A stretch of DNA of 64,000 bases from Providencia sp. (GTDB taxonomy: Bacteria; Pseudomonadota; Gammaproteobacteria; Enterobacterales; Enterobacteriaceae), in the NCBI RefSeq assembly GCF_003533305.1, contig NZ_DOEH01000015.1, positions 1-64,000 on the forward strand, read 5' to 3'. A program made the position numbers and the translations under genes. Numbering within the stretch: the first letter of the stretch is position 1; each line of letters starts with the position of its first letter. Shown here in pieces: positions 1 to 64,000 of the stretch. A model generated the notes under the pieces. That model had not been told where the DNA came from, searched no databases, and worked only from the letters and a program-made list of their open reading frames with translations.

Positions 1-25
1 CTAGCTGTAACTCGAACTATTTACA
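1..25. repeat. Right end of an intergenic palindromic repeat, cut by the window edge
   Basis: The first 25 bases (CTGTAACTCGAACTATTTAC core) match the right-hand ends of the repeat copies near 57.8 kb and 45.0 kb, which end in CTACAACTCGAACTATTTAGG-like sequence. Most of the element would lie to the left of the window. A more degenerate second copy may run from about 26 to 75. Confidence 0.45.
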
Positions 26-82
26 GCGTTATTGGTTGCATTCAGTTATTCGAATTACATATTTTGGCGTATTAGTTTTAAA

Positions 83-109
83 CAAAGAACCCACTATTTG
101 GGCTCTTTG
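83..109 (-). terminator. Rho-independent terminator of dmsABC
   Basis: A hairpin with arms CAAAGA-A-CCCA and TGGG-C-TCTTTG (one internal mismatch) lies 33 bases past the dmsC stop codon. Read on the minus strand it is followed by a T-rich stretch (TTTGTTTAAAA). Confidence 0.6.
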
Positions 110-141
110 ATGAACTATCATATCACAGTAAGAACAATGCC

Positions 142-918
142 TTACATAGTGATCTGCCAGAGGTTATAAAATGCAATTCGGCCAGCAAGTTCAGCTAACA
201 GAACCGCAGCAGCGCTGGTGGCTAAAATGGTTTTTGAGGTACGTTGTTTTAATGCCATGCCTACAAAAGCCGCGAGGGCAATAACTAACACAACAACTTG
301 GAATCCCCAAAAGCCAGTTTGTTCACTGCTAAGAGTCGGGCCCGTATCAGTTAAAAATGCTTGGTATCCGGCTCGGCTGGCAAAAATAGCCAATGTACCG
401 ATGAGGAAAGAAGCAAGTCCTAAGCCACGAGCGCCAATAACAATAGCCAGCGCTCCACCACCGACTAACATGGTCATCCACATTTGCAGTGTCGTGTAAC
501 CCGTGTTCCAGTTAGCGATAGACGCAATATTGTAAACTTGGGGTATTGACCAAACAAAGGCAAGACCTGTAATTACAGCTGCAATATTAGCTAATTCGCG
601 CAATACAGTTTGTTTATAAAAATGCGTAAAAAATAATGTTGCAGCAGCGCAACCGACAAATACACCACTGAGGAATGCTTCGTTACTCATTGGTGAACGA
701 CCGACACCTAATAACATATTGAAGAAGCGTAGTGGTTGTCCAACGTGCAGGCCACCAATACCAAGTCCTATCACCATGATAATAAAAGCGACAATATTGG
801 CTGTTTTTAGCTGCTTGTCATCAATCGAGCCCATTTTTCGACTTAAATAAGCGAGCAGAAATAGGCCTACTGCGGATTGTCCTAAGACAGTGAAAAAAAC
901 GAGTGGTAATTCATGCAT
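142..918 (-). CDS. dmsC: DmsC-type membrane anchor subunit of DMSO reductase
   Basis: A 258-residue hydrophobic protein of the DmsC family, with about eight predicted membrane segments starting from MHELPLVFFTVLGQSAVG at the N-terminus. In this family the anchor holds the periplasmic DmsAB dimer on the inner membrane and passes electrons from menaquinol to the DmsB iron-sulfur clusters. The start codon lies one base after the dmsB stop, and the ribosome-binding site (GAGG) is inside the dmsB end, so the two are translationally close. Length is a little under the E. coli protein (287). It is the last gene of dmsABC, followed by a hairpin terminator. No dmsD chaperone gene follows. Confidence 0.9.
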   Translation of the reverse strand: MHELPLVFFTVLGQSAVGLFLLAYLSRKMGSIDDKQLKTANIVAFIIMVIGLGIGGLHVGQPLRFFNMLLGVGRSPMSNEAFLSGVFVGCAAATLFFTHFYKQTVLRELANIAAVITGLAFVWSIPQVYNIASIANWNTGYTTLQMWMTMLVGGGALAIVIGARGLGLASFLIGTLAIFASRAGYQAFLTDTGPTLSSEQTGFWGFQVVVLVIALAAFVGMALKQRTSKTILATSAAAVLLAELAGRIAFYNLWQITM

Positions 919-919
919 T

Positions 920-1537
920 TTACACCTCCGCAGGGTTTTTTAGTTCGCCACTTTTATCACCAGATGGTTTGGCGTCTTTGTGTGGCTTGATGACGATGTT
1001 AGGGTTGGTCAGGCTTGGGTCTGGCATAGGTGCAATACCACACTCAGTACCATGTAACTCGCGTAGAACCGTAATATCATCAAAGTCTAAAGCGCGCTGC
1101 GGGCAAGATTCAACACAGACGGGTTTCATTCCTTTAGCGACACGTTCATAACAGCCATCGCATTTGCTCATGAGCTTTTTCTTTTCATCATACTGAGGCG
1201 CGCCATATGGGCAACGTAGCTCACAGTAACGACAACCGACACAGATTGACTGGTCAACAACGACTAAGCCATCTTCCGCTCGCTTGTGCATTGCGCCTGT
1301 CGGGCAGCCTTCAACACACGTTGGGTTAGAACAATGGTTACAAGAAATGGACAAATAGTAGCTAAAAACATTTTGTTGCCAAATGCCATCTTGTTTTTGC
1401 CAACTTCCGCCGCCGAACTCATATACACGACGGAATTTTGGACCTAAATCTAAATCTTTTTCATCCTTACAACTGACTTGACAGGTTTTACAGCCAGTGC
1501 ATTTAGTGGAGTCAAAATAAAAGCCATACTGTTTCAT
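920..1537 (-). CDS. dmsB: DmsB, four-cluster [4Fe-4S] electron-transfer subunit
   Basis: A 205-residue ferredoxin-like protein with sixteen cysteines in four groups: C13/16/19/23, C66/69/74/78, C99/102/105/109 and C126/129/141/145. These are the ligands for four [4Fe-4S] clusters in the DmsB/NrfC/PsrB family. It carries electrons from the DmsC quinol site to the molybdenum centre in DmsA. Length equals that of E. coli DmsB (205). It has no signal peptide, as expected for a subunit exported together with Tat-targeted DmsA. It sits 11 bases after dmsA and abuts dmsC in one operon. Identity is firm; the exact oxide substrate of the complex is inferred from DmsA. Confidence 0.95.
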   Translation of the reverse strand: MKQYGFYFDSTKCTGCKTCQVSCKDEKDLDLGPKFRRVYEFGGGSWQKQDGIWQQNVFSYYLSISCNHCSNPTCVEGCPTGAMHKRAEDGLVVVDQSICVGCRYCELRCPYGAPQYDEKKKLMSKCDGCYERVAKGMKPVCVESCPQRALDFDDITVLRELHGTECGIAPMPDPSLTNPNIVIKPHKDAKPSGDKSGELKNPAEV

Positions 1538-1548
1538 AAATTAACTCC

Positions 1549-3978
1549 TTAAGCGCGTTTCACTTCAACAAGGTTGGTATGCTGTGATGTCCCTTTCGCG
1601 AGTGGCGAAGGAACTTGTGAGGTTAGTGTATTAATACAGCCACCAATATCTAAACCTTCACTATCGAGGGTACGCCATGCACCCTGAGGAACAGCGATAA
1701 CACCTGGTAATACACGCTCGGTAACTTTTACAGTAATTTTGATACGGCCGCGATCATTGAAAATCTCAGCAATATCGCCATTATTTAGTCCACGTTCTTG
1801 GGCATCAATTGGGTTGAGCCAAAATTGGTGCGGGATAGCTTCACGTAACATGGCTACATTATAGTAGGTTGAGTGTACGTGGCCTTTATCATGGAAACCG
1901 GTCATGAGTAATGGATGTTTTTGCTGCGTTGCCGCCGCTTCAACACCTTCTTTATTGATGCAATACTCAGGAACTGCAGGGATACGTTGACCAGCTGGTA
2001 ACTCCCAGTTTTTGACTCTATCCGCCAGTTTTTCTGAGTAAATTTCAATTTTGCCCGAAGGGGTTTTTAGTGGATTATCGACAGGATTATCACGGAAGTT
2101 TTTGAGCGCAATATTTTTTGAGCTATCAATAAATTGACGGTCAATAATACCGGCACCATTAGTTTCACTAAATTCAGGTAAATGAGGCATTTTTTCACGT
2201 GTTTTGTTATAACAAAATTCAATCCAATCGGCATAAGTACGGCCTTCGGTGAACTCATCTTTAACGCCCATTTTTTCAGCAACTTCAGCTAATACATCAT
2301 AGTTAGGTCGATTTTCCCACAATGGCTCAATGGCATTTTGTAGGCGAACTAAATAGTGATAAGCACCACTTGCATAAGAGTTGTTGATTAAGTCATTGGT
2401 TTCGACTGGCGTGACATCCGGTAATAACAAGTCCGCATATTTTGCTGATGGGGTGTCATGGTTATCCCAAACAAGGATAAATTCACACTTAGATTCATCA
2501 GATAAAATTTCATGTGTTTTATTCAAGTCGCCGTGCTGATTGCCAATTACGTTACTGGAATAGCACCACATGAATTTAATGTCATTATCAAGTTTTTCAA
2601 CGCCTTTAATACCACCATTTTCAGCGGTTAATTGCTTGCCATGAGTAATCGCATCAGTCCACATATAAGTTGGGATCAACGCTTTAACTGGATTTGGCAG
2701 GCCAAACCCAGTGACAGGATAAGCGAAGCTATTACCCCATAAGCCTGTGTTAGTTCCGGCACGGCCAATATTGCCAGACATAATTGGCAACATCATGATT
2801 GAGCGGCAAGCTTGTTCACCATTTTCGGTGCGTTGTAATCCCCAGCCTTGTGAGATCCATGCACGATTAGAGTTACCGATTTCACGTGCTAATTGCGTAA
2901 TGCGGGCAACTGAAATACCTGTAAGTTTACTTGCCCATTCAGGCGTTTTTACGATGCCATCAGGACCATTGCCGAGAATATAATCTTTATAAGAAGCATT
3001 GCGTGGCGCTGATTCAGGTAATGTTGACTCATCCCAGCCGACACAATGGCTTTGTAAAAACTGCTCATCGGTTAGGCCTTCTTGGATCATGACATAGCCA
3101 AGCGCTGCTACTAATGCAGCATCAGTTCCTGGATAGATAGGGATCCACTCAGCACCGAGTGTGGTGACGCTGTCGGTACGACGAGGGTCAATAATAATGA
3201 CTTTGGCTTTGCTTTTGTCTAATGCGTTAAGTGTTTCATAAAACTGGCCGCCACCGGACATACGTGTTTCGGCAAGGTTATGACCAAACATCACCACAAG
3301 ATCAGAATTTTGGATTTCAGATAAATAAGACTCTTCAATACCACCATAAACATAAGGGGTGATTTCCATTAGTTGAGCATAGGAATAAGTCCCATAGTCG
3401 CCAAGAAATCCACCTGTTAGGCTTAAAAGGCGTTTACAGGCTGCACGACCATGTAAATTTGCACCAGTAGAGCCTGAACCATATTGATAATAAATTGAAT
3501 CGCTACCGTATTTATCTATCGTATATTTGAGTTTTTCAGCAATGATGGTAGTGGCTTCATCCCAGCTAATTTTTTTAAATTTACCTTCACCACGTTTACC
3601 AACACGCACCATTGGGTATTTTAAGCGATCTGGATTGTAAGTTTTCCAACGAACAGACCGACCACGCAAGCAAGGACGAATTTGATGTTCACCGAGTGTT
3701 GAGTCATCAAACATAGTTTCATTGGATATACGACTAATGACGCCATCCTTGACGTGAACTTTTAGAGGACAACGGCTACCGCAGTTAACTAAGCATGCGC
3801 TGTAACTGATCTTTTCGCTGGCTTCATCGGGCATTATTGCTGGTGTTTTGGCTTGTGCGGAAAATGGTAGAGCTATTGAGCTGGCAACTGCGGTTGCGCC
3901 CGCGATAGTTGCAGAGGTCTGTATAAACTCCCTCCTGCTCAGTGCTCCAAATTGAGTATTTTTTTTAATTTTATGCAT
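1549..3978 (-). CDS. dmsA: DmsA, molybdopterin catalytic subunit of DMSO reductase
   Basis: About 809 residues. The N-terminus carries a Tat signal (SRREFIQTSA) and an Ala-rich hydrophobic stretch ending near SAQA. Next come a Cx3Cx3C...C motif for the FS0 [4Fe-4S] cluster (about residues 62-103) and the bis-MGD oxidoreductase domains. The segment GDYGTYSYAQ carries the serine (about residue 199) that ligates molybdenum in DMSO/TMAO-type enzymes. The expected role is reduction of DMSO and related S/N-oxides in the periplasm during anaerobic respiration. The start at 3978 is preferred because AGG lies eight bases upstream; an ATG at 3984 has only two bases of spacing. An FNR-like site lies about 75-90 bases upstream. 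Confidence 0.93.
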   Translation of the reverse strand: MHKIKKNTQFGALSRREFIQTSATIAGATAVASSIALPFSAQAKTPAIMPDEASEKISYSACLVNCGSRCPLKVHVKDGVISRISNETMFDDSTLGEHQIRPCLRGRSVRWKTYNPDRLKYPMVRVGKRGEGKFKKISWDEATTIIAEKLKYTIDKYGSDSIYYQYGSGSTGANLHGRAACKRLLSLTGGFLGDYGTYSYAQLMEITPYVYGGIEESYLSEIQNSDLVVMFGHNLAETRMSGGGQFYETLNALDKSKAKVIIIDPRRTDSVTTLGAEWIPIYPGTDAALVAALGYVMIQEGLTDEQFLQSHCVGWDESTLPESAPRNASYKDYILGNGPDGIVKTPEWASKLTGISVARITQLAREIGNSNRAWISQGWGLQRTENGEQACRSIMMLPIMSGNIGRAGTNTGLWGNSFAYPVTGFGLPNPVKALIPTYMWTDAITHGKQLTAENGGIKGVEKLDNDIKFMWCYSSNVIGNQHGDLNKTHEILSDESKCEFILVWDNHDTPSAKYADLLLPDVTPVETNDLINNSYASGAYHYLVRLQNAIEPLWENRPNYDVLAEVAEKMGVKDEFTEGRTYADWIEFCYNKTREKMPHLPEFSETNGAGIIDRQFIDSSKNIALKNFRDNPVDNPLKTPSGKIEIYSEKLADRVKNWELPAGQRIPAVPEYCINKEGVEAAATQQKHPLLMTGFHDKGHVHSTYYNVAMLREAIPHQFWLNPIDAQERGLNNGDIAEIFNDRGRIKITVKVTERVLPGVIAVPQGAWRTLDSEGLDIGGCINTLTSQVPSPLAKGTSQHTNLVEVKRA

Positions 3979-4051
3979 CGACATTGCCTATATGTAAATA
4001 ACGTTATAACTTTCTTCTTTTGTATGTTTAAAAAAGTCTGTTCTAAGTAAC

Positions 4052-4065
4052 ATGATTTACATCAA
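4052..4065 (-). promoter_or_regulatory. FNR-type site upstream of dmsA
   Basis: On the plus strand ATGATTTACATCAA, on the minus strand TTGATGTAAATCAT. This differs from the FNR consensus TTGAT-N4-ATCAA at one position. It lies 74 bases from the chosen dmsA start, a reasonable activator position, and fits anaerobic induction of dmsABC. Confidence 0.6.
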
Positions 4066-4204
4066 CAATAGGCAGAATAATTCAAAGGCATTGGTTTTTA
4101 TTTATTTGATTTTTAATGAGTTATTGTGCCTAAAGAATAGAATAATACTATTTTAATTAACTATCGTTATATTCTTTTTTATATAATGAGTGGTAGAGAA
4201 GGCA

Positions 4205-4232
4205 GAAAAAAAGAGGGATTTACCCCTCTTTT
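4205..4232 (-). terminator. Terminator of the mscM gene
   Basis: The stem AGAGGG/CCCTCT with a short AT-rich loop is followed on the minus strand by seven T residues. It lies about 60 bases past the mscM stop. The rest of the 3985-4293 gap holds the dmsA promoter region and its FNR-type site. Confidence 0.75.
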
Positions 4233-4293
4233 ATTTACTACTTAAGTTGTAGATAAATAAGATATACTTACTAATCACTAAGTGTTAACTATT

Positions 4294-5538
4294 TTACTGT
4301 GCTTTACCTATCATTCTAACGTCATTTCCGGTAGGTGATTGGTGAACTAACAAATTGAATTGCGGTAGAATTGAGAATATATGGTCAAAAATATCAGATT
4401 GTATTCTCTCGTAGTCCACCCATACTGTTGTATTGGTAAAAGCATATATTTCTATTGGTATTCCATTCGAGTCAGATTCAAGTTGTCTGACCATAATTGT
4501 CATACTTTTATGAATATTGGGGTGTGATTTAAGATAGGCTTCTATATAGGCACGAAATGTACCGATATTCGTCAAACGTCGTTGATTGAGTGGAATGGCT
4601 TTATCTTCGGGTAGCGATGAATTGAATACTTGAATTTCAGTGACTTTTTTATCTATATAAGGCTCAAGTAAATTCGCTTTTTCAAGGTTAGCTATTTCAT
4701 CAGGCTCTAGAAAATGAATGCTATTAGCATCTAGGCGAATGCTGCGTTTAATACGTCGACCACCCGAGTCGGTCATGCCTTTCCAATTTTTAAAAGAATC
4801 AGAAATAAGCGCATAAGTTGGGATTGTAGTGACGGTATTATCCCAATTACGGACTTTAACCGTTGTTAATCCGATATCAACAACTGCACCATCAGCACCA
4901 TATTTGGGCATTTCAAGCCAGTCGCCAATATTGACCATGTTATTGGCAGATAATTGAATTCCTGCTACTAATCCCATAATTGGGTCTTTAAACACTAACA
5001 TCATTACTGCCGTCATTGCGCCCAAGCCACTTAATATAATTAAAGGCGACTTACCAATAAGCAATGCGATGATCATTATGGCGATAAGAATTGAAGCAAT
5101 GAGTTTTATGCTTTGAAAAATTCCACGTAATGGCAGGTGAGCTGTTTTTGCAGCACGTTGCAACATGCCTAATATAATATCTAGAATGGAATAAATAGTG
5201 AGCAACCCAAATAACAAGCACCAAGCTTGAGAGCCAACTTTAAGAATAATTTGTGCAGTAGAATCTGAGTGTAACCAAAGTGTTGCTTGGATATTCACCA
5301 CAATACCTTGAATAACAAAAGCAATACGATTGAAAAGATTATGTTGAGTTAATTGATGCTGCCAGCCTATCCCTTGTTTTTGGCCATTTTTTTCAATACG
5401 AGGGAGAAGTATTTTATGTAAAAACAGGTGCAGTATTAGGGCGACAATTAGGATTAACCCAAGAACCATTATGAGTGAGGCAAGGTTGGCGTAGTCTTGA
5501 TTAAACTGGCGTACCCAGTCTAGCAGTTGCTGCTGCAT
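4294..5538 (-). CDS. mscM: MscS-family mechanosensitive channel YbdG/MscM
   Basis: A 414-residue protein closely matching E. coli YbdG (415 residues). It has about five N-terminal membrane segments. The conserved MscS pore/beta region follows, with strings such as LVFKDPIMGLVAGIQLSAN and DWLEMPKYGADGAVVDIGLTTVKVRNWDNT. A cytoplasmic C-terminal domain ends in HQSPTGNDVR. The family forms inner-membrane channels that open under membrane tension and release solutes during hypo-osmotic shock; YbdG has been linked to the small MscM conductance. It is transcribed alone, with its own terminator, and stands apart from the dms genes in function. Confidence 0.93.
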   Translation of the reverse strand: MQQQLLDWVRQFNQDYANLASLIMVLGLILIVALILHLFLHKILLPRIEKNGQKQGIGWQHQLTQHNLFNRIAFVIQGIVVNIQATLWLHSDSTAQIILKVGSQAWCLLFGLLTIYSILDIILGMLQRAAKTAHLPLRGIFQSIKLIASILIAIMIIALLIGKSPLIILSGLGAMTAVMMLVFKDPIMGLVAGIQLSANNMVNIGDWLEMPKYGADGAVVDIGLTTVKVRNWDNTVTTIPTYALISDSFKNWKGMTDSGGRRIKRSIRLDANSIHFLEPDEIANLEKANLLEPYIDKKVTEIQVFNSSLPEDKAIPLNQRRLTNIGTFRAYIEAYLKSHPNIHKSMTIMVRQLESDSNGIPIEIYAFTNTTVWVDYERIQSDIFDHIFSILPQFNLLVHQSPTGNDVRMIGKAQ

Positions 5539-5880
5539 GTGTTCTCCTTCTTTGGAACATGATTAAATCTTTTATTGAGATTAAACCCTAACATAAACAA
5601 AACCAAATTTCATTAATGGAACGATAAAAAACGCCGTCAGTACTGCTTAAATAGTGATAAATATTAAGATGTTAATCTAAAATGCATAATAAATGTAAAC
5701 AGGCAATAGTGATAATACAAAGCATAATATGTAAATCGACAAACTTTATATTTTTAAATACATGTCTATAACATTTATTGAGGTAGATGGTATTGAGCAG
5801 GGCGATAAAAAAAGAAATACGTAACAGTATCGAGAGAGAAAATAGCGTAAATTGGGAAGTCAACACGATGAAATATTATA

Positions 5881-5913
5881 ATAAAAAAGCGGCCTTATAG
5901 ACTAAGGCCGCTA
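5881..5913 (-). terminator. Strong terminator of a short minus-strand transcript
   Basis: Ten-base-pair stem AGCGGCCTTA/TAAGGCCGCT with a 5-base loop, followed on the minus strand by TTTTTTATT. A second palindrome, TGCAAAATATTTTGCA, lies just upstream in the same transcript (about 5914-5929). No known gene ends here except the small ORF at 5986-6057. Confidence 0.75.
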
Positions 5914-5985
5914 TGCAAAATATTTTGCAAACTAACGCTAATGATGAGGTAAATCAAAGGTCAATTGACTAGGAAATTCTACAAA

Positions 5986-6057
5986 TTACATAAAACGTTT
6001 TGAAAGTGATTCAACAACTTCTTGTACGCTGCTGATAAATTCTTTGATGCTGTTCAT
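5986..6057 (-). CDS. Candidate 23-residue amphipathic peptide
   Basis: The ORF reads MNSIKEFISSVQEVVESLSKRFM. A good ribosome-binding site (TTGGAG) lies five bases before the ATG. Hydrophobic residues fall at positions 4, 7, 8, 11, 14, 15, 18 and 22, the spacing of an amphipathic helix, with a basic C-terminal patch. A sigma70-like promoter (about 6101-6128) and a strong terminator (5881-5913) delimit a transcript of roughly 210 bases. I do not recognise the peptide. It could be a regulatory membrane-surface peptide, a type I toxin-like peptide, or the coding part of a dual-function small RNA; none of these is shown. Confidence 0.5.
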   Translation of the reverse strand: MNSIKEFISSVQEVVESLSKRFM

Positions 6058-6077
6058 GTCGGCTCCAATCATTAAAG

Positions 6078-6093
6078 TGTGATCTTGATCACG
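6078..6093 (-). promoter_or_regulatory. CRP-like palindrome in the leader of the small-peptide transcript
   Basis: TGTGATCTTGATCACG matches the CRP half-sites TGTGA-N6-TCAC(A) except for the last base. It lies immediately downstream of the predicted -10 element, close to the transcription start, which would favour repression of the minus-strand transcript. A role for the plus-strand gene at 6349 is less likely because it is 250 bases away. Confidence 0.5.
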
Positions 6094-6100
6094 TAAGTAC

Positions 6101-6128
6101 ATTTTAGCTACTAGCTTGTTAAAGTCAA
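6101..6128 (-). promoter_or_regulatory. Sigma70-type promoter for the short minus-strand transcript
   Basis: Read on the minus strand: -35 TTGACT (6128-6123), 16-base spacer, -10 TAAAAT (6106-6101). The predicted start is near 6094 and the transcript would run to the terminator at 5881. The rest of the 5539-6348 gap shows no convincing gene. Confidence 0.5.
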
Positions 6129-6348
6129 GTTAATATTCAAAAATATTTGAATGATTAAACTTATTTTTAGTGTGCTTTATAGCACTTATATAATAAAGCT
6201 TATTGAGCATCTTTAAGGTGAAAAATAGGTATATAAATTAGAAGTGGTGCAGTGAATTGTTTCGTTATTAGTTGTATTGTTATAGTGTTAGTCGTGTATG
6301 AATGTTGGCCTTGAATGAAATTTAATCCACAAAATGGAACGTAAATCT

Positions 6349-7200
6349 ATGATTGCCTATGTTAATGGTGAGTTTTTACCTGAAAATCAAGCAACAGTCT
6401 CTATTTTTGATCGTGGTTTTTTATTTGCAGATGGTGTGTATGAGGTAACTGCCGTTATCAATGGGCAGCTTATTGATTTTGAACATCATATTGCTCGGTT
6501 ACAACGTTCATGTCATGAACTAGAGCTGACATTACCTTATGGTGAAGCTGAATTAAAGCAAATTCATCATCAATTAATTGAAAAAAATAACCTTCATGAA
6601 GGATTGATTTATTTGCAGCTAACCCGTGGTAATGCTATGACGCGGAATTTTTTATATCCAGATAAAGATGTAAAACCGACATTAGTCTTATTTAGCCAAG
6701 AATCTAGCATTGTTGATCATCCGAAAGCTAAGTTTGGTATTGAGGTTGTGACTTTTGACGATATTCGTTGGCAGCGGTGTGATATTAAAACTGTCGCGTT
6801 ACTTGCCGCATCAATGGCGAAAGAATATGCACATAAGCATGGTGCTGATGATGCTTTATTCACAAAAGATGGTTATATAAACGAAGGAAGTTCAAGTAAC
6901 TGCTTTATTGTTACTCAGGACGATAAATTACAAACCCGCGAGCTAAATAACAAAATATTACCAGGGATCACGCGTCGAGCTATTCTTACGTTAGCGCAAG
7001 AAAAAGGGTTAGAAGTTATTGAGAAAGCCTTTCGGCTTGAAGATGCATTAAATGCAAAAGAAGTTTTCATTACATCTGCAACAACACTTATATGGCCTGT
7101 TATTAAAATTAATGGGCAAAATATTAGTGATGGTAAGCCGGGAAATATTGCAGTCCGGCTACGAGAAATCTATTTGCAAAAGGCTAAGAGTCAGAAATAA
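6349..7200 (+). CDS. dat: D-amino-acid aminotransferase-like PLP enzyme (class IV)
   Basis: About 283 residues, a fold-type IV PLP enzyme beginning MIAYVNGEFLPEN. It carries the family strings SIFDRGFLFADGVYEV, the PLP-binding lysine in DIKTVALLA (about residue 147) and NEGSSSNCFIV. Fold-type IV aminotransferases include D-alanine transaminase, branched-chain aminotransferase and aminodeoxychorismate lyase; overall similarity points to D-amino-acid transaminase (D-alanine + 2-oxoglutarate to pyruvate + D-glutamate). The start at 6349 fits the family and has GGA ten bases upstream; an in-frame ATG at 6334 lacks a ribosome-binding site. It converges on the hydrolase gene at 7230. Confidence 0.8.
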   Translation: MIAYVNGEFLPENQATVSIFDRGFLFADGVYEVTAVINGQLIDFEHHIARLQRSCHELELTLPYGEAELKQIHHQLIEKNNLHEGLIYLQLTRGNAMTRNFLYPDKDVKPTLVLFSQESSIVDHPKAKFGIEVVTFDDIRWQRCDIKTVALLAASMAKEYAHKHGADDALFTKDGYINEGSSSNCFIVTQDDKLQTRELNNKILPGITRRAILTLAQEKGLEVIEKAFRLEDALNAKEVFITSATTLIWPVIKINGQNISDGKPGNIAVRLREIYLQKAKSQK

Positions 7201-7229
7201 CCAATAAATAAGTTTATTGGTTATTTAAC

Positions 7230-7805
7230 TTATTTAATTTGCATAAATTCTTTAAGTGATGAAATAGTCGCCATTCCTTGCAACGCTTGCATGCTTTGTT
7301 CATGAAGCTCAAGCGTTGCAGCAGCACATAAGTCATCGAGTACGCTAACATAGTAACCTAAATCATGGGCTTGTCTTGCGCTACTTTGAATTGCCATTAA
7401 TGAACTTACACCTGCTAAATATAAATGGGAAATTTGATTATCAATAAGCCATTTATTTAATTTATTGCCCGTAAAAGCAGAGACACCTTTTTTAATCATA
7501 ACAGGATCACGAAAGTGAACTTCAAGATCATGCACCCAGTTACAGCCATTTCCACTGAGTTTTAGTGCTCCAATTTGTTTTGCACGCTGAAACATAGGTG
7601 AACCTGTTGGAATATCTTGATAATCATCAGCAAAGCCAACTTTTACCCAGATAACAGGGATATTATGACTTCGTGCAAAATTGGCGGCTTGGTTGGTTTT
7701 TTCAACAATATTACGTGCTAGTACTTGTTGATAACTGGAATTAGATAAGCCGTTTTTTCCAATAATCTCTTCAATCAGATCAATGATTATTAACGCTTGT
7801 GACAT
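7230..7805 (-). CDS. Isochorismatase-family hydrolase lacking the usual nucleophilic Cys
   Basis: About 191 residues with the isochorismatase-like fold: Asp in ALIIIDLIEE near the N-terminus and Lys in MIKKGVSAFTG. Where cysteine hydrolases have GVxTxxC, this protein reads GVSSLMAIQSSAR, so the nucleophile position is Ala. Cys-less members include true isochorismatases (EntB, PhzD), which hydrolyse a vinyl ether using the Asp, so an amidase or nicotinamidase role is unlikely. No chorismate or siderophore synthesis genes are nearby. The start at 7805 is supported by AGAGG five bases upstream. Substrate unknown. Confidence 0.8.
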   Translation of the reverse strand: MSQALIIIDLIEEIIGKNGLSNSSYQQVLARNIVEKTNQAANFARSHNIPVIWVKVGFADDYQDIPTGSPMFQRAKQIGALKLSGNGCNWVHDLEVHFRDPVMIKKGVSAFTGNKLNKWLIDNQISHLYLAGVSSLMAIQSSARQAHDLGYYVSVLDDLCAAATLELHEQSMQALQGMATISSLKEFMQIK

Positions 7806-7899
7806 TAGTACCTCTTTCAATGCATAAATATTTTAAGTAGAAGCACCTATTATACTTAAAATATCCAGTAGCACTGTTAAGTGAATAACATAATCACAT

Positions 7900-9273
7900 T
7901 TAAGGTAAGTCAATAATAAAACCAATACCTTTATTTTCTATTCCATCAGATACTCGAATAACAGCCCCAATTTTACCCGCTAAGTTTTGTGCGATTGATA
8001 AACCTAATCCGCTACCTATTTCTGTCGTACCGGGAACACGATAGAAACGAGAAAAAATATGCTGACGATTATCGAGAGGAATACCGCGGCCATTATCTTG
8101 AACACTAATAATCGCACCAAAGGGTGAAAGATCTTTTAGTGTTATTTTTATTTTTGCATTCTCATGATTATATTTAATGGCATTTTCGAGTAAATTAGTG
8201 AAGATATTAGTTAGTGCGAGTTTATCTGAAACAATATAAAAAGAATCAGGGCTTTGTAACTCAACATCAATATTTTTATTGATGGCATGAGGGATATGAG
8301 AAGAAATGATATGGCTGATTAGCATCGGAAGGTCAATTTGTTCCGTGTGTAAGGGAAAGTCCTCTGCCTCTAAGCGTGCTAAATCTATGAGCTGATGTGA
8401 TAACGATGCAGCTCGATTAAGCGTTTGTTGCATATCATCAATGATTTCTTCTTTTTCTTTGGGATTATTAATTTGTATGAGTAAGTGCAATTGAGCAATC
8501 ACTGCCGCAATCGGGGTGCGTAATTCATGAGCCGCATCAGCCATAAAGCGTTTTTCTCGTTGATTAGTTGCATTCACTCTAGCCATTAAATTATTAATGG
8601 CTTCGATAATTGGGCGTATTTCTTTATATTGTTCTTTGATTTCAATAGGCGTTAAGTTACCAGGTTGGCGAGTCGAAATTATTCTTGCAGATTGTCGCAA
8701 TGGTTGCGAGCTAAAGTAAGCTGCGAACAGTATCGCGATAAGCATTCCGCCTAAAACCAGGGCTAGTGGGATCGCCGTTCCCCCAGCAGGACTACCTAAT
8801 AGTGTGGTACGTTCAGCTTGTGACTCTGCAATTAAAACCTCAAATGTATTTGCTTCATTCCACGCTGAGGTAAAATGCCAATCTTTATGTAAGTCTGTTA
8901 ATTCTTCTATAGTTTTTAGCGAAGGAACCTTTAATTTTTCACTATTTCGATATAAAACATTTCCTAGTTTATCTCTAACAACAACGAAGGGGCGATAACT
9001 AATACCTTCTTCACTTTCTATTGCATCGGTATACATTTTTTGCAGGGAATCTGCTACTTCATTGAAATATTTTGGGTTATCTGAAACGACCCCAAGGGTT
9101 CTAGCAAAACCTTGAGTGATTACTTGTTGTTGTTTATTGAATTCATTATATATGGACGGCCAGTAGGAATACTGAAGCCAAATAAGGAGTAATATCCATA
9201 GAAAAAGGACAGAGCAAATTTGTAAACCAAAGGTGTAAATAAAAAGAGATTTAATTTTCACTAGGCTGCGCAT
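7900..9273 (-). CDS. Sensor histidine kinase, QseC/PmrB-like
   Basis: A 457-residue membrane sensor. A first membrane segment lies at about residues 12-34, a periplasmic domain of about 130 residues follows, and a second membrane segment lies near 168-188. A HAMP-like linker leads to a HisKA domain with phospho-acceptor His249 in ADAAHELRTP. The ATPase domain has the N box (NLLENAIKYN), G1 (DNGRGIP) and G2 (GSGLGLSI). It overlaps the regulator gene by 23 bases, so the two are co-translated. The family senses envelope or chemical stress, but the periplasmic domain is not one I can match to a ligand. QseC and PmrB are the nearest named relatives. Confidence 0.88.
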   Translation of the reverse strand: MRSLVKIKSLFIYTFGLQICSVLFLWILLLIWLQYSYWPSIYNEFNKQQQVITQGFARTLGVVSDNPKYFNEVADSLQKMYTDAIESEEGISYRPFVVVRDKLGNVLYRNSEKLKVPSLKTIEELTDLHKDWHFTSAWNEANTFEVLIAESQAERTTLLGSPAGGTAIPLALVLGGMLIAILFAAYFSSQPLRQSARIISTRQPGNLTPIEIKEQYKEIRPIIEAINNLMARVNATNQREKRFMADAAHELRTPIAAVIAQLHLLIQINNPKEKEEIIDDMQQTLNRAASLSHQLIDLARLEAEDFPLHTEQIDLPMLISHIISSHIPHAINKNIDVELQSPDSFYIVSDKLALTNIFTNLLENAIKYNHENAKIKITLKDLSPFGAIISVQDNGRGIPLDNRQHIFSRFYRVPGTTEIGSGLGLSIAQNLAGKIGAVIRVSDGIENKGIGFIIDLP

Positions 9274-9928
9274 CTTTTTTTAATAAGTAACCTATGCCAC
9301 GTATAGTAATTATTCTGTCTTTACCAATTTTGCGGCGTAAATTATGAATGTGTACTTCAAGAGAATTGCTCTCTATTTTATCATCTAGACCAAACAGGCG
9401 TTGCTCTAAATCAGCTTTACGGACAACATTATCTGCATTTTTAATTAACTCAAAAAGTAGTAAATATTCTTTACCTGATAATAATAAAAGCTGTTCATTT
9501 AGTGTGACCTGATGATTAATAGGATTTAACTGTAGGTTATCTAGTTGCCATATTTCAGAGGAAAAACCGGCGATGCGACGACTGACAGCTTTGACTCTTG
9601 AAATAAGCTCAGGCATGGCAAAAGGCTTAGTGAGAAAATCATCTGCACCAGAATCGAGGCTTGAGACAAGGTTGTCCATTTGATTACGTGCAGTTAAAAT
9701 AATGATAGGGATCGCTTCACCTGCATGCCGCCAAGCCACTAATTCATCATGACCATCGCCATCAGGTAAGCCCAAGTCTAATAACATTAAATCAAAATTA
9801 CGGTTTTTTAATTGAAGTTTTGCATCTGTAAGCAAACGAACCCAACATGGATTAAAACCGGCTAATTCAAGTCCTCGACACAACGCTTTCCCTAATTGGA
9901 GATCGTCTTCGACTAATAGGATATTCAT
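9251..9928 (-). CDS. OmpR-family response regulator, QseB/PmrA-like
   Basis: 225 residues. The receiver domain has the acidic pair near residues 8-9, phospho-acceptor Asp51 in LLLDLGLPDGDG, Thr79 in ILTAR and Lys101. The C-terminal winged helix ends NSLEVHIHNLRRKIGKDRIITIRGIGYLL, the pattern of PmrA and QseB. It is the first gene of the two-component operon and faces away from the small membrane protein and mipA-like genes. A PmrA/QseB-like direct repeat lies in the shared intergenic region, so self-regulation and control of the divergent genes are likely. Confidence 0.9.
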   Translation of the reverse strand: MNILLVEDDLQLGKALCRGLELAGFNPCWVRLLTDAKLQLKNRNFDLMLLDLGLPDGDGHDELVAWRHAGEAIPIIILTARNQMDNLVSSLDSGADDFLTKPFAMPELISRVKAVSRRIAGFSSEIWQLDNLQLNPINHQVTLNEQLLLLSGKEYLLLFELIKNADNVVRKADLEQRLFGLDDKIESNSLEVHIHNLRRKIGKDRIITIRGIGYLLKKDAQPSEN

Positions 9929-10003
9929 TTTATCACCTCTGCTTCGCAGTATAAGCAGTCAACCAATACTCGACAATAAGGCAATGACTTATTTTGAAGT
10001 AAT

Positions 10004-10020
10004 TTTAAGTATTTCTTAAT
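10004..10020 (+). promoter_or_regulatory. PmrA/QseB-like direct-repeat operator
   Basis: TTTAAG-TATTT-CTTAAT fits the PmrA/QseB pattern (C/T)TTAA(G/T)-N5-(C/T)TTAA(G/T). It sits between the response-regulator gene (start 9928) and the divergent small-protein/mipA pair (start 10102), the place expected for a binding site of this regulator. Confidence 0.55.
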
Positions 10021-10101
10021 ATTGGGTTAACCATTTATTAAGGTACAAAAAATTAATCAGATTACTATCCTCGTATATCTCTAAAAATAAGAGCATTGGC
10101 G

Positions 10102-10344
10102 ATGAAATACACTTTCATAGAAGTGCCTATATACGCAATTGTTATTTTTATTGCTCTGATGTTTATAGGAAAAAATTTTAGTAAAACTCACCACACCAAT
10201 TTTTATAATGTGAAGGTAAGTGAAGTTAGAACTTGCATTGGAATAGATAAATGCATTCCAAATGTTCACATATCTTTAGATAGAAAAAACACATTCAGTC
10301 CAATAAAGAAAATTAAAGTTTTTATTAGGCAAAAAATTTATTAA
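10102..10344 (+). CDS. Small single-span membrane protein, unknown function
   Basis: 80 residues from ATG (an in-frame TTG lies at 10096). Residues 5-24 form one hydrophobic segment (FIEVPIYAIVIFIALMFIG). A polar, Lys-rich tail of about 55 residues follows, with two cysteines (CIGIDKC). The likely layout is an inner-membrane anchor with a periplasmic tail. I do not recognise a family. It lies 32 bases upstream of the mipA-like gene in the same direction with no terminator between, so co-transcription is probable. A weak GAG ribosome-binding site lies about ten bases upstream. It may belong to the envelope module of the neighbouring two-component system. Confidence 0.5.
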   Translation: MKYTFIEVPIYAIVIFIALMFIGKNFSKTHHTNFYNVKVSEVRTCIGIDKCIPNVHISLDRKNTFSPIKKIKVFIRQKIY

Positions 10345-10375
10345 TAAAAAGAGCGTAAACTTTAACATGAGCGAA

Positions 10376-11175
10376 ATGAAACGCGTATTCACATTAGTGC
10401 TTTGTGCCTTTGTGCATTGCCGTGTAGCTATACTGTGGCTAATGAAAATATATTTATTATTGGCACGGGTATGAATATTGCCCCTGTTTATGAAGGCTCT
10501 AAAAAGTATCAAGTTGAGCCAAGTCTTGAAGCGAGTTATGCATATGCAACTGATAATTACGGTGTTTTTAGTTTAAGCGTAGATGGTGCTGCATGGGCTG
10601 TTGGGCTCACTGATAATTTTACATTTGCGACCTCTGTTGGCTATGATGATGGTCGTGATGAAGATATAGGCGTTTTAGGTCATAAAAATAAAGACTTAAA
10701 AGGTATGGGGAAATTAGACGGTTCTGTTCTTGTTGGATTTGATCTCTATTATACATTGAGTGATTATCAATTATACATAATGACAGATATTGCCACTAAA
10801 GATCGCAAATATGGTGGGCGTCAGATAGGTAGAGCTGTTACTGTTGAATTAGGCGCAAATACGCAATATGAGATTAATCAAGATTGGAACATAGAATATA
10901 ATCTAGCTACAGTTTGGGGAAATAAAGCCCACAATCAAGCCTATTTTGGTGTTTCTAAACAACAAGCGAGTAAATCAAAGTTTGCAGAATATGATGCGGG
11001 AAGTAGCTTTAAAGATGTGCATGGTTCAGCAATTTTAAACTATAAAGTAGATAAAAACCTTTCTTTATATTCAGGTATAGGGGCTTACTATTTAGTGGGG
11101 GATGCCAGTAAAAGTACGCTTACTGAGCAACGTTCAGGTTTTGTTGGTTTAGCGGGAATTAGATACACGTTTTAG
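10376..11175 (+). pseudogene. MipA/OmpV-family outer-membrane protein, signal peptide out of frame
   Basis: From about 10402 the frame encodes a 240-250-residue beta-barrel of the MipA/OmpV family. It has the N-terminal motif MNIAPVYEGSKKYQVEPS, alternating strands and a C-terminal aromatic GIRYTF. No proper start precedes it in frame. A signal-peptide start (ATG AAA CGC GTA..., 10376) lies in another frame. Between them is an exact 8-bp tandem duplication, CTTTGTGC twice (10400-10415). With one copy removed the reading becomes MKRVFTLVLCALPCSYTVA followed by NENIF, a normal signal peptide and cleavage site. As written the gene is off, or at best translated from TTG without an export signal. 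MipA relatives bind MltA or act as envelope-stress porins. Confidence 0.8.
10400..10415. repeat. Exact 8-bp tandem duplication in the mipA-like signal sequence
   Basis: Two adjacent copies of CTTTGTGC. Loss of one copy restores the reading frame between the signal peptide and the mature protein. It could be a slipped-strand event in this isolate or a reversible switch. Confidence 0.9.
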
Positions 11176-11287
11176 TTTGTAATTTTTATTTTCGAACAAT
11201 GATAAATGAAAGAAAAATAATAGAGAAAAGGAATGCTGTACACTATTTTTCAGTAAAATAGCCTATCAGCCATTCCTTTAATTTTTA

Positions 11288-11545
11288 TCACTCTACAGAT
11301 TCTTCAGGTAACCAGCCATCGTCCATCCAAATTTCTTCAAGTATTTCTTCTATTCTAATTTTGTCTTCCGCAATCTTAGTTCCTGAGATATTAATACTCT
11401 GTTGCGTACTTAAACCAACTCGAGTGACCATATCAGGATACTGTGTTTGTAGTTTGCGTAAAATCTCAGATTCAAGTGCATGTAGAACATTGTTATCTGG
11501 TTTTTGTTTTGAATTTTTATCAAATAATACTTCAATGCGTAACAT
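11288..11545 (-). CDS. DinI-like SOS-response protein
   Basis: 85 residues starting MLRIEVLFDKNSK, with GTKIAEDKIRIEEILEEIWMDDGWLPEE at the C-terminus. This is the layout of the DinI family (E. coli DinI, 81 residues), which binds RecA filaments and tunes LexA/UmuD cleavage. The start at 11545 has a GAGG ribosome-binding site five bases upstream; the frame continues further upstream but that part is AT-rich and contains the operator. A near-consensus LexA box lies 16 bases upstream of the start, so SOS control is very likely. It stands alone, convergent with the mipA-like gene. Confidence 0.85.
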   Translation of the reverse strand: MLRIEVLFDKNSKQKPDNNVLHALESEILRKLQTQYPDMVTRVGLSTQQSINISGTKIAEDKIRIEEILEEIWMDDGWLPEESVE

Positions 11546-11560
11546 AGTAGCCTCGCTTAA

Positions 11561-11580
11561 GACTGTATTAATATACAGTA
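11561..11580 (-). promoter_or_regulatory. LexA (SOS) box
   Basis: The minus strand reads TACTGTATATTAATACAGTC, a match to the LexA consensus TACTGTATATATATACAGTA with intact CTGT and ACAG ends. It lies just upstream of the DinI-like gene. Confidence 0.9.
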
Positions 11581-11807
11581 TATTTAAATGGATGAAGAAT
11601 AAAGTCAATATCAGAAAGAAAATATTTTTGTTATTGCTAACAGAATAAAACAAAATGCAAAAAACATAAGTCTTATATATTAATAAAAACAATGAATTAG
11701 CTTTTTTTATGAGGGCTAAGATGAAATATAACTCATTGCCTATAGGCTGAAAATAAGTATGCTAAGGAGTCTGTTTTTATTCAAATAATGATGAGATTTA
11801 AAATCTA

Positions 11808-12341
11808 ATGCTAATAGTAAAACGCATAACTCGAGATGATTTTGGAAAAATTAACGATGTTAATAAGCTTTATGACAGTGCATTTCCACGTTATGAGCAA
11901 AGAAGCTATCAAGGAAGAGTAAGCATCTTAGGGCATGATGATTATCATCTCTATTATTTCACTGATAATGAGATTTTTGTTGGATTTATTGGCAGTTGGA
12001 AAATAAATGATTATTTTTATGTTGAGCATTTAGCAATATCGCCAACATTGCGGGGGCAGGGTTACGGTCAAGTAGTGCTAAAACAGTTTTGTACTGAAGT
12101 AAATAATGTAATTTTAGAGATTGATCCAGTTATTGATGAGGTGAGTCAAAAAAGACTATCGTTTTACCAGCATTGTGGCTTTAAGCAAAATAGCTATCAA
12201 CATACTCATCCAAGCTATTATCCTGAAAATGAACCCCATAAACTTGAAGTGTTAACATTTCCAACTGAAATCGATCGAGAAAGCTATCATCTATTTAGTG
12301 AAAAATTAAAAACTGTGGTAATGAGCCCTTCATTGCTTTAA
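11808..12341 (+). CDS. GNAT-family N-acetyltransferase
   Basis: 177 residues. Beta strands with FVGFIGSWKINDYFYVEHLAIS are followed by the acetyl-CoA pyrophosphate loop RGQGYGQ (about residues 83-89) and FYQHCGFKQNSYQHTH, the usual late GNAT elements. Such enzymes transfer acetyl groups to amines of small molecules or proteins. The substrate cannot be told from the sequence. It is a single gene, convergent with a second, unrelated GNAT gene at 12375. Confidence 0.8.
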   Translation: MLIVKRITRDDFGKINDVNKLYDSAFPRYEQRSYQGRVSILGHDDYHLYYFTDNEIFVGFIGSWKINDYFYVEHLAISPTLRGQGYGQVVLKQFCTEVNNVILEIDPVIDEVSQKRLSFYQHCGFKQNSYQHTHPSYYPENEPHKLEVLTFPTEIDRESYHLFSEKLKTVVMSPSLL

Positions 12342-12374
12342 TTTTTATGAGGTTGATTTATCAGCAAATTTATT

Positions 12375-12818
12375 TTAGGGATTATAGCAGTAGATAAGTT
12401 CAGGGTCATTTTTATCGAGATTTTCAATGACTCCACTGGTAATAAATCCCGTTTGAGTAAGTAATTTTTGGGTGGCGACGTTTGATTGATTAGTAGACGT
12501 AAATAGTTTTGGTGTTTTACGTAATTGCTTGAAATTTTCAATCAATGTTAACGCCAAACCTTGGCGGCGATATTGTTGGTCTACCATTAATAGTTCAATA
12601 AAATTCTGACCAAAAAAGTGGGAATGAAAAATGCCATAAGCGACAATGGTGTCACTTATTTCGATCAGGTAAGCGTTATCTTGAGTCACCCATTGTATAA
12701 TTTCTTGATAGCGTTCACTTGAATTGACACTATCAATACGGCATAAAGCTAGGATATCGTTTTGATTCGCAAGTCTAAAAATAGGACTATATCCTTTGTT
12801 TGAATTTTGATTCATCAT
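12375..12818 (-). CDS. GNAT-family N-acetyltransferase
   Basis: 147 residues. The core is NFIELLMVDQQYRRQGLALTLIENF, with the acetyl-CoA loop YRRQGLA, followed by NVATQKLLTQTGFITSG typical of GNAT motif B. Substrate unknown. It is a monocistronic minus-strand gene. Two ATG codons are adjacent at the start and no strong ribosome-binding site is visible, so the exact start is uncertain by one codon. Confidence 0.75.
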   Translation of the reverse strand: MMNQNSNKGYSPIFRLANQNDILALCRIDSVNSSERYQEIIQWVTQDNAYLIEISDTIVAYGIFHSHFFGQNFIELLMVDQQYRRQGLALTLIENFKQLRKTPKLFTSTNQSNVATQKLLTQTGFITSGVIENLDKNDPELIYCYNP

Positions 12819-12935
12819 TATATGAGTAGTCAGTTATAAATATTTAGTTATCACTATAAAGTAGTATAAATTGAAAAACTAAAGAGTGACAGTCGTGTTA
12901 ATAGCTAATTAAAACTCAAAGTGAGATAGATAAAA

Positions 12936-13535
12936 ATGCCCGATTTAATTGAAAGTAAAGAGTATTTTGAAGAAAGTTTTAAAAAACTTGAAATGGGTGA
13001 AAGTCGCTTAGTTGAAACCGTATTTGAAAAGTGTGAATTTATTCAATGTGATTTTTCATCAGCAAGTTTCACTAGCTGTAAGTTTATTGATTGCTTATTT
13101 GATAGATGTAATCTGAGTCTGGTCGCGCTTGCAAATACTCGTTTGTCTAATATTGAATTTTTAGGTTGTAAACTGGTTGGTATTGATTGGACTAAAGCTT
13201 ATTGGCCACGCTTTGATTTTTATTCTCAGCTCAATTTTAAAGATTGTATTTTAAGTGGTGGGAGCTTTTTTGCATTAAAACTCCACGAGTCCACTTTTGA
13301 GGATTGCCGTTTACATGATGTTGATTTTAGAAATACGGAGCTAAATAAATCCGTCATAACAGGGTCTGATTTATCAAATAGCTTATTTATGCAGACAAAC
13401 CTAGAGTCTGTTGATTTTACTGATTCGTACTCGTTTAACATTGATATTCGCCAAAACAAACTCTCAAAAGCAAAGTTTTCACAACTCGAAGCTTTGGCTT
13501 TATTACGAAGTTTAGATATTTTGCTGGTGGACTAA
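12936..13535 (+). CDS. Pentapeptide-repeat protein (McbG/Qnr-like fold)
   Basis: 199 residues made largely of A(D/N)LxX-like pentapeptides, for example CEFIQCDFSSASFTSCKFIDC and DVDFRNTELNKSVITGSDLSN. These fold as a right-handed quadrilateral beta-helix. A non-repeat break near residues 88-100 (TKAYWPRFDF) separates two helical blocks, as in McbG and Qnr. Such proteins can mimic DNA and protect gyrase, but most chromosomal members have no known role. Overall similarity to known Qnr proteins seems low by eye, so a resistance function should not be assumed. Confidence 0.75.
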   Translation: MPDLIESKEYFEESFKKLEMGESRLVETVFEKCEFIQCDFSSASFTSCKFIDCLFDRCNLSLVALANTRLSNIEFLGCKLVGIDWTKAYWPRFDFYSQLNFKDCILSGGSFFALKLHESTFEDCRLHDVDFRNTELNKSVITGSDLSNSLFMQTNLESVDFTDSYSFNIDIRQNKLSKAKFSQLEALALLRSLDILLVD

Positions 13536-13825
13536 TAACCAAGCCGATGTTTTTTTAGGCATAATATGCATTATTTTGAGGTTTTTAATGGAAAATACAA
13601 ATTAAACTGAAAATAGGGTTGCCAGAAGATGAGTAATATGAGTAAATAGCGTCATCGGTTTGGAAGTACAGACCTATTTATGATAGTCGAGTTTAAAGAA
13701 GTTCACCATTTAGTTATCCATGATACCTATCAAGTGCGAATTCCTTCTAATTAGTACCATAAGTAATAAATCGAACTCAAACCAAATATGCCTATGGCAA
13801 TCAATTAAAATTTAAAGGAAATCCT

Positions 13826-14038
13826 ATGTCTAATACAATGACTGGTACAGTAAAATGGTTTAACGATGATAAAGGTTTTGGTTTTATCACTCCTAAAGAT
13901 GGCAGCAAAGATGTGTTCGTTCACTTCTCAGCAATCCAAAGCGAAAGCTTCAAATCTTTAGCTGAAGGCCAATCAGTTTCATTCTCAATCGAGAATGGCG
14001 CAAAAGGCCCAGCTGCAGCTAACGTTGTAGCTATCTAA
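13826..14038 (+). CDS. cspE: Cold-shock RNA chaperone, CspC/CspE type
   Basis: 70 residues, a single cold-shock domain with RNP1 (KGFGFITP) and RNP2 (VFVHFSAI). It binds single-stranded RNA and DNA and melts secondary structure. Sequence is nearer to CspC/CspE than to CspA, but the paralogue cannot be fixed without an alignment. A ribosome-binding site AAAGGAAA precedes the ATG. The 290 bases upstream hold no gene and may include a long structured leader, as is common for csp genes. A strong terminator follows. Confidence 0.88.
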
Positions 14039-14069
14039 TAGTTTTCTAACTATAGATCAGAATTTAAAG

Positions 14070-14095
14070 ACCTCACTTCGGTGAGGTTTTTTTTT
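14070..14095 (+). terminator. Terminator of the csp gene
   Basis: CCTCAC-TTCG-GTGAGG stem with a UUCG tetraloop followed by nine T residues. Confidence 0.92.
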
Positions 14096-14172
14096 ACTTA
14101 TTATTTAACTATAACGTGAAATATTTCGAGAATACTGAATATAAAGAGTAAAAATTTTCGAGTTAATTTCCC

Positions 14173-14198
14173 CTTGAAATTTTAAATACGATCATTAT
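14173..14198 (+). promoter_or_regulatory. Possible sigma32 promoter for the Hsp20 gene
   Basis: A perfect heat-shock -35 (CTTGAAA, 14173-14179) is followed after 13 bases by CATTAT, a partial match to the sigma32 -10 (CCCATnT). It would give a leader of about 200 bases before the Hsp20 ATG. The rest of the 14096-14407 gap holds only a repeated ATCTGTATAAC stretch and no gene. Confidence 0.4.
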
Positions 14199-14407
14199 AT
14201 TTATGACTGTCCTGAGTAGGACATTAGTAATTTCATTTGCTAGGTGTAGATAATTTATTCTGACAATTTTTTATAAAAAATAATTATTGAGGGTTGAAAA
14301 ATAGTAATAAAGCCTTATCTGTATAACGAAGCTATTGGTATAAAGTATTTATCTGTATAACTCATTAATATTTAACCTACTATTCAATTAATACTGAAGG
14401 AGGAGTT

Positions 14408-14866
14408 ATGGCTCATATTAAACCTTTTTCATTATTTCCAGTAATTTCAGATAATGTGTTGTCAAATCGTGTTGATCAAATTGAACGTTTGTTTAGTCAG
14501 TTAACAGGAAGTAAACCTATTTCATCTCCTATTCAGACTTATAATTTGAAGCAGGTGGATGACAATCATTATGAATTAATTGTCAGTGTCCCAGGATATC
14601 AAGAAAGTGATTTAGCTGTTTCATTAAAAGAAGGTCGTTTATTTGTTGAAGGAAGAAAAGAAGAAAAAACGAAAGACGAAAACGAAAAATGGATCCATCG
14701 TGGGATAACTCAAGGTCAATTTACTTTGCAGTTTGACCTAGGTAAGAATGTTAAAATCGAAAAAGCTAGTCTATCAAGTGGGCTTTTGACTGTAAGTATT
14801 GAATATGAAGTACCTGAAGAAGAAAAACCGGTAATGATCGCGATTGAAAATAAAGATAAAAAATAA
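14408..14866 (+). CDS. Small heat-shock protein, Hsp20/IbpA family
   Basis: 152 residues. An N-terminal FSLFPVISDNVLSNRVDQIERLF segment precedes an alpha-crystallin domain, about residues 45-135, with YELIVSVPGY and the closing FDLGKNVKIEKASLSSGLLTVSI (the A-x-L-x-x-G-L/L-V pattern). Such proteins hold unfolded proteins for refolding by DnaK/ClpB. An extended ribosome-binding site (AAGGAGGAG) precedes the ATG, and a sigma32-like -35 is visible upstream. It is related to IbpA/IbpB but not clearly the orthologue of either. Confidence 0.85.
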   Translation: MAHIKPFSLFPVISDNVLSNRVDQIERLFSQLTGSKPISSPIQTYNLKQVDDNHYELIVSVPGYQESDLAVSLKEGRLFVEGRKEEKTKDENEKWIHRGITQGQFTLQFDLGKNVKIEKASLSSGLLTVSIEYEVPEEEKPVMIAIENKDKK

Positions 14867-14920
14867 TTCATTTTAGTTTATGGTCGTTTTAAAAGCGTAC
14901 ATAGTTAATAGTTAGATGAA

Positions 14921-14960
14921 AGAGCCACATAAGCATGATATCGATGCTATGTGGCTCTTT
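14921..14960. terminator. Bidirectional terminator between Hsp20 and DUF1345 genes
   Basis: Long inverted repeat AGAGCCACATA-AGCAT / ATGCT-ATGTGGCTCTTT between convergent genes, with short T stretches on each side. Confidence 0.8.
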
Positions 14961-14967
14961 GCTTTAA

Positions 14968-15645
14968 TTAAAATAAACTAGCTGAAATATTAATACATAG
15001 GCCTAATATAGCCATATTAAAAATAAATGAAATAATAGATTGTAGTAATACTGCTCGACGCATTGCTGTTGATGCAACTTCAATATCAGCTGTTTGTGAT
15101 GCAACCGCGATAGTGAAAGAAAAATACATGAAGTCAGAATAACTCGGCTCTGTTATTTTATCGGGAAATAATAACCAAGGCTTATCTTGTTCAGGATTAT
15201 TGTAATATAAATGAGCATAATGCATGGTAAAGCCTGTCGGCAACAATAACCATGAAGAAATTAAGGTAGATGCGGTTAAGAGATAAGGAAAGATTTTCTC
15301 AGTTTTAGTCAGGTCACTATGTCCGCCTAAACCAAAAAATAAGGCTAGTAAGCTTACACAACAGCCTGATATTAGAAAGAAGATAACCATTTTTGCACTT
15401 TCATCTTCTATTTTAGTCAGCTTTCTAATATCTTTTACATTCCGTTTGATAATTCGTTGAAATAAAAATAGTAAATAAACCCATGCAAATGCATTCCAAC
15501 TGATAATTAAATTTATTATTGTATTTTGATAACGAAAAAGTGCTAGAAATGTCACGATTGCAACCAGTAATGAAACCACAAACCGTGGCCGTGAATGAAA
15601 AGCATGTTGGATAATATGGGTGATACGAGTGGCGTAACGTAACAT
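14968..15645 (-). CDS. DUF1345-family inner-membrane protein
   Basis: 225 residues with about five membrane segments. It carries the DUF1345 signature region PSYSDFMYFSFTIAVASQTADIEV near residues 165-190, which resembles the pore-loop/selectivity region of channel-like proteins, and ends in a hydrophobic SIISFIFNMAILGLCINISA. The function of the family is unknown. It is monocistronic and convergent with the Hsp20 gene. The 15646-16087 gap behind it contains no gene that I can support. Confidence 0.75.
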   Translation of the reverse strand: MLRYATRITHIIQHAFHSRPRFVVSLLVAIVTFLALFRYQNTIINLIISWNAFAWVYLLFLFQRIIKRNVKDIRKLTKIEDESAKMVIFFLISGCCVSLLALFFGLGGHSDLTKTEKIFPYLLTASTLISSWLLLPTGFTMHYAHLYYNNPEQDKPWLLFPDKITEPSYSDFMYFSFTIAVASQTADIEVASTAMRRAVLLQSIISFIFNMAILGLCINISASLF

Positions 15646-16087
15646 GTCATATACCTTTCATAAGTCGCAATTAATCCTAAAACCTACAGTCATCTTACAT
15701 GAAAACTTCGTCTTTTGTTATAACACTACTAGCATCTTGGGTGAGAATATAGTTATAAAAATTGAATTTATGGCTGGGTATTACATGGGAGATAGAGTTT
15801 AAGATCATTGATTACGCTTATGCTATAGCAATAGGTAGAAAATTTTAATTATTAAAAGTTAAATATATTGTATTCGTTAGATTTCTTAGCGTTAGTAATT
15901 ATAAGTTAATAGCGAAAATATATTTATAATGATGAGAGCCGTTTAGTTTACGGATTTAATCTTTATTGATGAATATATTGATTCGAGTTGATAGGTGAGT
16001 GTTTCTAGTCGAATTTGTGATTAACTCAGCTTGTGATATATATCGATATTTTAATATAATTTATCCATCTTAGAAATGGAGCAAATA

Positions 16088-16825
16088 ATGACTCAAAATA
16101 TTTATGACAATCCTCAGTTTTTTGCAGGTTACGCCACGCTACCTCGCTCTGTTAATGGTTTAAATGGTGCGCCTGAGTGGATTAAGATACAGGAAATGCT
16201 TCCCTCTGTGGATGGAAAGCACGTTATTGATTTAGGTTGCGGTTATGGTTGGTTTTGTCGTTGGGCACGAGAACAACACGCCGAAAGCGTGATAGGTTTT
16301 GATATTTCAGACAAAATGTTAGAAAAAGCGGCTGAAATGACTCAAGATGATCATATAGTTTATTACCAAGGCGATCTGGAAACATTAGTATTGCCACCTG
16401 AACAAACAGACTTAATTTATAGTTCATTGGCTTTACATTATGTGGAGCAGATACCTTCTCTTTTTTCATCACTCTATCAGGCACTGAAACCTGGCGGGAT
16501 GTTAGTTTTTTCTGCAGAACATCCTATTTATACAGCGCCTTTAGTGCAAGCTTGGTGTACAGATAGTGAAGGCAATAAAGCTTGGCCTGTAAATCAATAT
16601 CAAAAAGAAGGCGAGCGATTCAGTAATTGGTTTGCAGATGGCGTAAAAAAACAACATAGGAAGCTATCGACGTGGATTAATATGTTAATTAATGCTGGAT
16701 TTGAAATTACAGCTTTGGATGAATGGGGACCATCAATAATACAAATTGCAGAAAATGCGTTATTAGATGAGGAAAAAGAGCGGCCAATGATATTCATTGT
16801 TAGTGCTCGTAAACCATTAAACTAG
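16088..16825 (+). CDS. Class I SAM-dependent methyltransferase
   Basis: About 245 residues. Motif I is HVIDLGCGYGWFCRWA, the acidic end of strand 2 lies in VIGFDISDKML, and LIYSSLALHYVEQIPSLF and LKPGGMLVFSAEHP correspond to motifs post-II and III. It is similar to small-molecule methyltransferases of the UbiE/SmtA type. Substrate unknown. The start at 16088 is preferred because GGAG lies six bases upstream; an ATG at 16076 is itself part of that ribosome-binding site region. Followed by a terminator. Confidence 0.82.
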   Translation: MTQNIYDNPQFFAGYATLPRSVNGLNGAPEWIKIQEMLPSVDGKHVIDLGCGYGWFCRWAREQHAESVIGFDISDKMLEKAAEMTQDDHIVYYQGDLETLVLPPEQTDLIYSSLALHYVEQIPSLFSSLYQALKPGGMLVFSAEHPIYTAPLVQAWCTDSEGNKAWPVNQYQKEGERFSNWFADGVKKQHRKLSTWINMLINAGFEITALDEWGPSIIQIAENALLDEEKERPMIFIVSARKPLN

Positions 16826-16865
16826 ATAGACTTTAAAAATTTAATGCTTGGGTTAATCAAAAAGT

Positions 16866-16901
16866 AAAAGCCCTTTTCAGGCATAAGCAGAAAGGGCTTT
16901 T
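16866..16901. terminator. Terminator after the methyltransferase gene, possibly bidirectional
   Basis: Eleven-base stem AAAAGCCCTTT/AAAGGGCTTTT with a 14-base loop. It serves the plus-strand methyltransferase and may also serve the minus-strand small ORF at 16910-17038. Confidence 0.8.
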
Positions 16902-16909
16902 AGAGATAG

Positions 16910-17038
16910 TTACATAACATACATATAGCCTATTTGTTTATCGTCAACGCTAATTTTAACTTGTTCACTATTGGGTGACTCCATAGTATCAAGGGATATA
17001 AAAAACGCGATAACAATAATTGTGTATACGAGAAACAT
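16910..17038 (-). CDS. Candidate 42-residue single-span membrane protein
   Basis: The ORF begins MFLVYTIIVIAFFISLDTME, then a polar tail SPNSEQVKISVDDKQIGYMYVM. A near-perfect ribosome-binding site, GGGAGG, lies five bases before the ATG. Residues 2-15 form one membrane segment or an uncleaved signal. It is followed by the hairpin at 16866-16901. I do not recognise the family. The ribosome-binding site, hydrophobic segment and terminator together make it more credible than chance. Confidence 0.55.
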   Translation of the reverse strand: MFLVYTIIVIAFFISLDTMESPNSEQVKISVDDKQIGYMYVM

Positions 17039-17251
17039 ACAAACCTCCCGTAATGAGTAAAAGTTCTATTATCTTCGAGTTAGTTAACTCAATTTCATAA
17101 TAGGTTATTTTTTTAGTTTTGAAAATAGGCTATAGAAATATTTTACATCATTAAATTTACATTCAGTCATTTATTTTAACATTTAAGGTCATGTGTTAAA
17201 TATGAATGCCTTAAATTGCCCTTTGATATCTTTAAGTTAAAGTCTGGTATA

Positions 17252-17282
17252 TGTAAAAAAGCTAACCTTTAAGGTTAGCTTT
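17252..17282 (-). terminator. Terminator of the yejL-yejM operon
   Basis: Eleven-base stem AAGCTAACCTT/AAGGTTAGCTT with a one-base centre, followed on the minus strand by six T residues. It lies about 55 bases past the yejM stop. Confidence 0.85.
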
Positions 17283-17337
17283 AAAATGGATTAGATGAGG
17301 GATTTTTTAAGTTTTTTATATTTTTTAAATCTAAAGG

Positions 17338-19053
17338 CTAATTTTCATTAAAGCGCTTAAGTTCAGTGAAAATTTTCAGCAGTTCTGCAAGGTCTGGTTT
17401 TTCATTTTTTTCAATTTCACCATTTAAGCTATAGATATTAAACTGGCCATTAGCATCCATATACAAAGTCGCTTTATCTGTTGTGATAACGACATCATTA
17501 TCATCACCTGTAATAACCCATGGTAGTACACGATTACTACGGAATAAATCTTCACCTTGGCTATAATCATCAGGTTGGTTGCTTACATGTAGCATACGCT
17601 GCATGAGTGTGGTCATAATATCTTGATGGCTTGTTAACTTTTTAATTTGCTGAGTAGGCGTATTCGGCCAATAAATAAATAGCGGTACTTGCATCTTTTC
17701 ACGATTAAAACGATTTTTATCAACCCAATCATTATCTTGTTGACCATTATTATTATAGTTGGCAGTGATAACTACAATCGTATTTTTCAGACGATCTTCG
17801 TGTTTTAATGTGTCAATAATTTTATTGATTTGCTCGTTGGTTTGCGAACTACCTGGCACACCTTTGATGTTTAAGAATGAGAACCATGGGGTATCATTCT
17901 TAATATTTTTAAGCCAGGCATCCCATTGTAAAATAGTCTGCTTATCGTTATCTGCTTTGGTTGCAGGTAATGAATAGTCAGACAAAATAGCTTGATGGAA
18001 TAAAGGTGAATTAAAGCCATCGGTTGAGAATAAACCGAACTGGTAGCCTTGGTGCTGTAATGCTTCAATCAACACCGATGGGTGGCGTTCATTTAGAATG
18101 TTATCATAATAGGTCGATGAAATACCATAGAACAAACCAAATAGGGCGGTGTCATTGCGTAGGCCAGTTGTATAGTGATTAGTAAACTGAGTGCTGATCT
18201 GTTTAAAATCGTTTAACGCAGTCATTTGATCTTGTTGTGATTTATCACCAAGGTCATCAACGACTAAGAGTAATAAATTATACCCTATGCCTTGGTCTTG
18301 ATAGCTCAAAGGCTTTAGTGGGTACTGAAGTTTTAATGCGGTAGGGCTGCCTTGTTGGAACACTCTATTTTGATGTTCAGTGAGGTCTAATAAGCCATAT
18401 TTATCGAGTAATTTACGCGCCGTCAATGGCTGAGATAACGGGTAATTATAGCGCTGCATTGTAATTGGGCGATAGAAATTAGCATCCGCTAAAGCGTACA
18501 TTAGGTGGGTCATAATAAACGTAATGATAAAGATCCCAGCTAGCGGTTTGCCAAAAGTTTGTCGGCTTAAACTCCGTAATTTTTGCCAGCTCCAAGTTGC
18601 GAATAACATTTCAACTAGAAAAATGATTGGGATACTAATAAACATCAGTTGCCATTCACGCGCCATCTCACCTTTAGTTGGGTTAATGACCAAATCCCAA
18701 ACTTGGGGAGTAAGGTGCAGCCCAAATTGACTAAAGACGCGGATATCAAAAATTAAAAGGGTAATACCCGCGGTGGCAAGTGCGACACAAATTAGCCTCA
18801 GCAATCGCTGAGACATCACGATAAAGGTCAGTGGGAAAATGATAAGAAGATAAGCGGCAAATACCACAAAGCTAAAATGGCCTAACCAACTGACGAATGC
18901 ATAAATGCGGCCAGTTAAGGTTTCTGGCCAATCAAAAATAAACAGATAGCTGCTACTTAACGCGAGGCTAAGTAGTATATTAAAGAGTGCAAACCAGTGC
19001 CCCCAACCAATCATGTTGGAGACTTTATCTCGGTAGCGCTGACGGTTGACCAT
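17338..19053 (-). CDS. yejM: YejM/PbgA, cardiolipin/LPS-sensing inner-membrane protein
   Basis: 571 residues, near the E. coli length (586). Five N-terminal membrane segments are followed by a basic linker and a large periplasmic domain of the alkaline-phosphatase/sulfatase fold (from about residue 250, LLLVVDDLGDKS onward). In E. coli YejM (PbgA, LapC) binds LPS and LapB and so controls FtsH turnover of LpxC, balancing LPS against phospholipid. It follows yejL in the same operon and ends at a clear terminator. Confidence 0.93.
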   Translation of the reverse strand: MVNRQRYRDKVSNMIGWGHWFALFNILLSLALSSSYLFIFDWPETLTGRIYAFVSWLGHFSFVVFAAYLLIIFPLTFIVMSQRLLRLICVALATAGITLLIFDIRVFSQFGLHLTPQVWDLVINPTKGEMAREWQLMFISIPIIFLVEMLFATWSWQKLRSLSRQTFGKPLAGIFIITFIMTHLMYALADANFYRPITMQRYNYPLSQPLTARKLLDKYGLLDLTEHQNRVFQQGSPTALKLQYPLKPLSYQDQGIGYNLLLLVVDDLGDKSQQDQMTALNDFKQISTQFTNHYTTGLRNDTALFGLFYGISSTYYDNILNERHPSVLIEALQHQGYQFGLFSTDGFNSPLFHQAILSDYSLPATKADNDKQTILQWDAWLKNIKNDTPWFSFLNIKGVPGSSQTNEQINKIIDTLKHEDRLKNTIVVITANYNNNGQQDNDWVDKNRFNREKMQVPLFIYWPNTPTQQIKKLTSHQDIMTTLMQRMLHVSNQPDDYSQGEDLFRSNRVLPWVITGDDNDVVITTDKATLYMDANGQFNIYSLNGEIEKNEKPDLAELLKIFTELKRFNEN

Positions 19054-19074
19054 TCTGTTTATTTCATTAGTCGA

Positions 19075-19302
19075 TTAGTGTGATTTATCTTCTTTAACAG
19101 AAGAAAGTAAGGCATTTGCAAATGATTCTGCAATCATTTTACGTTGCGCAGGCGCAACAGAAGTATTGAGCAGATTCGTAACCATATTACCTAACACCAT
19201 AAGTGAAAGATCAACAGGGGTATGGTTTTTTTCTAACACGGTAACAAGGTCAGAGAGTAAACCTTCAACTTTTTCATCACTATAGCGAGATGATTGTGGC
19301 AT
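19075..19302 (-). CDS. yejL: YejL family protein (UPF0352)
   Basis: About 75 residues beginning [19 protein letters not shown] and containing [24 protein letters not shown], almost the same as E. coli YejL. Function is unknown; the protein is small, helical and cytosolic. The start at 19302 matches the family; an in-frame ATG at 19314 would add four residues. It sits 21 bases upstream of yejM on the same strand and diverges from yejK. Confidence 0.9.
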
Positions 19303-19393
19303 AAATTGTGACATCCTAAATTAATGAAAGCTCCATATAATAGCCCATAGTGGGATGTTTTTCTTCTTTCTTCGTAACAAATTTTCGATTAAG

Positions 19394-19408
19394 TGATAAT
19401 AATGATTA
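19394..19408. promoter_or_regulatory. Weak Fur-like sequence between yejL and yejK
   Basis: TGATAATAATGATTA matches 12 of 14 defined positions of the 7-1-7 Fur pattern. AT-rich background makes this easy to reach by chance, and neither neighbour is a known Fur target. Confidence 0.25.
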
Positions 19409-19542
19409 TTCAAACTCAGGAAGCGCACATTCGCGCCAATAAATAGGCTATAAAAACGACAACTGATAGTTTCGGTTGCAGACAGATAATATCAATGTTT
19501 GAATACGCGCAACAATATTTTTGTAAGAACAAGGAGCCAACA

Positions 19543-20544
19543 ATGAGTCTGGAAATTACCCAGATAGCGTTACATCAGTTGATTAAACGAGATGAGCAAA
19601 CACTAGAAGTGATGTTACGTGATTCTTTATTGACAACAAATGATGTTGTACAAGACATGATGGCTGAATTACATCGTGTATACAGCGCTAAAAGTAAGGC
19701 TTTTGGTGAGTTTAATGAAGAAAGTGAATTGGCTGATGCATTGAAGCTGCTGCGCAAAGGTGAAGAAGAATTTTTAGGCTTTAGCCGTGCTATGACTGTG
19801 CGTCTAAAAGATGAGTTAGCTAAATACCCTTTTGCTGAAGGTGGCATTGTATTATTTTGTCAGTATCGCTACCTTGCCGTTGAGTATCTGTTGATTTCTG
19901 TTCTTAACAGTTGTGACAGTACGTTTGTAACGGATACATTGGATTTAAGCACTACACATTATTTAGATATACCTCATGCAGATATTGTTGCGCGTATTGA
20001 TTTAACTGAGTGGGAAACTAATCCGGAATCAAAACGTTATTTAACCTTTTTAAAAGGTCGAGTAGGGCGTAAAGTTTCTGATTTTTTTATGGATTTTCTT
20101 GCCGCATCAGAAGGGTTAAATGCTAAAGTTCAAAATAAAGGACTTGTTCAAGCATTAGATGATTTTTGTGACAATGCCCAAATGGATAAAAATACACGTC
20201 AAGCATATCGCCAACAAGTTCATAGTTACTGTACTGAACAGATGCAGTCAGGCGAAGAAATTGAACTTCAAGTATTGGCAAAAGAACTGCCAATGGTTGA
20301 AGAGCAAAGCTTTGATGATTTTGCCCGGCAAAATGATTATCAATTAGAAGATAGTTTTCCTGCTGATAGAGGTACGCTTAAACAGCTCACTAAATTTTCA
20401 GGAAGTGGCGGTGGGATAACAATTAGTTTTGATGCGATGCTATTGGGCGAGCGGATTTTTTGGGATCCGATAACGGATACGTTAACGATTAGAGGCACGC
20501 CACCTAATTTACGTGACCAACTGCAACGTCGTAGTGGTAAGTAG
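19543..20544 (+). CDS. yejK: Nucleoid-associated protein YejK (NdpA)
   Basis: 333 residues starting [15 protein letters not shown] (E. coli YejK 335). It contains the NdpA pattern including [17 protein letters not shown] and [20 protein letters not shown]. It is a nucleoid-associated protein reported to contact topoisomerases in E. coli. AAGGAG lies seven bases before the chosen ATG; upstream in-frame codons from 19495 lack homology. It is divergent from yejL, as in E. coli. Confidence 0.93.
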
Positions 20545-20579
20545 TCATTTGTGGCTTAAAGTTATTTAAGCCTAGAAAT

Positions 20580-20607
20580 AAATAACGCCGCAATTGCGGC
20601 GTTATTT
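20580..20607. terminator. Bidirectional terminator between yejK and rplY
   Basis: A perfect 28-base palindrome with AAATAACGCCGC arms between two convergent genes, flanked by A and T runs. Confidence 0.85.
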
Positions 20608-20651
20608 ACTCGGCGTCCCGAAAATTTCAAAGCTCGGCTGTGGGCTTTTAA

Positions 20652-20933
20652 TTAAGCGCGCAGGAAGTCAATATGCGTCACTTTAGGTTTAAACGGGTGA
20701 CGTTGAACAGCCTGAACTTTTACTTTAGTCTCTTTACCATCGATAACCAGAGTCAGAACTTCATAGAACTCTGCTTTGCTTTCTTGGTTAATGACTTCAT
20801 CATGGTTCAGAGTCACAGAGATAGGTTCCTGATTGCCACCGTAAACGATAGCGGGAAACTGATTAGCTCTGCGCAGGCGGCGGCTCGCACCCTTACCCTG
20901 CTCTTTACGTTCAATTGCATTGATAGTTAACAT
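20652..20933 (-). CDS. rplY: Ribosomal protein bL25
   Basis: 93 residues (E. coli 94). It starts [22 protein letters not shown] and ends [12 protein letters not shown], both diagnostic of the short bL25 form that binds 5S rRNA. It is monocistronic, convergent with yejK, as in E. coli. A GAGAAA-like ribosome-binding region lies upstream. Confidence 0.97.
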
Positions 20934-21181
20934 TACTATTTCTCTTTAAAAAGAAAAAATAAAATCCTGCTACAGGCGACCCAGCAGCAGGTTCGATATT
21001 TGGCCCCGAGGTCAAACATTATAAATAATGAGATATATGGAGGCGGCAGTATTTTAACCAAAAAACATGCTTTGGGCAATGATTAAGATTTTTTCTTCTA
21101 AAAAGAATCAATTGCGATGATTTTTATGGCACTTAAAAGCGCAAGTAATGTGATGTTATTGATTCAAGTGCCGATAGAAAC

Positions 21182-22954
21182 TTAATAAAGTTGGGCTGCT
21201 AAGCGAAAGCGACCTTGATAATCAAAAATTTTCTCACGTATTTCCCAAAAATTATCTTTTTTACGTGCCACAATAAATTGAGGGTAACGTAATAATACTT
21301 GCTGTGAAATAATATCATTTGCATTATGCCATACAAAAGGAACACCCGGTGCTCGGTGATGGTTACGTAAGAAACGATATTCAAATACGCGTTTCTGAGC
21401 GGGGGTTGTCAATCTAAAATGCTCGGATACAGAGGTGCCATCTTCATCATAATAGGTGATTTTAAGCCATTCACCTTTGGCATCTGAATCGGTAGATAAT
21501 TGCATTCCTCCGCAGCGCAATATTAAAGCATCCTTTAATTTCAAGGCGGCTTTTAGCATATCATCAGGGTCAGAGAGTACTTCTTGGCATTTAATGCATC
21601 GACGGGCGGCAATATCATTTTCAGCACCACAGTGAGGACATTGCTTAAAACGAAAGCGAAATTCACATTGTTGTTTGCCTTGCTCATTTTCTTCCCAACC
21701 TTGGCAGCGACGACCATAGTGTTCAATAATTTGCCCATCTGATGTACATTTTCCCCAAAATGTATTAGCAAATTGGCATAAAGGGCAGAATACTTGCACA
21801 GGGACGCTACTTGAGTGCGGTTTTGTATTACCGACTTCAGGACGAAATAAGTCATGTGGATTTCCTGCATAATCAAGGATTAAGCATTTTGTTTTGCCTT
21901 CACAAAGGCGCAAGCCGCGACCCACGATTTGTTGATATAAGCTGACTGACTCGGTGGGGCGTAATATCGCAATGACATCGACATGTGGGGCATCGAAACC
22001 TGTAGTAAGTACAGAAACGTTGACGAGAAAATGTAGTTGTTTGTTTTTGAATTTTTTTATGATTGATTGACGTTCAATTGCAGGTGTTTCTGCTGTCACT
22101 AGGGCTGCTGCTTTTTCGGGTAGATAGCTGAGTATTTCTTTAGCATGCTCAACGGTTGCTGCAAATATCATACAGCCTTGAAGGGGGAGGGCGTATTCGA
22201 CTATTTGAGCAACGATTTTGGGGGTAATGCGCTGCTGCTTTTTTAATGACAGGTTAAGTTCTTGTTCATTAAAAATACCGGACTGATTTATTGAAACCTG
22301 ACTGAAATCATATTGTAAAACAGGCATGTCCAATCGTTCAGGAGCAACAAGGAATTTATTTTTTATCATATAATGCAATGGTAGTTCATAGATGCATTCA
22401 TGAAAAAAACATTTCTCATCACCGCGAACCATACCGTGATAATGATAGCGATAAATCCATCCGCTACCTAAACGATAAGGTGTAGCGGTTAGACCTAAGA
22501 TGCGTAGTGAATTATTATGTTTTTGTAAGTTATGAATAATTTGTTGATATTGGCTTTTATCATTTAAGCTAATACGATGGCACTCATCAATAATTACCAA
22601 AGAAAAATGGTCGTCAAAGTGACTCAAATTACGAGCGATTGACTGTACACTGCCAAAAACAACCTTACTTTGTGATTCTTTGCGATTAAGTCCTGCGGCA
22701 AAAATGTCAGCGTCTAGTCCATATGATAGATATTTCGCATGATTTTGTTCAACAAGCTCTTTTACATGGGCAAGGACAAGTACTCGTCCACGGGCAAGAC
22801 GTGCAAGTTCAGCAATAACTAAACTTTTACCTGCACCTGTGGGTAATACAATGACGGCAGGTTGAGTGTGCTGGCGAAAGTATTGAATAGTCGCATCAAC
22901 GGCTTCTTGTTGATAAGGGCGCAGTACAAAAGGTCTAGCTGATGAAAGAGGCAT
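21182..22954 (-). CDS. radD: RadD/YejH, superfamily 2 helicase-like DNA repair protein
   Basis: 590 residues (E. coli 586). Walker A is LPTGAGKS (residues 38-44). The DECH box lies in LVIIDECHR, and motif VI in [14 protein letters not shown]-terminal Cys pairs CPLC...GKC and CPHC...CIKC form zinc-binding modules. RadD processes recombination intermediates and works with RecA and SSB in E. coli. It diverges from rsuA; a consensus CRP site lies in the shared region. Confidence 0.93.
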
Positions 22955-23084
22955 ATTATTCAGTATTATTTCAAAAAGTTAGAGGATACAGGTTAAATTT
23001 GAGCTAAGGCAATGACTAGGTCTAAAAATGCGAGTTCCCTTGGCGAAGCTATCACTTGTGACGAGTTATTGATATAATAAAATA

Positions 23085-23100
23085 TGTGATATTAATCACA
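23085..23100. promoter_or_regulatory. Consensus CRP-type site between radD and rsuA
   Basis: TGTGATATTAATCACA is a perfect TGTGA-N6-TCACA palindrome. It lies 78 bases before the rsuA ATG and 131 bases before the radD ATG, so it could act on either promoter. Confidence 0.6.
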
Positions 23101-23177
23101 GCAACCTTTCATTCTATATTCTGACAGTTGAGTGCTATTGTACGCCTCGCTGACATTCCATCAAGTTAAGAGAATCT

Positions 23178-23882
23178 ATGCGACTGGATAAATTTCTGTC
23201 CCAACAATTAGGGATAAGCCGGAGTTTGGTAGCGCGTGAGCTACGGGCAGGTAATATCACCGTTGACGATGAAATCGTAAAATCAGGTTCATTCCAAGTA
23301 ACCACTGATAAACAGGTCGCTTATGACGGCAATGTTCTGACTCAAGTCACCGGACCTCGCTACTTTATGTTGCATAAGCCTCAAGGTTATATTTGCTCAA
23401 CTGATGACCCAACACATCCAACAATACTTTTTTTTATTGAAGAGCCTTTGAGTCAGAAATTACATTCTGCGGGGCGCTTAGATATTGATACGACAGGATT
23501 AGTTTTGCTAACGGATGATGGTCAATGGTCACACCGCATTAGTTCACCAAAGCATCATTGTGAAAAAACGTATCGAGTCCAGCTCAGTGAAGACATTACT
23601 GATGATGTGACTGCAAAGTTTGAGCAAGGCGTGATGTTAAATGGTGAGAAATATCCAACGAAAGCCGCAAAGCTTGAGATTATCTCTGCTAGAGAAGTGT
23701 TACTGACAATTAGTGAAGGACGCTATCATCAAGTGAAACGCATGTTTGCAGCAGTGGGTAATCATGTGTGTGGTTTACATAGAGAGCGTGTGGGTGAGAT
23801 ATGGCTTGATGAAGAGCTTGCACCAGGTGAATACCGTCCACTGACTGAAGCAGAAATTAACAGTATTACTGTGCCACGCTAA
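23178..23882 (+). CDS. rsuA: 16S rRNA pseudouridine(516) synthase RsuA
   Basis: 234 residues (E. coli 231). An N-terminal S4 domain ([22 protein letters not shown]) precedes the catalytic domain with Asp102 in [13 protein letters not shown] and the closing [18 protein letters not shown]. It forms pseudouridine 516 in 16S rRNA during small-subunit assembly. It begins a probable two-gene unit with bcr, 25 bases apart, as in E. coli. Confidence 0.95.
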
Positions 23883-23907
23883 ATATTAAAAAGCAGGAGT
23901 TTAAAGA

Positions 23908-25092
23908 GTGCAACAGCAGCGTTCATCCTATTTGGGGCTGATATTAATTTTAGGATTATTATCAATGCTAATGCCATTAGCTATTGATATGTACCTACCT
24001 AGCTTTCCGATAATGACAGAATATTTTAATGTAGATCAAGGGCGTATTCAGATGACCCTTAATAGCTACATTTTAGGTTTTGCGATTGGGCAGCTATTTT
24101 ATGGCCCGATGGCAGATAGCATTGGTCGAAAGCCTGTCATTTTAGGTGGCGTTATTGTTTTTGCATTAGCTTCCGCAGCTTGTGCAGTTGCAGAATCTAT
24201 CGATGTCTTTATTTGGTTGAGATTTTTACATGGTTTTGCCGCTGCTGCCGCGAGTGTTGTAATTAACGCATTGATGCGAGATATGTTCACGAGAGATGAA
24301 TTTTCTCGCAGTATGTCGTTTGTTGTACTTGTTATGACTATTGCGCCATTACTTGCCCCGATTTTAGGGGGAGAAATGATGCGTTGGTTCTCTTGGCATG
24401 CAATTTTTTGGAGTATTGCTATTGCAGCCGTTATTGCTGTAGTGCTAGTCAGTTGTTTTATTCGTGAAACACTACCAGCCGAAAAACGGCAAAAATTTCA
24501 TGTGGGTACAACGTTAAGGCAATTTGCGACTCTATTTAGAGCAAAACAAGTTTTGTTTTACATTCTAGCCAGCTCATTTTCTTTTGCTGGGATGTTCTCA
24601 TTCTTAAATGCGGGAGCCTTTGTTTATATTGATTTGAATGGTGTTTCACCGCAGCATTTTGGTTACTATTTTGGTATTAATATTATTTTCTTGTTTATAA
24701 TGACCACGATTAATGGGCGTTATGTGAGGCACTTTGGTGCAGAACGTATGCTCTATTTTGGTATTATCATTCAATTTATTATGGGCTTATGGCTATTGAC
24801 GACCACTGCACTTGATTTAGAGTTTTGGACTTTAGTTATTGGCGTGGCGATTTATGTGAGTGGTATTGCAATGATTACCTCCAATGCAATGGCGGTGATA
24901 TTGGATAACTATCCGCATATTGCTGGTACAGTATCATCCCTAGCTGGAACTATCCGTTTTTCAATAGGTGCATTAGTTGGTACGTTATTATCGTTGATCC
25001 CTGCAAAAAGCGCGTGGCCAATGGTCGGTTCGATGGTTGCTTGCGTTGCTTTATCGATGTTATTTGTGCTTCTCGCAAAGAAAGCTAAGTAA
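23908..25092 (+). CDS. bcr: Bcr/CflA-type multidrug efflux MFS transporter
   Basis: 394 residues, about twelve membrane segments. It has the MFS loop motif [17 protein letters not shown] between segments 2 and 3, and [12 protein letters not shown] in the first segment, typical of Bcr/CflA transporters that export bicyclomycin and sulfonamides. It starts at GTG, with AGGAG eight bases upstream. It lies directly after rsuA. The 716-base gap downstream (25093-25808) is AT-rich, with one inverted repeat AGAACATTT/AAATGTTCT near 25360-25387 and no gene I can support. Confidence 0.92.
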
Positions 25093-25808
25093 AATCACTT
25101 TTTTATTCAGTTTCATGGATGAAGCTGAAGATCTCGCCTATTTCCTTTCTTGATACTTCTCTTTGTTATTTATTACTTAAACGCATTACTCATCATATAC
25201 ATGCTTTTTGCTCTATTAATCTTCGGAAAAAACGATTAATGACAGATTGTTATTAAATTTCATGATTAAAAATGATCTAAATCAATTATCAGATTTGGGT
25301 AATTTGTTAAATTTATGTTTTGATTGAGCCAGTTTTAATTATCATAAAAAGAGGCGTATAGAACATTTATTATTCAAAAAATGTTCTATTATTATAATTG
25401 TTGGTTTAATAATGTAAAAATTAGTTTTGTTAGTCATGAATAGTGTTGATTTTTTTTCTAAAAAATATTTTAAAAATTAACATTTTTATCAAAAATATAT
25501 TTATACAATGATTTGTGTCACAAAAATTTAACGACAGGCTATATTTTTAATGTTATATTTAAGTTCTAAAATTTAACAATCGTGTTACTTATTTGATTTG
25601 CTAAAGTTCGGTTTGAACGAGGATTGTTTAGAGAGTACGTGGCTTTATGTGGACTAAAACTATGAACTGCATAGCGGCCTAAAAATAGCTTATATTGTTT
25701 TAGTGCTTAAAATAAAAGCGATTTTTTAGTGATATTTGAAGTCGATATAACTGCATGAGAGTTAGTTTTACTCGGCAAATTTATAAAATGTTTTAATAGG
25801 ATATTTTC

Positions 25809-26150
25809 GTGGAAAAATTAGGTCTTTCGGTGGTGCACAGGCTACCGCAAAGCTACCGCTGGTTATCAGGAAAAATAGGAACTGATGTTGAAGTTGTTCC
25901 TATGAATGATGTCGATAGCGATAAACTTGTGGGGCTAAAATTACTTAGTCATGACTGTGCGACAGATTGTATTGCAATGCAGCAACTGGCTGAATCGTTG
26001 TCTGACATGCAAATTGAAAATGCTATTTTAGAATGGCAAAAAGAAATTTGCCTATTTATTCATGCAAATGATGAGCTACCTGCTATGTGTCGTTTAAAAG
26101 CATCAGGTGTTGCTATTGCTGAGTTATCTTCGGGTTTTTATTGCGCTTAG
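25809..26150 (+). CDS. yejG: YejG family protein
   Basis: 113 residues, matching E. coli YejG (114). Shared strings include LSVVHRLPQSYRW near the start and CRLKASGVAIAE near the end. It is a small cytosolic protein of uncertain function; E. coli yejG has been loosely tied to aminoglycoside tolerance. It starts at GTG with AGGA about eight bases upstream. It keeps its E. coli position between bcr and the mepS region, although yejABEF is missing here. Confidence 0.88.
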   Translation: MEKLGLSVVHRLPQSYRWLSGKIGTDVEVVPMNDVDSDKLVGLKLLSHDCATDCIAMQQLAESLSDMQIENAILEWQKEICLFIHANDELPAMCRLKASGVAIAELSSGFYCA

Positions 26151-26344
26151 CTCAAGCATGATGCTTGGTTAACTGCGATCTTGACGTTTTTAAAGTTTAC
26201 TTATCTAACCTGCTTATTTTTGCTCATACTTTGTGGGCTGTGCAGAGTGTTTATTAACGTGAACTATATTTAGGTAAGCTATGTTGATTTAAGCTAAATG
26301 AATCAATCTTCTATCACTTTGTGTATTAACGAATTTTGAACAAT

Positions 26345-26380
26345 AAAAAAGCTTCCGGTTTAGAGCCTGGAAGCTTTTTT
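26345..26380. terminator. Bidirectional terminator between yejG and mepS
   Basis: Twelve-base stem AAAAAAGCTTCC/GGAAGCTTTTTT with a 12-base loop, symmetrical A and T runs, between convergent genes. Confidence 0.9.
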
Positions 26381-26441
26381 ATTGGTAAATTCTTTGTTGC
26401 AAGGGATTATATTTACTACAAAGAAATAATGTTATTGAATA

Positions 26442-27026
26442 TTATGAGCCATTCACAATACGTCGGCCTGCATAATATCTTTTACTCCAATAGTTATTGC
26501 TCATTTCTGACACAATAACTCCACTGCTTGTTGATGCATGAACAAATTTATCATCACCAATATAAATACCAACATGTTTCATTGTGCGACCCGTTTTAAA
26601 TAAAACGATATCACCTGCTTTTAAGCTATTACGTTTAACGCCTTTACCTGATGATTCTTGTTCGGAAGTTGTTCGGGGGAGCTGTACGCCAAATTGTTCA
26701 AAGAAAGTACGCTGAACAAAACTTGAACAATCGATGCCATTTTTAGTTGTTCCACCGAGGCGGTAGCTTACGCCTTTCCAATTTGCATACTGGCTCATGA
26801 TTTTTGATTTAGTATCGACGCTTTGAACTAATTCTTCAAACTCGTCCTGTGAGGCCATTGCGAGGGAATCATTAGATGTTGCATTTAACATACGAACATC
26901 AGATTTAGTGGTGTTATTAGCGTTCTGACTTGATTTGGGGTTAGTACATGCTGTAAGTGTTACGGCTATTGCGATTGCCGGAACAATGCGCCAAGCATAG
27001 CGCTTAAATTTTTCAGAGGTTAACAT
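26442..27026 (-). CDS. mepS: MepS (Spr), murein DD-endopeptidase lipoprotein
   Basis: 194 residues. The lipoprotein signal ends in the lipobox LTAC (Cys27). An NlpC/P60 domain follows with catalytic Cys98 in GIDCSSFVQ, His149 in MKHVGIYIG and His161 in FVHAS. It is an outer-membrane lipoprotein that cuts D-Ala-mDAP crosslinks to let new murein strands be inserted, and in E. coli it is degraded by NlpI-Prc. It is transcribed alone from a long upstream gap. Confidence 0.95.
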   Translation of the reverse strand: MLTSEKFKRYAWRIVPAIAIAVTLTACTNPKSSQNANNTTKSDVRMLNATSNDSLAMASQDEFEELVQSVDTKSKIMSQYANWKGVSYRLGGTTKNGIDCSSFVQRTFFEQFGVQLPRTTSEQESSGKGVKRNSLKAGDIVLFKTGRTMKHVGIYIGDDKFVHASTSSGVIVSEMSNNYWSKRYYAGRRIVNGS

Positions 27027-28242
27027 TATTATATATATCCCTTGCCATTCTATGTTTCATCATTGTGTAAATAGACACAACAAAGTTAAACTTATCCCTG
27101 TGAAAAACGCATTTAGAACGACAACAGTGTATTTTTCGCAGAAAGTGTTTATGAAAAACTTCATAATTCTTTATCTAAATTAGCTGATTTTCTAGGCGCT
27201 CTAATCGCCCGTTACTAACAAAACTCACTAAAATATTCATTCCTTGAATTTGGCGTAGATACAACCCTTAAACCAAACACTAAGAGCATACATAAACAAA
27301 GCTAAAATGGCGAGTTATCGGGGGGTAATTTACAAAACCTTAAACATAAAGTGATATTAGTCATCAATTTATCGCCTAAAAGTAATAATACTGTATTTTT
27401 TTACATCGAGTTACCCTTTATAGGGAGAAAAACATGATCTAATTCACGTTTATTTAATGTTATTGCTTATTTACACACTATTTGGGTGGGATGAATAAAT
27501 ATGAATGTAAAGAAAGTTAAATTTATCACGATTAATCCCTAAATTAGGGTTCATCATAATGAAAAAATTGTACAAAATATTATCAATTTTGTGATGCCTA
27601 TTATCTTGAATATAAGCAATACAGTGACAATTCATTTTATTAATATAAGCCTAAATGATAGCGATTTTAATCTGATGTTTTGTAATATACCCGATACTTT
27701 TATCTATTCTATAGGGCGTGGCTAGGTCAATTAAAACTCGACATTTAAGATATGGCAGCGATTGATTATAATAATCATATTAACCATATTGTTTCTAAGT
27801 GGAATTATGATCTAGATTAAAATACGGTTATTAGTTAGTTATTACTGATGGAATTTATTATTTAAATTCCAATTTCAATTTGATAACTGTCACTCATATT
27901 ATTTTTGAAAACAACATTATTTTTTAACTCATTGTTTTTATTTGGTTTAATTTGATTTTTGTCATTGTTTCATAAATTGATAAAATTGCGACCACACTTA
28001 ATAGATTAAAAAAGAAATGAAGTATAAATTGTAGAGCTAAACATAATAATGTGATGAACCTATCTAATATAATTTTATTTATCCAACTAAAAGTAATATA
28101 AAAAACTACGGCTATTATTGAAATCCACACTTTTCCTTTTAATTTAATATCTCATCATCGAACAGAGAAATATAAATAAATATTTTAACTGTAAACAAAT
28201 CTTTGTAAATGACGATAACATAATTTTAATAGGAAAATCTCA
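27027..28242. other. 1.2-kb AT-rich intergenic gap in otherwise conserved synteny
   Basis: Between mepS and the fimbrial-like gene there is no gene with convincing homology. In E. coli the mepS-yeiP interval holds lpxT, yeiR and yeiQ; none is visible. A GTG-started 68-codon minus-strand frame (27924-28130) encodes a hydrophobic peptide with an AAGGA ribosome-binding site, but it lies in very AT-rich sequence. Confidence 0.6.
27924..28130 (-). CDS. Doubtful small hydrophobic protein
   Basis: 68 residues starting at GTG (WISIIAVVFYITFSWINK...). Two hydrophobic stretches (about 3-15 and 27-51) are followed by a Lys-rich tail. AAGGA lies four bases before the GTG and a stop codon stands a few codons upstream. 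No family recognised. Sequence of this base composition gives such frames easily, so it is listed as a possibility only. Confidence 0.25.
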   Translation of the reverse strand: MWISIIAVVFYITFSWINKIILDRFITLLCLALQFILHFFFNLLSVVAILSIYETMTKIKLNQIKTMS

Positions 28243-28587
28243 ATGACTCACTCAGTAAAGAAGATGGCAAAAGTAGTTCTTGCATTAACAGCCCTAACGG
28301 CTAGCGTGACAGCGTTTGCATCACAGTCTAGTGGCATGAAGCAAGCACATACAGGTGTTATTCATTTTACAGGTTCAATTGTCGCGCCACCTTGTGTTAT
28401 CGAAACGAGTGGTCATAAAGTTGAGACTCAGTGTTGGCATGATAACGGCAATACGAAAACGATTTCTGTTGATGTGACTAAGTTAAAAGGAAAGGATGTT
28501 CAATTACCAAATAATAAAGGAACACAAAAATTTAATTGGATAAATAAAGATAACAAATTAGGTCTTTATACTGTTGTTTATGATTAA
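28243..28587 (+). CDS. Small secreted protein with a fimbrial-subunit-like N-terminus
   Basis: 114 residues. The signal peptide is MTHSVKKMAKVVLALTALTA, with cleavage near AFA|SQSS. The mature part begins GVIHFTGSIVAPPCVIET, the strand and first-cysteine pattern of type 1 pilin subunits. A second Cys follows (TQCW), and the end is GLYTVVYD. At about 90 mature residues it is much shorter than a pilin (about 150-160). AGGAAAA precedes the ATG. No chaperone or usher gene is near. It may be a truncated pilin-like periplasmic protein. Function unknown. Confidence 0.65.
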   Translation: MTHSVKKMAKVVLALTALTASVTAFASQSSGMKQAHTGVIHFTGSIVAPPCVIETSGHKVETQCWHDNGNTKTISVDVTKLKGKDVQLPNNKGTQKFNWINKDNKLGLYTVVYD

Positions 28588-28708
28588 TAAATGATTGATA
28601 GCAAATGAATGAAAAGAAATATCAAAAAGGTCTATGAGGGGAGTTGAATGTGTGACGATATTGTATGCCTACGGATATAACTCCCTAGGCATACCGACGT
28701 GAGTGTTC

Positions 28709-29281
28709 TTAATCGCTGCGTCCCATATAACGACGCTCAGCAATATGAATACGAATTTTATCACCTGTAGAGAGGTATTCAGGTACCAGTACAGTTAAAC
28801 CCGTAGGTAAGGTGGCCGGTTTATTACGAGCACTTGCCGACGCGCCTTTAATACCTGGAGCTGTTTCGATAATAACCATATCGACAGTCTGTGGTAATTC
28901 TAATGCGAGAACTTGTCCTTCCATAGTTAGAACTTGCATTCCTGGTAGGCCTTCTTCAGGGATGAAAAGTAATTCATCTTCAATATCCGCTTTTTTAAAT
29001 AGATAAGGCGTGTAATCTTCATTATCCATGAAAACATACTCATCACCATCTATGTAAGAAAAGCTGACCGCACGGCGAGTTAACGAAATCAAATCAAGAT
29101 TATCATCGCCTTTGAAACGTTCTTCAACTTTTTGGCCAGTTTTGATATCAGTAAAGCGCATTTTATACAGAGTACTTGCACCACGAGCGCTTGGTGCTTG
29201 AATATCGATATCTTTTACAAGTAATAATTTACCATTGTAGTTAATTGCTAAACCGCGTTTGATTTCATTGGCCTTGGCCAT
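28709..29281 (-). CDS. yeiP: Elongation factor P-like protein EfpL (YeiP)
   Basis: 190 residues, the same length as E. coli YeiP and very similar ([20 protein letters not shown] at the start, [14 protein letters not shown] at the end). It has three OB/KOW-like domains like EF-P. The tip of the domain I loop reads PSARGAST with Arg33, where EF-P has a modified Lys. The protein relieves ribosome stalling on proline-rich and some other motifs and needs no modification enzyme. It is monocistronic. Confidence 0.95.
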
Positions 29282-29372
29282 AAATAACCTTCATTTTAGT
29301 CATTGTCAAAAGAGTGCGACAAAATTACTCGTAGATAAGCGATTAGGCAAGATGTTGATATCAATTTTATGT

Positions 29373-29402
29373 AAAAAAATCCCTAGTTAATGAACTAGGG
29401 AT
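29373..29402 (-). terminator. Terminator of mtr
   Basis: Ten-base stem ATCCCTAGTT/AACTAGGGAT with loop AATG, followed on the minus strand by seven T residues, just past the mtr stop. Confidence 0.9.
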
Positions 29403-29422
29403 GGTGTTTTAGCTGAATGAGA

Positions 29423-30667
29423 TTAATAAATAGGAAGTAGACCAAACAAAGACAATATATGTGCGACCGCATTGATGACACCGAAAAGGATCACAAAGCC
29501 GATAATAAATGCGCCACCGGGTGCTTTATAACTGTTATTTGGAAAACGTTTACGACTTGCTCTTGCCATTAAGGCGGGCACGATGACTGCCCATATTGTT
29601 GCAGCAAGACCTGCAAAACCAATCGCATAAATAAAGCCATTTGGAAAAATTAAAGCCAGTACAGTTGGTGGCAAAAATGTCATTAACACTGACTTGAAAC
29701 GGCCGGGCTTGTTATCATCAAATTTAAAGAAATCAGCAATAAAATCAAACAAGCCAAGGGAAACACCTAAAAATGAACTGGCTAATGCCATATAAGAAAA
29801 CAGGTTTAAAAATTGAGAAATAAAACTATTTTGAGTGGAAATATTCATTTGAGTTAGCAATGAATCAATATTATTACCACTTTCTCTTATCTCAATAAAG
29901 GCTGAGCGAGGGATATTTCCTTGGATAGCATACTGCCATAGAATATAAATAGTGACAGTGATTATCGAGCCATAAACTAAGCTTAAAACGACGCTACGAC
30001 TGTCTTTATTATAATATTTAACCAGTCCTGGCACGTTGCCATGGTAACCAAATGAAGTTAATAAGTAAGGTAGGGCCGCTAATGCATAAGGTAAGTATTG
30101 AGTATCGTTCTGTTCTATTTGGTTAAATAAAATAGAGGGTGATGCCGTTGTTACCATGCCACCAATAGACATAATAAAAGTAATCACCATTCCGCCAATT
30201 AAAATGGTGCTTAGTCGGTCAACTGCACGAGTTGATCTCCAGACAAAAAAAGCCACGATGACGGCAAATATTAATCCTGCAAGCGCTTGTGGAATTTGTA
30301 TGTATTGCGATAAATTGCCCGTAATTATCGAGCTACCAGCAGAAATATAAGCGTAAGTTAAAATATAAAGTACGAAAGTAATCGATAGGCTATTAATTGA
30401 GTTCCATGTAGAACCGAGTAAATCTTTTACAACGGTATGAAAACTAGCACCCGCCGGATAATTCATATTAGCTTCTAAAATCATCAAACCTGAAAGAAGC
30501 ATACAAACAAAGGTGTAAAGGAGTAGGGCAACTGAGCCTGAAAACCAAATACCGGAAGTCACCATTGGAATTGAAAACATACCAGCACCGACGGCGGTGC
30601 CTGCAATAATCATCGAGCCGCCTAATATGGACGGGCGTTTTTGTTGTTTTACAGCATCAACTGACAT
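29423..30667 (-). CDS. mtr: Tryptophan-specific permease Mtr
   Basis: 414 residues (E. coli Mtr 414), eleven predicted membrane segments. It is close to Mtr throughout: SILGGSMIIAGTAVGAGMFSIP at the N-terminus, LLSGLMILEANMNYPAGASF, SFGYHGNVPGLVKYY, and PALMARASRKRF near the end. It imports tryptophan (and indole) by proton symport. A TrpR-like operator lies 27 bases before the start codon, which supports Mtr over the related TyrP. Confidence 0.93.
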   Translation of the reverse strand: MSVDAVKQQKRPSILGGSMIIAGTAVGAGMFSIPMVTSGIWFSGSVALLLYTFVCMLLSGLMILEANMNYPAGASFHTVVKDLLGSTWNSINSLSITFVLYILTYAYISAGSSIITGNLSQYIQIPQALAGLIFAVIVAFFVWRSTRAVDRLSTILIGGMVITFIMSIGGMVTTASPSILFNQIEQNDTQYLPYALAALPYLLTSFGYHGNVPGLVKYYNKDSRSVVLSLVYGSIITVTIYILWQYAIQGNIPRSAFIEIRESGNNIDSLLTQMNISTQNSFISQFLNLFSYMALASSFLGVSLGLFDFIADFFKFDDNKPGRFKSVLMTFLPPTVLALIFPNGFIYAIGFAGLAATIWAVIVPALMARASRKRFPNNSYKAPGGAFIIGFVILFGVINAVAHILSLFGLLPIY

Positions 30668-30693
30668 GGTGACCTCTAAATTTACCGTTTCAA

Positions 30694-30713
30694 TGTACTA
30701 GCTAAATGATACA
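30694..30713 (-). promoter_or_regulatory. TrpR operator upstream of mtr
   Basis: Plus strand TGTACTAGCTAAATGATACA; the minus strand matches the symmetric Trp-repressor site TGTACTAGTTAACTAGTACA at 16 of 20 positions, with one half-site (CTAGTACA) intact. Confidence 0.65.
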
Positions 30714-30848
30714 TAGCGAATGTGATAATGTAAATAAAAAAGACTCAATATAATTTGAAAAAAAGGAATAATTTTAGAGGGTTGTGTAAGAAACGAACAA
30801 ATAGAACTCTGTGGTGGTCCTATTTATTCGCCTAAGTTCGTTATTTAA

Positions 30849-31286
30849 TTAGGGTACAGGATGATAAAAACGCTTAGTTAGCCAGAGATTAATGGCATTA
30901 CGGCTTGCTTCGAAATGTGGTTCAGGTAGCTCATTGGGGAGAACCCAGATAATACTTTCACATTTATCTTTTTCCATATTACAAGGTGCAATACCGCCAT
31001 CGTATTCAACATGCATACAGATAGAAACCGTATGTTTACCTTCTTGTTGATAAGTTTGTAAATTATTACTGATACCGAATATTGTTGGTGTATTGATATC
31101 AATGCCTATTTCTTCTTTAATTTCACGTATGGCACAAGCTTCAAAGGATTCACCTGGATCTACATGCCCACCAAAAATTGACCAGTAAGGAGCGTGTTTA
31201 CTACTGCGTTTGCCGATTAAAATTTGCCCTTGTTTGTTAGTAATGATGACTCCCACCCCAACAACGACATTGACAGAACTGGACAT
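30849..31286 (-). CDS. Nudix hydrolase (NUDT15/MutT-like)
   Basis: 145 residues. The Nudix box runs from Gly40 (GHVDPGESFEACAIREIKEE) with the REIKEE metal-binding helix. The wider pattern, VVGVGVIITNKQGQILIGKR before it and EKDKCESIIWVLPNELP after it, resembles NUDT15-type nucleotide hydrolases. The likely activity is hydrolysis of a nucleoside diphosphate linked to another moiety; the substrate cannot be fixed. An AGGAA ribosome-binding site lies upstream. It diverges from fruK. Confidence 0.82.
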   Translation of the reverse strand: MSSSVNVVVGVGVIITNKQGQILIGKRSSKHAPYWSIFGGHVDPGESFEACAIREIKEEIGIDINTPTIFGISNNLQTYQQEGKHTVSICMHVEYDGGIAPCNMEKDKCESIIWVLPNELPEPHFEASRNAINLWLTKRFYHPVP

Positions 31287-31453
31287 GAATTATTCCTATT
31301 TTTGTATTTTATCTGTGTGTAAATTTTGCCACGTTAGCGTAGAAATACAATTAGGAAAAATATAAATATCACTGAAAGCAGTACGCTTTAATGTTATAAC
31401 TGTGAATAGAAAATCTTGTTATATGACAATAATGATAAGGGAGATTAGTGGTT

Positions 31454-32389
31454 ATGACTCGCCGGGTTGCTACAATTACATTAAATCCTGCCTATGATCT
31501 TGTCGGGCTTTGTCCATCAATTGAAGTCGGTGAAGTTAACCTTGTTAAAACTGCCAGCCTGAATGCTGGAGGCAAAGGGGTTAACGTTGCTAAAGTATTA
31601 CGTGATCTTGGTGTTGATATCACGGTTAGTGGTTTTATGGGAAAAGAAAACCAAGAGGAGTTTCAACATTTTTTCAGTGAAAATGGGATGGCAAACCGTT
31701 TTAGTATGGTGCCAGGACGTACCCGTATTAATGTTAAATTGACTGAAAATAATGGTGAATCGACTGATTTTAATTTTTCAGGCTTCGATGTGAGCCAAGA
31801 CGATTGGAATCGATTTTCAACGGAATCGTTAAACTGGCTCGGCCACTTTGATATGGTGGTCGTCAGTGGCAGTTTACCCAATGGCGTCGATCCTCAAGAA
31901 TTTACACGCTGGATGACTCGTTTACGTCAGTTATGTCCTTGTATTATTTTTGATAGTAGCCGTGAAGCGCTTAAAGCAGGGCTTAAAGCATCACCATGGC
32001 TTGTAAAGCCAAATCGGCATGAGCTCGAAGTTTGGGCTGGTCGCAAATTACCTGATTTAAATGACGTTATTGCTGCAGCGCATGAGTTGCGTGATAAAGG
32101 TATTTCTCATGTTGTTATTTCGCTCGGAGAGGAAGGGGCGTTGTGGGTAAATGCTTCCGGTTCTTGGTTGGCAAAACCACCTCATTGTGAGGTCATTAGC
32201 ACAGTGGGTGCCGGCGATTCTATGGTTGCAGGACTTGCCTATGGTTTATTGAATGGTGAATCCAGTGAGCATACGTTGCGTATGGCAACGGCTATTTCAG
32301 CGTTATCGGTATCACAGGCTGACGTTGGTCTTAAAAATCGCAATAAGTTAGCGGATATGATGGCTAAAATTGAAATGAAGTCTTTGTAA
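31454..32389 (+). CDS. fruK: 1-Phosphofructokinase FruK
   Basis: 311 residues, PfkB family, nearly collinear with E. coli FruK: TRRVATITLNPAYDLVG at the start, NAGGKGVNVAKVLRDLG, and catalytic GAGDSMVAGL near the end. It phosphorylates fructose-1-phosphate to fructose-1,6-bisphosphate. E. coli has fruBKA; here fruB is not upstream (a divergent Nudix gene is) and fruA is not downstream (nfo is convergent). The start at 31454 follows the family; a GTG at 31448, with AAGGGAG four bases upstream, is the alternative. Confidence 0.93.
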   Translation: MTRRVATITLNPAYDLVGLCPSIEVGEVNLVKTASLNAGGKGVNVAKVLRDLGVDITVSGFMGKENQEEFQHFFSENGMANRFSMVPGRTRINVKLTENNGESTDFNFSGFDVSQDDWNRFSTESLNWLGHFDMVVVSGSLPNGVDPQEFTRWMTRLRQLCPCIIFDSSREALKAGLKASPWLVKPNRHELEVWAGRKLPDLNDVIAAAHELRDKGISHVVISLGEEGALWVNASGSWLAKPPHCEVISTVGAGDSMVAGLAYGLLNGESSEHTLRMATAISALSVSQADVGLKNRNKLADMMAKIEMKSL

Positions 32390-32406
32390 TCTGAGATTAG
32401 CATGAG

Positions 32407-32430
32407 AAGGGGTGGTGAATGTCACCCCTT
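32407..32430. terminator. Hairpin between fruK and nfo
   Basis: Eight-base stem AAGGGGTG/CACCCCTT between convergent genes. The T tract is weak, so termination efficiency is uncertain. Confidence 0.5.
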
Positions 32431-32442
32431 TAACGATTTAAT

Positions 32443-33288
32443 TTAACTATTCTGTTGAGATTTAAGCCAAGCAATTTCTTGTGGCCAAATATCCGGATTG
32501 ACGGTTTCTAATATTAATGGAATGCCATCAAAACGTGAGTCTTTCATGATATAGCTAAATGGTGCATAACCAATATTACCTTCACCAAGGCTATGGTGGC
32601 GGTCAACTCGGCTAGCAAATTCACTTTTCGCATCATTGAGATGCATACCTTTTAGAAACTCAAACCCTACGATATCTGAAAATTGCTTAAAGGTATTTTC
32701 ACAGGTTTCTTCTGTCCGTAAGTCATAACCTGCGGCAAATGCATGGCAAGTATCAATACATACACCTACTCGACTTTTGTCTTTGACACCTTCGATGATT
32801 TTTGCCAGATGAACAAAATCAAAACCAAGATTAGTGCCTTGTCCTGCGGTATTTTCAATCACCGCGGTCACGCCTTCCGTTTCATTTAACGCAATGTTAA
32901 TGGATTCCGCGATGCGTGCTAGGCAGTCATCTACATCAATTTGTTTTAAATGACTACCTGGGTGGAAGTTTAATAAGTCGATACCTAATTGTTCACAGCG
33001 TTGTAATTCATCGATAAATGCAGCACGTGATTTTTCTAGTGCTTCAATTTCAGGGTGGCCTAAATTGATTAAATAACTGTCATGAGGCAATATTTGATGC
33101 TTGCCATAGCCATATTTAGCGCAGTTATCTTTAAATTTTTTAATCACTTCTTCTGAAAGTGGGGCGGCTTTCCATTGGCGTTGGTTTTTGGTGAATAACG
33201 CAAAGGCTGTCGCATTAATTTCATGGGCGCGAATAACGGCTTGATCAACACCACCAGAGGCGCTGACGTGTGCTCCAACATATTTCAT
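32443..33288 (-). CDS. nfo: Endonuclease IV (Nfo)
   Basis: 281 residues (E. coli 285). It begins [18 protein letters not shown] and carries the AP-endonuclease family 2 zinc-ligand motifs: [36 protein letters not shown] and HLNDAK...DRHHSLGEG. It cleaves DNA 5' to abasic sites in base-excision repair. It precedes yeiH on the minus strand, the same order as in E. coli, but a terminator separates the two. Confidence 0.96.
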
Positions 33289-33344
33289 TATTGACTCCTA
33301 TTTTTTAGGAGTATGACATTAATCAACAAAAAAATGAACTCAAC

Positions 33345-33368
33345 AAAAAGCCGCTTTAAAAAGCGGCT
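33345..33368 (-). terminator. Terminator of yeiH
   Basis: Stem AGCCGCTTT/AAAGCGGCT, followed on the minus strand by five T residues, between yeiH and nfo. It would separate the two transcripts. Confidence 0.8.
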
Positions 33369-33383
33369 ATAGAAACGAATGAA

Positions 33384-34478
33384 TCAAAAAATAGTTTGAA
33401 TAACTAAGTTTATAAATAGTCCACCAACAATTAACCAAATAAATAAAATCAAAGCCATGAGTAGAGGTTTGATCCCTGCTTGACGAATAGCACTAACATG
33501 GGTGGTCAATCCAAGAGCAACCATGGCCATTGCCAGCAAGATAGTATCTAACGTGATAATGTGGTGTACCAACGCTTGTGGCAATAAATTAAATGAATTA
33601 AATGCCGCAACCAAGATAAAAATAACCGCAAACCATGGAATGGTGATTTTATTTTTCTGCGCACTGGTACCATTTTTTTTGGCGATTTTACGACTTAAAA
33701 AAGCCGACAGTATGATTAGAAATGGCGCTAGCATCATCACACGGATCATTTTGGCTATTACGGATGCATTTTCAGCTTCGGGTCCAATCGTGTGGCCTGC
33801 GGCAACAACCTGTGCAACTTCATGTACGGTAGAGCCAATAAAAATACCAAAAGTTTCTTGGGTGGCAGGAAACCAGCCGTAATGCATGTTTAGTTGGTAT
33901 ATCCATGGATAAACAAAGATACAAATGGTACCGAAAATCACAACGGTAGAAACTGCAACAGCAACTTTACTCGCAGGCGCATTGATCACAGGTTCGGTCG
34001 CCATTACCGCGGCGGCACCACAAATACTACTGCCTGCACCGATTAAGATAGTGGTTTCATCATCTAAACCAAAAACCTTTTTTCCTAACCAATAAGCCAG
34101 TAAGAAGGTTGATGTTAGAGTTAGAGCATCGATTAATATGCCTGTTGCGCCAACATCAGTAATTTGTTGGAAAGTAAGACGAAAGCCATACAAAATTATC
34201 CCAGCACGTAAAAAATAATGCTTAGCAAATTTAATACCCGCATCACAAGATTGGCTAGCAACGGGATAAACTGTATTACCAACAAATATACCTAATAAAA
34301 TAGCCAAGGTTAAAGCTCCAAGGCCGATATCGATAAACCAAGATTGTTCACCTAAATAAATAGAAATAGCGGTTAATATCCCAGCGAGAATGATCCCAGG
34401 CAAGAGTTTGAATATAGGATGCATATTATGTTGTGCAATCTCATTAGTTTCAGTTTTATTCATTTTAATGCTCTTCAT
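33384..34478 (-). CDS. yeiH: YeiH/YadS-type putative sulfate/sulfite exporter (UPF0324)
   Basis: 364 residues with about ten membrane segments, highly similar to E. coli YeiH (349): [61 protein letters not shown] and [21 protein letters not shown]. The family is annotated as a putative sulfate or sulfite transporter; no direct transport assay comes to mind. It diverges from the LysR gene yeiE, with a long perfect palindrome between them. Confidence 0.92.
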
Positions 34479-34532
34479 TACTGCTTAGATGAATTTGTAA
34501 TAAGCATATAACAAAATTTATAATAATTTAAA

Positions 34533-34554
34533 TTGATTATATTCATATAATCAA
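34533..34554. promoter_or_regulatory. 22-base palindrome between yeiH and yeiE, probable YeiE operator
   Basis: Perfect 9-base arms TTGATTATA and TATAATCAA around TTCA. It lies 54 bases from the yeiH start and 101 bases from the yeiE start, the usual setting for a LysR regulator and its divergent target. It contains T-N11-A spaced bases as LysR sites do. Confidence 0.6.
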
Positions 34555-34655
34555 TCTGTAAAACAGGTTAATAATTTTTTCTGGTATATTGCTAACAAAT
34601 CATTAATATTAACAATATTATTACAAATACTATAAGGCATCTTGGGGCTATCTTT

Positions 34656-35519
34656 ATGCGAATAACACTTAGGCAACTAGAGGTTTTTACTGAAGTATTA
34701 AAAAGTGGCTCCACCACGCAAGCATCTCTCTCATTAGCGCTATCTCAGTCTGCGGTGAGTGCGTCTTTGACTGATTTAGAAGGGCAATTGGGCGTTCAGT
34801 TATTTGACCGTGTCGGTAAACGATTAGTGACAAATGAACACGGGCGACTCCTCTATCCTAAAGCTTTAGCGTTGCTAGATCAGGGATATGAAGTTGAGCA
34901 ATTGTTTAAAAAAGAGATGGGAGCAGTACGACTCGCGGCAAGTACCACGATAGGTAACTATATATTGCCTCAAATTTTAGCAGGTTATCGTCATGACAAC
35001 CCAGACATTCCTCTCGAATTATTTATTGGTAATACCGATGAAGTGATTAAAGCGGTGATGGAATTTCGCGCTGATGTAGGGTTAATTGAAGGTGTGTGTC
35101 ACAGTTCTGACCTTGTTTCTAAATCGTGGTTAAAAGATGAGCTTGTGATTTTTGTCGCACCAAATAATCCATTAGCGGGTAGAACGGTGACATTAAAAGA
35201 GCTCCGAGACGCACCTTGGATTTTGCGTGAAAGAGGCTCAGGTACTCGGGATGTATTAGACCAATTATTATTTGCCCATTTGCCAAGCTTTCATATTTTA
35301 ATGGAGTTAGGTAATTCAGAGGCGATTAAACATGCTGTTCGTTTTGGCATGGGAGTGAGTTGTTTATCAAGACGTGTCATAGCCGAACAGCTAGAAAATG
35401 GCTCATTAGTTGAATTAAAAGTTGAAAAACAGCATTTAGAAAGAACACTATATTTGATTTATCATCGACAGAAACATCTTTCCAAGGCTATTACTAATTT
35501 GCTTGATTATTGTAACTAG
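34656..35519 (+). CDS. yeiE: LysR-family regulator YeiE
   Basis: 287 residues. The N-terminal winged helix is [46 protein letters not shown], close to E. coli YeiE. A periplasmic-binding-protein-like effector domain follows (residues 90-285). YeiE homologues have been linked to sulfite response and yeiH control in enterics, and to iron homeostasis in E. coli. It is divergent from yeiH with a shared palindrome, which suggests direct control. Confidence 0.9.
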
Positions 35520-35531
35520 GTTCCTTTACCC

Positions 35532-35615
35532 GTCATACTTCGCGCTGTCGGGTTGTTGACTGCTCTTGTCTCGAGCTATCCTCGTTTGTTGCCTACCGAT
35601 AACGCGAATTATTTA
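35532..35615. repeat. Intergenic palindromic repeat, short form
   Basis: About 84 bases from GTCATACTTCGCGCTGTCGG to AACGCGAATTATTTA. It has the same ends as the copies at 44.8-45.0 and 57.75-58.0 kb but lacks the central CATAC...GTATG portion. Confidence 0.65.
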
Positions 35616-35802
35616 AATAAATCAATTGGTTGATGTGAGTAATGACTGAGAGCTTCAAAATGTCAGTGAGATAATGTGTTTTGCTTATAATTATTGATGG
35701 ATTATGAAGGTATCTTATAACAGCAAAGAGTTGCTTAGTTCTGGCGGGATGTTTTGCTAGAATTCCGGCGATATTGGCTGAATAATAAAAAACAGGGAAC
35801 AG

Positions 35803-37293
35803 ATGTCAGAACAACATACCAAGACTGTCTCGCAAGGCGGACCTCAAAGACTACGTCGTGAATTAAAATCTCGCCATCTTGCTATGATTGCTATTGGCGG
35901 CTCTATAGGCACAGGTCTATTTGTTGCATCAGGTGCAACAGTTGCTCAAGCAGGCCCCGGTGGTGCACTACTTTCTTACGCTATCATTGGCTTAATGGTC
36001 TATTTTTTAATGACCAGTTTAGGTGAATTAGCGGCTTATATGCCAGTATCTGGCTCATTTGCTACTTACGGTGCTAAATACGTTGATGAAGGTTTTGGTT
36101 TCGCACTCGGTTGGAATTACTGGTACAACTGGGCTGTAACCATTGCAGTTGACCTTGTGGCTGCACAATTAGTGATGGCCTATTGGTTTCCTGATACCCC
36201 AGGCTGGATCTGGAGCGCTATTTTCCTTGCCGTTATTTTTCTCCTTAACTTTATCTCAGTAAAAGGTTTCGGTGAGGCTGAATATTGGTTCTCATTAATT
36301 AAAGTAGTTACTGTCGTTGTGTTTATAACGGTAGGTGTATTAATGATTATCGGTATTATGAATGGTGCGCCAAATGCAGGATGGCATAACTGGGAAATCG
36401 CCGATGCGCCTTTCGCTGGTGGCTTTTCAGCAATGATTGGTGTGGCGATGATCGTAGGGTTCTCGTTCCAAGGCACTGAATTAATTGGTATCGCAGCCGG
36501 TGAATCAAAAGATCCAGCTAAGAATATCCCCAAAGCAGTACGTAAAGTCTTTTGGCGTATACTTTTATTCTATATCTTCGCAATCTTAATTATTAGCTTA
36601 ATCATTCCTTATACTGACCCAAGTCTATTGCGTAATGATGTGAAAGATATCAGCGTGAGTCCATTCACCTTAGTATTTGAAAATGCAGGTCTGCTTTCTG
36701 CCGCTGCTGTCATGAATGCTGTAATTTTAACAGCGGTGTTATCTGCGGGTAACTCTGGCATGTATGCCTCGACACGTATGCTATATACCCTTGCTCGTGA
36801 AGGTAAAGCCCCTCGTATATTTGCGCGTTTATCTAAAGGTGGTGTGCCTCGTTATGCTTTAGTGGCAACGACCGTTATTGCTGGTTTATGCTTTTTGAGC
36901 TCAATGTTTGGTAACCAATCAGTTTATTTATGGTTATTGAACACCTCAGGCATGACAGGCTTCATTGCGTGGTTAGGTATTGCAGTTAGCCATTATCGTT
37001 TCCGTAAAGGCTATATGGCTCAAGGCAGAAATCTTAATGACTTACCTTATGTGTCAGGGTTCTTCCCAATCGGTCCAATTTTTGCTTTTGGGCTCTGTTT
37101 AATTATCACCCTTGGACAAAACTACCAAGCATTTTTAGCAGATAGAATTGATTGGGTGGGTGTTACAGCGACTTATATTGGTATTCCTCTTTTCTTAGCT
37201 ATTTGGTTTGGCTATAAAATTGTGAAGAAAACAACGATTATCCGCTATAAAGAGATGGATTTTCCTACTTATCATGAAAATTTGAATAAGTAG
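35803..37293 (+). CDS. lysP: Lysine-specific permease LysP
   Basis: 496 residues (E. coli 489), APC superfamily, about twelve membrane segments. LRRELKSRHLAMIAIGGSIGTGLFVASG at the N-terminus and SFQGTELIGIAAGESKDPAKNIPKAV are diagnostic of the LysP/AroP group, and the cirA neighbourhood fits LysP. It imports lysine with protons; in E. coli LysP also holds CadC inactive. It lies downstream of yeiE as in E. coli, with a terminator after it. Confidence 0.93.
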   Translation: MSEQHTKTVSQGGPQRLRRELKSRHLAMIAIGGSIGTGLFVASGATVAQAGPGGALLSYAIIGLMVYFLMTSLGELAAYMPVSGSFATYGAKYVDEGFGFALGWNYWYNWAVTIAVDLVAAQLVMAYWFPDTPGWIWSAIFLAVIFLLNFISVKGFGEAEYWFSLIKVVTVVVFITVGVLMIIGIMNGAPNAGWHNWEIADAPFAGGFSAMIGVAMIVGFSFQGTELIGIAAGESKDPAKNIPKAVRKVFWRILLFYIFAILIISLIIPYTDPSLLRNDVKDISVSPFTLVFENAGLLSAAAVMNAVILTAVLSAGNSGMYASTRMLYTLAREGKAPRIFARLSKGGVPRYALVATTVIAGLCFLSSMFGNQSVYLWLLNTSGMTGFIAWLGIAVSHYRFRKGYMAQGRNLNDLPYVSGFFPIGPIFAFGLCLIITLGQNYQAFLADRIDWVGVTATYIGIPLFLAIWFGYKIVKKTTIIRYKEMDFPTYHENLNK

Positions 37294-37338
37294 ACCCTTA
37301 GTTAACTAATTATTTTTTTTAAATAATAGAATGATAAA

Positions 37339-37371
37339 AAACAGTATCTTGTAACGAGGTGCTGTTTTTTT
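37339..37371 (+). terminator. Terminator of lysP
   Basis: AACAG...CTGTT stem extended by G-U pairs around a short loop, followed by six to seven T residues. Confidence 0.7.
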
Positions 37372-37487
37372 ACTATATAACGCTTATAAATATTCAAATA
37401 GTCGATAAAACGAACAAAAAGTATAACTTTTCGATATAGCTCACAATATTGCATATATATAGCTTATGATAAAACTAATAATCGCAT

Positions 37488-37502
37488 TGATAAGTATTCT
37501 TA
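37488..37502 (+). promoter_or_regulatory. Candidate Fur box for the iron-uptake operon
   Basis: TGATAAGTATTCTTA matches 11 of 14 defined positions of the 7-1-7 Fur pattern TGATAAT-N-ATTATCA. It lies 40 bases before the first gene of an iron-transport operon, which raises its likelihood. Confidence 0.45.
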
Positions 37503-37541
37503 TTTGCTTTATTGTTACCGCATAGAAATAAGTGTGAATGA

Positions 37542-38711
37542 ATGGGGTTGATTGTGAAGCTTAATACTATGTCGTCGATAGCCAAGAAGTCGATAGCTAG
37601 GTCGGTAGTAAAGGGGATAAGTTTAACATTATTAGCGGGTGCAAGTTTTGGTTCATGGGCGGTAACTGTGACCGATATTGCAGGTCGTACCGTTGAAGTG
37701 CCTGATGATGTTAACCGTATCTTACTTGGTGAAGGTCGTTTATTCAGCGCAGTTGCGTTACTTGAAGGTGATAAACCGATAGAGCGAATCGTTGGATGGC
37801 AAGGGGATTTACGTAAGCTAGACCCGCAAACCTACGCAGTATATAAAGCAAAATTCCCCGCAATCGATAATATCCCATTAATCGGTAATACTAGCGCTGA
37901 TAGCGTTAGTTCTGAGAAGGTATTAACACTTAATCCTGATATTGCCATCTTCGGTATCTCTGGGCATGGTCCGGGTAAAAATAGTGAATTAGTCAATCAG
38001 CTTGAAAAAGCGGGCATTCCGGTTGTATTTGTTGATTTTAGAGATAATCCACTTAAGAATACGTTGCCAAGTATACGTTTGCTCGGCAAAGCGTTAAATC
38101 GTGAACAAGTCGCTAATAAATATATCGATTTTTATGAAAGAAATCAGAAATTGGTGACTGACGTTACGGCAAAAATACCTGAAGATAAAAAACCAACGGT
38201 ATTTATTGAGTTACGCGCAGGAGCATTTGAAGACTGTTGTGGCACCGCTGGTGATGGAAGCATGGGTAATTTTATCGATCTTGCTGGCGGTAAAAATATC
38301 GCGAAAGGTGTTTTGCCCGGTGCGCTAGGCACGATGAACTTAGAAAAAATTATTGCATCTGATCCGAATATTTACATTGCTAGTGGTGCTAAAGCCCCCG
38401 GCAGTCAAGATGTAGGTATTCAATTGGGTGCGCAAAGCACTAACGAAGACGCTAAAAGCAGTTTGCAAAAAATTGTTGATCGCAAAGGAATTAATGCCTT
38501 ATCTGCCATCAAAGATGGGAATGATCATGCTATTTGGCATAATTATTATAACTCGCCATATAACGTTATTGCGACGCAAGTCTTTGCTAAATGGTTTTAC
38601 CCGGAGCAATTTGCCGACCTTGACCCTCAAAAAACACTCGAGGAACTTCATAATGAGTTTCTTACAGTCGAGCCAACTGGCGTATATTGGGTCAGCAAAA
38701 AATCATTATAG
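37542..38711 (+). CDS. Periplasmic iron-siderophore binding protein of an ABC importer
   Basis: 389 residues. A long N-terminus with a basic region and hydrophobic signal ends near GSWA|VTVTD. The mature part begins VTVTDIAGRTVEVPDDVNRI, the classic opening of cluster-A-I/FecB-type binding proteins. A later motif GAFEDCCGTAGDGSMGNFIDLAGG resembles other TroA-fold siderophore binders. It collects a ferric chelate in the periplasm. The start is uncertain: GTG at 37554 and ATG at 37569 are in frame and none has a strong ribosome-binding site. First gene of a three-gene unit with the permease and ATPase. Confidence 0.85.
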   Translation: MGLIVKLNTMSSIAKKSIARSVVKGISLTLLAGASFGSWAVTVTDIAGRTVEVPDDVNRILLGEGRLFSAVALLEGDKPIERIVGWQGDLRKLDPQTYAVYKAKFPAIDNIPLIGNTSADSVSSEKVLTLNPDIAIFGISGHGPGKNSELVNQLEKAGIPVVFVDFRDNPLKNTLPSIRLLGKALNREQVANKYIDFYERNQKLVTDVTAKIPEDKKPTVFIELRAGAFEDCCGTAGDGSMGNFIDLAGGKNIAKGVLPGALGTMNLEKIIASDPNIYIASGAKAPGSQDVGIQLGAQSTNEDAKSSLQKIVDRKGINALSAIKDGNDHAIWHNYYNSPYNVIATQVFAKWFYPEQFADLDPQKTLEELHNEFLTVEPTGVYWVSKKSL

Positions 38712-38724
38712 TGGGTAAGAATCA

Positions 38725-39819
38725 ATGAGTATCACGAGCGAGCCGATAGTTGTCACTGAGCAAGCGGCAAAAAATACAGACGATGGTGTTAAGCTGCATT
38801 ATCAGCAAATGCTGCGTCGTCGATTAGTATGGATAGGCGTTATTGTCGCGGCTATTTTATTATCTTTAGTTATCGATTTTACTTTAGGGCCTTCAGGTTT
38901 AGCGCTTGAAAAGCTTTGGCAAACCCTGATCACACCAGAAGCCGTTGATGCGGGTACGCGTGTAATTGTGTGGGATATTCGTTTGCCATATGCATTAATG
39001 GCTGTCGTCATTGGGATGTCATTAGGTTTAGCGGGTGCAGAAATGCAAACTATTTTGAATAACCCGTTAGCGAGCCCGTTCACATTAGGGGTATCTAGTG
39101 CCGCTGCTTTTGGTGCTGCGTTAGCAATTGTTTCTGGAATTGCGATCCCCGGCGTGCCTGACCAATGGGTTATTTCTGCAAATGCATTTATTTTTGCACT
39201 TTTGGCGGCTCTAATGCTAGATGCAGTCACTCGCTGGACTCGCGTTGCGACTTCAGGCGTTGTTTTATTTGGTATCGCTTTAGTCTTTACCTTTAACGCA
39301 TTGGTTTCGATGATGCAATTCATTGCTACTGAAGATACGCTACAAGGTTTGGTTTTTTGGACTATGGGTAGCTTGTCGAAAGCGACTTGGATAAAACTAG
39401 GCGTGATGGCATTGGTTTTCGCATTAATTTTCCCAATTGCCATGATGAGTTCATGGAAACTGACGGCATTACGTCTTGGTGAAGATAGAGCGATTAGTTT
39501 CGGTATTGATGTGCGTCGCCTACGTTTGACGACATTATTGCGTATTAGTATTTTGTCAGCATTGGCTGTGGCATTCGTGGGACCTATTGCGTTTATTGGT
39601 TTAGTTGCACCGCATATTGCACGTTTAATTTTTGGTGAAGACCACCGTTTTTACTTGCCAGCAAGTGCATTAATTGGCGCATTGATATTATCAATGGCAT
39701 CGATAGCTTCTAAAAACATTATACCGGGTGTCATTATTCCTGTGGGCATCGTGACTTCGTTGGTAGGGGTACCGTTCTTTCTTAGTATTATTTTGCGTCA
39801 CAGAGGAAACGTATCATGA
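38725..39819 (+). CDS. FecCD/BtuC-family permease of the iron ABC importer
   Basis: 364 residues, nine to ten membrane segments. It has the family strings WDIRLPYALMAVVIGMSLGLAGAEMQTILNNPLASPFTLGVSS and FVGPIAFIGLVAPHIARLIFGEDHR, the latter being the coupling helix that contacts the ATPase. One permease gene implies a homodimer. It starts 13 bases after the binding protein and overlaps the ATPase gene by four bases (ATGA). Confidence 0.92.
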   Translation: MSITSEPIVVTEQAAKNTDDGVKLHYQQMLRRRLVWIGVIVAAILLSLVIDFTLGPSGLALEKLWQTLITPEAVDAGTRVIVWDIRLPYALMAVVIGMSLGLAGAEMQTILNNPLASPFTLGVSSAAAFGAALAIVSGIAIPGVPDQWVISANAFIFALLAALMLDAVTRWTRVATSGVVLFGIALVFTFNALVSMMQFIATEDTLQGLVFWTMGSLSKATWIKLGVMALVFALIFPIAMMSSWKLTALRLGEDRAISFGIDVRRLRLTTLLRISILSALAVAFVGPIAFIGLVAPHIARLIFGEDHRFYLPASALIGALILSMASIASKNIIPGVIIPVGIVTSLVGVPFFLSIILRHRGNVS

Positions 39820-40601
39820 GCGGATTGATAATTAATCGGTTTAATGCAGGTTATCCTAAGCGCGCAGTGATAGAGAATCTCTCTACGCAAGTATTACCAA
39901 GGGGGAAAATAACGGTATTACTTGGACCAAATGGCAGCGGTAAATCAACGTTATTGCGTTCTTTAGCGGGTTTGAATAAATCAACGGGTCAAATATTATT
40001 AGATGGGCTCGATTTAATGCAGCAAAACTTTGCCCAGCGCGCACAGAATGTGGTGTATTTACCACAGAGTTTGCCCGCAGGTGTTCATCTTTATGTTTTA
40101 GAGTCAGTTATTGTTGCTCAAAGAGCGTCAGGTGGATTGAATAATAAAAGCAATAAAGATGAAGTGATGCATTTATTGCGTCAATTAGGTATTGAACATT
40201 TAGCATTAAGTTATTTAGACCAATTATCTGGCGGTCAAAAACAGCTTGTTGGTTTGGCTCAATCTTTAATTCGTCAACCCAATTTATTATTGTTAGATGA
40301 GCCACTGAGCGCATTAGATTTAAATTATCAATATCATGTGATGGATTTGGTTGCAAAAGAAACGAAGCGGCGAAATATAATCACAGTGGTTGTTGTTCAC
40401 GATATTAATATTGCATTACGTCACGCAGAACATGTATTAATGCTGAAGCAAGGTAATTTGATTGCGCAAGGGAAACCTGAAGAGGTGATTACCCCTGAAA
40501 GTTTAGCAGAAGTTTACGGTGTGAGAGGGCGCATAGAGCGCTGTTCACAAGGTGTGCCTCAGGTACTTATCGACGGGTTAGTTGAAAAACTGGCAAGTTA
40601 G
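39816..40601 (+). CDS. ATP-binding protein of the iron ABC importer
   Basis: 261 residues with Walker A GPNGSGKST (about 36-44), Q-loop, signature LSGGQKQ, Walker B LLLLDEPLSALD and the switch His in VVHDIN. It belongs to the FecE/BtuD subgroup. It powers uptake through the FecCD-type permease. The gene overlaps the permease stop by four bases, indicating translational coupling. A hairpin at 40635-40659 follows. Confidence 0.93.
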   Translation: MSGLIINRFNAGYPKRAVIENLSTQVLPRGKITVLLGPNGSGKSTLLRSLAGLNKSTGQILLDGLDLMQQNFAQRAQNVVYLPQSLPAGVHLYVLESVIVAQRASGGLNNKSNKDEVMHLLRQLGIEHLALSYLDQLSGGQKQLVGLAQSLIRQPNLLLLDEPLSALDLNYQYHVMDLVAKETKRRNIITVVVVHDINIALRHAEHVLMLKQGNLIAQGKPEEVITPESLAEVYGVRGRIERCSQGVPQVLIDGLVEKLAS

Positions 40602-40634
40602 ATTATTTGAAATTACTAATATTAATGGTAATAC

Positions 40635-40659
40635 AGTGCTTATTAATTGAATAAGCACT
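40635..40659 (+). terminator. Hairpin after the iron ABC operon
   Basis: Nine-base stem AGTGCTTAT/ATAAGCACT with a 7-base loop; only TT follows, so it may be a partial terminator or an mRNA-end stabilising structure upstream of the receptor gene. Confidence 0.45.
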
Positions 40660-40882
40660 TTAGGAGTATTTATAGATTTAATTTCATATAAAAATAAAAG
40701 ATAGAAAATAATAATTACCCACAGAAAATTTAATCTCTTTATTTGCTAGTTAATATAGCATGAATTTTCTATGGGTATTTAAATACTCAATAATAAAAAT
40801 AATAGATTTTCATGGTTCACTGAATCTAATGTCGAGCATATATCAGTTCATGTTGAAAAATATATTTCTTGGAGAGTTGGGA

Positions 40883-42862
40883 ATGGTTGTTTTTAATAAA
40901 AGAAAAATAGCAATTAGCGTAATTGCGGCTATCACTGCTATACCTGCATTAGCGGATGATAGTAAAGATACAATTTATGTTACTACGGCGTCAGGTTATC
41001 AACAAAAAATTGAAGATGCTCCGGCCTCAATTTCAGTTGTGACGCGTGAACAATTAGAAAACAAAGCCTATCGCGATGTCACTGATGCGCTGAAAGATGT
41101 CCCCGGTGTTTTAGTTACTGGCGGTGGTAGTAGTTCTGATATTAGTATCCGGGGTATGGATGCTAAATATACGATGATTTTAATTGATGGCAAACGTCTA
41201 GATACTCGTAGTACCCGCCCAAATAGTGATAATTCAGGCATTGAACAAGGTTGGTTGCCACCATTACCTGCGATTGAACGTATTGAAGTAGTGCGTGGAC
41301 CAATGTCTTCACTTTATGGCTCCGATGCGATAGGGGGGGTTATTAATATTATTACTCGTCGCGTACAGCAAGAGTGGACAACTAGTTTACGAGCCGATAC
41401 TACGCTAACTGAGCGTAAAAATTCAGGTAATACAGGGCAAGGAAGTTTATATACATCAGGTCCACTTATTGATGGTTTACTGGGTGTAAAACTGCAAGGC
41501 CAATATTCGCATCGTGGTGAAGATAAATATGAAGGTGGTTTTAATCGTCAAATTATGACGAGTGGTGGTGGTACACTATCATTAACACCAGACGATAAAA
41601 ATACTTTTGATTTAGATTTTAAAAAAGATAATCAGCATCGTGATTCTAGATTTGGTTATTCTAGACCAAGCACGTCAAAAGATGCAAACCTCGAGAAATT
41701 TGAAAATACCCATGCAGCACTGACGCATTATGGGGTCTATGATGGAGTTTCTACTGATACTTATATTCAACATGATGAGTCTAAAAATCTTACTCGTAAA
41801 ATGAAAGCAGAAGATACAACTTTACGTAATCAAAGTGTATTCTTGTTAGGTGATCATAGTTTGAGTCTTGGTGGGCAATATCGTAAAGAAAAACTTGAGG
41901 GTAGTGATAATAAATTATCAGCACTTACGGGGGCATCTAATAAGCGAGATAGATATAGCTGGGCTTTATTTGCAGAAGATGAGTGGTTGATGACCAATGA
42001 CTTTGCTTTAACTGGAGGCCTTCGTATGGATAAAGACGAAAACTACGGAACTCATTGGACTCCTCGTTTATACGGTGTTTGGCATGCTGATGAACAATGG
42101 ACAATAAAAGGAGGGGTTTCTACGGGTTATAAGGCACCTGATTTACGCCAATCTTCTGCAAATTGGGGTCAAGCAACAGGGGGCGGAAGCTCAAATGGTA
42201 TTATTTTCGGTAATCCTAATCTGAAGCCAGAAAAAAGTATTACCGAAGAAATTGGTGTGATTTGGAATAATCAAAGCAATATTACTGCTGGTGTTACTAT
42301 CTATAATACTGACTTTAAAGATAAAATAACAGAAGTTACTCGTTGTAGTAATACGACTGCTAATAAGTGCAGTACATCAACTAATCCAGAAAATCGTGCC
42401 TATGATTTTGTTAGCGATAGGCAAAACGTTGATGAAGCAAATATGCGTGGTGTCGAAGTTACATTCGATTGGGGTATGCTTGAGAATTTAGATTTCGCCA
42501 CAAACTACACATATACGGATACTGAACAGAAAAGTGGTATTAACAAAGGTAAACCGTTAAATAAACAACCAAAGCATATGGTTAACACCACTTTGACTTG
42601 GCAAACTACCGAAGAATTGGAAACTTGGACACGCATGAACTTCCGTGGTAAGACATCTGATTTCCAAGGGCGTGGTCAAAAAATGAGTAACGGCACACCT
42701 TCCTATGCGCTGTTTGATTTAGGTGCAAGTTATAAATTAAGTAAAAATGCCAATATAGTGGGTGGTGTATACAATTTGCTTGATCGTCGTGTTGATTCTG
42801 CAAACTATGGTGCCGAGCTAGAAGGCCGTCGCTACAATATCGGTGTTAACTACAATTTCTAA
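40883..42862 (+). CDS. cirA: CirA-like TonB-dependent catecholate siderophore receptor
   Basis: About 659 residues (E. coli CirA 663). The signal peptide is VVFNKRKIAISVIAAITAIPALA. Next comes a TonB-box-like DTIYVTTAS, then the plug domain (DAPASISVVTREQLENK to ERIEVVRGPMSSLYGSDAIGGVINIITR). A 22-strand barrel ends in YNIGVNYNF. The start at 40883 has GGAG eight bases upstream; the longer frame from 40760 has no signal-like sequence. E. coli also has cirA next to lysP, so this is probably the positional orthologue, with the ABC importer between. It would import ferric catechols and can be a colicin receptor. Confidence 0.88.
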   Translation: MVVFNKRKIAISVIAAITAIPALADDSKDTIYVTTASGYQQKIEDAPASISVVTREQLENKAYRDVTDALKDVPGVLVTGGGSSSDISIRGMDAKYTMILIDGKRLDTRSTRPNSDNSGIEQGWLPPLPAIERIEVVRGPMSSLYGSDAIGGVINIITRRVQQEWTTSLRADTTLTERKNSGNTGQGSLYTSGPLIDGLLGVKLQGQYSHRGEDKYEGGFNRQIMTSGGGTLSLTPDDKNTFDLDFKKDNQHRDSRFGYSRPSTSKDANLEKFENTHAALTHYGVYDGVSTDTYIQHDESKNLTRKMKAEDTTLRNQSVFLLGDHSLSLGGQYRKEKLEGSDNKLSALTGASNKRDRYSWALFAEDEWLMTNDFALTGGLRMDKDENYGTHWTPRLYGVWHADEQWTIKGGVSTGYKAPDLRQSSANWGQATGGGSSNGIIFGNPNLKPEKSITEEIGVIWNNQSNITAGVTIYNTDFKDKITEVTRCSNTTANKCSTSTNPENRAYDFVSDRQNVDEANMRGVEVTFDWGMLENLDFATNYTYTDTEQKSGINKGKPLNKQPKHMVNTTLTWQTTEELETWTRMNFRGKTSDFQGRGQKMSNGTPSYALFDLGASYKLSKNANIVGGVYNLLDRRVDSANYGAELEGRRYNIGVNYNF

Positions 42863-42891
42863 TTAGAGTTGTTAATCACAATTAATATGAG

Positions 42892-42923
42892 CCCTTTGGC
42901 AATAAACCAAAGGGTTTTTTTTT
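42892..42923 (+). terminator. Terminator of the cirA-like gene
   Basis: Stem CCCTTTGG/CCAAAGGG, seven-base loop, nine T residues. Confidence 0.93.
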
Positions 42924-43053
42924 ATCTATAATAAAGGGAATGAAACAATTTTCACCTTCAAAATTGATAGAAAAATGAGGGTTATTAGTTATAAGAGTAA
43001 AATGAATGAAATCATCAGAAATACTCATCGAAAAGAAAGGGATTAGTAACAAT

Positions 43054-43138
43054 ATGACTTGCTATTTGATGGTATGGCGTGCAAAATGCGCCAACAAAAA
43101 AAGACTGATGCCTAATTAAAATAGCATCGGTTTTTTTT
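43054..43138 (+). ncRNA. 3' end of a candidate small RNA or attenuator upstream of plaP
   Basis: Two hairpins stand in a row: TGGCG/CGCCA (43075-43093), then CTGATGC/GCATCGG (43105-43130) followed by eight T residues. They are joined by an A-rich linker. The cirA terminator lies upstream at 42923 and the plaP leader begins at 43245, so this terminator belongs to neither. A 21-codon frame (43054-43119, MTCYLMVWRAKCANKKRLMPN) overlaps the structures but has no convincing ribosome-binding site. The 5' end is unknown. It may be an independent small RNA or an early terminator in the plaP leader. Confidence 0.4.
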
Positions 43139-43244
43139 ATTTAGAGTTCATCCATTTTTATGGGGCCGGTTAATAGACCGGATAGATAATTTTTATATTT
43201 TTGTGTAGCTAAAATGTAATGCTACCGATTTGAGGAATGCTTTT

Positions 43245-43460
43245 ATGGGTTACTTTTTCGCATTAGCAGCAGGACCTACTGGTCGTCGCTGCCGTATTGA
43301 TGACTATGGGGCTATTAGCGCCTTCGCTCGCCTGCCGTTTTATCTTCCTTCATTCTTTTCTGCCTATAGGCAGATGCAAAGTCTTCCCAGTAGCTATCGA
43401 TTGAGTCAAATATTTAAGACTCAATCGACAGTTATGGGAGGGCTTAGACATGCCAAATAG
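43245..43460 (+). CDS. YoeI-like leader peptide overlapping plaP
   Basis: 71 codons starting MGYFFALAAGPTGRRCRIDD, with AGGA eight bases before the ATG. E. coli has the 20-residue small protein YoeI (recalled start MGQFFAYATAF) upstream of plaP; the MGxFFAxA start and the position match. Here the frame runs through a strong hairpin (43397-43428) and stops 11 bases inside plaP (TAG at 43458-43460). The plaP ribosome-binding site is therefore within this frame. Translation of the leader probably controls plaP translation, either by opening the hairpin or by reinitiation. Confidence 0.6.
   Translation: MGYFFALAAGPTGRRCRIDDYGAISAFARLPFYLPSFFSAYRQMQSLPSSYRLSQIFKTQSTVMGGLRHAK
43397..43428 (+). promoter_or_regulatory. 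Strong hairpin just upstream of plaP
   Basis: Perfect 11-base arms TCGATTGAGTC and GACTCAATCGA around a 10-base AT loop. It has no T tract, so it is not a terminator. It ends eight bases before the plaP ribosome-binding site GGGAGGG (43436-43442). Confidence 0.65.
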
Positions 43461-44832
43461 CTCAATACCTTTATCTATCGGCCCTAACCAAACGGGTGCG
43501 AATAACCGCGTACAGCTTGCAAAAACACTGACTTTGCTGCAAGTCGTGATGATTGGTATCGCCTATATCCAGCCGATGACAATATTTGATACTTTCGGTA
43601 TGGTATCGGATAAAACGGGTGGACACGTCCCAACTTCATACATTATTGCACTTGCTGCGATACTGTTTACAGCACTGAGCTACGGCAAATTGGTGAAACG
43701 TTTCCCATCTGCGGGTTCAGCCTATACTTATGCCCAAAAATCAATGAGCCCTCATATAGGCTTTTTAGTGGGCTGGACATCTTTGCTGTCCTATATATTT
43801 ATGCCAATGATAAACATCTTATTGGCGAAGATTTATTTACAAGACATTTTCCCAACAGTTGAACCTGCGATATTTGTGGTCGGTCTGGTCATTATCATGA
43901 CAGCAGCAAACTTACGCGGTATTAATGTGATTGCAAATCTCAGTACTATTATTGCAATTATACAAGTTGGGGTAATGGTCGTCTTTACTGGCCTTGTGAT
44001 CCACGGTGTAAGTAGTGGCGAGGGTACGGGAGAAATATGGACTTTCAATCCATTCGGTAATGAAAAAACAGAAATGATCCCGCTGATTGCTGGTGCAACT
44101 ATTTTATGTTTTTCATTCTTAGGTTTTGATGGATTAAGCTCGCTCTCAGAAGAAACGCCGAATGCAGGTAAAGTGATCCCACGCGCTATTTTCTTAACGG
44201 CGCTTATTGGTGGTGTTATCTTTATTACTGTTTCGTTTTTCTTGCAGCAGTATTTCCCTGATGTATCACGTTTCAAGAATATTAATGAGACACAGCCTGA
44301 TATTATGCGATTTGTGGCGGGTACATTCTTCCAGTCAATCATCTTAGTATTCTCATGTGTTACTGTGTTGGCATCAGGCATGGCAGCGCATGCAGGTAGT
44401 GCACGCTTGATGTATGTTATGGGTCGTGATGGCGTATTCCCAGAGAAAATATTTGGCTATGTAAGTCCTAAATGGCGTACACCGGCTTATAATGTTTTGT
44501 TAGTTGGTGTATTAGCGCTCGGTGCTATCTGGTTTGAGATGGATTTTGCAACCGCATTGATTAACTTTGGTGCATTGATTGCGTTTACCTTTGTAAATAT
44601 CTCTGTTATCAGTCAGTTTTTTATCCGAGAACGACGTACTCAAGGTTTTAAAAATATCTTCAACTATTTGATTTTACCAATAATAGGCACACTCACTGTT
44701 TGTGTGCTATGGCTTAATATCGAAGAAGATTCGATGGTATATGGTTTAATTTGGACAGCGGTCGGCCTTATTTATATGGCTATTTTGACCCGGATGTTTA
44801 AAAGGCCTATGCCTCAGATGAGTGACGTCTAA
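43450..44832 (+). CDS. plaP: Putrescine importer PlaP
   Basis: 460 residues, APC superfamily, about twelve membrane segments, collinear with E. coli PlaP/YeeF (452). Shared strings are IQPMTIFDTFGMVSDKTGGHVPTSY, PSAGSAYTYAQKSMSPHIGFLVGW, ASGMAAHAGSARLMYVMGRDGVFP and FGALIAFTFVNISVISQF. PlaP is a low-affinity proton-driven putrescine importer and has been tied to surface motility. The ribosome-binding site GGGAGGG is strong but lies inside an overlapping leader frame and just below a stable hairpin, so translation is likely regulated. Confidence 0.92.
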   Translation: MPNSSIPLSIGPNQTGANNRVQLAKTLTLLQVVMIGIAYIQPMTIFDTFGMVSDKTGGHVPTSYIIALAAILFTALSYGKLVKRFPSAGSAYTYAQKSMSPHIGFLVGWTSLLSYIFMPMINILLAKIYLQDIFPTVEPAIFVVGLVIIMTAANLRGINVIANLSTIIAIIQVGVMVVFTGLVIHGVSSGEGTGEIWTFNPFGNEKTEMIPLIAGATILCFSFLGFDGLSSLSEETPNAGKVIPRAIFLTALIGGVIFITVSFFLQQYFPDVSRFKNINETQPDIMRFVAGTFFQSIILVFSCVTVLASGMAAHAGSARLMYVMGRDGVFPEKIFGYVSPKWRTPAYNVLLVGVLALGAIWFEMDFATALINFGALIAFTFVNISVISQFFIRERRTQGFKNIFNYLILPIIGTLTVCVLWLNIEEDSMVYGLIWTAVGLIYMAILTRMFKRPMPQMSDV

Positions 44833-44840
44833 ATTTTCTC

Positions 44841-44916
44841 GTTATACTTCACGTTGTATCGGCGTTAGCTTCGCTTGCTAGCCCTAGTGCTTCTAGGGTC
44901 TAGCTCGCTTTGCCGC
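44841..44916. repeat. Intergenic palindromic repeat, short form, copy 1 after plaP
   Basis: GTTATACTTCACGTTGTATC through GTCTAGCTCGCTTTGCCGC; the same start and internal motifs as the adjacent full-length copy but without the right end or the central CATAC...GTATG hairpin. Confidence 0.7.
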
Positions 44917-44925
44917 AATTTCCTC

Positions 44926-45043
44926 GTCATACTTCACGTTGTATCGGCGTTGACTTCGCTTGCTATCCCTAGTCACATACTTGTGTATGCTCCTAGGGTC
45001 TAGCTCGCTTTGCCGCCTTGCTACAACATGAATTATTTAGAGG
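44926..45043. repeat. Intergenic palindromic repeat, full copy 2 after plaP
   Basis: 118 bases from GTCATACTTCACGTTGTATC to CATGAATTATTTAGAGG. The central inverted motif is CACATACTTGTGTATG. It is in tandem with copy 1 and the same family as 57750-57997. Confidence 0.8.
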
Positions 45044-45107
45044 AAATATTTATATATTAAACTTAAATCTTTAGGGTTTTTTACTTCTAATTTATAACTG
45101 CCCAACC

Positions 45108-45147
45108 CTTCAATCCTTCAACCCTTCAATCCTTCAATCCTTCAAAT
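45108..45147. repeat. 8-bp simple tandem repeat, CTTCAAYC about five units
   Basis: Successive units CTTCAATC, CTTCAACC, CTTCAATC, CTTCAATC and CTTCAAAT occupy 40 bases, 132 bases upstream of the DUF4034 start codon. No palindromy or spacers, so not a CRISPR array. Confidence 0.85.
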
Positions 45148-45279
45148 TTATATAAGATCTATTCCTTAATTCTTATTTTAATTTTTAAACGCTATGTTAT
45201 TGTTATACAAAATTAATATTACCTTATTGATGCACTGATAGTGCTATTTGAGTTAAAGGAATAAGGAAATTGGCATAAA

Positions 45280-47316
45280 ATGTCATCTGCAATCAGCTCT
45301 ATAGAGTCATACATCGAAAAACGTAACTATTTGCGTTCATTACTGGCTTCCCATCAATTTGAACAGCTTGATCTATTGCTGAATAATATGCAGCAGCAAT
45401 GGCTAGAAAAATCATCTGAACCATTTGATTATGAATGGTTTATTAGTGATTTACTTGACCCAACAAAGATTGCGGCTGATATACTTTCTCATTTAGATAC
45501 TTGGATCAAAAGTAATCCAACGTCCTATCATGGGTATTTACTTCAGGGTTGTTATTGGGAAGCTGCAGCGGCACGTATTCGAACCTCTAATGGGGGAGAA
45601 TATGTAAGTGATGACCGCTGGATTGGAGCTCAACTTGCTCGAGATTTAGGGTTAGTATCCTATTTGCGCGCAATATCATTACATGAGCGTCCTGCTTATG
45701 CATTGCGCCGAATGATGCGCTTAACTGCTTATCTCGGAGAACCACAATGGCTATACGACTTAGCTTATGGTCGTGAGCCATATACTTATGTGCAATTGCA
45801 AAATGATATTGACCCCGAAATATGGCGTGCTGGTTTGCGTCGTTTACTCGATGAAGGTGGCGACTTAGCGTTTATTCCTCAAGAGTTACCTAGTAACCTT
45901 CCTGTTCGTGAAACAGATGAAGTTAAAACATATTGGTTGAATGCGACTTTAGCTATTCGCTCTCAAGATGTTGGCATTCGCAATGAGTACCTTTACTTCC
46001 TTTACCCGCGCTGGGGTGGTAGCCATGAACAAATGGCAGAGTTTATCGAAGGGGCTGTATGTGAAACATTGAGTGAGCAAGAGCGTAATATTTTGTGGAT
46101 CACTAAAGCTTGGGATTTCCTTGGTTATTCTATCTATTTTCCCGAACAAGAAGACCATGATGAAATTGAATATTGTTGTGATGCATTTGAACAGTTATTA
46201 GCGTTGGATTTAGCCGAGGAACAGCGTGCTCGTGTACTGTATCAATATGCCAATTTCCGTGCACATTACGGAAAACAAGATGGCGTTTGGCAAGTAGAAA
46301 AAATGCAGCTTTGTTATGAACTATTAGTAAAAGCATGGCAAATAAGTCCAGCCATGGCTAACCCTCAAATGGGATTAGATACATTGATGAGCTGCATTAA
46401 TTTCGCGCATATTAATGATAGTTATAATTTATTACCTCAATGGTTGGAGCGATTACAGCTGTTGGGTGATGATAAATATGCTGTCATTCTGGCCGCAGTA
46501 GCCAGTAAGTTTGGACTATATGGTATTTCGAAGGGACAATTCGATCATCAGGCACTAATGGCTCAAGCTAAATTTTTAGATGCGGAAGATCTTGATGTGG
46601 GGCAAGCCGCCGCTAATTTATTTGGCTCTCAATCTGAAGACGCGGCAATTTACCTATTGCAGCAAGCCTGTGAATGGGGCGATATTTCAGCAATGGCAAC
46701 GTTATCAGACGTATATGCAGGGGTATTATCACGTCAGAACGATCGTGATATCAATACCTATAAAGATAATGCGTTGCGAACGTATTGGATGGAACGCGCT
46801 GCAAACGGTGGTGATGCGACTAGCCAATATAATTTAGCTTATGGGATTCTTGAAGATAATGAAGAGTTGAGTCCAGAGCAGTATCAGCAAACGAAAAAAT
46901 TATTACTCAATGCAATGAATACATCCAATGTACGGCGAGATGTTTGGGAACGTTCAGCACATAGGCTCGCGACCTTATTGATATTTGGTGATATTCAAGA
47001 TGATATGCTGTTGTGTCTTGATACCGTATTACCCGCTTTATGGAATGATGAAAGTGTGGAAAACCAAGTGTTTGCTGCCGGCTATTATGCTTTGGCGTTT
47101 CATTTGGGCGCTGGGTGTACCCGAAATAGCTATTTGGCTAAAGTTTGGTTAGAGCGCGGATTGGAATTAGCACCAGAAGATAGTTATTTGGCTGACCGAG
47201 CAGCAGAGATATTCCGACATAAAGAACTGCTGGGTGGGACACGTGCCAAAATGGGTTTTAGTAAAGATCAAAAGTTAATGGATCAACATGGATATAATTT
47301 AACTTTTGGTGAGTAA
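45280..47316 (+). CDS. DUF4034-domain protein with TPR/Sel1-like repeats
   Basis: 678 residues, no signal peptide. The DUF4034 region (residues about 1-290) includes FLYPRWGGSHEQMAEF, the PRWGGS motif being typical of that domain. The C-terminal half is built of helical pairs such as AAIYLLQQACEWGDISAMATLSDVY and RTYWMERAANGGDATSQYNLAYGIL, which look like Sel1/TPR repeats used for protein contacts. Function unknown. It stands alone. An AAGGAA lies about 13 bases before the ATG, so translation initiation looks weak. An 8-bp tandem repeat lies in its upstream region. Confidence 0.75.
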   Translation: MSSAISSIESYIEKRNYLRSLLASHQFEQLDLLLNNMQQQWLEKSSEPFDYEWFISDLLDPTKIAADILSHLDTWIKSNPTSYHGYLLQGCYWEAAAARIRTSNGGEYVSDDRWIGAQLARDLGLVSYLRAISLHERPAYALRRMMRLTAYLGEPQWLYDLAYGREPYTYVQLQNDIDPEIWRAGLRRLLDEGGDLAFIPQELPSNLPVRETDEVKTYWLNATLAIRSQDVGIRNEYLYFLYPRWGGSHEQMAEFIEGAVCETLSEQERNILWITKAWDFLGYSIYFPEQEDHDEIEYCCDAFEQLLALDLAEEQRARVLYQYANFRAHYGKQDGVWQVEKMQLCYELLVKAWQISPAMANPQMGLDTLMSCINFAHINDSYNLLPQWLERLQLLGDDKYAVILAAVASKFGLYGISKGQFDHQALMAQAKFLDAEDLDVGQAAANLFGSQSEDAAIYLLQQACEWGDISAMATLSDVYAGVLSRQNDRDINTYKDNALRTYWMERAANGGDATSQYNLAYGILEDNEELSPEQYQQTKKLLLNAMNTSNVRRDVWERSAHRLATLLIFGDIQDDMLLCLDTVLPALWNDESVENQVFAAGYYALAFHLGAGCTRNSYLAKVWLERGLELAPEDSYLADRAAEIFRHKELLGGTRAKMGFSKDQKLMDQHGYNLTFGE

Positions 47317-47597
47317 AATAGGTCAGTAGCGTTATTGCACGTGGCATTACCACAAAAATAGCGCTACGATTTTTCCATTCCAACTGAAATTATGCGTTAC
47401 CTTTGTATAAAGTTATGGCAACAACCGCTAGATAGATATTTTATCGTCCTCAATCAACGTTTAGCAATATATCGCTGTTTTCTCTTTCCTTAATGCCAAG
47501 TTTAAGGAAACGTAATAACCTACTAATACACTAATATTATGTGATATTGTTGTTATATCTAATGACAGCACAACTTTGTGTATAGGAAGATGAGTAA

Positions 47598-49340
47598 ATG
47601 ACAGATACAAAAAGCCCTGAGAATCAACGATTACTACTCACACTCAGGAACATTGTTGGCAAAAAAAATATTCTCACTGAGCCTCATAAAACAGAACGTT
47701 ATCGTAAAGGCTTTCGTTCTGGGGTTGGTGATGCGATAGCGGTAGTTTTTCCGACCACATTGTTGGAGCAGTGGTATGTATTCAAAGCTTGTGTTGAGGC
47801 AGATAAAATTGTTTTGATGCAAGCGGCTAATACAGGGTTAACAGAGGGCTCAACGCCAAGTGGTTATGATTATGATCGCGATATTGTGATTATCAGCACG
47901 CTAAGACTAAACCAAATTCAAGTGCTACCTGAGTTTAATCAGGTGGTGGCAATGCCCGGTAGTACCTTATATGACTTAGAAAAAATATTAAAACCTTTAG
48001 GCCGAGAGCCTCATTCTTTAATTGGTTCATCTTGTATTGGTGCTTCTGTTGTTGGTGGTATCTGTAATAGCTCAGGTGGCTCGTTAGTACGCCGTGGGCC
48101 TGCTTATACAGAATTAGCGCTGTATGGGCGTGTAAATGATGAAGGCAAAGTTGAGCTGATTAATCATCTAGGGATTGATCTAGGTGAAACACCGGAAGCA
48201 ATATTAAATAATTTACAAAACCGAGCTTACGGTAGTGAAGATGTACAAGTAAGTGAAAAATTGGCATCTGACCATGAATATGCGCAGCGAGTGCGAGACG
48301 TTGATGCGGATACACCGTCACGTTTTAATGCAGATGAGCGACGTTTATTTGAAGCGTCAGGTTGTGCGGGTAAATTGGCTGTTTTTGCTGTGCGCTTAGA
48401 TACATTCCCCGCAGATAAATCCACACAAGTCTTTTATATTGGTTCCAATAATCCTGATGTGTTAGAGGATATTCGTCGTCATATATTGAGTGAATTTAAA
48501 AACTTACCTGTAGCGGGTGAGTATATGCATCGCGGTTGTTTTGATATTGCCGAAATTTACGGTAAAGATACCTTTTTAATGATTGATAAATTTGGCACCG
48601 ATAAAATGCCAATGTTTTTCACTATAAAAGGTCGTCTGGATGCAATTTTAAATAAAGTGCCATTGTTGCCCTCAAATTTAGTGGATAGAGGAATGCAATT
48701 GTTGAGTAAATTATGGCCATCACATTTACCGCCTCGTATGAAAGAGTTTCGTGACCGCTATGAACATCATTTAATGTTAAAAATGGCAGGTGATGGTATT
48801 GATGAAGCTAAAGTATGGCTAAAAGCATTCTTTGCCAGCGCGGATGGTGGTTATTTTGAATGTACAGCGGAAGAGGGTGCTAAAGCCTTTTTACATCGCT
48901 TCGCCGCCGCAGGTTCAGCAGTGCGTTATCATGCTGTTCATGCTAAAGATGTTGAAGATGTTTTGCCTCTGGATATTGCGCTTAGACGTAATGACACTCA
49001 GTGGTTTGAACAACTTCCACCTGAAATAGAAGATCTGCTCGTACATAAACTCTATTGCGGACATTTTATGTGCCATGTAATGCATCAAGATTATGTTTTA
49101 AAGAAAGGGGTTAACCCGAAAGAGTTAAAAGAGAAAATGTTAGCCCTACTGGATGAGCGTGGAGCGCAATATCCCGCAGAGCATAACGTTGGGCATTTAT
49201 ATAAAGCACAGCCGCAACTAAAATCTTTCTATAAAGACGCTGACCCGACGAATACCATGAACCCTGGTCTCGGTAAAACAACTAAGCGTAAGAATTGGGA
49301 AGGGGATTGTGGCTGTGATAGCCATTCTGGTGAACATTAA
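47598..49340 (+). CDS. dld: Quinone-dependent D-lactate dehydrogenase Dld
   Basis: 580 residues (E. coli 571). The FAD-binding domain has LIGSSCIGASVVGGICNSSGGSLVRRGPAYTE, and the closing membrane-binding/catalytic region has HLYKAQPQLKSFYKDADPTNTMNPGLGKT. It is a peripheral inner-membrane flavoprotein that oxidises D-lactate to pyruvate and feeds electrons to quinone. It is monocistronic, convergent with sbcB across a bidirectional terminator. Confidence 0.95.
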   Translation: MTDTKSPENQRLLLTLRNIVGKKNILTEPHKTERYRKGFRSGVGDAIAVVFPTTLLEQWYVFKACVEADKIVLMQAANTGLTEGSTPSGYDYDRDIVIISTLRLNQIQVLPEFNQVVAMPGSTLYDLEKILKPLGREPHSLIGSSCIGASVVGGICNSSGGSLVRRGPAYTELALYGRVNDEGKVELINHLGIDLGETPEAILNNLQNRAYGSEDVQVSEKLASDHEYAQRVRDVDADTPSRFNADERRLFEASGCAGKLAVFAVRLDTFPADKSTQVFYIGSNNPDVLEDIRRHILSEFKNLPVAGEYMHRGCFDIAEIYGKDTFLMIDKFGTDKMPMFFTIKGRLDAILNKVPLLPSNLVDRGMQLLSKLWPSHLPPRMKEFRDRYEHHLMLKMAGDGIDEAKVWLKAFFASADGGYFECTAEEGAKAFLHRFAAAGSAVRYHAVHAKDVEDVLPLDIALRRNDTQWFEQLPPEIEDLLVHKLYCGHFMCHVMHQDYVLKKGVNPKELKEKMLALLDERGAQYPAEHNVGHLYKAQPQLKSFYKDADPTNTMNPGLGKTTKRKNWEGDCGCDSHSGEH

Positions 49341-49360
49341 TTAAAACATCTTCCTTATAA

Positions 49361-49386
49361 AAATGGGCAGATTATCTGCCCATTTT
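49361..49386. terminator. Bidirectional terminator between dld and sbcB
   Basis: Ten-base stem AATGGGCAGA/TCTGCCCATT with a three-base loop between convergent genes, flanked by A and T residues. Confidence 0.85.
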
Positions 49387-49406
49387 CATTTTATTTAGTA
49401 TTTTAG

Positions 49407-50834
49407 CTAACTTGCTAACTCTGTCGCGTAATTTACTAATGCCTTTAATTGTTGGCAACGTTTTTCATCTTGCTGATGTTCCACAAGTAGCATTTGTATT
49501 TGTTTCATATATTCGGTTAAACGAGCTTCGTTAAAGTAGTCTCTACGATGTTGTAACCAGCGTTGTTGCTCTTCATAAGATAAGATGTTTGGAAAGTTAC
49601 GTGCTTTATAGCGAAAGAAAAGTTCTTTCATGCGCTTATCTTCAAAACTAAGATCTAAAGCGGGCAAATTCTGCGGTAATGTTTCACGAATAATATCCAT
49701 CGTAGAACGATCGGAAGTACTAAAGAAGCCGCTATAAATTTGTGTGTCTACATCATTTGATTCTTCAAATTCTTGTGCAACACTAAATAACTCAATTAAT
49801 TTATTACGGATTTCTGGATCTTTGCGAAGAACTTCTAAATTACGTAGACATAAATCACGATCTAAACCTGTACGCTCTGCATCTTCAGGACGCAATGTTT
49901 TTTCGGGCGCTAAAATTGGGCATTTATTAATTTGCACTAATTTAACGGGAACGGGTAGTTTGTCCCCAAGTTCTGCTTTAGGTGTATAAAGCCGAGTGCG
50001 CAATTCTTGTGCATTTAATTCAATTAAAGGGGATAAATCCGCGGATAAATCACACATGATGACCGCATTACGATTATCAGGATGCCATGCTAATGGAGCA
50101 ACTAAACTCACATAAGAGCGTAAAGCGCCAAACATGCCAGAAACATGCACCAGAGGAGTCATATTAACGATATCTATTAATTCACTGACTTTATTTTTAT
50201 TTCGTAGTTGATAAAAATAATCAAACATTCGTGGTTGTGCTGCTTTCAGTAATTTAGCCATGTTGATCGTGGCTAAAACATCGGACATCGCATCATGAGC
50301 ATTTTCATGCAAAATGCCATTAGCCTTACTTAAATGCTCAAGACGTAAACTAGGTAACCCATCTTCGTTTTCAGGCCAGTTAATGCCTTCAGGACGCAGT
50401 GCAAAGCAGGCACGAAGCGTATCAAGTAGATCCCATCGAGAGTTACCTTGTTGCCAGCTATAGGCATATGGGTCATAGAAATTGCGATAAAAAATATTAC
50501 GCGTGACTTCATCATCAAAACGAATATTGTTATAACCCATGATACAAGTATTAGGCACACTGAATGCTTGATGAACACGTTTCGCAAATTCAGCTTCGTT
50601 TACACCTTGTGCCAGTGCAATTTGTGGCGTAATACCCGTGATCATTACCGCTTCTGGTTGTGGTAAATAGTCATCTGATGGTGCGCAATAGAAAACTTCG
50701 GGTTCATCGATGATATTGAAATCGAGGTCAGTACGTACACCTGCAAATTGAGCCGGTCTATCCAGCGCAGGCCGTTTACCGAAAGTTTCATAGTCATGAA
50801 TGAAAAATGAGGGTTGTTTTTTATTGTCTTTCAA
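49407..50834 (-). CDS. sbcB: Exonuclease I (SbcB)
   Basis: 475 residues, the same length as E. coli ExoI. It is a DEDDh nuclease with the first acidic motif in FFIHDYETFGKRPALDRPAQFAG and later NENAHDAMSDVLATI with the His-x-Asp motif. SH3-like and helical C-terminal domains follow. It degrades single-stranded DNA 3' to 5' and acts in mismatch repair and recombination, binding the SSB tail. Transcribed alone. Confidence 0.96.
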   Translation of the reverse strand: MKDNKKQPSFFIHDYETFGKRPALDRPAQFAGVRTDLDFNIIDEPEVFYCAPSDDYLPQPEAVMITGITPQIALAQGVNEAEFAKRVHQAFSVPNTCIMGYNNIRFDDEVTRNIFYRNFYDPYAYSWQQGNSRWDLLDTLRACFALRPEGINWPENEDGLPSLRLEHLSKANGILHENAHDAMSDVLATINMAKLLKAAQPRMFDYFYQLRNKNKVSELIDIVNMTPLVHVSGMFGALRSYVSLVAPLAWHPDNRNAVIMCDLSADLSPLIELNAQELRTRLYTPKAELGDKLPVPVKLVQINKCPILAPEKTLRPEDAERTGLDRDLCLRNLEVLRKDPEIRNKLIELFSVAQEFEESNDVDTQIYSGFFSTSDRSTMDIIRETLPQNLPALDLSFEDKRMKELFFRYKARNFPNILSYEEQQRWLQHRRDYFNEARLTEYMKQIQMLLVEHQQDEKRCQQLKALVNYATELAS

Positions 50835-51151
50835 CGTGAACCACCGTGTAGTTTTATATTGTATTGCATGAAATGCTATCTTGTAACCGCATATTCTTCG
50901 GGAGCATTGCTTTAATATTCTATGTTAGTGTTGCTTAATAGTAACCTATCTACACACAAAGCTAAACCAAACAAAGAATAGCAATCGGGATCATTAATAA
51001 TTGATGTATTTAGGATTTCTATTGCTAGACTCTATAAAATAGTAAGTTTGATAATTTTGTTTAAGCAAATTAATTATGGATGATATTCAGAGGCGATATT
51101 AAATAGAGTATCAAGTGATTTTATAGTGTGACCAATGTCTCAAATAGATAT

Positions 51152-51165
51152 TGTTAACGTTAACA
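51152..51165. promoter_or_regulatory. LacI/GalR-type operator, distal copy
   Basis: TGTTAACGTTAACA is a perfect 14-base palindrome with the central CG typical of LacI-family sites. It lies 100 bases before the sugar-permease ATG. Confidence 0.6.
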
Positions 51166-51167
51166 TT

Positions 51168-51183
51168 TGTGAGTAACATCGCA
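51168..51183. promoter_or_regulatory. CRP-type site between the two operators
   Basis: TGTGAGTAACATCGCA matches TGTGA-N6-TCACA at nine of ten conserved bases. Its position between two operators fits a catabolite-controlled sugar gene. Confidence 0.5.
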
Positions 51184-51210
51184 AATGGCAGGCAAATATC
51201 TAGTTTACAG

Positions 51211-51232
51211 TTAATGTTAACCTTAACATTAA
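51211..51232. promoter_or_regulatory. LacI/GalR-type operator, proximal copy
   Basis: Arms TTAATGTTAA and TTAACATTAA around CC form an inverted repeat. Its centre is 63 bases from that of the distal operator, six helical turns, which suits cooperative binding or a small loop. Confidence 0.5.
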
Positions 51233-51264
51233 GCCAAGGATTATTATTAGTTGGCGGATAAAAC

Positions 51265-52542
51265 ATGAATAGTGAATCAAAAAAATATTATGCCTCACTA
51301 AGTGCGTTGTTGTTTTTTTTCTTTTTCACCTGGTCATCAACATTTTCAGTTGTTGCAATTTGGTTACGTAAATATGTTGGCTTAGAGGGAACGGATACTG
51401 GCGTTATTTTTTCGTGTATCTCAATTATCGCATTATGTGCACAACCACTATATGGATTTTTACAAGATAAATTAGGTTTACGTAAAAACCTTTTACTTTT
51501 TATTGCAATTTTACTGATTGCCTCTGGTCCATTTTTTATGGTATTTGGCTCATTATTAAAGTGGAATATTGTGATAGGTAGTTTAGTGGGGGGGTTGTTC
51601 ATTGGCATGACCTTTCATGCGGGGATTGGTGTTCTTGAATCTTATACCGAGCGTGTCAGCCGATTACGTGATTTTGAATACGGCAAAGCCAGAATGTGGG
51701 GATCTTTAGGTTGGGCTGTCGCCACTTTCTTTGCTGGGCGTAATATCAATATTGATCCAAATTATAATTTTATAATGGCTACTATTTCGGGTGTCATCTT
51801 TCTAATTATATTATTGAGATTAAAAACCGCAAAAACAGATGCTTATAATAGCCTTGAGCATGGCAGTCCTTCTGCGATTACGATTGGAGATGCTTTACAG
51901 TTATTCGCATTGCCGCGTTTCTGGGCGCTCATCTTGTTTGTACTTGGTACTTGTATTTACAGTGTTTATGATCAGCAATTCATGGTCTATTTTGCGCATC
52001 AGTTTGCTGATGAAAAAATGGGTAATGAGATGTACGGATATCTAAATTCATTACAGGTCTTCTTAGAGGCTGGTGGTATGTTTTTAGCCCCGTTTATTGT
52101 AAACCGAATTGGTGCGAAAAATGGATTATTATTTGCTAGTAGCATTATGGCATTAAGAGTTATTGGTTCAGGTTTAGTGGAAGGACCAATTTTAATTTCA
52201 GCGATGAAACTCTTACACGCCGTTGAATTGCCTATTCTCTTAATTGCTATCTTTAAGTATAACAGCCGTCATTTTGATAAGCGTTTATCATCTACTTTAT
52301 ATTTAGTCGGTTTTAGCTGCATTACTTCTGTTGTTGCCAGTATTTTGTCACCACTGGCGGGTTGGGGATATGACAAAATTGGATTTGCAGATACATACTT
52401 AATTATGGGTGGTTTTGTCGTTTTAACCACAATATTATCCGCATTTTGTCTACGCAGTGATAAAATTGATAGCAATGAAAATGAAAAAAGTGCGAAAACC
52501 AATCTCAATAATATTGAGAGCCCATTGGTCACCAAAGCATAA
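51265..52542 (+). CDS. LacY-family oligosaccharide:H+ symporter
   Basis: 425 residues, twelve predicted membrane segments. It aligns with LacY/CscB/RafB: FFFFFTWSSTFSVVAIWLRKYVGLEGTDTG at the start, YGFLQDKLGLRKNL as loop 2-3, FEYGKARMWGSLGWAVATFFAG in segment 5, and LLHAVELPILLIAIFKYNSRHFDKRLSST. It imports a di- or trisaccharide with protons. The substrate (sucrose, raffinose, lactose or other) is not fixed by eye. Two LacI-type operators and a CRP-like site lie upstream, yet no repressor or glycosidase gene is adjacent: sbcB is behind it and tmaR follows. RBS is weak. Confidence 0.85.
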   Translation: MNSESKKYYASLSALLFFFFFTWSSTFSVVAIWLRKYVGLEGTDTGVIFSCISIIALCAQPLYGFLQDKLGLRKNLLLFIAILLIASGPFFMVFGSLLKWNIVIGSLVGGLFIGMTFHAGIGVLESYTERVSRLRDFEYGKARMWGSLGWAVATFFAGRNINIDPNYNFIMATISGVIFLIILLRLKTAKTDAYNSLEHGSPSAITIGDALQLFALPRFWALILFVLGTCIYSVYDQQFMVYFAHQFADEKMGNEMYGYLNSLQVFLEAGGMFLAPFIVNRIGAKNGLLFASSIMALRVIGSGLVEGPILISAMKLLHAVELPILLIAIFKYNSRHFDKRLSSTLYLVGFSCITSVVASILSPLAGWGYDKIGFADTYLIMGGFVVLTTILSAFCLRSDKIDSNENEKSAKTNLNNIESPLVTKA

Positions 52543-52721
52543 AGCAATGAGGTTTTAAGCATATTATTTGGGCAGTAAATGCACATAGATAGCGCTGTAA
52601 CTTGAAGTATAATGGCTATAAATCAATAAAAATGTGAAACTGACTTGTAACATGATGGTATTCGAAGGTATTGTGTTAATAGATAACACGTTTTGAATAT
52701 TTTAATAGAGGGTTTTAAATC

Positions 52722-53054
52722 ATGGACAACGCTAACAAGCCGTCTTTCCAAAATGTACTGGAATTTGTGCGTATGTTTCGCCGTAAAAATAAGATCCGTC
52801 GTGAAATTACCGACAATGAGAAAAAAATTCGCGATAACCAAAAGCGAGTTTTATTATTAGATAACCTGAGTGAGTATATTAAACCAGGTATGTCTATTGA
52901 CGATATTCAAGCTATTATTGCGAATATGCGTAGTGACTACGACGATCGTGTTGATGATTACATCATTAAAAACGCTGAGCTTTCTAAAGAGCGTCGTGAT
53001 ATCTCTAAAAAATTAAAAGAGATGGGCGAATTACCTCGTATTGACGTTAAATAG
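52722..53054 (+). CDS. tmaR: TmaR (YeeX), polar PTS regulator, DUF496
   Basis: 110 residues, close to E. coli YeeX/TmaR (109): [24 protein letters not shown] at the start and [42 protein letters not shown] after. It is largely coiled coil. In E. coli TmaR forms polar clusters that sequester PTS enzyme I and tune sugar uptake. A terminator follows directly. Confidence 0.94.
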
Positions 53055-53090
53055 TCGATAGGTAATCGTTTTTTTCAATTTAGTTTATTT

Positions 53091-53123
53091 GAAGCCGAGT
53101 TAGTCTCGGCTTCTTTGTTTTTC
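53091..53123 (+). terminator. Terminator of tmaR
   Basis: Nine-base stem GAAGCCGAG/CTCGGCTTC, five-base loop, T-rich tail TTTGTTTTT. Confidence 0.88.
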
Positions 53124-53144
53124 TTCTTTGTATTTATTATTAGC

Positions 53145-53834
53145 TTAAATAACAATAGTCTTAACTTGCTTGATGAGTGCACTCGCAAGTGCTTCCATAT
53201 CAGTTTTATCAATAAAGCCCATAGTGATGGCTGCGGCGATTAATTCCCCTTGATTATTGAAAACGGGGCAGGCAATTGATTGAGCACCAGGAATACCCTC
53301 TGTTGGTGTATAGCGAATGGCGTAACCTTGCTGTATTACTGTATCAAGCTCTTGGGATGAAAATAAGGTCTGTTTGATTTGTTTATCAAAGGCACAATAA
53401 ATGATACCTGCGGCACTTTTTTCAAGAGGTAACGGTGTATTTGGTAAATAATCGATATCAACATTTTTAAAGCTGCGATTATATTTCACTAGTGACACAG
53501 TTTTACCTAATCGAGAAGCAACCCCTGTCGAAACATTCTGTTCGTCACGAAAGTTTATTAAGCTGTTATTAATAATATCGATATGTGAATTATCAGCCTC
53601 AATAAAGCTCGATAATAATAAAATATTTCGTCCTAGCCCATAACGGCTTGTCTGGATATCTTGATAGAGCATTTGTGTTCTACAAAGAGAGACGAGATAT
53701 TTATGTAATCGACTTTTAGATATTTCACATCCTTTAGAAATATCCGCAGCACGAGCAATACCGCCATTTTGAGCAATAAAATTTAAAATGTTAATTGCAA
53801 TATCAACAGAATTAACACCTTGCAGTGTAGACAT
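53145..53834 (-). CDS. IclR-family transcriptional regulator
   Basis: 229 residues. An N-terminal winged helix (SVDIAINILNFIAQNGGIARAADISKGCEISKSRLHKYL) is followed by an IclR effector domain with LPLEKSAAGIIYCAFD and GIPGAQSIACPVFNNQGELIAAAITMGF. The effector is unknown. The start at 53834 is supported by GCGAGG seven bases upstream; in-frame codons up to 53873 precede it without homology. It is divergent from the second DmsABC-like operon and 206 bases from its start, so it is the likely regulator of that operon. Confidence 0.88.
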   Translation of the reverse strand: MSTLQGVNSVDIAINILNFIAQNGGIARAADISKGCEISKSRLHKYLVSLCRTQMLYQDIQTSRYGLGRNILLLSSFIEADNSHIDIINNSLINFRDEQNVSTGVASRLGKTVSLVKYNRSFKNVDIDYLPNTPLPLEKSAAGIIYCAFDKQIKQTLFSSQELDTVIQQGYAIRYTPTEGIPGAQSIACPVFNNQGELIAAAITMGFIDKTDMEALASALIKQVKTIVI

Positions 53835-53960
53835 AAATAAACCTCGCTTTAACAAGACCGCTGATTTTACCACGAGTCGCTAACGTCAGCTAACATCTCC
53901 ATAAAAATCGCTTTTAGTTCTGTGGTCATCATCTTTTATACCCGTAAATAGTGTGTTGTT

Positions 53961-53974
53961 TTGATCTCTCTCAA
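53961..53974 (+). promoter_or_regulatory. FNR-type site upstream of the second DmsABC-like operon
   Basis: TTGATCTCTCTCAA differs from TTGAT-N4-ATCAA at one position. It lies in the IclR/dmsA-like intergenic region, 66 bases before the chosen start. Confidence 0.5.
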
Positions 53975-54040
53975 GTTTACTAATTGTGTATGGAGTATAT
54001 ATATGGTGAACTTATTAAAGCAATGTCGAGGTTTACTATA

Positions 54041-56371
54041 ATGAAAATAATAAATGAGTTTCGTCTTAAACGTCGAACCTTACTTAAAGGACTAGGAGTG
54101 GTTGGTTTGGCGACGATCGCACCATGTTCTTTTTCCCAGGTAAATAATAACCAACCCTTAATAAAAATAAGACTCAAGTTATCTGACTACAAAACATTTC
54201 GTTCCACCTGTGCGATGGAATGTTTGCATTGCAATCTAACCGCTTACACTTATCAAGGTAAGTTGATGAAGGTGCAAGCGACGGAAGGTTTTAATGTTAA
54301 ATGCTGTTTAAGAGGCATGAGTCGGACAAAATGGGTTTATCACGACCAAAGAGTTACCACACCGTTATTGCGTGTCGGCGAGAAGGGGGTGGGTGATTTT
54401 AAGCCTATCAGTTGGGATGAAGCCCTTGATTTAATAGAACAAAATATTAGAGAAACTATTGCTAAGTTTGGTAATGAAGGGTTATTTATCTCTACACACG
54501 CTGGCAATATGGACTCAATCAAGAATGACATGGGAAAAGCATTTTTTGATTATTTAGGCGGTTCAACTAAACAAGCGGGGTCTTTATGTTGTTCTGCTGT
54601 GACTGCTGCGATGATCCCAATGGTTGGTTTACGTTATGCAGATACACGAGATACCGTAGCGGATAGTCGTTATATTCTTTGCTGGGGAAATAACCCAGCG
54701 GTAACTATGCAGGCTTATTTTAAAAATTATAATCAAGCTAGAAAAAATGGTGCTCGGTTAGTGGTTATTGATCCGAGATTTAATGAAACTGCGGCTAAAG
54801 CAGATGAGTGGATACCGATTATACCAGGTACTGACACAGCATTAGCACTAGGTATGATTAAGATTATTATTGAAGAAAATCGTATTGATGAAGATTTTTT
54901 ACGCGCACGTACGGGTGCTGTTTATTTAGTGGATAAAGAACAACATCAAGTTAGGCAAGATGCTCAAGATAAAGATAGCTATTTGGTGTTTGATGTCATT
55001 AAACAACAACTAGTACGTCATGATACTCAGGGTATTAAAGCGGCACTTTTTCAACATGAATTGCCAGAAAATTTAGGCTATCAAACTGTATTTGAACAAA
55101 TATATCAATCATCCAAGCCTTGGGATGTGCAACGAGTTAGCCAAGAAACAGATGTCCCCGTTGAAACCATTGTACGCTTAGCACGTGATTATTCATCAAT
55201 CACTCCATCTATGATCGTACAAAATATGTCTGGCGCACAACGTACTGAACATGGTGCATATGTGGCGGCGAGTCAGTTCTACCTTGCTTTGTTAACCGGA
55301 AACATCGGTAAACGTGGCGCAGGTGTTTGTGATGCGGGTGGTGCGAGGCAAATGGCAAATTTCAGCCCAATTGTTCCCCCAGCGCCAAATGCTAAAAAAA
55401 TAACGCCTATCCCTGTTGCGAAGGTCGGTGACTATATTGTCAACGATAAACCGCATCCCATTAATTTTTGGTGGGTAATGACAATGGGGGTCATGACGCA
55501 ACTACCGAATACGAATAAAGTTCGTGAAGCCTTGAAAAAGGTACCATTTGTCGTGGTTGCCGATAACTTGATGAGTTCGACTGCGTTATATGCAGACCTA
55601 GTGCTCCCTGTGACAACAATCTTTGAAGATATCAGTTTAATGGCAGGTGTGCGTAGCCAATATGTTCAATTAATGGAAAAGGCCGTTGAACCGGTTGGTG
55701 AAGCGAAGCCTGATTATTGGATTTTTGCACGATTAGCTGAGCGTTTTGGATTCGGTGAGGTGTTTAATCAGCCAATTGAGCATTACATTGATGCCTGTTT
55801 AGCAGGGTCCGGTATCACTCGACAGATGTTAGAAAAAGGGCCTGTTCGCCCTGTTGAAGGCGATTGGATCCCATTCAACGAGGGTGTTTTTAGAACATCG
55901 ACTAAAAAAGCGCATTTTTTTATTGAAGAGTGGCAGCAGAAAAAGTTCTCGCCAATTGTGGCTTATTATCAAGTCAAAGAGTCAATTAAAGGGTCTCCGG
56001 AGTTGGCCAAAAAATATCCATTGATGGCTGTGCAACGCAAGCTTGCACGCAGTGTGCACTCTAGCCATGGTATGAATGAATGGATATTAGAAGTGCAGCG
56101 TAATCAACCAAATGTATTAATCCACCCAGAAGATGCCAAACAAAGAAACATTAATAATGGTGAATGGGCAGTTGCTTTTAATGACCGTGGTGAACATCGT
56201 GCAATCGCGGTTGTTACTACACATATTAAACAAGGGGTTGTATCACTGGATAACGGTTGGTGGGAACAACAAGGAGGTAGTAGTAGCCACGTTACTAATG
56301 ACCAAGTGGAGCATTTAGGCACAGGCCATTGTTGTAATAGCACCTTGGTTGATGTGAGAAGGGAGGTGTAA
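54041..56371 (+). CDS. DmsA-like molybdopterin oxidoreductase with a Cys at the Mo-ligand position
   Basis: About 776 residues. The Tat signal is KRRTLLKGLGVVGLATIAP. The cluster motif is CAMECLHC...CCLRG (Cx3Cx2C...C, about residues 57-89), then bis-MGD domains and a C-terminal molybdopterin-dinucleotide-binding domain. Where DmsA has GDYGTYSYAQ, this protein has KQAGSLCCSA, so the Mo ligand is probably Cys (about residue 183), as in polysulfide/thiosulfate reductases, formate dehydrogenases and periplasmic nitrate reductase, and not Ser as in DMSO reductase. Start chosen for GAGG nine bases upstream and the Tat motif; longer frames start at 53984 and 54023. Substrate unknown. Confidence 0.88.
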   Translation: MKIINEFRLKRRTLLKGLGVVGLATIAPCSFSQVNNNQPLIKIRLKLSDYKTFRSTCAMECLHCNLTAYTYQGKLMKVQATEGFNVKCCLRGMSRTKWVYHDQRVTTPLLRVGEKGVGDFKPISWDEALDLIEQNIRETIAKFGNEGLFISTHAGNMDSIKNDMGKAFFDYLGGSTKQAGSLCCSAVTAAMIPMVGLRYADTRDTVADSRYILCWGNNPAVTMQAYFKNYNQARKNGARLVVIDPRFNETAAKADEWIPIIPGTDTALALGMIKIIIEENRIDEDFLRARTGAVYLVDKEQHQVRQDAQDKDSYLVFDVIKQQLVRHDTQGIKAALFQHELPENLGYQTVFEQIYQSSKPWDVQRVSQETDVPVETIVRLARDYSSITPSMIVQNMSGAQRTEHGAYVAASQFYLALLTGNIGKRGAGVCDAGGARQMANFSPIVPPAPNAKKITPIPVAKVGDYIVNDKPHPINFWWVMTMGVMTQLPNTNKVREALKKVPFVVVADNLMSSTALYADLVLPVTTIFEDISLMAGVRSQYVQLMEKAVEPVGEAKPDYWIFARLAERFGFGEVFNQPIEHYIDACLAGSGITRQMLEKGPVRPVEGDWIPFNEGVFRTSTKKAHFFIEEWQQKKFSPIVAYYQVKESIKGSPELAKKYPLMAVQRKLARSVHSSHGMNEWILEVQRNQPNVLIHPEDAKQRNINNGEWAVAFNDRGEHRAIAVVTTHIKQGVVSLDNGWWEQQGGSSSHVTNDQVEHLGTGHCCNSTLVDVRREV

Positions 56372-56373
56372 TC

Positions 56374-56922
56374 ATGGTTAAGCAATATGGATTTCTAATT
56401 AATACCAAAGACTGCTATGGCTGTAAAACTTGTTCAATGGCTTGCAAGTCTGAGAATGTAACACCGCCAGGGGTACTATGGCGTAGGGTACGAGAGTTTA
56501 ATCAGGATTCACCGAATACGCAGGCATTTATTACTATGTCTTGTAACCATTGCGATGATCCTCAGTGTTTAAAGGTTTGTCCAGCAGATACTTATACAAA
56601 GCGTGCTGATGGTATTGTGGTGCAAGATCATGAAAAATGTATTGGTTGTCAAATGTGTATCATGGCTTGCCCATACCATGCTCCTGTTTTTGACCCTGCT
56701 GAAGGTAAAACCAGTAAGTGTAATATGTGTGCAGAGAGACTTGATGAAGGTTTGTTACCTCGATGTGTTGAGTCTTGTCCAACAGGTGCGATTGAGTTCG
56801 GTGAAATATCTGTCCTACGAAAAAAACATACGACTAATTGGGCAGTACTGGAACAAAAATACAATATGCCTGACCACACGATTAGTAATCCAAATATTGT
56901 GATTATTGGTATGGAGGATTAA
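56374..56922 (+). CDS. DmsB-like four-cluster [4Fe-4S] subunit
   Basis: 182 residues with sixteen cysteines in four groups: C14/17/20/24, C57/60/65/69, C89/92/95/99 and C116/119/131/135. It is shorter than the DmsB of the first operon (205), mainly before the second group. It carries electrons between the membrane anchor and the catalytic subunit. It begins three bases after the catalytic-subunit stop with GGGAGG upstream, and its stop overlaps the anchor start (TAATG), so the operon is tightly coupled. Confidence 0.92.
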   Translation: MVKQYGFLINTKDCYGCKTCSMACKSENVTPPGVLWRRVREFNQDSPNTQAFITMSCNHCDDPQCLKVCPADTYTKRADGIVVQDHEKCIGCQMCIMACPYHAPVFDPAEGKTSKCNMCAERLDEGLLPRCVESCPTGAIEFGEISVLRKKHTTNWAVLEQKYNMPDHTISNPNIVIIGMED

Positions 56923-57743
56923 TGATGGATATCAAACATATGGAACTTCCTCTAGTCTTTTTTACGGTTATGAGCCAGTGGGGAATTGGCGCCATTTTAG
57001 CGCTGACATTATATCAGTTCAGTGTCTCCGCAGAGCAAGCGCTTTCAGGAAAATCATTGCGTAGTGCAGTCATTATTATCTGGCTGATTGAAGTTATTGG
57101 ATCGTCAATGTCAATGGGGCATTTAGGCGTCCCACTTGAAGCTTATCGTTCAGTATTAGGTCTAAGCCATTCATGGCTAAGCCGTGAAGCGATAACCTTC
57201 ATTTTATTGAATGGATTGATAACCTTATGGGCGCTTTGCTGTTGGCTACAGCCAATTAAAAATACACGTAATCAAATTTTAGGTTTGATGAGCGCAATAG
57301 CGGGTATTGCAGCAATATTCGTGACTGCTCAAGTCTATTATCAGATGTTAGCGCATCCATTGTGGCACTCACCTGCGACTCAAATTGCTTTTATCGGCAG
57401 TGCAATACTACTTGGTTTTTGCTTTATGACCCTATTTGTTAATGGACAAAATAAGCAACAATCAAAAGTGATTAAATTAGGGCTACTTATTGGTGTTGGC
57501 TTGGTATTGGTTTCGCAAATAATACGCATACAAATTCCAAACAGCCTTGGTGATAGCTATCTTCTTTGGTGGCAAGTAGTTATGAGTATGATGCTGCCAT
57601 GTATCATTGCAAATAAACAGATAAAGCCAACAGCAAGTAATAAAATTGTGTTGATTATTATGATGGCGGCGGTATTTAGTGGCGAGCTGGCGGGTAGAGC
57701 GCTGTTTTATGGAGGGGTTATGGTTGCCGCTCCTTGGTTCTAA
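56922..57743 (+). CDS. DmsC-like membrane anchor subunit
   Basis: 273 residues, eight or so membrane segments, beginning MMDIKHMELPLVFFTVMSQWGIGAI, the same start pattern as DmsC of the first operon. It should exchange electrons with menaquinol. A DmsC-type anchor with a Cys-type catalytic subunit differs from PhsC (cytochrome b) and PsrC (NrfD) partners of thiosulfate/polysulfide reductases. No chaperone gene (dmsD/torD type) follows; repeats and then rne follow instead. Confidence 0.88.
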   Translation: MMDIKHMELPLVFFTVMSQWGIGAILALTLYQFSVSAEQALSGKSLRSAVIIIWLIEVIGSSMSMGHLGVPLEAYRSVLGLSHSWLSREAITFILLNGLITLWALCCWLQPIKNTRNQILGLMSAIAGIAAIFVTAQVYYQMLAHPLWHSPATQIAFIGSAILLGFCFMTLFVNGQNKQQSKVIKLGLLIGVGLVLVSQIIRIQIPNSLGDSYLLWWQVVMSMMLPCIIANKQIKPTASNKIVLIIMMAAVFSGELAGRALFYGGVMVAAPWF

Positions 57744-57749
57744 CTTCCC

Positions 57750-57867
57750 GTCATATTTCGAGCCGTAGGGGTGTTGGCTTCGCTTCAGCTACTCGGGTCA
57801 CATACTTATGTATGCTCCCCAAGATAGCTTCGTCTTGCCGCCTACCTACAACTCGAACTACTTAGGG
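57750..57867. repeat. Intergenic palindromic repeat, tandem copy 1
   Basis: About 118 bases. Left end TCATATTTCGAGCCGTAGG and the reverse complement of the right end (CTACAACTCGAACTACTTAG) match, giving an imperfect palindrome with central CATACTTATGTATG. It lies 7 bases past the dmsC-like stop. It resembles intergenic palindromic elements I recall from Yersinia, Serratia and Photorhabdus genomes. Confidence 0.8.
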
Positions 57868-57880
57868 AATATCTGTTCTT

Positions 57881-57997
57881 GTCATATTTCGGGTCGCTGA
57901 GGTGTTGGCTTCGCTTCAGCTACTCAGGTCTCATCCTTATGTATGCTCCCCGAGATAGCTTCGTCTTGCCGCCTACCTACAACGCGAACTATTTAGG
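57881..57997. repeat. Intergenic palindromic repeat, tandem copy 2
   Basis: A near-identical copy in the same orientation, 13 bases after copy 1, with about ten differences. A third, decayed right end is visible at 58064-58104. Nothing else is seen in the 57744-58208 gap except the rne terminator. Confidence 0.8.
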
Positions 57998-58155
57998 AAA
58001 TATATTAGAGTGGTTTTATTTATCTTTATTCTGAATCATTTGGTTATCTAGATTTTTAAAATTTGCTTACTTACCGCTTATTTACAATGCAAATTATCTA
58101 GGGAATGGATTGGTATTTATATAATAGAGGGTTGATTGTATTATCTCTAAGCAAT

Positions 58156-58189
58156 AAAAAAGGCCTCGATGATGTCATCAAGGCCTTTT
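58156..58189 (-). terminator. Terminator of rne
   Basis: Nine-base stem AAAAGGCCT/AGGCCTTTT with a loop that can fold further (GATGA...TCATC); followed on the minus strand by TTTTTTATT. Confidence 0.9.
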
Positions 58190-58208
58190 GAACAACTGAG
58201 TGTAATCG

Positions 58209-61200
58209 TTAGAAACTAGCTGGTTTTGCCATTTCTGAAGTGGCTACACTTGATGCTGCGTGCCCACCGGCACCACCTTTACCTTCAAAAGTAGAAGCTT
58301 CGCGTTGATATTCTTTACTCTCAAATGTTGATTCAACAGCCGCAGGTGCAGGTGCTTTTGTCATTGGTGAAGATGAATGACATTTGTACTGCCTTGCAGT
58401 TTTTTGAGTTGCAGACGCTATTGTTGGTTTCGTCTCAGCAGGCACTGTAGCAATCGTTTCAGTTACTACTGCGAGTTCAATTGTAGTTTCAGCTATAGCA
58501 TCAGTTACAGGAGATACAGTCGCGATAGATTCAGTCTCTACCGATTCAGTAACGACAGGCTCTACGACTACAGGTTCTACAACTATAGATTCAACAATAA
58601 CAACAGAAGGCGTTTCAGTAGCTGTCACTATTTCTTGAGTTTCTTCAACAATAACATTGATAGGCTCAGCGACTATTTCTTCTTTCACTTCTGCAAGTGT
58701 CGTTTCTACAGAAACAGGTTCTTCAACTATAGGCTGAGTGATTGGAGCCGTACTTTCGATAACGGGCTCAATTACTGCTTGAGTTGATTCTTCAGCTACT
58801 GTTTCAGTTGTTTCTACTGTAGAAATAACAGCTTCTGTCACAACATGTTCAACTGCTTCAATGATTTCTACTGGCTTAGTTTCAGTTTCAACATTAATCG
58901 CTTGTTCAGTTGCTACTGATATAGCTAATTTAGCGGTTTCGGCGAGTGATGCGTTAGCTGAGTTTTGTTGTTCCAGCATTTCTTCATTTGTAATAATTGC
59001 AAAGCTTTCTTGTGGAGGCAGAACAATTGGATAACGAATGAATACTTTACCTGAAGCAAATTCTGGCGAAGCAACAGCCCCTGATAATGGCATCGGAGAT
59101 TTATTTAAATGACGCTCATCACGGAAACGACGACGACGCTGACCACTCACGCGCAAGTGACGAGGAGAGCGACGTGAACGGCGTGGGATAATCGTATCCT
59201 GCTTCTCATCATCGCCTACTAGATCGTTATTATCTTGCAGGTTTTCATCATTAAGTTGTGCATTATTTTGTGTAACAGTATTAGCCTGTTGATTGTCATT
59301 ATCATGGCTTACTACTTTATGTTGTATAGCAGGCGTTGGTGCCGGTAAAGCAGCGGTAGTATTTGCCACAACTGTTGTTGGTTGTTCAGCAGCGGTTGTT
59401 GACTCTACAGATGTTGCTGCTTGGTCGTTATCAGTAACACGAATCTTTTGTGTTAACTGACGGCGTTGGCGACGTTGCGCCGCTGGGCGTTGTTCATCTT
59501 CTTCTTTTACCGCAGGTGTTACAGCACTGTCTTGCTGAACTTCTTGCTGATTTTTAGCCGTTTGTTGTTGACGTTTTTCGTCTTGACGGCGGCGGCGATC
59601 AGCTCGTGGGTCACGGCGTTGCTGCTGATTATCATTAGCTACAGTGGCAGTTTCAGTTGTCGCTTGCTCTTCTGGCTGAGCAGTATTTCTGTTGTTTCTA
59701 CCTTTATTACGATTATTTGCATCATCAGACTGCGTATTACGGTTATTGCGATTATCGCGGTTGTCACGATTATCTGTGCTGTCATCGCGGTCACGTCGAT
59801 TATTATTGCGACGATTATTTCTGCGATCATTATTACGACGACGGTCATTATTGCTTGGTCGTGGCGTAGGCGCCGGCGCTTCGACAACTTTTTCTTCTTC
59901 AGCGAAAAGATTCTTAAAGAAGGTCGCAACTTTGCTAAATAGGCCTGGCTTAGCGGGTTTATCAGCGCTTGTTTGGGTAGGCGCTTTAACCGGGACTTCT
60001 TTTGGTTTAAGTGCAGGAACTTCAACAGGTTCTTGTAGCGCAAACGCTGAGATAGCCGGTTGTTCTGGCGCTTTACGTTCTGAGGTTGTGTCGTCAGTAT
60101 TGCTGAGTGTTTCCGACTCATGGTATTGCGCTAAGTTATAGCTAAGCGTACTAATCTCTTCGCCTTTACGAATACGGATCACATTGTAGTGAGGCGTTAG
60201 CATTTGGTCATTAGGGACGATAATGACACGTACTTGATGTTGACGTTGTTCAATCTCAGTGATTGCTTTGCGTTTTTCATTAAGTAAATAAGATGCGACT
60301 TGCACAGGAACAATGGCATGAACTTCATGCGTATTTTCTTTTAGTGCTTCTTCTTCAATTAAACGAAGAACAGAAAGAGAAAGTGATTCGTTATCACGAA
60401 TAGTTCCTGTCCCTGTACAGCGTGGGCACACATGATGGCTTGACTCACCAAGAGAAGGGCTCAAACGCTGACGAGACATTTCTAACAAACCGAAACGTGA
60501 GATACGCGCAATTTGAATACGAGCACGGTCTTGTCGAACGGCATCACGTAAACGGTTTTCAACTTCACGTTGATGCCTAACTGGCGTCATATCAATAAAG
60601 TCGATAACAATTAGACCACCAAGGTCACGAAGACGTAATTGACGTGCAATTTCATCTGCGGCTTCTAGGTTAGTATTGAACGCGGTTTCTTCGATATCAC
60701 CGCCACGCGTAGAACGTGAGGAGTTAATATCAATTGCCGTTAATGCTTCAGTTGTGTCAATAACGAGCGCACCACCAGAAGGTAAACGCACTTCACGCTG
60801 GAATGCAGACTCTATTTGAGATTCGATTTGGTAGTGGCTAAATAGCGGTATTTCACCACTATAATGTTTAATTTTGCTCGCAAAATCACCACGACCAATG
60901 GCTTCAATGTGGTTACGAGCCATTTCAACAACTTTCGGGTTGTCGATAAGGATTTCACCAATATCAGGGCGTAGATAATCGCGGAATGCACGTACAATAA
61001 CGTTACTTTCTTGATGGATTAAGAAAGGCGCCGGACGATTTTCAGCCGCTTTTTGGATAGCATCCCAATGGCGCAGACGGTAAAGCAAATCTTGTTGTAA
61101 AGACTCAGCTGATTTACCAACACCGGCAGTACGAACGATAAGGCCCATACCTTCTGGAATTTCTAAGCATGATAATGCTTCTTTAAGTTCGGTACGATCT

Positions 61201-61637
61201 TCACCTTCGATACGACGTGAAATTCCGCCTGCACGAGGATTGTTTGGCATTAATACTAAATAGCTACCGGCCAAACTAATAAAAGTGGTTAGTGCCGCAC
61301 CTTTATTACCACGTTCTTCTTTATCAACTTGAACAATAACTTCTTGGCCTTCCTTTAAAACATCTTTGATGTTAGGGCGACCTTGAGAGTGATAGTTGCT
61401 TGGAAAGTATTCGCGGGCAATTTCTTTAATCGGGAGGAAACCGTGTCTTTCAGCACCATAATCAACAAAAGCGGCTTCAAGGCTAGGTTCGATACGGGTA
61501 ATTTTACCTTTGTAAATGTTGGCTTTTTTTTGTTCATGACCTGGGCTTTCAATATCCAAGTCATAAAGACGTTGCCCGTCAACAAGGGCAACACGCAGCT
61601 CTTCTTGTTGAGTTGCGTTTATTAGCATTCTTTTCAT
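58209..61637 (-). CDS. rne: Ribonuclease E
   Basis: 1142 residues (E. coli 1061). The catalytic half is almost collinear with E. coli: S1 domain about 36-120, metal-binding Asp303 and Asp346, and the zinc-link CPRCTGTGT (about 404-407). The scaffold half has a membrane-targeting helix ([18 protein letters not shown]), an Arg/Asn-rich RNA-binding region with RRNNRDN-type repeats, and [19 protein letters not shown] followed by [11 protein letters not shown] for RhlB/enolase contacts. A Val/Glu/Thr-rich low-complexity stretch of about 200 residues follows, and the C-terminal [16 protein letters not shown] resembles the PNPase-binding end. It starts mRNA decay and processes tRNA and rRNA. Confidence 0.96.
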
Positions 61638-62345
61638 GTTGTTACTTACTCATTATTTTTTACTTTATAAATAAAGAGCAGCGAAAAAAAGAGCTACTGT
61701 AAACCGATGGCCTCATGATTTTTACAAAGCCGTCTGCCTCTCGGCAGTCGTTCGTATAGAGACGCGCAGTATTCGGTGAACCTGATTCTTAGATTAAAAA
61801 TTCAGCGTTCTTAATCAGGATGCCGTAAATTTTCATAAAAAACGGAAGTTCCTAACCCAATAAGCTAAAATTCGTTGCTCGCTAATTTATTTGATGTTGT
61901 TAAATGTCTTACGCCATTGCTGCATCGTTACGCCATCAAATAACAAATTCAATACCCATTATATTTCAAATTGAATGGTGTTTATTATAAACATAGTACA
62001 TCACTCAACTGCCTGAACCACATAATTTATCCATGCTTATCGGGCTATTTTCGCTCGATACCTACATGCAATTTGAATTATTTTGGGCATATATCTATTT
62101 TAGTGCCAATTCTTGTGTTCAAACATCTCGGCAACTTCTTATTATTCCATTGCCATGTGCATTATAGCAAGTTGATACGTAAGTTATATGGAAATTTTAT
62201 TGAGAAATAGGATTATTCAGCCAGAAAGTAAGCAAATTGAAAAAAAAGATAAAAAAATTTACGAAAAAGGTATGATAGAAAGAGTGAGTTCGAGTATTTT
62301 TTAATCAATTAAAATTTTAATCAATTAGAGTTAACGCATTCCTTA
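61638..62345. other. rne-rluC divergent intergenic region
   Basis: 708 bases without a gene. The part next to rne should hold its long 5' untranslated leader, which in E. coli folds into hairpins bound by RNase E for self-regulation; I did not fold it. A palindromic repeat occupies about 61952-62092. Confidence 0.7.
61952..62092. repeat. Diverged intergenic palindromic repeat upstream of rne
   Basis: ATACCCATTATATTTCAAATTG at the left end is mirrored by GCAATTTGAATTATTTTGGGCATAT at the right, separated by about 95 bases. Layout is like the other palindromic repeats but the sequence is a different subtype. Confidence 0.55.
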
Positions 62346-63302
62346 ATGAAAACAGATAACCAAGTTCATTTTATTGATATTAGCGATGACGAAGCAGGGC
62401 AACGCATCGATAACTTTTTGCTAGCAAGGCTAAAAGGTGTTCCTAAAAGCATGATTTATCGCATCATCCGTAAGGGTGAGGTACGTGTTAATAAAGGACG
62501 GATTAAACCTGAGTATAAATTGCTAGATGGTGACCAAGTTCGCGTGCCGCCAGTGAGAGTTGCAGAGCGTGAAAATGCGCCTGTCTCAGCGAAATTGGAT
62601 AAAGTTGCTGCTTTAGCTGATTGCATATTGTATGAAGATGAATCGATTTTAGTGATCAATAAACCTTCAGGTACCGCTGTGCATGGTGGTAGTGGTTTAA
62701 GTTTTGGTGTAATTGAAGGGTTGCGAGCATTGCGACCAGAAGCCCGTTTTCTTGAATTAGTTCACCGTTTAGATAGAGATACCTCCGGTATTTTACTTGT
62801 GGCAAAAAAACGGTCTGCATTAAGAGCATTACATGAGCAATTACGCCTCAAGCAAATGCAAAAAGATTATTTAGCATTGGTGCGTGGCAACTGGCCATCA
62901 CATATCAAAGTGATTCAAGCGCCATTATTAAAAAACATTCTGCAAAGTGGTGAGAGAGTTGTCAGAGTTAATAGTGAAGGAAAGCCCTCTGAGACACGTT
63001 TTAAAGTCGAAGAGCGTTTTGATAATGTGACACTGATAAAAGCAAGCCCTGTAACGGGGAGAACGCATCAGATTCGTGTACATACCTTACATGCAGGGCA
63101 TCCAATAGCTTTTGATGACCGCTATGGTGACAAGCAATTTGATAGTCAGTTAGCTGATACAGGTTTAAAGCGTCTATTTTTACATGCCAGCTCATTGCGC
63201 TTCACTCATCCTAAAACAGGTGAAGAAATGCAAATACAAGCACCTTTAGATGTGAAACTGAGCAATTGCTTGAAAGCCTTACGTGCACGTAAGGCAAATT
63301 AA
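62346..63302 (+). CDS. rluC: 23S rRNA pseudouridine(955/2504/2580) synthase RluC
   Basis: 318 residues (E. coli 319). An N-terminal S4 domain ([33 protein letters not shown]) precedes the catalytic Asp143 in [18 protein letters not shown] and a closing [24 protein letters not shown]. It makes three pseudouridines in 23S rRNA. It is divergent from rne, the conserved enterobacterial arrangement. The ribosome-binding site before the ATG is weak. Confidence 0.96.
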
Positions 63303-63321
63303 TCGGCATTTAATCTGATTT

Positions 63322-63359
63322 GCGTTAACGAGGAGTAGCAGTTAGATCCTCGTTAACGC
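63322..63359. terminator. Inverted repeat between rluC and yceF
   Basis: Perfect 13-base arms GCGTTAACGAGGA and TCCTCGTTAACGC with a 12-base loop between convergent genes; probably a bidirectional terminator, with only short T stretches. Confidence 0.65.
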
Positions 63360-63363
63360 TTAT

Positions 63364-63945
63364 TTAGCTTAATGGGTTTATGCCATGCTTACGTAACATT
63401 TCGAGTAGTAAAATGATGGGTAGGCCAATTAATGTATTTGGATCGCGGCCATCCAATCGTTCAAATAGAGCAATACCTAATCCTTCAGATTTAAAACTTC
63501 CTGCACATTGGAATGGCGCTTCTTTATTGAGATAGTGCGTTATTTCTTCATCACTTAATGGCCTAAAATAGACATCAAACAATTCACATTGAACGTTAAA
63601 TTTGCCTGTCTCTGTGTCTAGTAAGCACAAACCAGTATAAAAAGTCACTTTGCTGCCGGATGCTGCTTTGAGCTGCTTAAAGGCATTTTCAAAGGTGTGT
63701 GGTTTACCAACAATTTGATCATTAATGACACAAACTTGGTCTGAGCCAATAATTAAATGCTGTTGGTATTGCTTAGCCAGTGCATTGGCTTTTTCGTGAG
63801 ATAAACGAGTAACTAAAGCTTGCGCAGATTCGTGGAGTATAGGGGATTCATCAATATCGGGTGCAGCCGTTAAAAATGGTATGCCTAGTTTTTTTAATAA
63901 GGCTTGGCGATAGGGTGAAGTGGAAGCCAAAATAATTGATTTCAT
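63364..63945 (-). CDS. yceF: Maf-family nucleotide pyrophosphatase YceF (m7GTP pyrophosphatase)
   Basis: 193 residues (E. coli YceF 194). It begins [20 protein letters not shown], the Maf nucleotide-binding loop, with later [24 protein letters not shown] and [32 protein letters not shown]. The YceF subgroup hydrolyses 7-methyl-GTP to the monophosphate, cleaning modified nucleotides. It is convergent with rluC. In E. coli yceD-rpmF lie beyond it on the opposite strand, which would be just outside this window. Confidence 0.94.
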
Positions 63946-64000
63946 AATTTTTCTCGAAACTCATAGCCAAAAGGGATAACTCATTTTAAACTATACACCG

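What the first reader, a model, noticed from the sequence alone, without database searches (positions are those of the whole stretch)
10376..10470. Exact 8-bp tandem duplication breaks the MipA signal peptide; one copy restores it
CTTTGTGC occurs twice in a row at 10400-10415. With one copy, the ATG at 10376 reads straight through a textbook signal peptide (MKRVFTLVLCALPCSYTVA) into the MipA barrel. With two copies the frame is lost. The rest of the gene is intact, so the change is recent or reversible. MipA-type outer-membrane proteins are surface-exposed, a class in which repeat-slippage switching is known in other bacteria.
Basis: seen in the sequence. Interest (0 to 1): 0.75.

Follow-up and report, generated by a model that had tools for sequence, protein, structure and literature searches.

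The report
Eight-base duplication breaks MipA-family gene
In this Providencia genome an exact 8-base repeat throws the gene for a predicted outer-membrane protein out of frame, so the protein is likely not exported; 15 of 22 Providencia genomes examined lack this gene beside the same neighbours, a few with remnants of it, so this is likely gene loss in progress rather than a built-in on/off switch.

Summary
CTTTGTGC occurs twice in tandem at 10400-10415; the frame from the ATGs at 10367 and 10376 ends at TGA 10472-10474, while the MipA frame (PF06629, E 1.2e-32) stays open to 11175. P0001, a 266-aa database protein differing from the window protein at four residues past the repeat, has an unbroken signal-peptide region, so intact alleles exist, probably in the same species.

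Dedicated switching is not supported. The tandem has two copies, occurs once in the genome, is absent from the related loci held, and exact 8-bp tandems are expected about once per 64 kb. Reads and isolate sets were not available.

Context gives a better reading. In 22 of 22 Providencia genomes holding the neighbouring response-regulator gene, a divergent ORF of about 80 codons is present; mipA is there in seven (six intact, this one broken). Three of the other 15 hold stretches resembling mipA beyond all 100 shuffles. mipA is likely the dispensable member of this module, and the window likely shows an early step of loss. The module resembles ParRS-MipBA, a proposed polymyxin co-sensor of Pseudomonas aeruginosa, but lacks MipB. 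Reversion by slippage is possible and untested.

The parts
10400..10415 (+). Two exact tandem copies of CTTTGTGC; they put the signal-peptide region and the MipA barrel in different frames
   Evidence: the period-8 run is exactly 16 bp, with no further homology at its edges
10367..10474 (+). Broken upstream frame: ATG 10367 (or ATG 10376) to TGA 10472-10474, 35 or 32 codons before the stop
10366..11175 (+). MipA-family frame, open throughout; TTG 10402 is its first common start, and in-frame ATG 10471 overlaps the TGA of the broken frame (ATGA)
   Evidence: PF06629 E 1.2e-32
10102..10344 (+). 80-aa ORF with one hydrophobic N-terminal stretch (by eye), likely co-transcribed with mipA; no Pfam or NCBIfam match at E 0.001; a relative lies beside the response-regulator gene in 22 of 22 Providencia genomes that hold it
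9251..9928 (-). OmpR-type response regulator, nearest to PmrA and QseB models but below both curated cut-offs
7900..9273 (-). Sensor histidine kinase, nearest to the QseC model and below its cut-off
10004..10031 (.). TTAA-type hexamers at 11-bp spacing (TTTAAG 10004, CTTAAT 10015, GTTAAC 10026) between the divergent genes; the pattern is in all 22 loci examined; predicted response-regulator site (likeness to PmrA/QseB boxes is recalled, not tested)

Best explanation
An exact 8-bp tandem repeat puts the signal-peptide region of this mipA-family gene out of frame with the rest and is predicted to leave the predicted outer-membrane barrel unmade or unexported; it is likely a recent loss-of-function allele of a gene that 15 of 22 Providencia genomes examined lack at this place. 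The repeat probably arose by replication slippage around the GTGC motifs at 10397, 10404 and 10412 (inferred). Ribosomes starting at 10367 or 10376 would stop at 10474. Restart at the overlapping ATG 10471 would give a product without the signal peptide and beginning inside the first predicted strand; the TTG 10402 start would give 13 residues without K or R before the mature part (both inferred). In the window the neighbouring two-component genes and the 80-aa ORF are open. By analogy with Pseudomonas ParRS-MipBA the protein was probably an outer-membrane input to that system, so its loss would blunt sensing rather than remove the response machinery (inferred). Because the repeat is an exact tandem, reversion is possible in principle but is not shown.
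For: Repeat and frame break. Intact near-identical protein P0001. Six intact orthologs. Constraint on the window copy within the range of its relatives. Patchy presence: the response-regulator gene is in 22 of 24 Providencia genomes, the small ORF beside it in 22 of 22, mipA beside it in 7 of 22 including this broken one. Remnant-like stretches beat all 100 shuffles in G008, G023 and, more weakly, G005; for G012 1 of 100 shuffles reached the score. The 15 mipA-less genomes form three supported clades in the tree of the two-component genes. P0015 (177 aa, 2 members) starts in the wrong frame and runs into MipA sequence, as a second frameshifted copy would (for the searches, 38, 47). Model of P0001: first strand 25-37, residues 1-22 below pLDDT 50.
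Against: No reads were available, so a mixed population or an assembly error is not excluded. Remnant signals lie in only one of the three mipA-less clades; 11 of 15 mipA-less loci gave none (10 to 100 of 100 shuffles reached the score), and by unweighted parsimony the intact state needs two changes, so gains are not excluded there. G005 and G011 carry a relative of about 40% identity elsewhere in the genome. The dN/dS test is weak: dS to the nearest relatives is 1.7 or more, so a short relaxed period would not show. The genome keeps a second PF06629 gene. That the protein is not made or exported, and its link to the two-component system, are inferred.
Confidence: 0.72

Rival explanations
1. 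Contingency switch: the 8-bp tandem gains and loses a copy by slipped-strand mispairing often enough to toggle MipA on and off in populations.
For: Exact tandem, frame otherwise open, intact allele known. Precedent: a 7-bp duplication in Listeria prfA whose loss was seen after passage in mice, read as passages of a review.
Against: Two copies only; no third length seen; the tandem is absent from 52 of 58 loci held, the other six all covering this same site; many genomes lack the gene, some with remnants; exact 8-bp tandems are expected by chance.
Confidence: 0.12
2. Assembly or sequencing error: the second copy is not in the strain.
For: One assembly of 33 contigs and no reads available.
Against: An exact 8-bp tandem outside a homopolymer is not a typical short-read error (recalled); the genome is rated 99.99% complete with 0.07% contamination.
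Confidence: 0.08
3. The two-copy form is still expressed, from the TTG at 10402, by restart at ATG 10471 or by ribosomal frameshifting, so the gene works.
For: The frame is open from 10366, TTG 10402 is in frame, and ATG 10471 overlaps the stop as ATGA; dN/dS shows no relaxation.
Against: Both products lack a credible signal peptide, judged by eye; orthologs start upstream with a basic residue and a long hydrophobic stretch; restart would begin inside strand 25-37.
Confidence: 0.06
4. The repeat is an 8-bp target-site duplication left by excision of an insertion sequence.
For: Exact direct repeat with no further homology at its edges; several IS families make 8-bp duplications (recalled).
Against: Excision that leaves both copies and nothing else is rare in bacteria (recalled). 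The IS content of the genome was not examined.
Confidence: 0.02

Closest known systems
7-bp duplication in prfA of Listeria monocytogenes (Lindback et al. 2011, seen only as described in passages of the review PMC8874635)
   Same: A short duplication breaks the frame of an otherwise intact gene.
   Different: There, loss of the repeat was observed and further isolates with it were reported; here no reversion or second length has been seen.
Pseudomonas aeruginosa ParRS-MipBA polymyxin co-sensor (PMC10936184)
   Same: MipA-family barrel beside a two-component system; the paper says that in most loci screened a TCS lies next to mipA, and that only a 117-nt residual mipA frame remains in PA14 and PAO1.
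   Different: MipB (a lipoprotein with beta-lactamase fold) is missing; an 80-aa membrane-type ORF without a family match sits there; polymyxin binding is untested here.
MipA/OmpV family proteins (PF06629)
   Same: Family match over the whole profile, predicted barrel.
   Different: Distinct from the genome's other, higher-scoring PF06629 gene at C7:260849-261517.

Membership tests
MipA/OmpV family (PF06629), by homology | Match over the curated cut-off across the profile | tested here: met
   114.3 bits against 24.2, profile 1-221 of 221
Working MipA/OmpV outer-membrane protein | N-terminal signal peptide in frame with the barrel | tested here: not met
   Out of frame in the window; in frame in P0001 and the six orthologs
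Repeat-slippage contingency locus | Exact tandem repeat whose copy number changes the frame | tested here: met
   8-bp unit, two copies
Repeat-slippage contingency locus | Multi-copy tract kept in relatives | tested here: not met
   Two copies; tandem only in the 6 of 58 loci that cover this same site; no period-8 tandem in the first 110 nt of six orthologs
Repeat-slippage contingency locus | Both lengths in one population, or frequent reversion | not testable with these tools
   No reads or isolate sets
ParRS-MipBA type polymyxin co-sensor | Two-component genes adjacent to mipA | tested here: met
   Response regulator beside mipA in the window and six further genomes
ParRS-MipBA type polymyxin co-sensor | MipB lipoprotein with beta-lactamase fold in the operon | tested here: not met
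   Only an 80-aa ORF without Pfam or NCBIfam match lies between the response regulator and mipA
ParRS-MipBA type polymyxin co-sensor | Polymyxin binding and signalling to the kinase | not testable with these tools
   Needs bench work
Recent pseudogene | Frame break, intact close relative | tested here: met
Recent pseudogene | Selective constraint not yet visibly relaxed | tested here: inconclusive
   dN/dS 0.08-0.15 against six orthologs, but dS is 1.7 or more

The most novel reading that the evidence does not exclude
An outer-membrane input to a two-component envelope-stress system is toggled by a reversible 8-bp tandem duplication in its signal peptide, so that clonal Providencia populations hold sensing and non-sensing cells.
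Probability: 0.08. Interest if true: 0.65.

Novelty: new member of a known kind. Interest (0 to 1): 0.33.

Why it matters
The break itself is an ordinary kind of mutation. The useful part is the pattern around it: in 22 of 22 genomes the response-regulator gene has the small membrane-type ORF beside it, while the MipA barrel is there in only seven. That makes it testable whether MipA-type barrels are optional inputs to such sensors, and what the unnamed 80-aa ORF does.

Tried and rejected
Structure at the repeat: single-strand DNA folding of 10370-10450 gave z -1.13, nothing special. CTTTGTGC is not over-represented in the window (2 found, 2.62 expected). The response regulator as the PmrA ortholog: another gene of the genome scores higher with the PmrA model (237.6 against 205.3 bits) and neither reaches the cut-off of 330. 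Small ORF outside the genus: 2 of 149 family genomes matched, and these two were the only ones of this genus in the draw; the protein database gave two hits. The fold search of the P0001 model gave general outer-membrane barrels, TM-score by query length at most 0.53 in the 50 rows shown. Paper searches: no listed title or abstract start reported a broken mipA in Providencia; this is not a full literature check.

Papers: PMC10936184 abstract, passages and Discussion. PMC8874635, PMC6819657 and PMC9426598 passages only. PMC12016157 and PMC8487129 in the listing only. Lindback 2011 is not held and is cited through the review.

Full report
What is there. The window lies in a Providencia genome: the genome search places it in one genus with a genome (G013) whose contig has the same length (428137) as a named P. 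vermicola contig. At 10400-10415 CTTTGTGC stands twice in tandem, once in the whole assembly. The frame from ATG 10367/10376 ends at TGA 10472-10474, while the frame open from 10366 to 11175 encodes a MipA-family protein. Exact period-8 tandems are not rare: 3 in the window, mean 1.07 in 60 simulated sequences.

Relatives. A protein search returned 19 proteins. The best, P0001, is 266 aa, 98% identical, and stands for 14 member sequences. Over the 257 shared positions it differs at residue 11, inside the repeat, and at residues 35, 58, 68 and 85; it has an unbroken N-terminus. How many of the 14 members share that N-terminus is not shown, and its DNA was not seen. The six orthologs beside the same response regulator are open from a start in the same place. 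P0015 (177 aa, 2 members) begins with 11 residues that G001 encodes in the wrong frame and then runs into MipA sequence; it may be a second frameshifted copy or an assembly error.

Consequence. The AlphaFold model of P0001 (mean pLDDT 79.4) has its first strand at 25-37 and residues 1-22 below 50. A product from TTG 10402 would carry 13 residues without K or R before the mature part; one from ATG 10471 would start inside the first strand. Loss of export is predicted, not shown. Pairwise dN/dS of the window copy against six orthologs is 0.08-0.15; between the intact copies it is 0.04-0.17 in 9 of 15 pairs, the other 6 being saturated. This shows long-standing constraint and fits a recent break, but dS is too high to date it; the near-identity to P0001 is the better sign.

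Neighbourhood. Divergent from mipA lie a response regulator and a histidine kinase, closest to the PmrA/QseB and QseC models but below their cut-offs. Between the regulator and mipA is an 80-aa ORF without a family match. The regulator was found in 22 of 24 genus genomes at E up to 1e-80; the two without it (G019, G020) had no mipA match either. In G004 it carries an early stop, and in G006 one near its end. The small ORF was beside it in 22 of 22, 79-89 aa long. Its dN/dS among the seven mipA-bearing genomes is 0.07-0.42 in 18 of 21 pairs, three being saturated, as for a coding gene under weaker constraint. TTAA-type hexamers at 11-bp spacing precede it in 22 of 22. mipA is beside it in 7 of 22, the window included. 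G005 and G011, counted as lacking it, have a relative of about 40% identity elsewhere.

Loss. Of the 15 loci without mipA, three (G008, G023 and, more weakly and with many gaps, G005) hold stretches that align to mipA better than any of 100 resampled controls. For G012 one of 100 reached the score. The other 11 gave no signal (10 to 100 of 100). In a tree of 22 rows of the two-component genes the mipA-less genomes form three supported clades, with intact copies on both sides of the midpoint root. For that tree G012 was labelled a remnant by eye and G005 absent, before the control was run; both lie in one clade. The window row is a long branch of uncertain place. A losses-only reading gives three losses plus the window; unweighted parsimony needs two changes for the intact state and would allow gains. 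Remnants speak for loss in one clade only.

Known systems. In P. aeruginosa MipA and MipB are proposed co-sensors of polymyxins for ParRS; a TCS lies next to mipA in most loci screened there, and PA14 and PAO1 keep only a residual mipA frame (PMC10936184). A MipA/OmpV gene is in the BesRS regulon of Burkholderia thailandensis (PMC9426598 passages). Here MipB is absent. A 7-bp duplication in Listeria prfA is the nearest precedent seen for a reversible short tandem break (PMC8874635 passages).

Verdict. Real and correctly described; most likely an ordinary recent loss-of-function allele of a gene that is patchy in its genus. The switch reading stays open at low probability.

Noticed in passing
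window 10102-10344: An 80-aa ORF, whose relatives mostly share a C-terminus like FIRQKIY, stands beside the response-regulator gene in 22 of 22 Providencia genomes, with no Pfam or NCBIfam match; a candidate unnamed partner of the two-component system.
   Followed up: partly
L037 (G004) and L036 (G006), response-regulator gene: The regulator gene of G004 has an early stop before its C-terminal part, and that of G006 one close to its end, so the module may be decaying there too.
   Followed up: partly
L051 (G003), small ORF: The small ORF of G003 is 89 aa and carries an in-frame tandem duplication of about 10 residues in its hydrophobic stretch.
   Followed up: no
window 45103-45145: Tandem array of CCTTCAAT/CCTTCAAC-like units upstream of the DUF4034 gene at 45280.
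   Followed up: no
G000:C7:260849-261517 (L031): A second, higher-scoring PF06629 gene in the same genome (178.8 bits), so a MipA-family protein may remain.
   Followed up: partly
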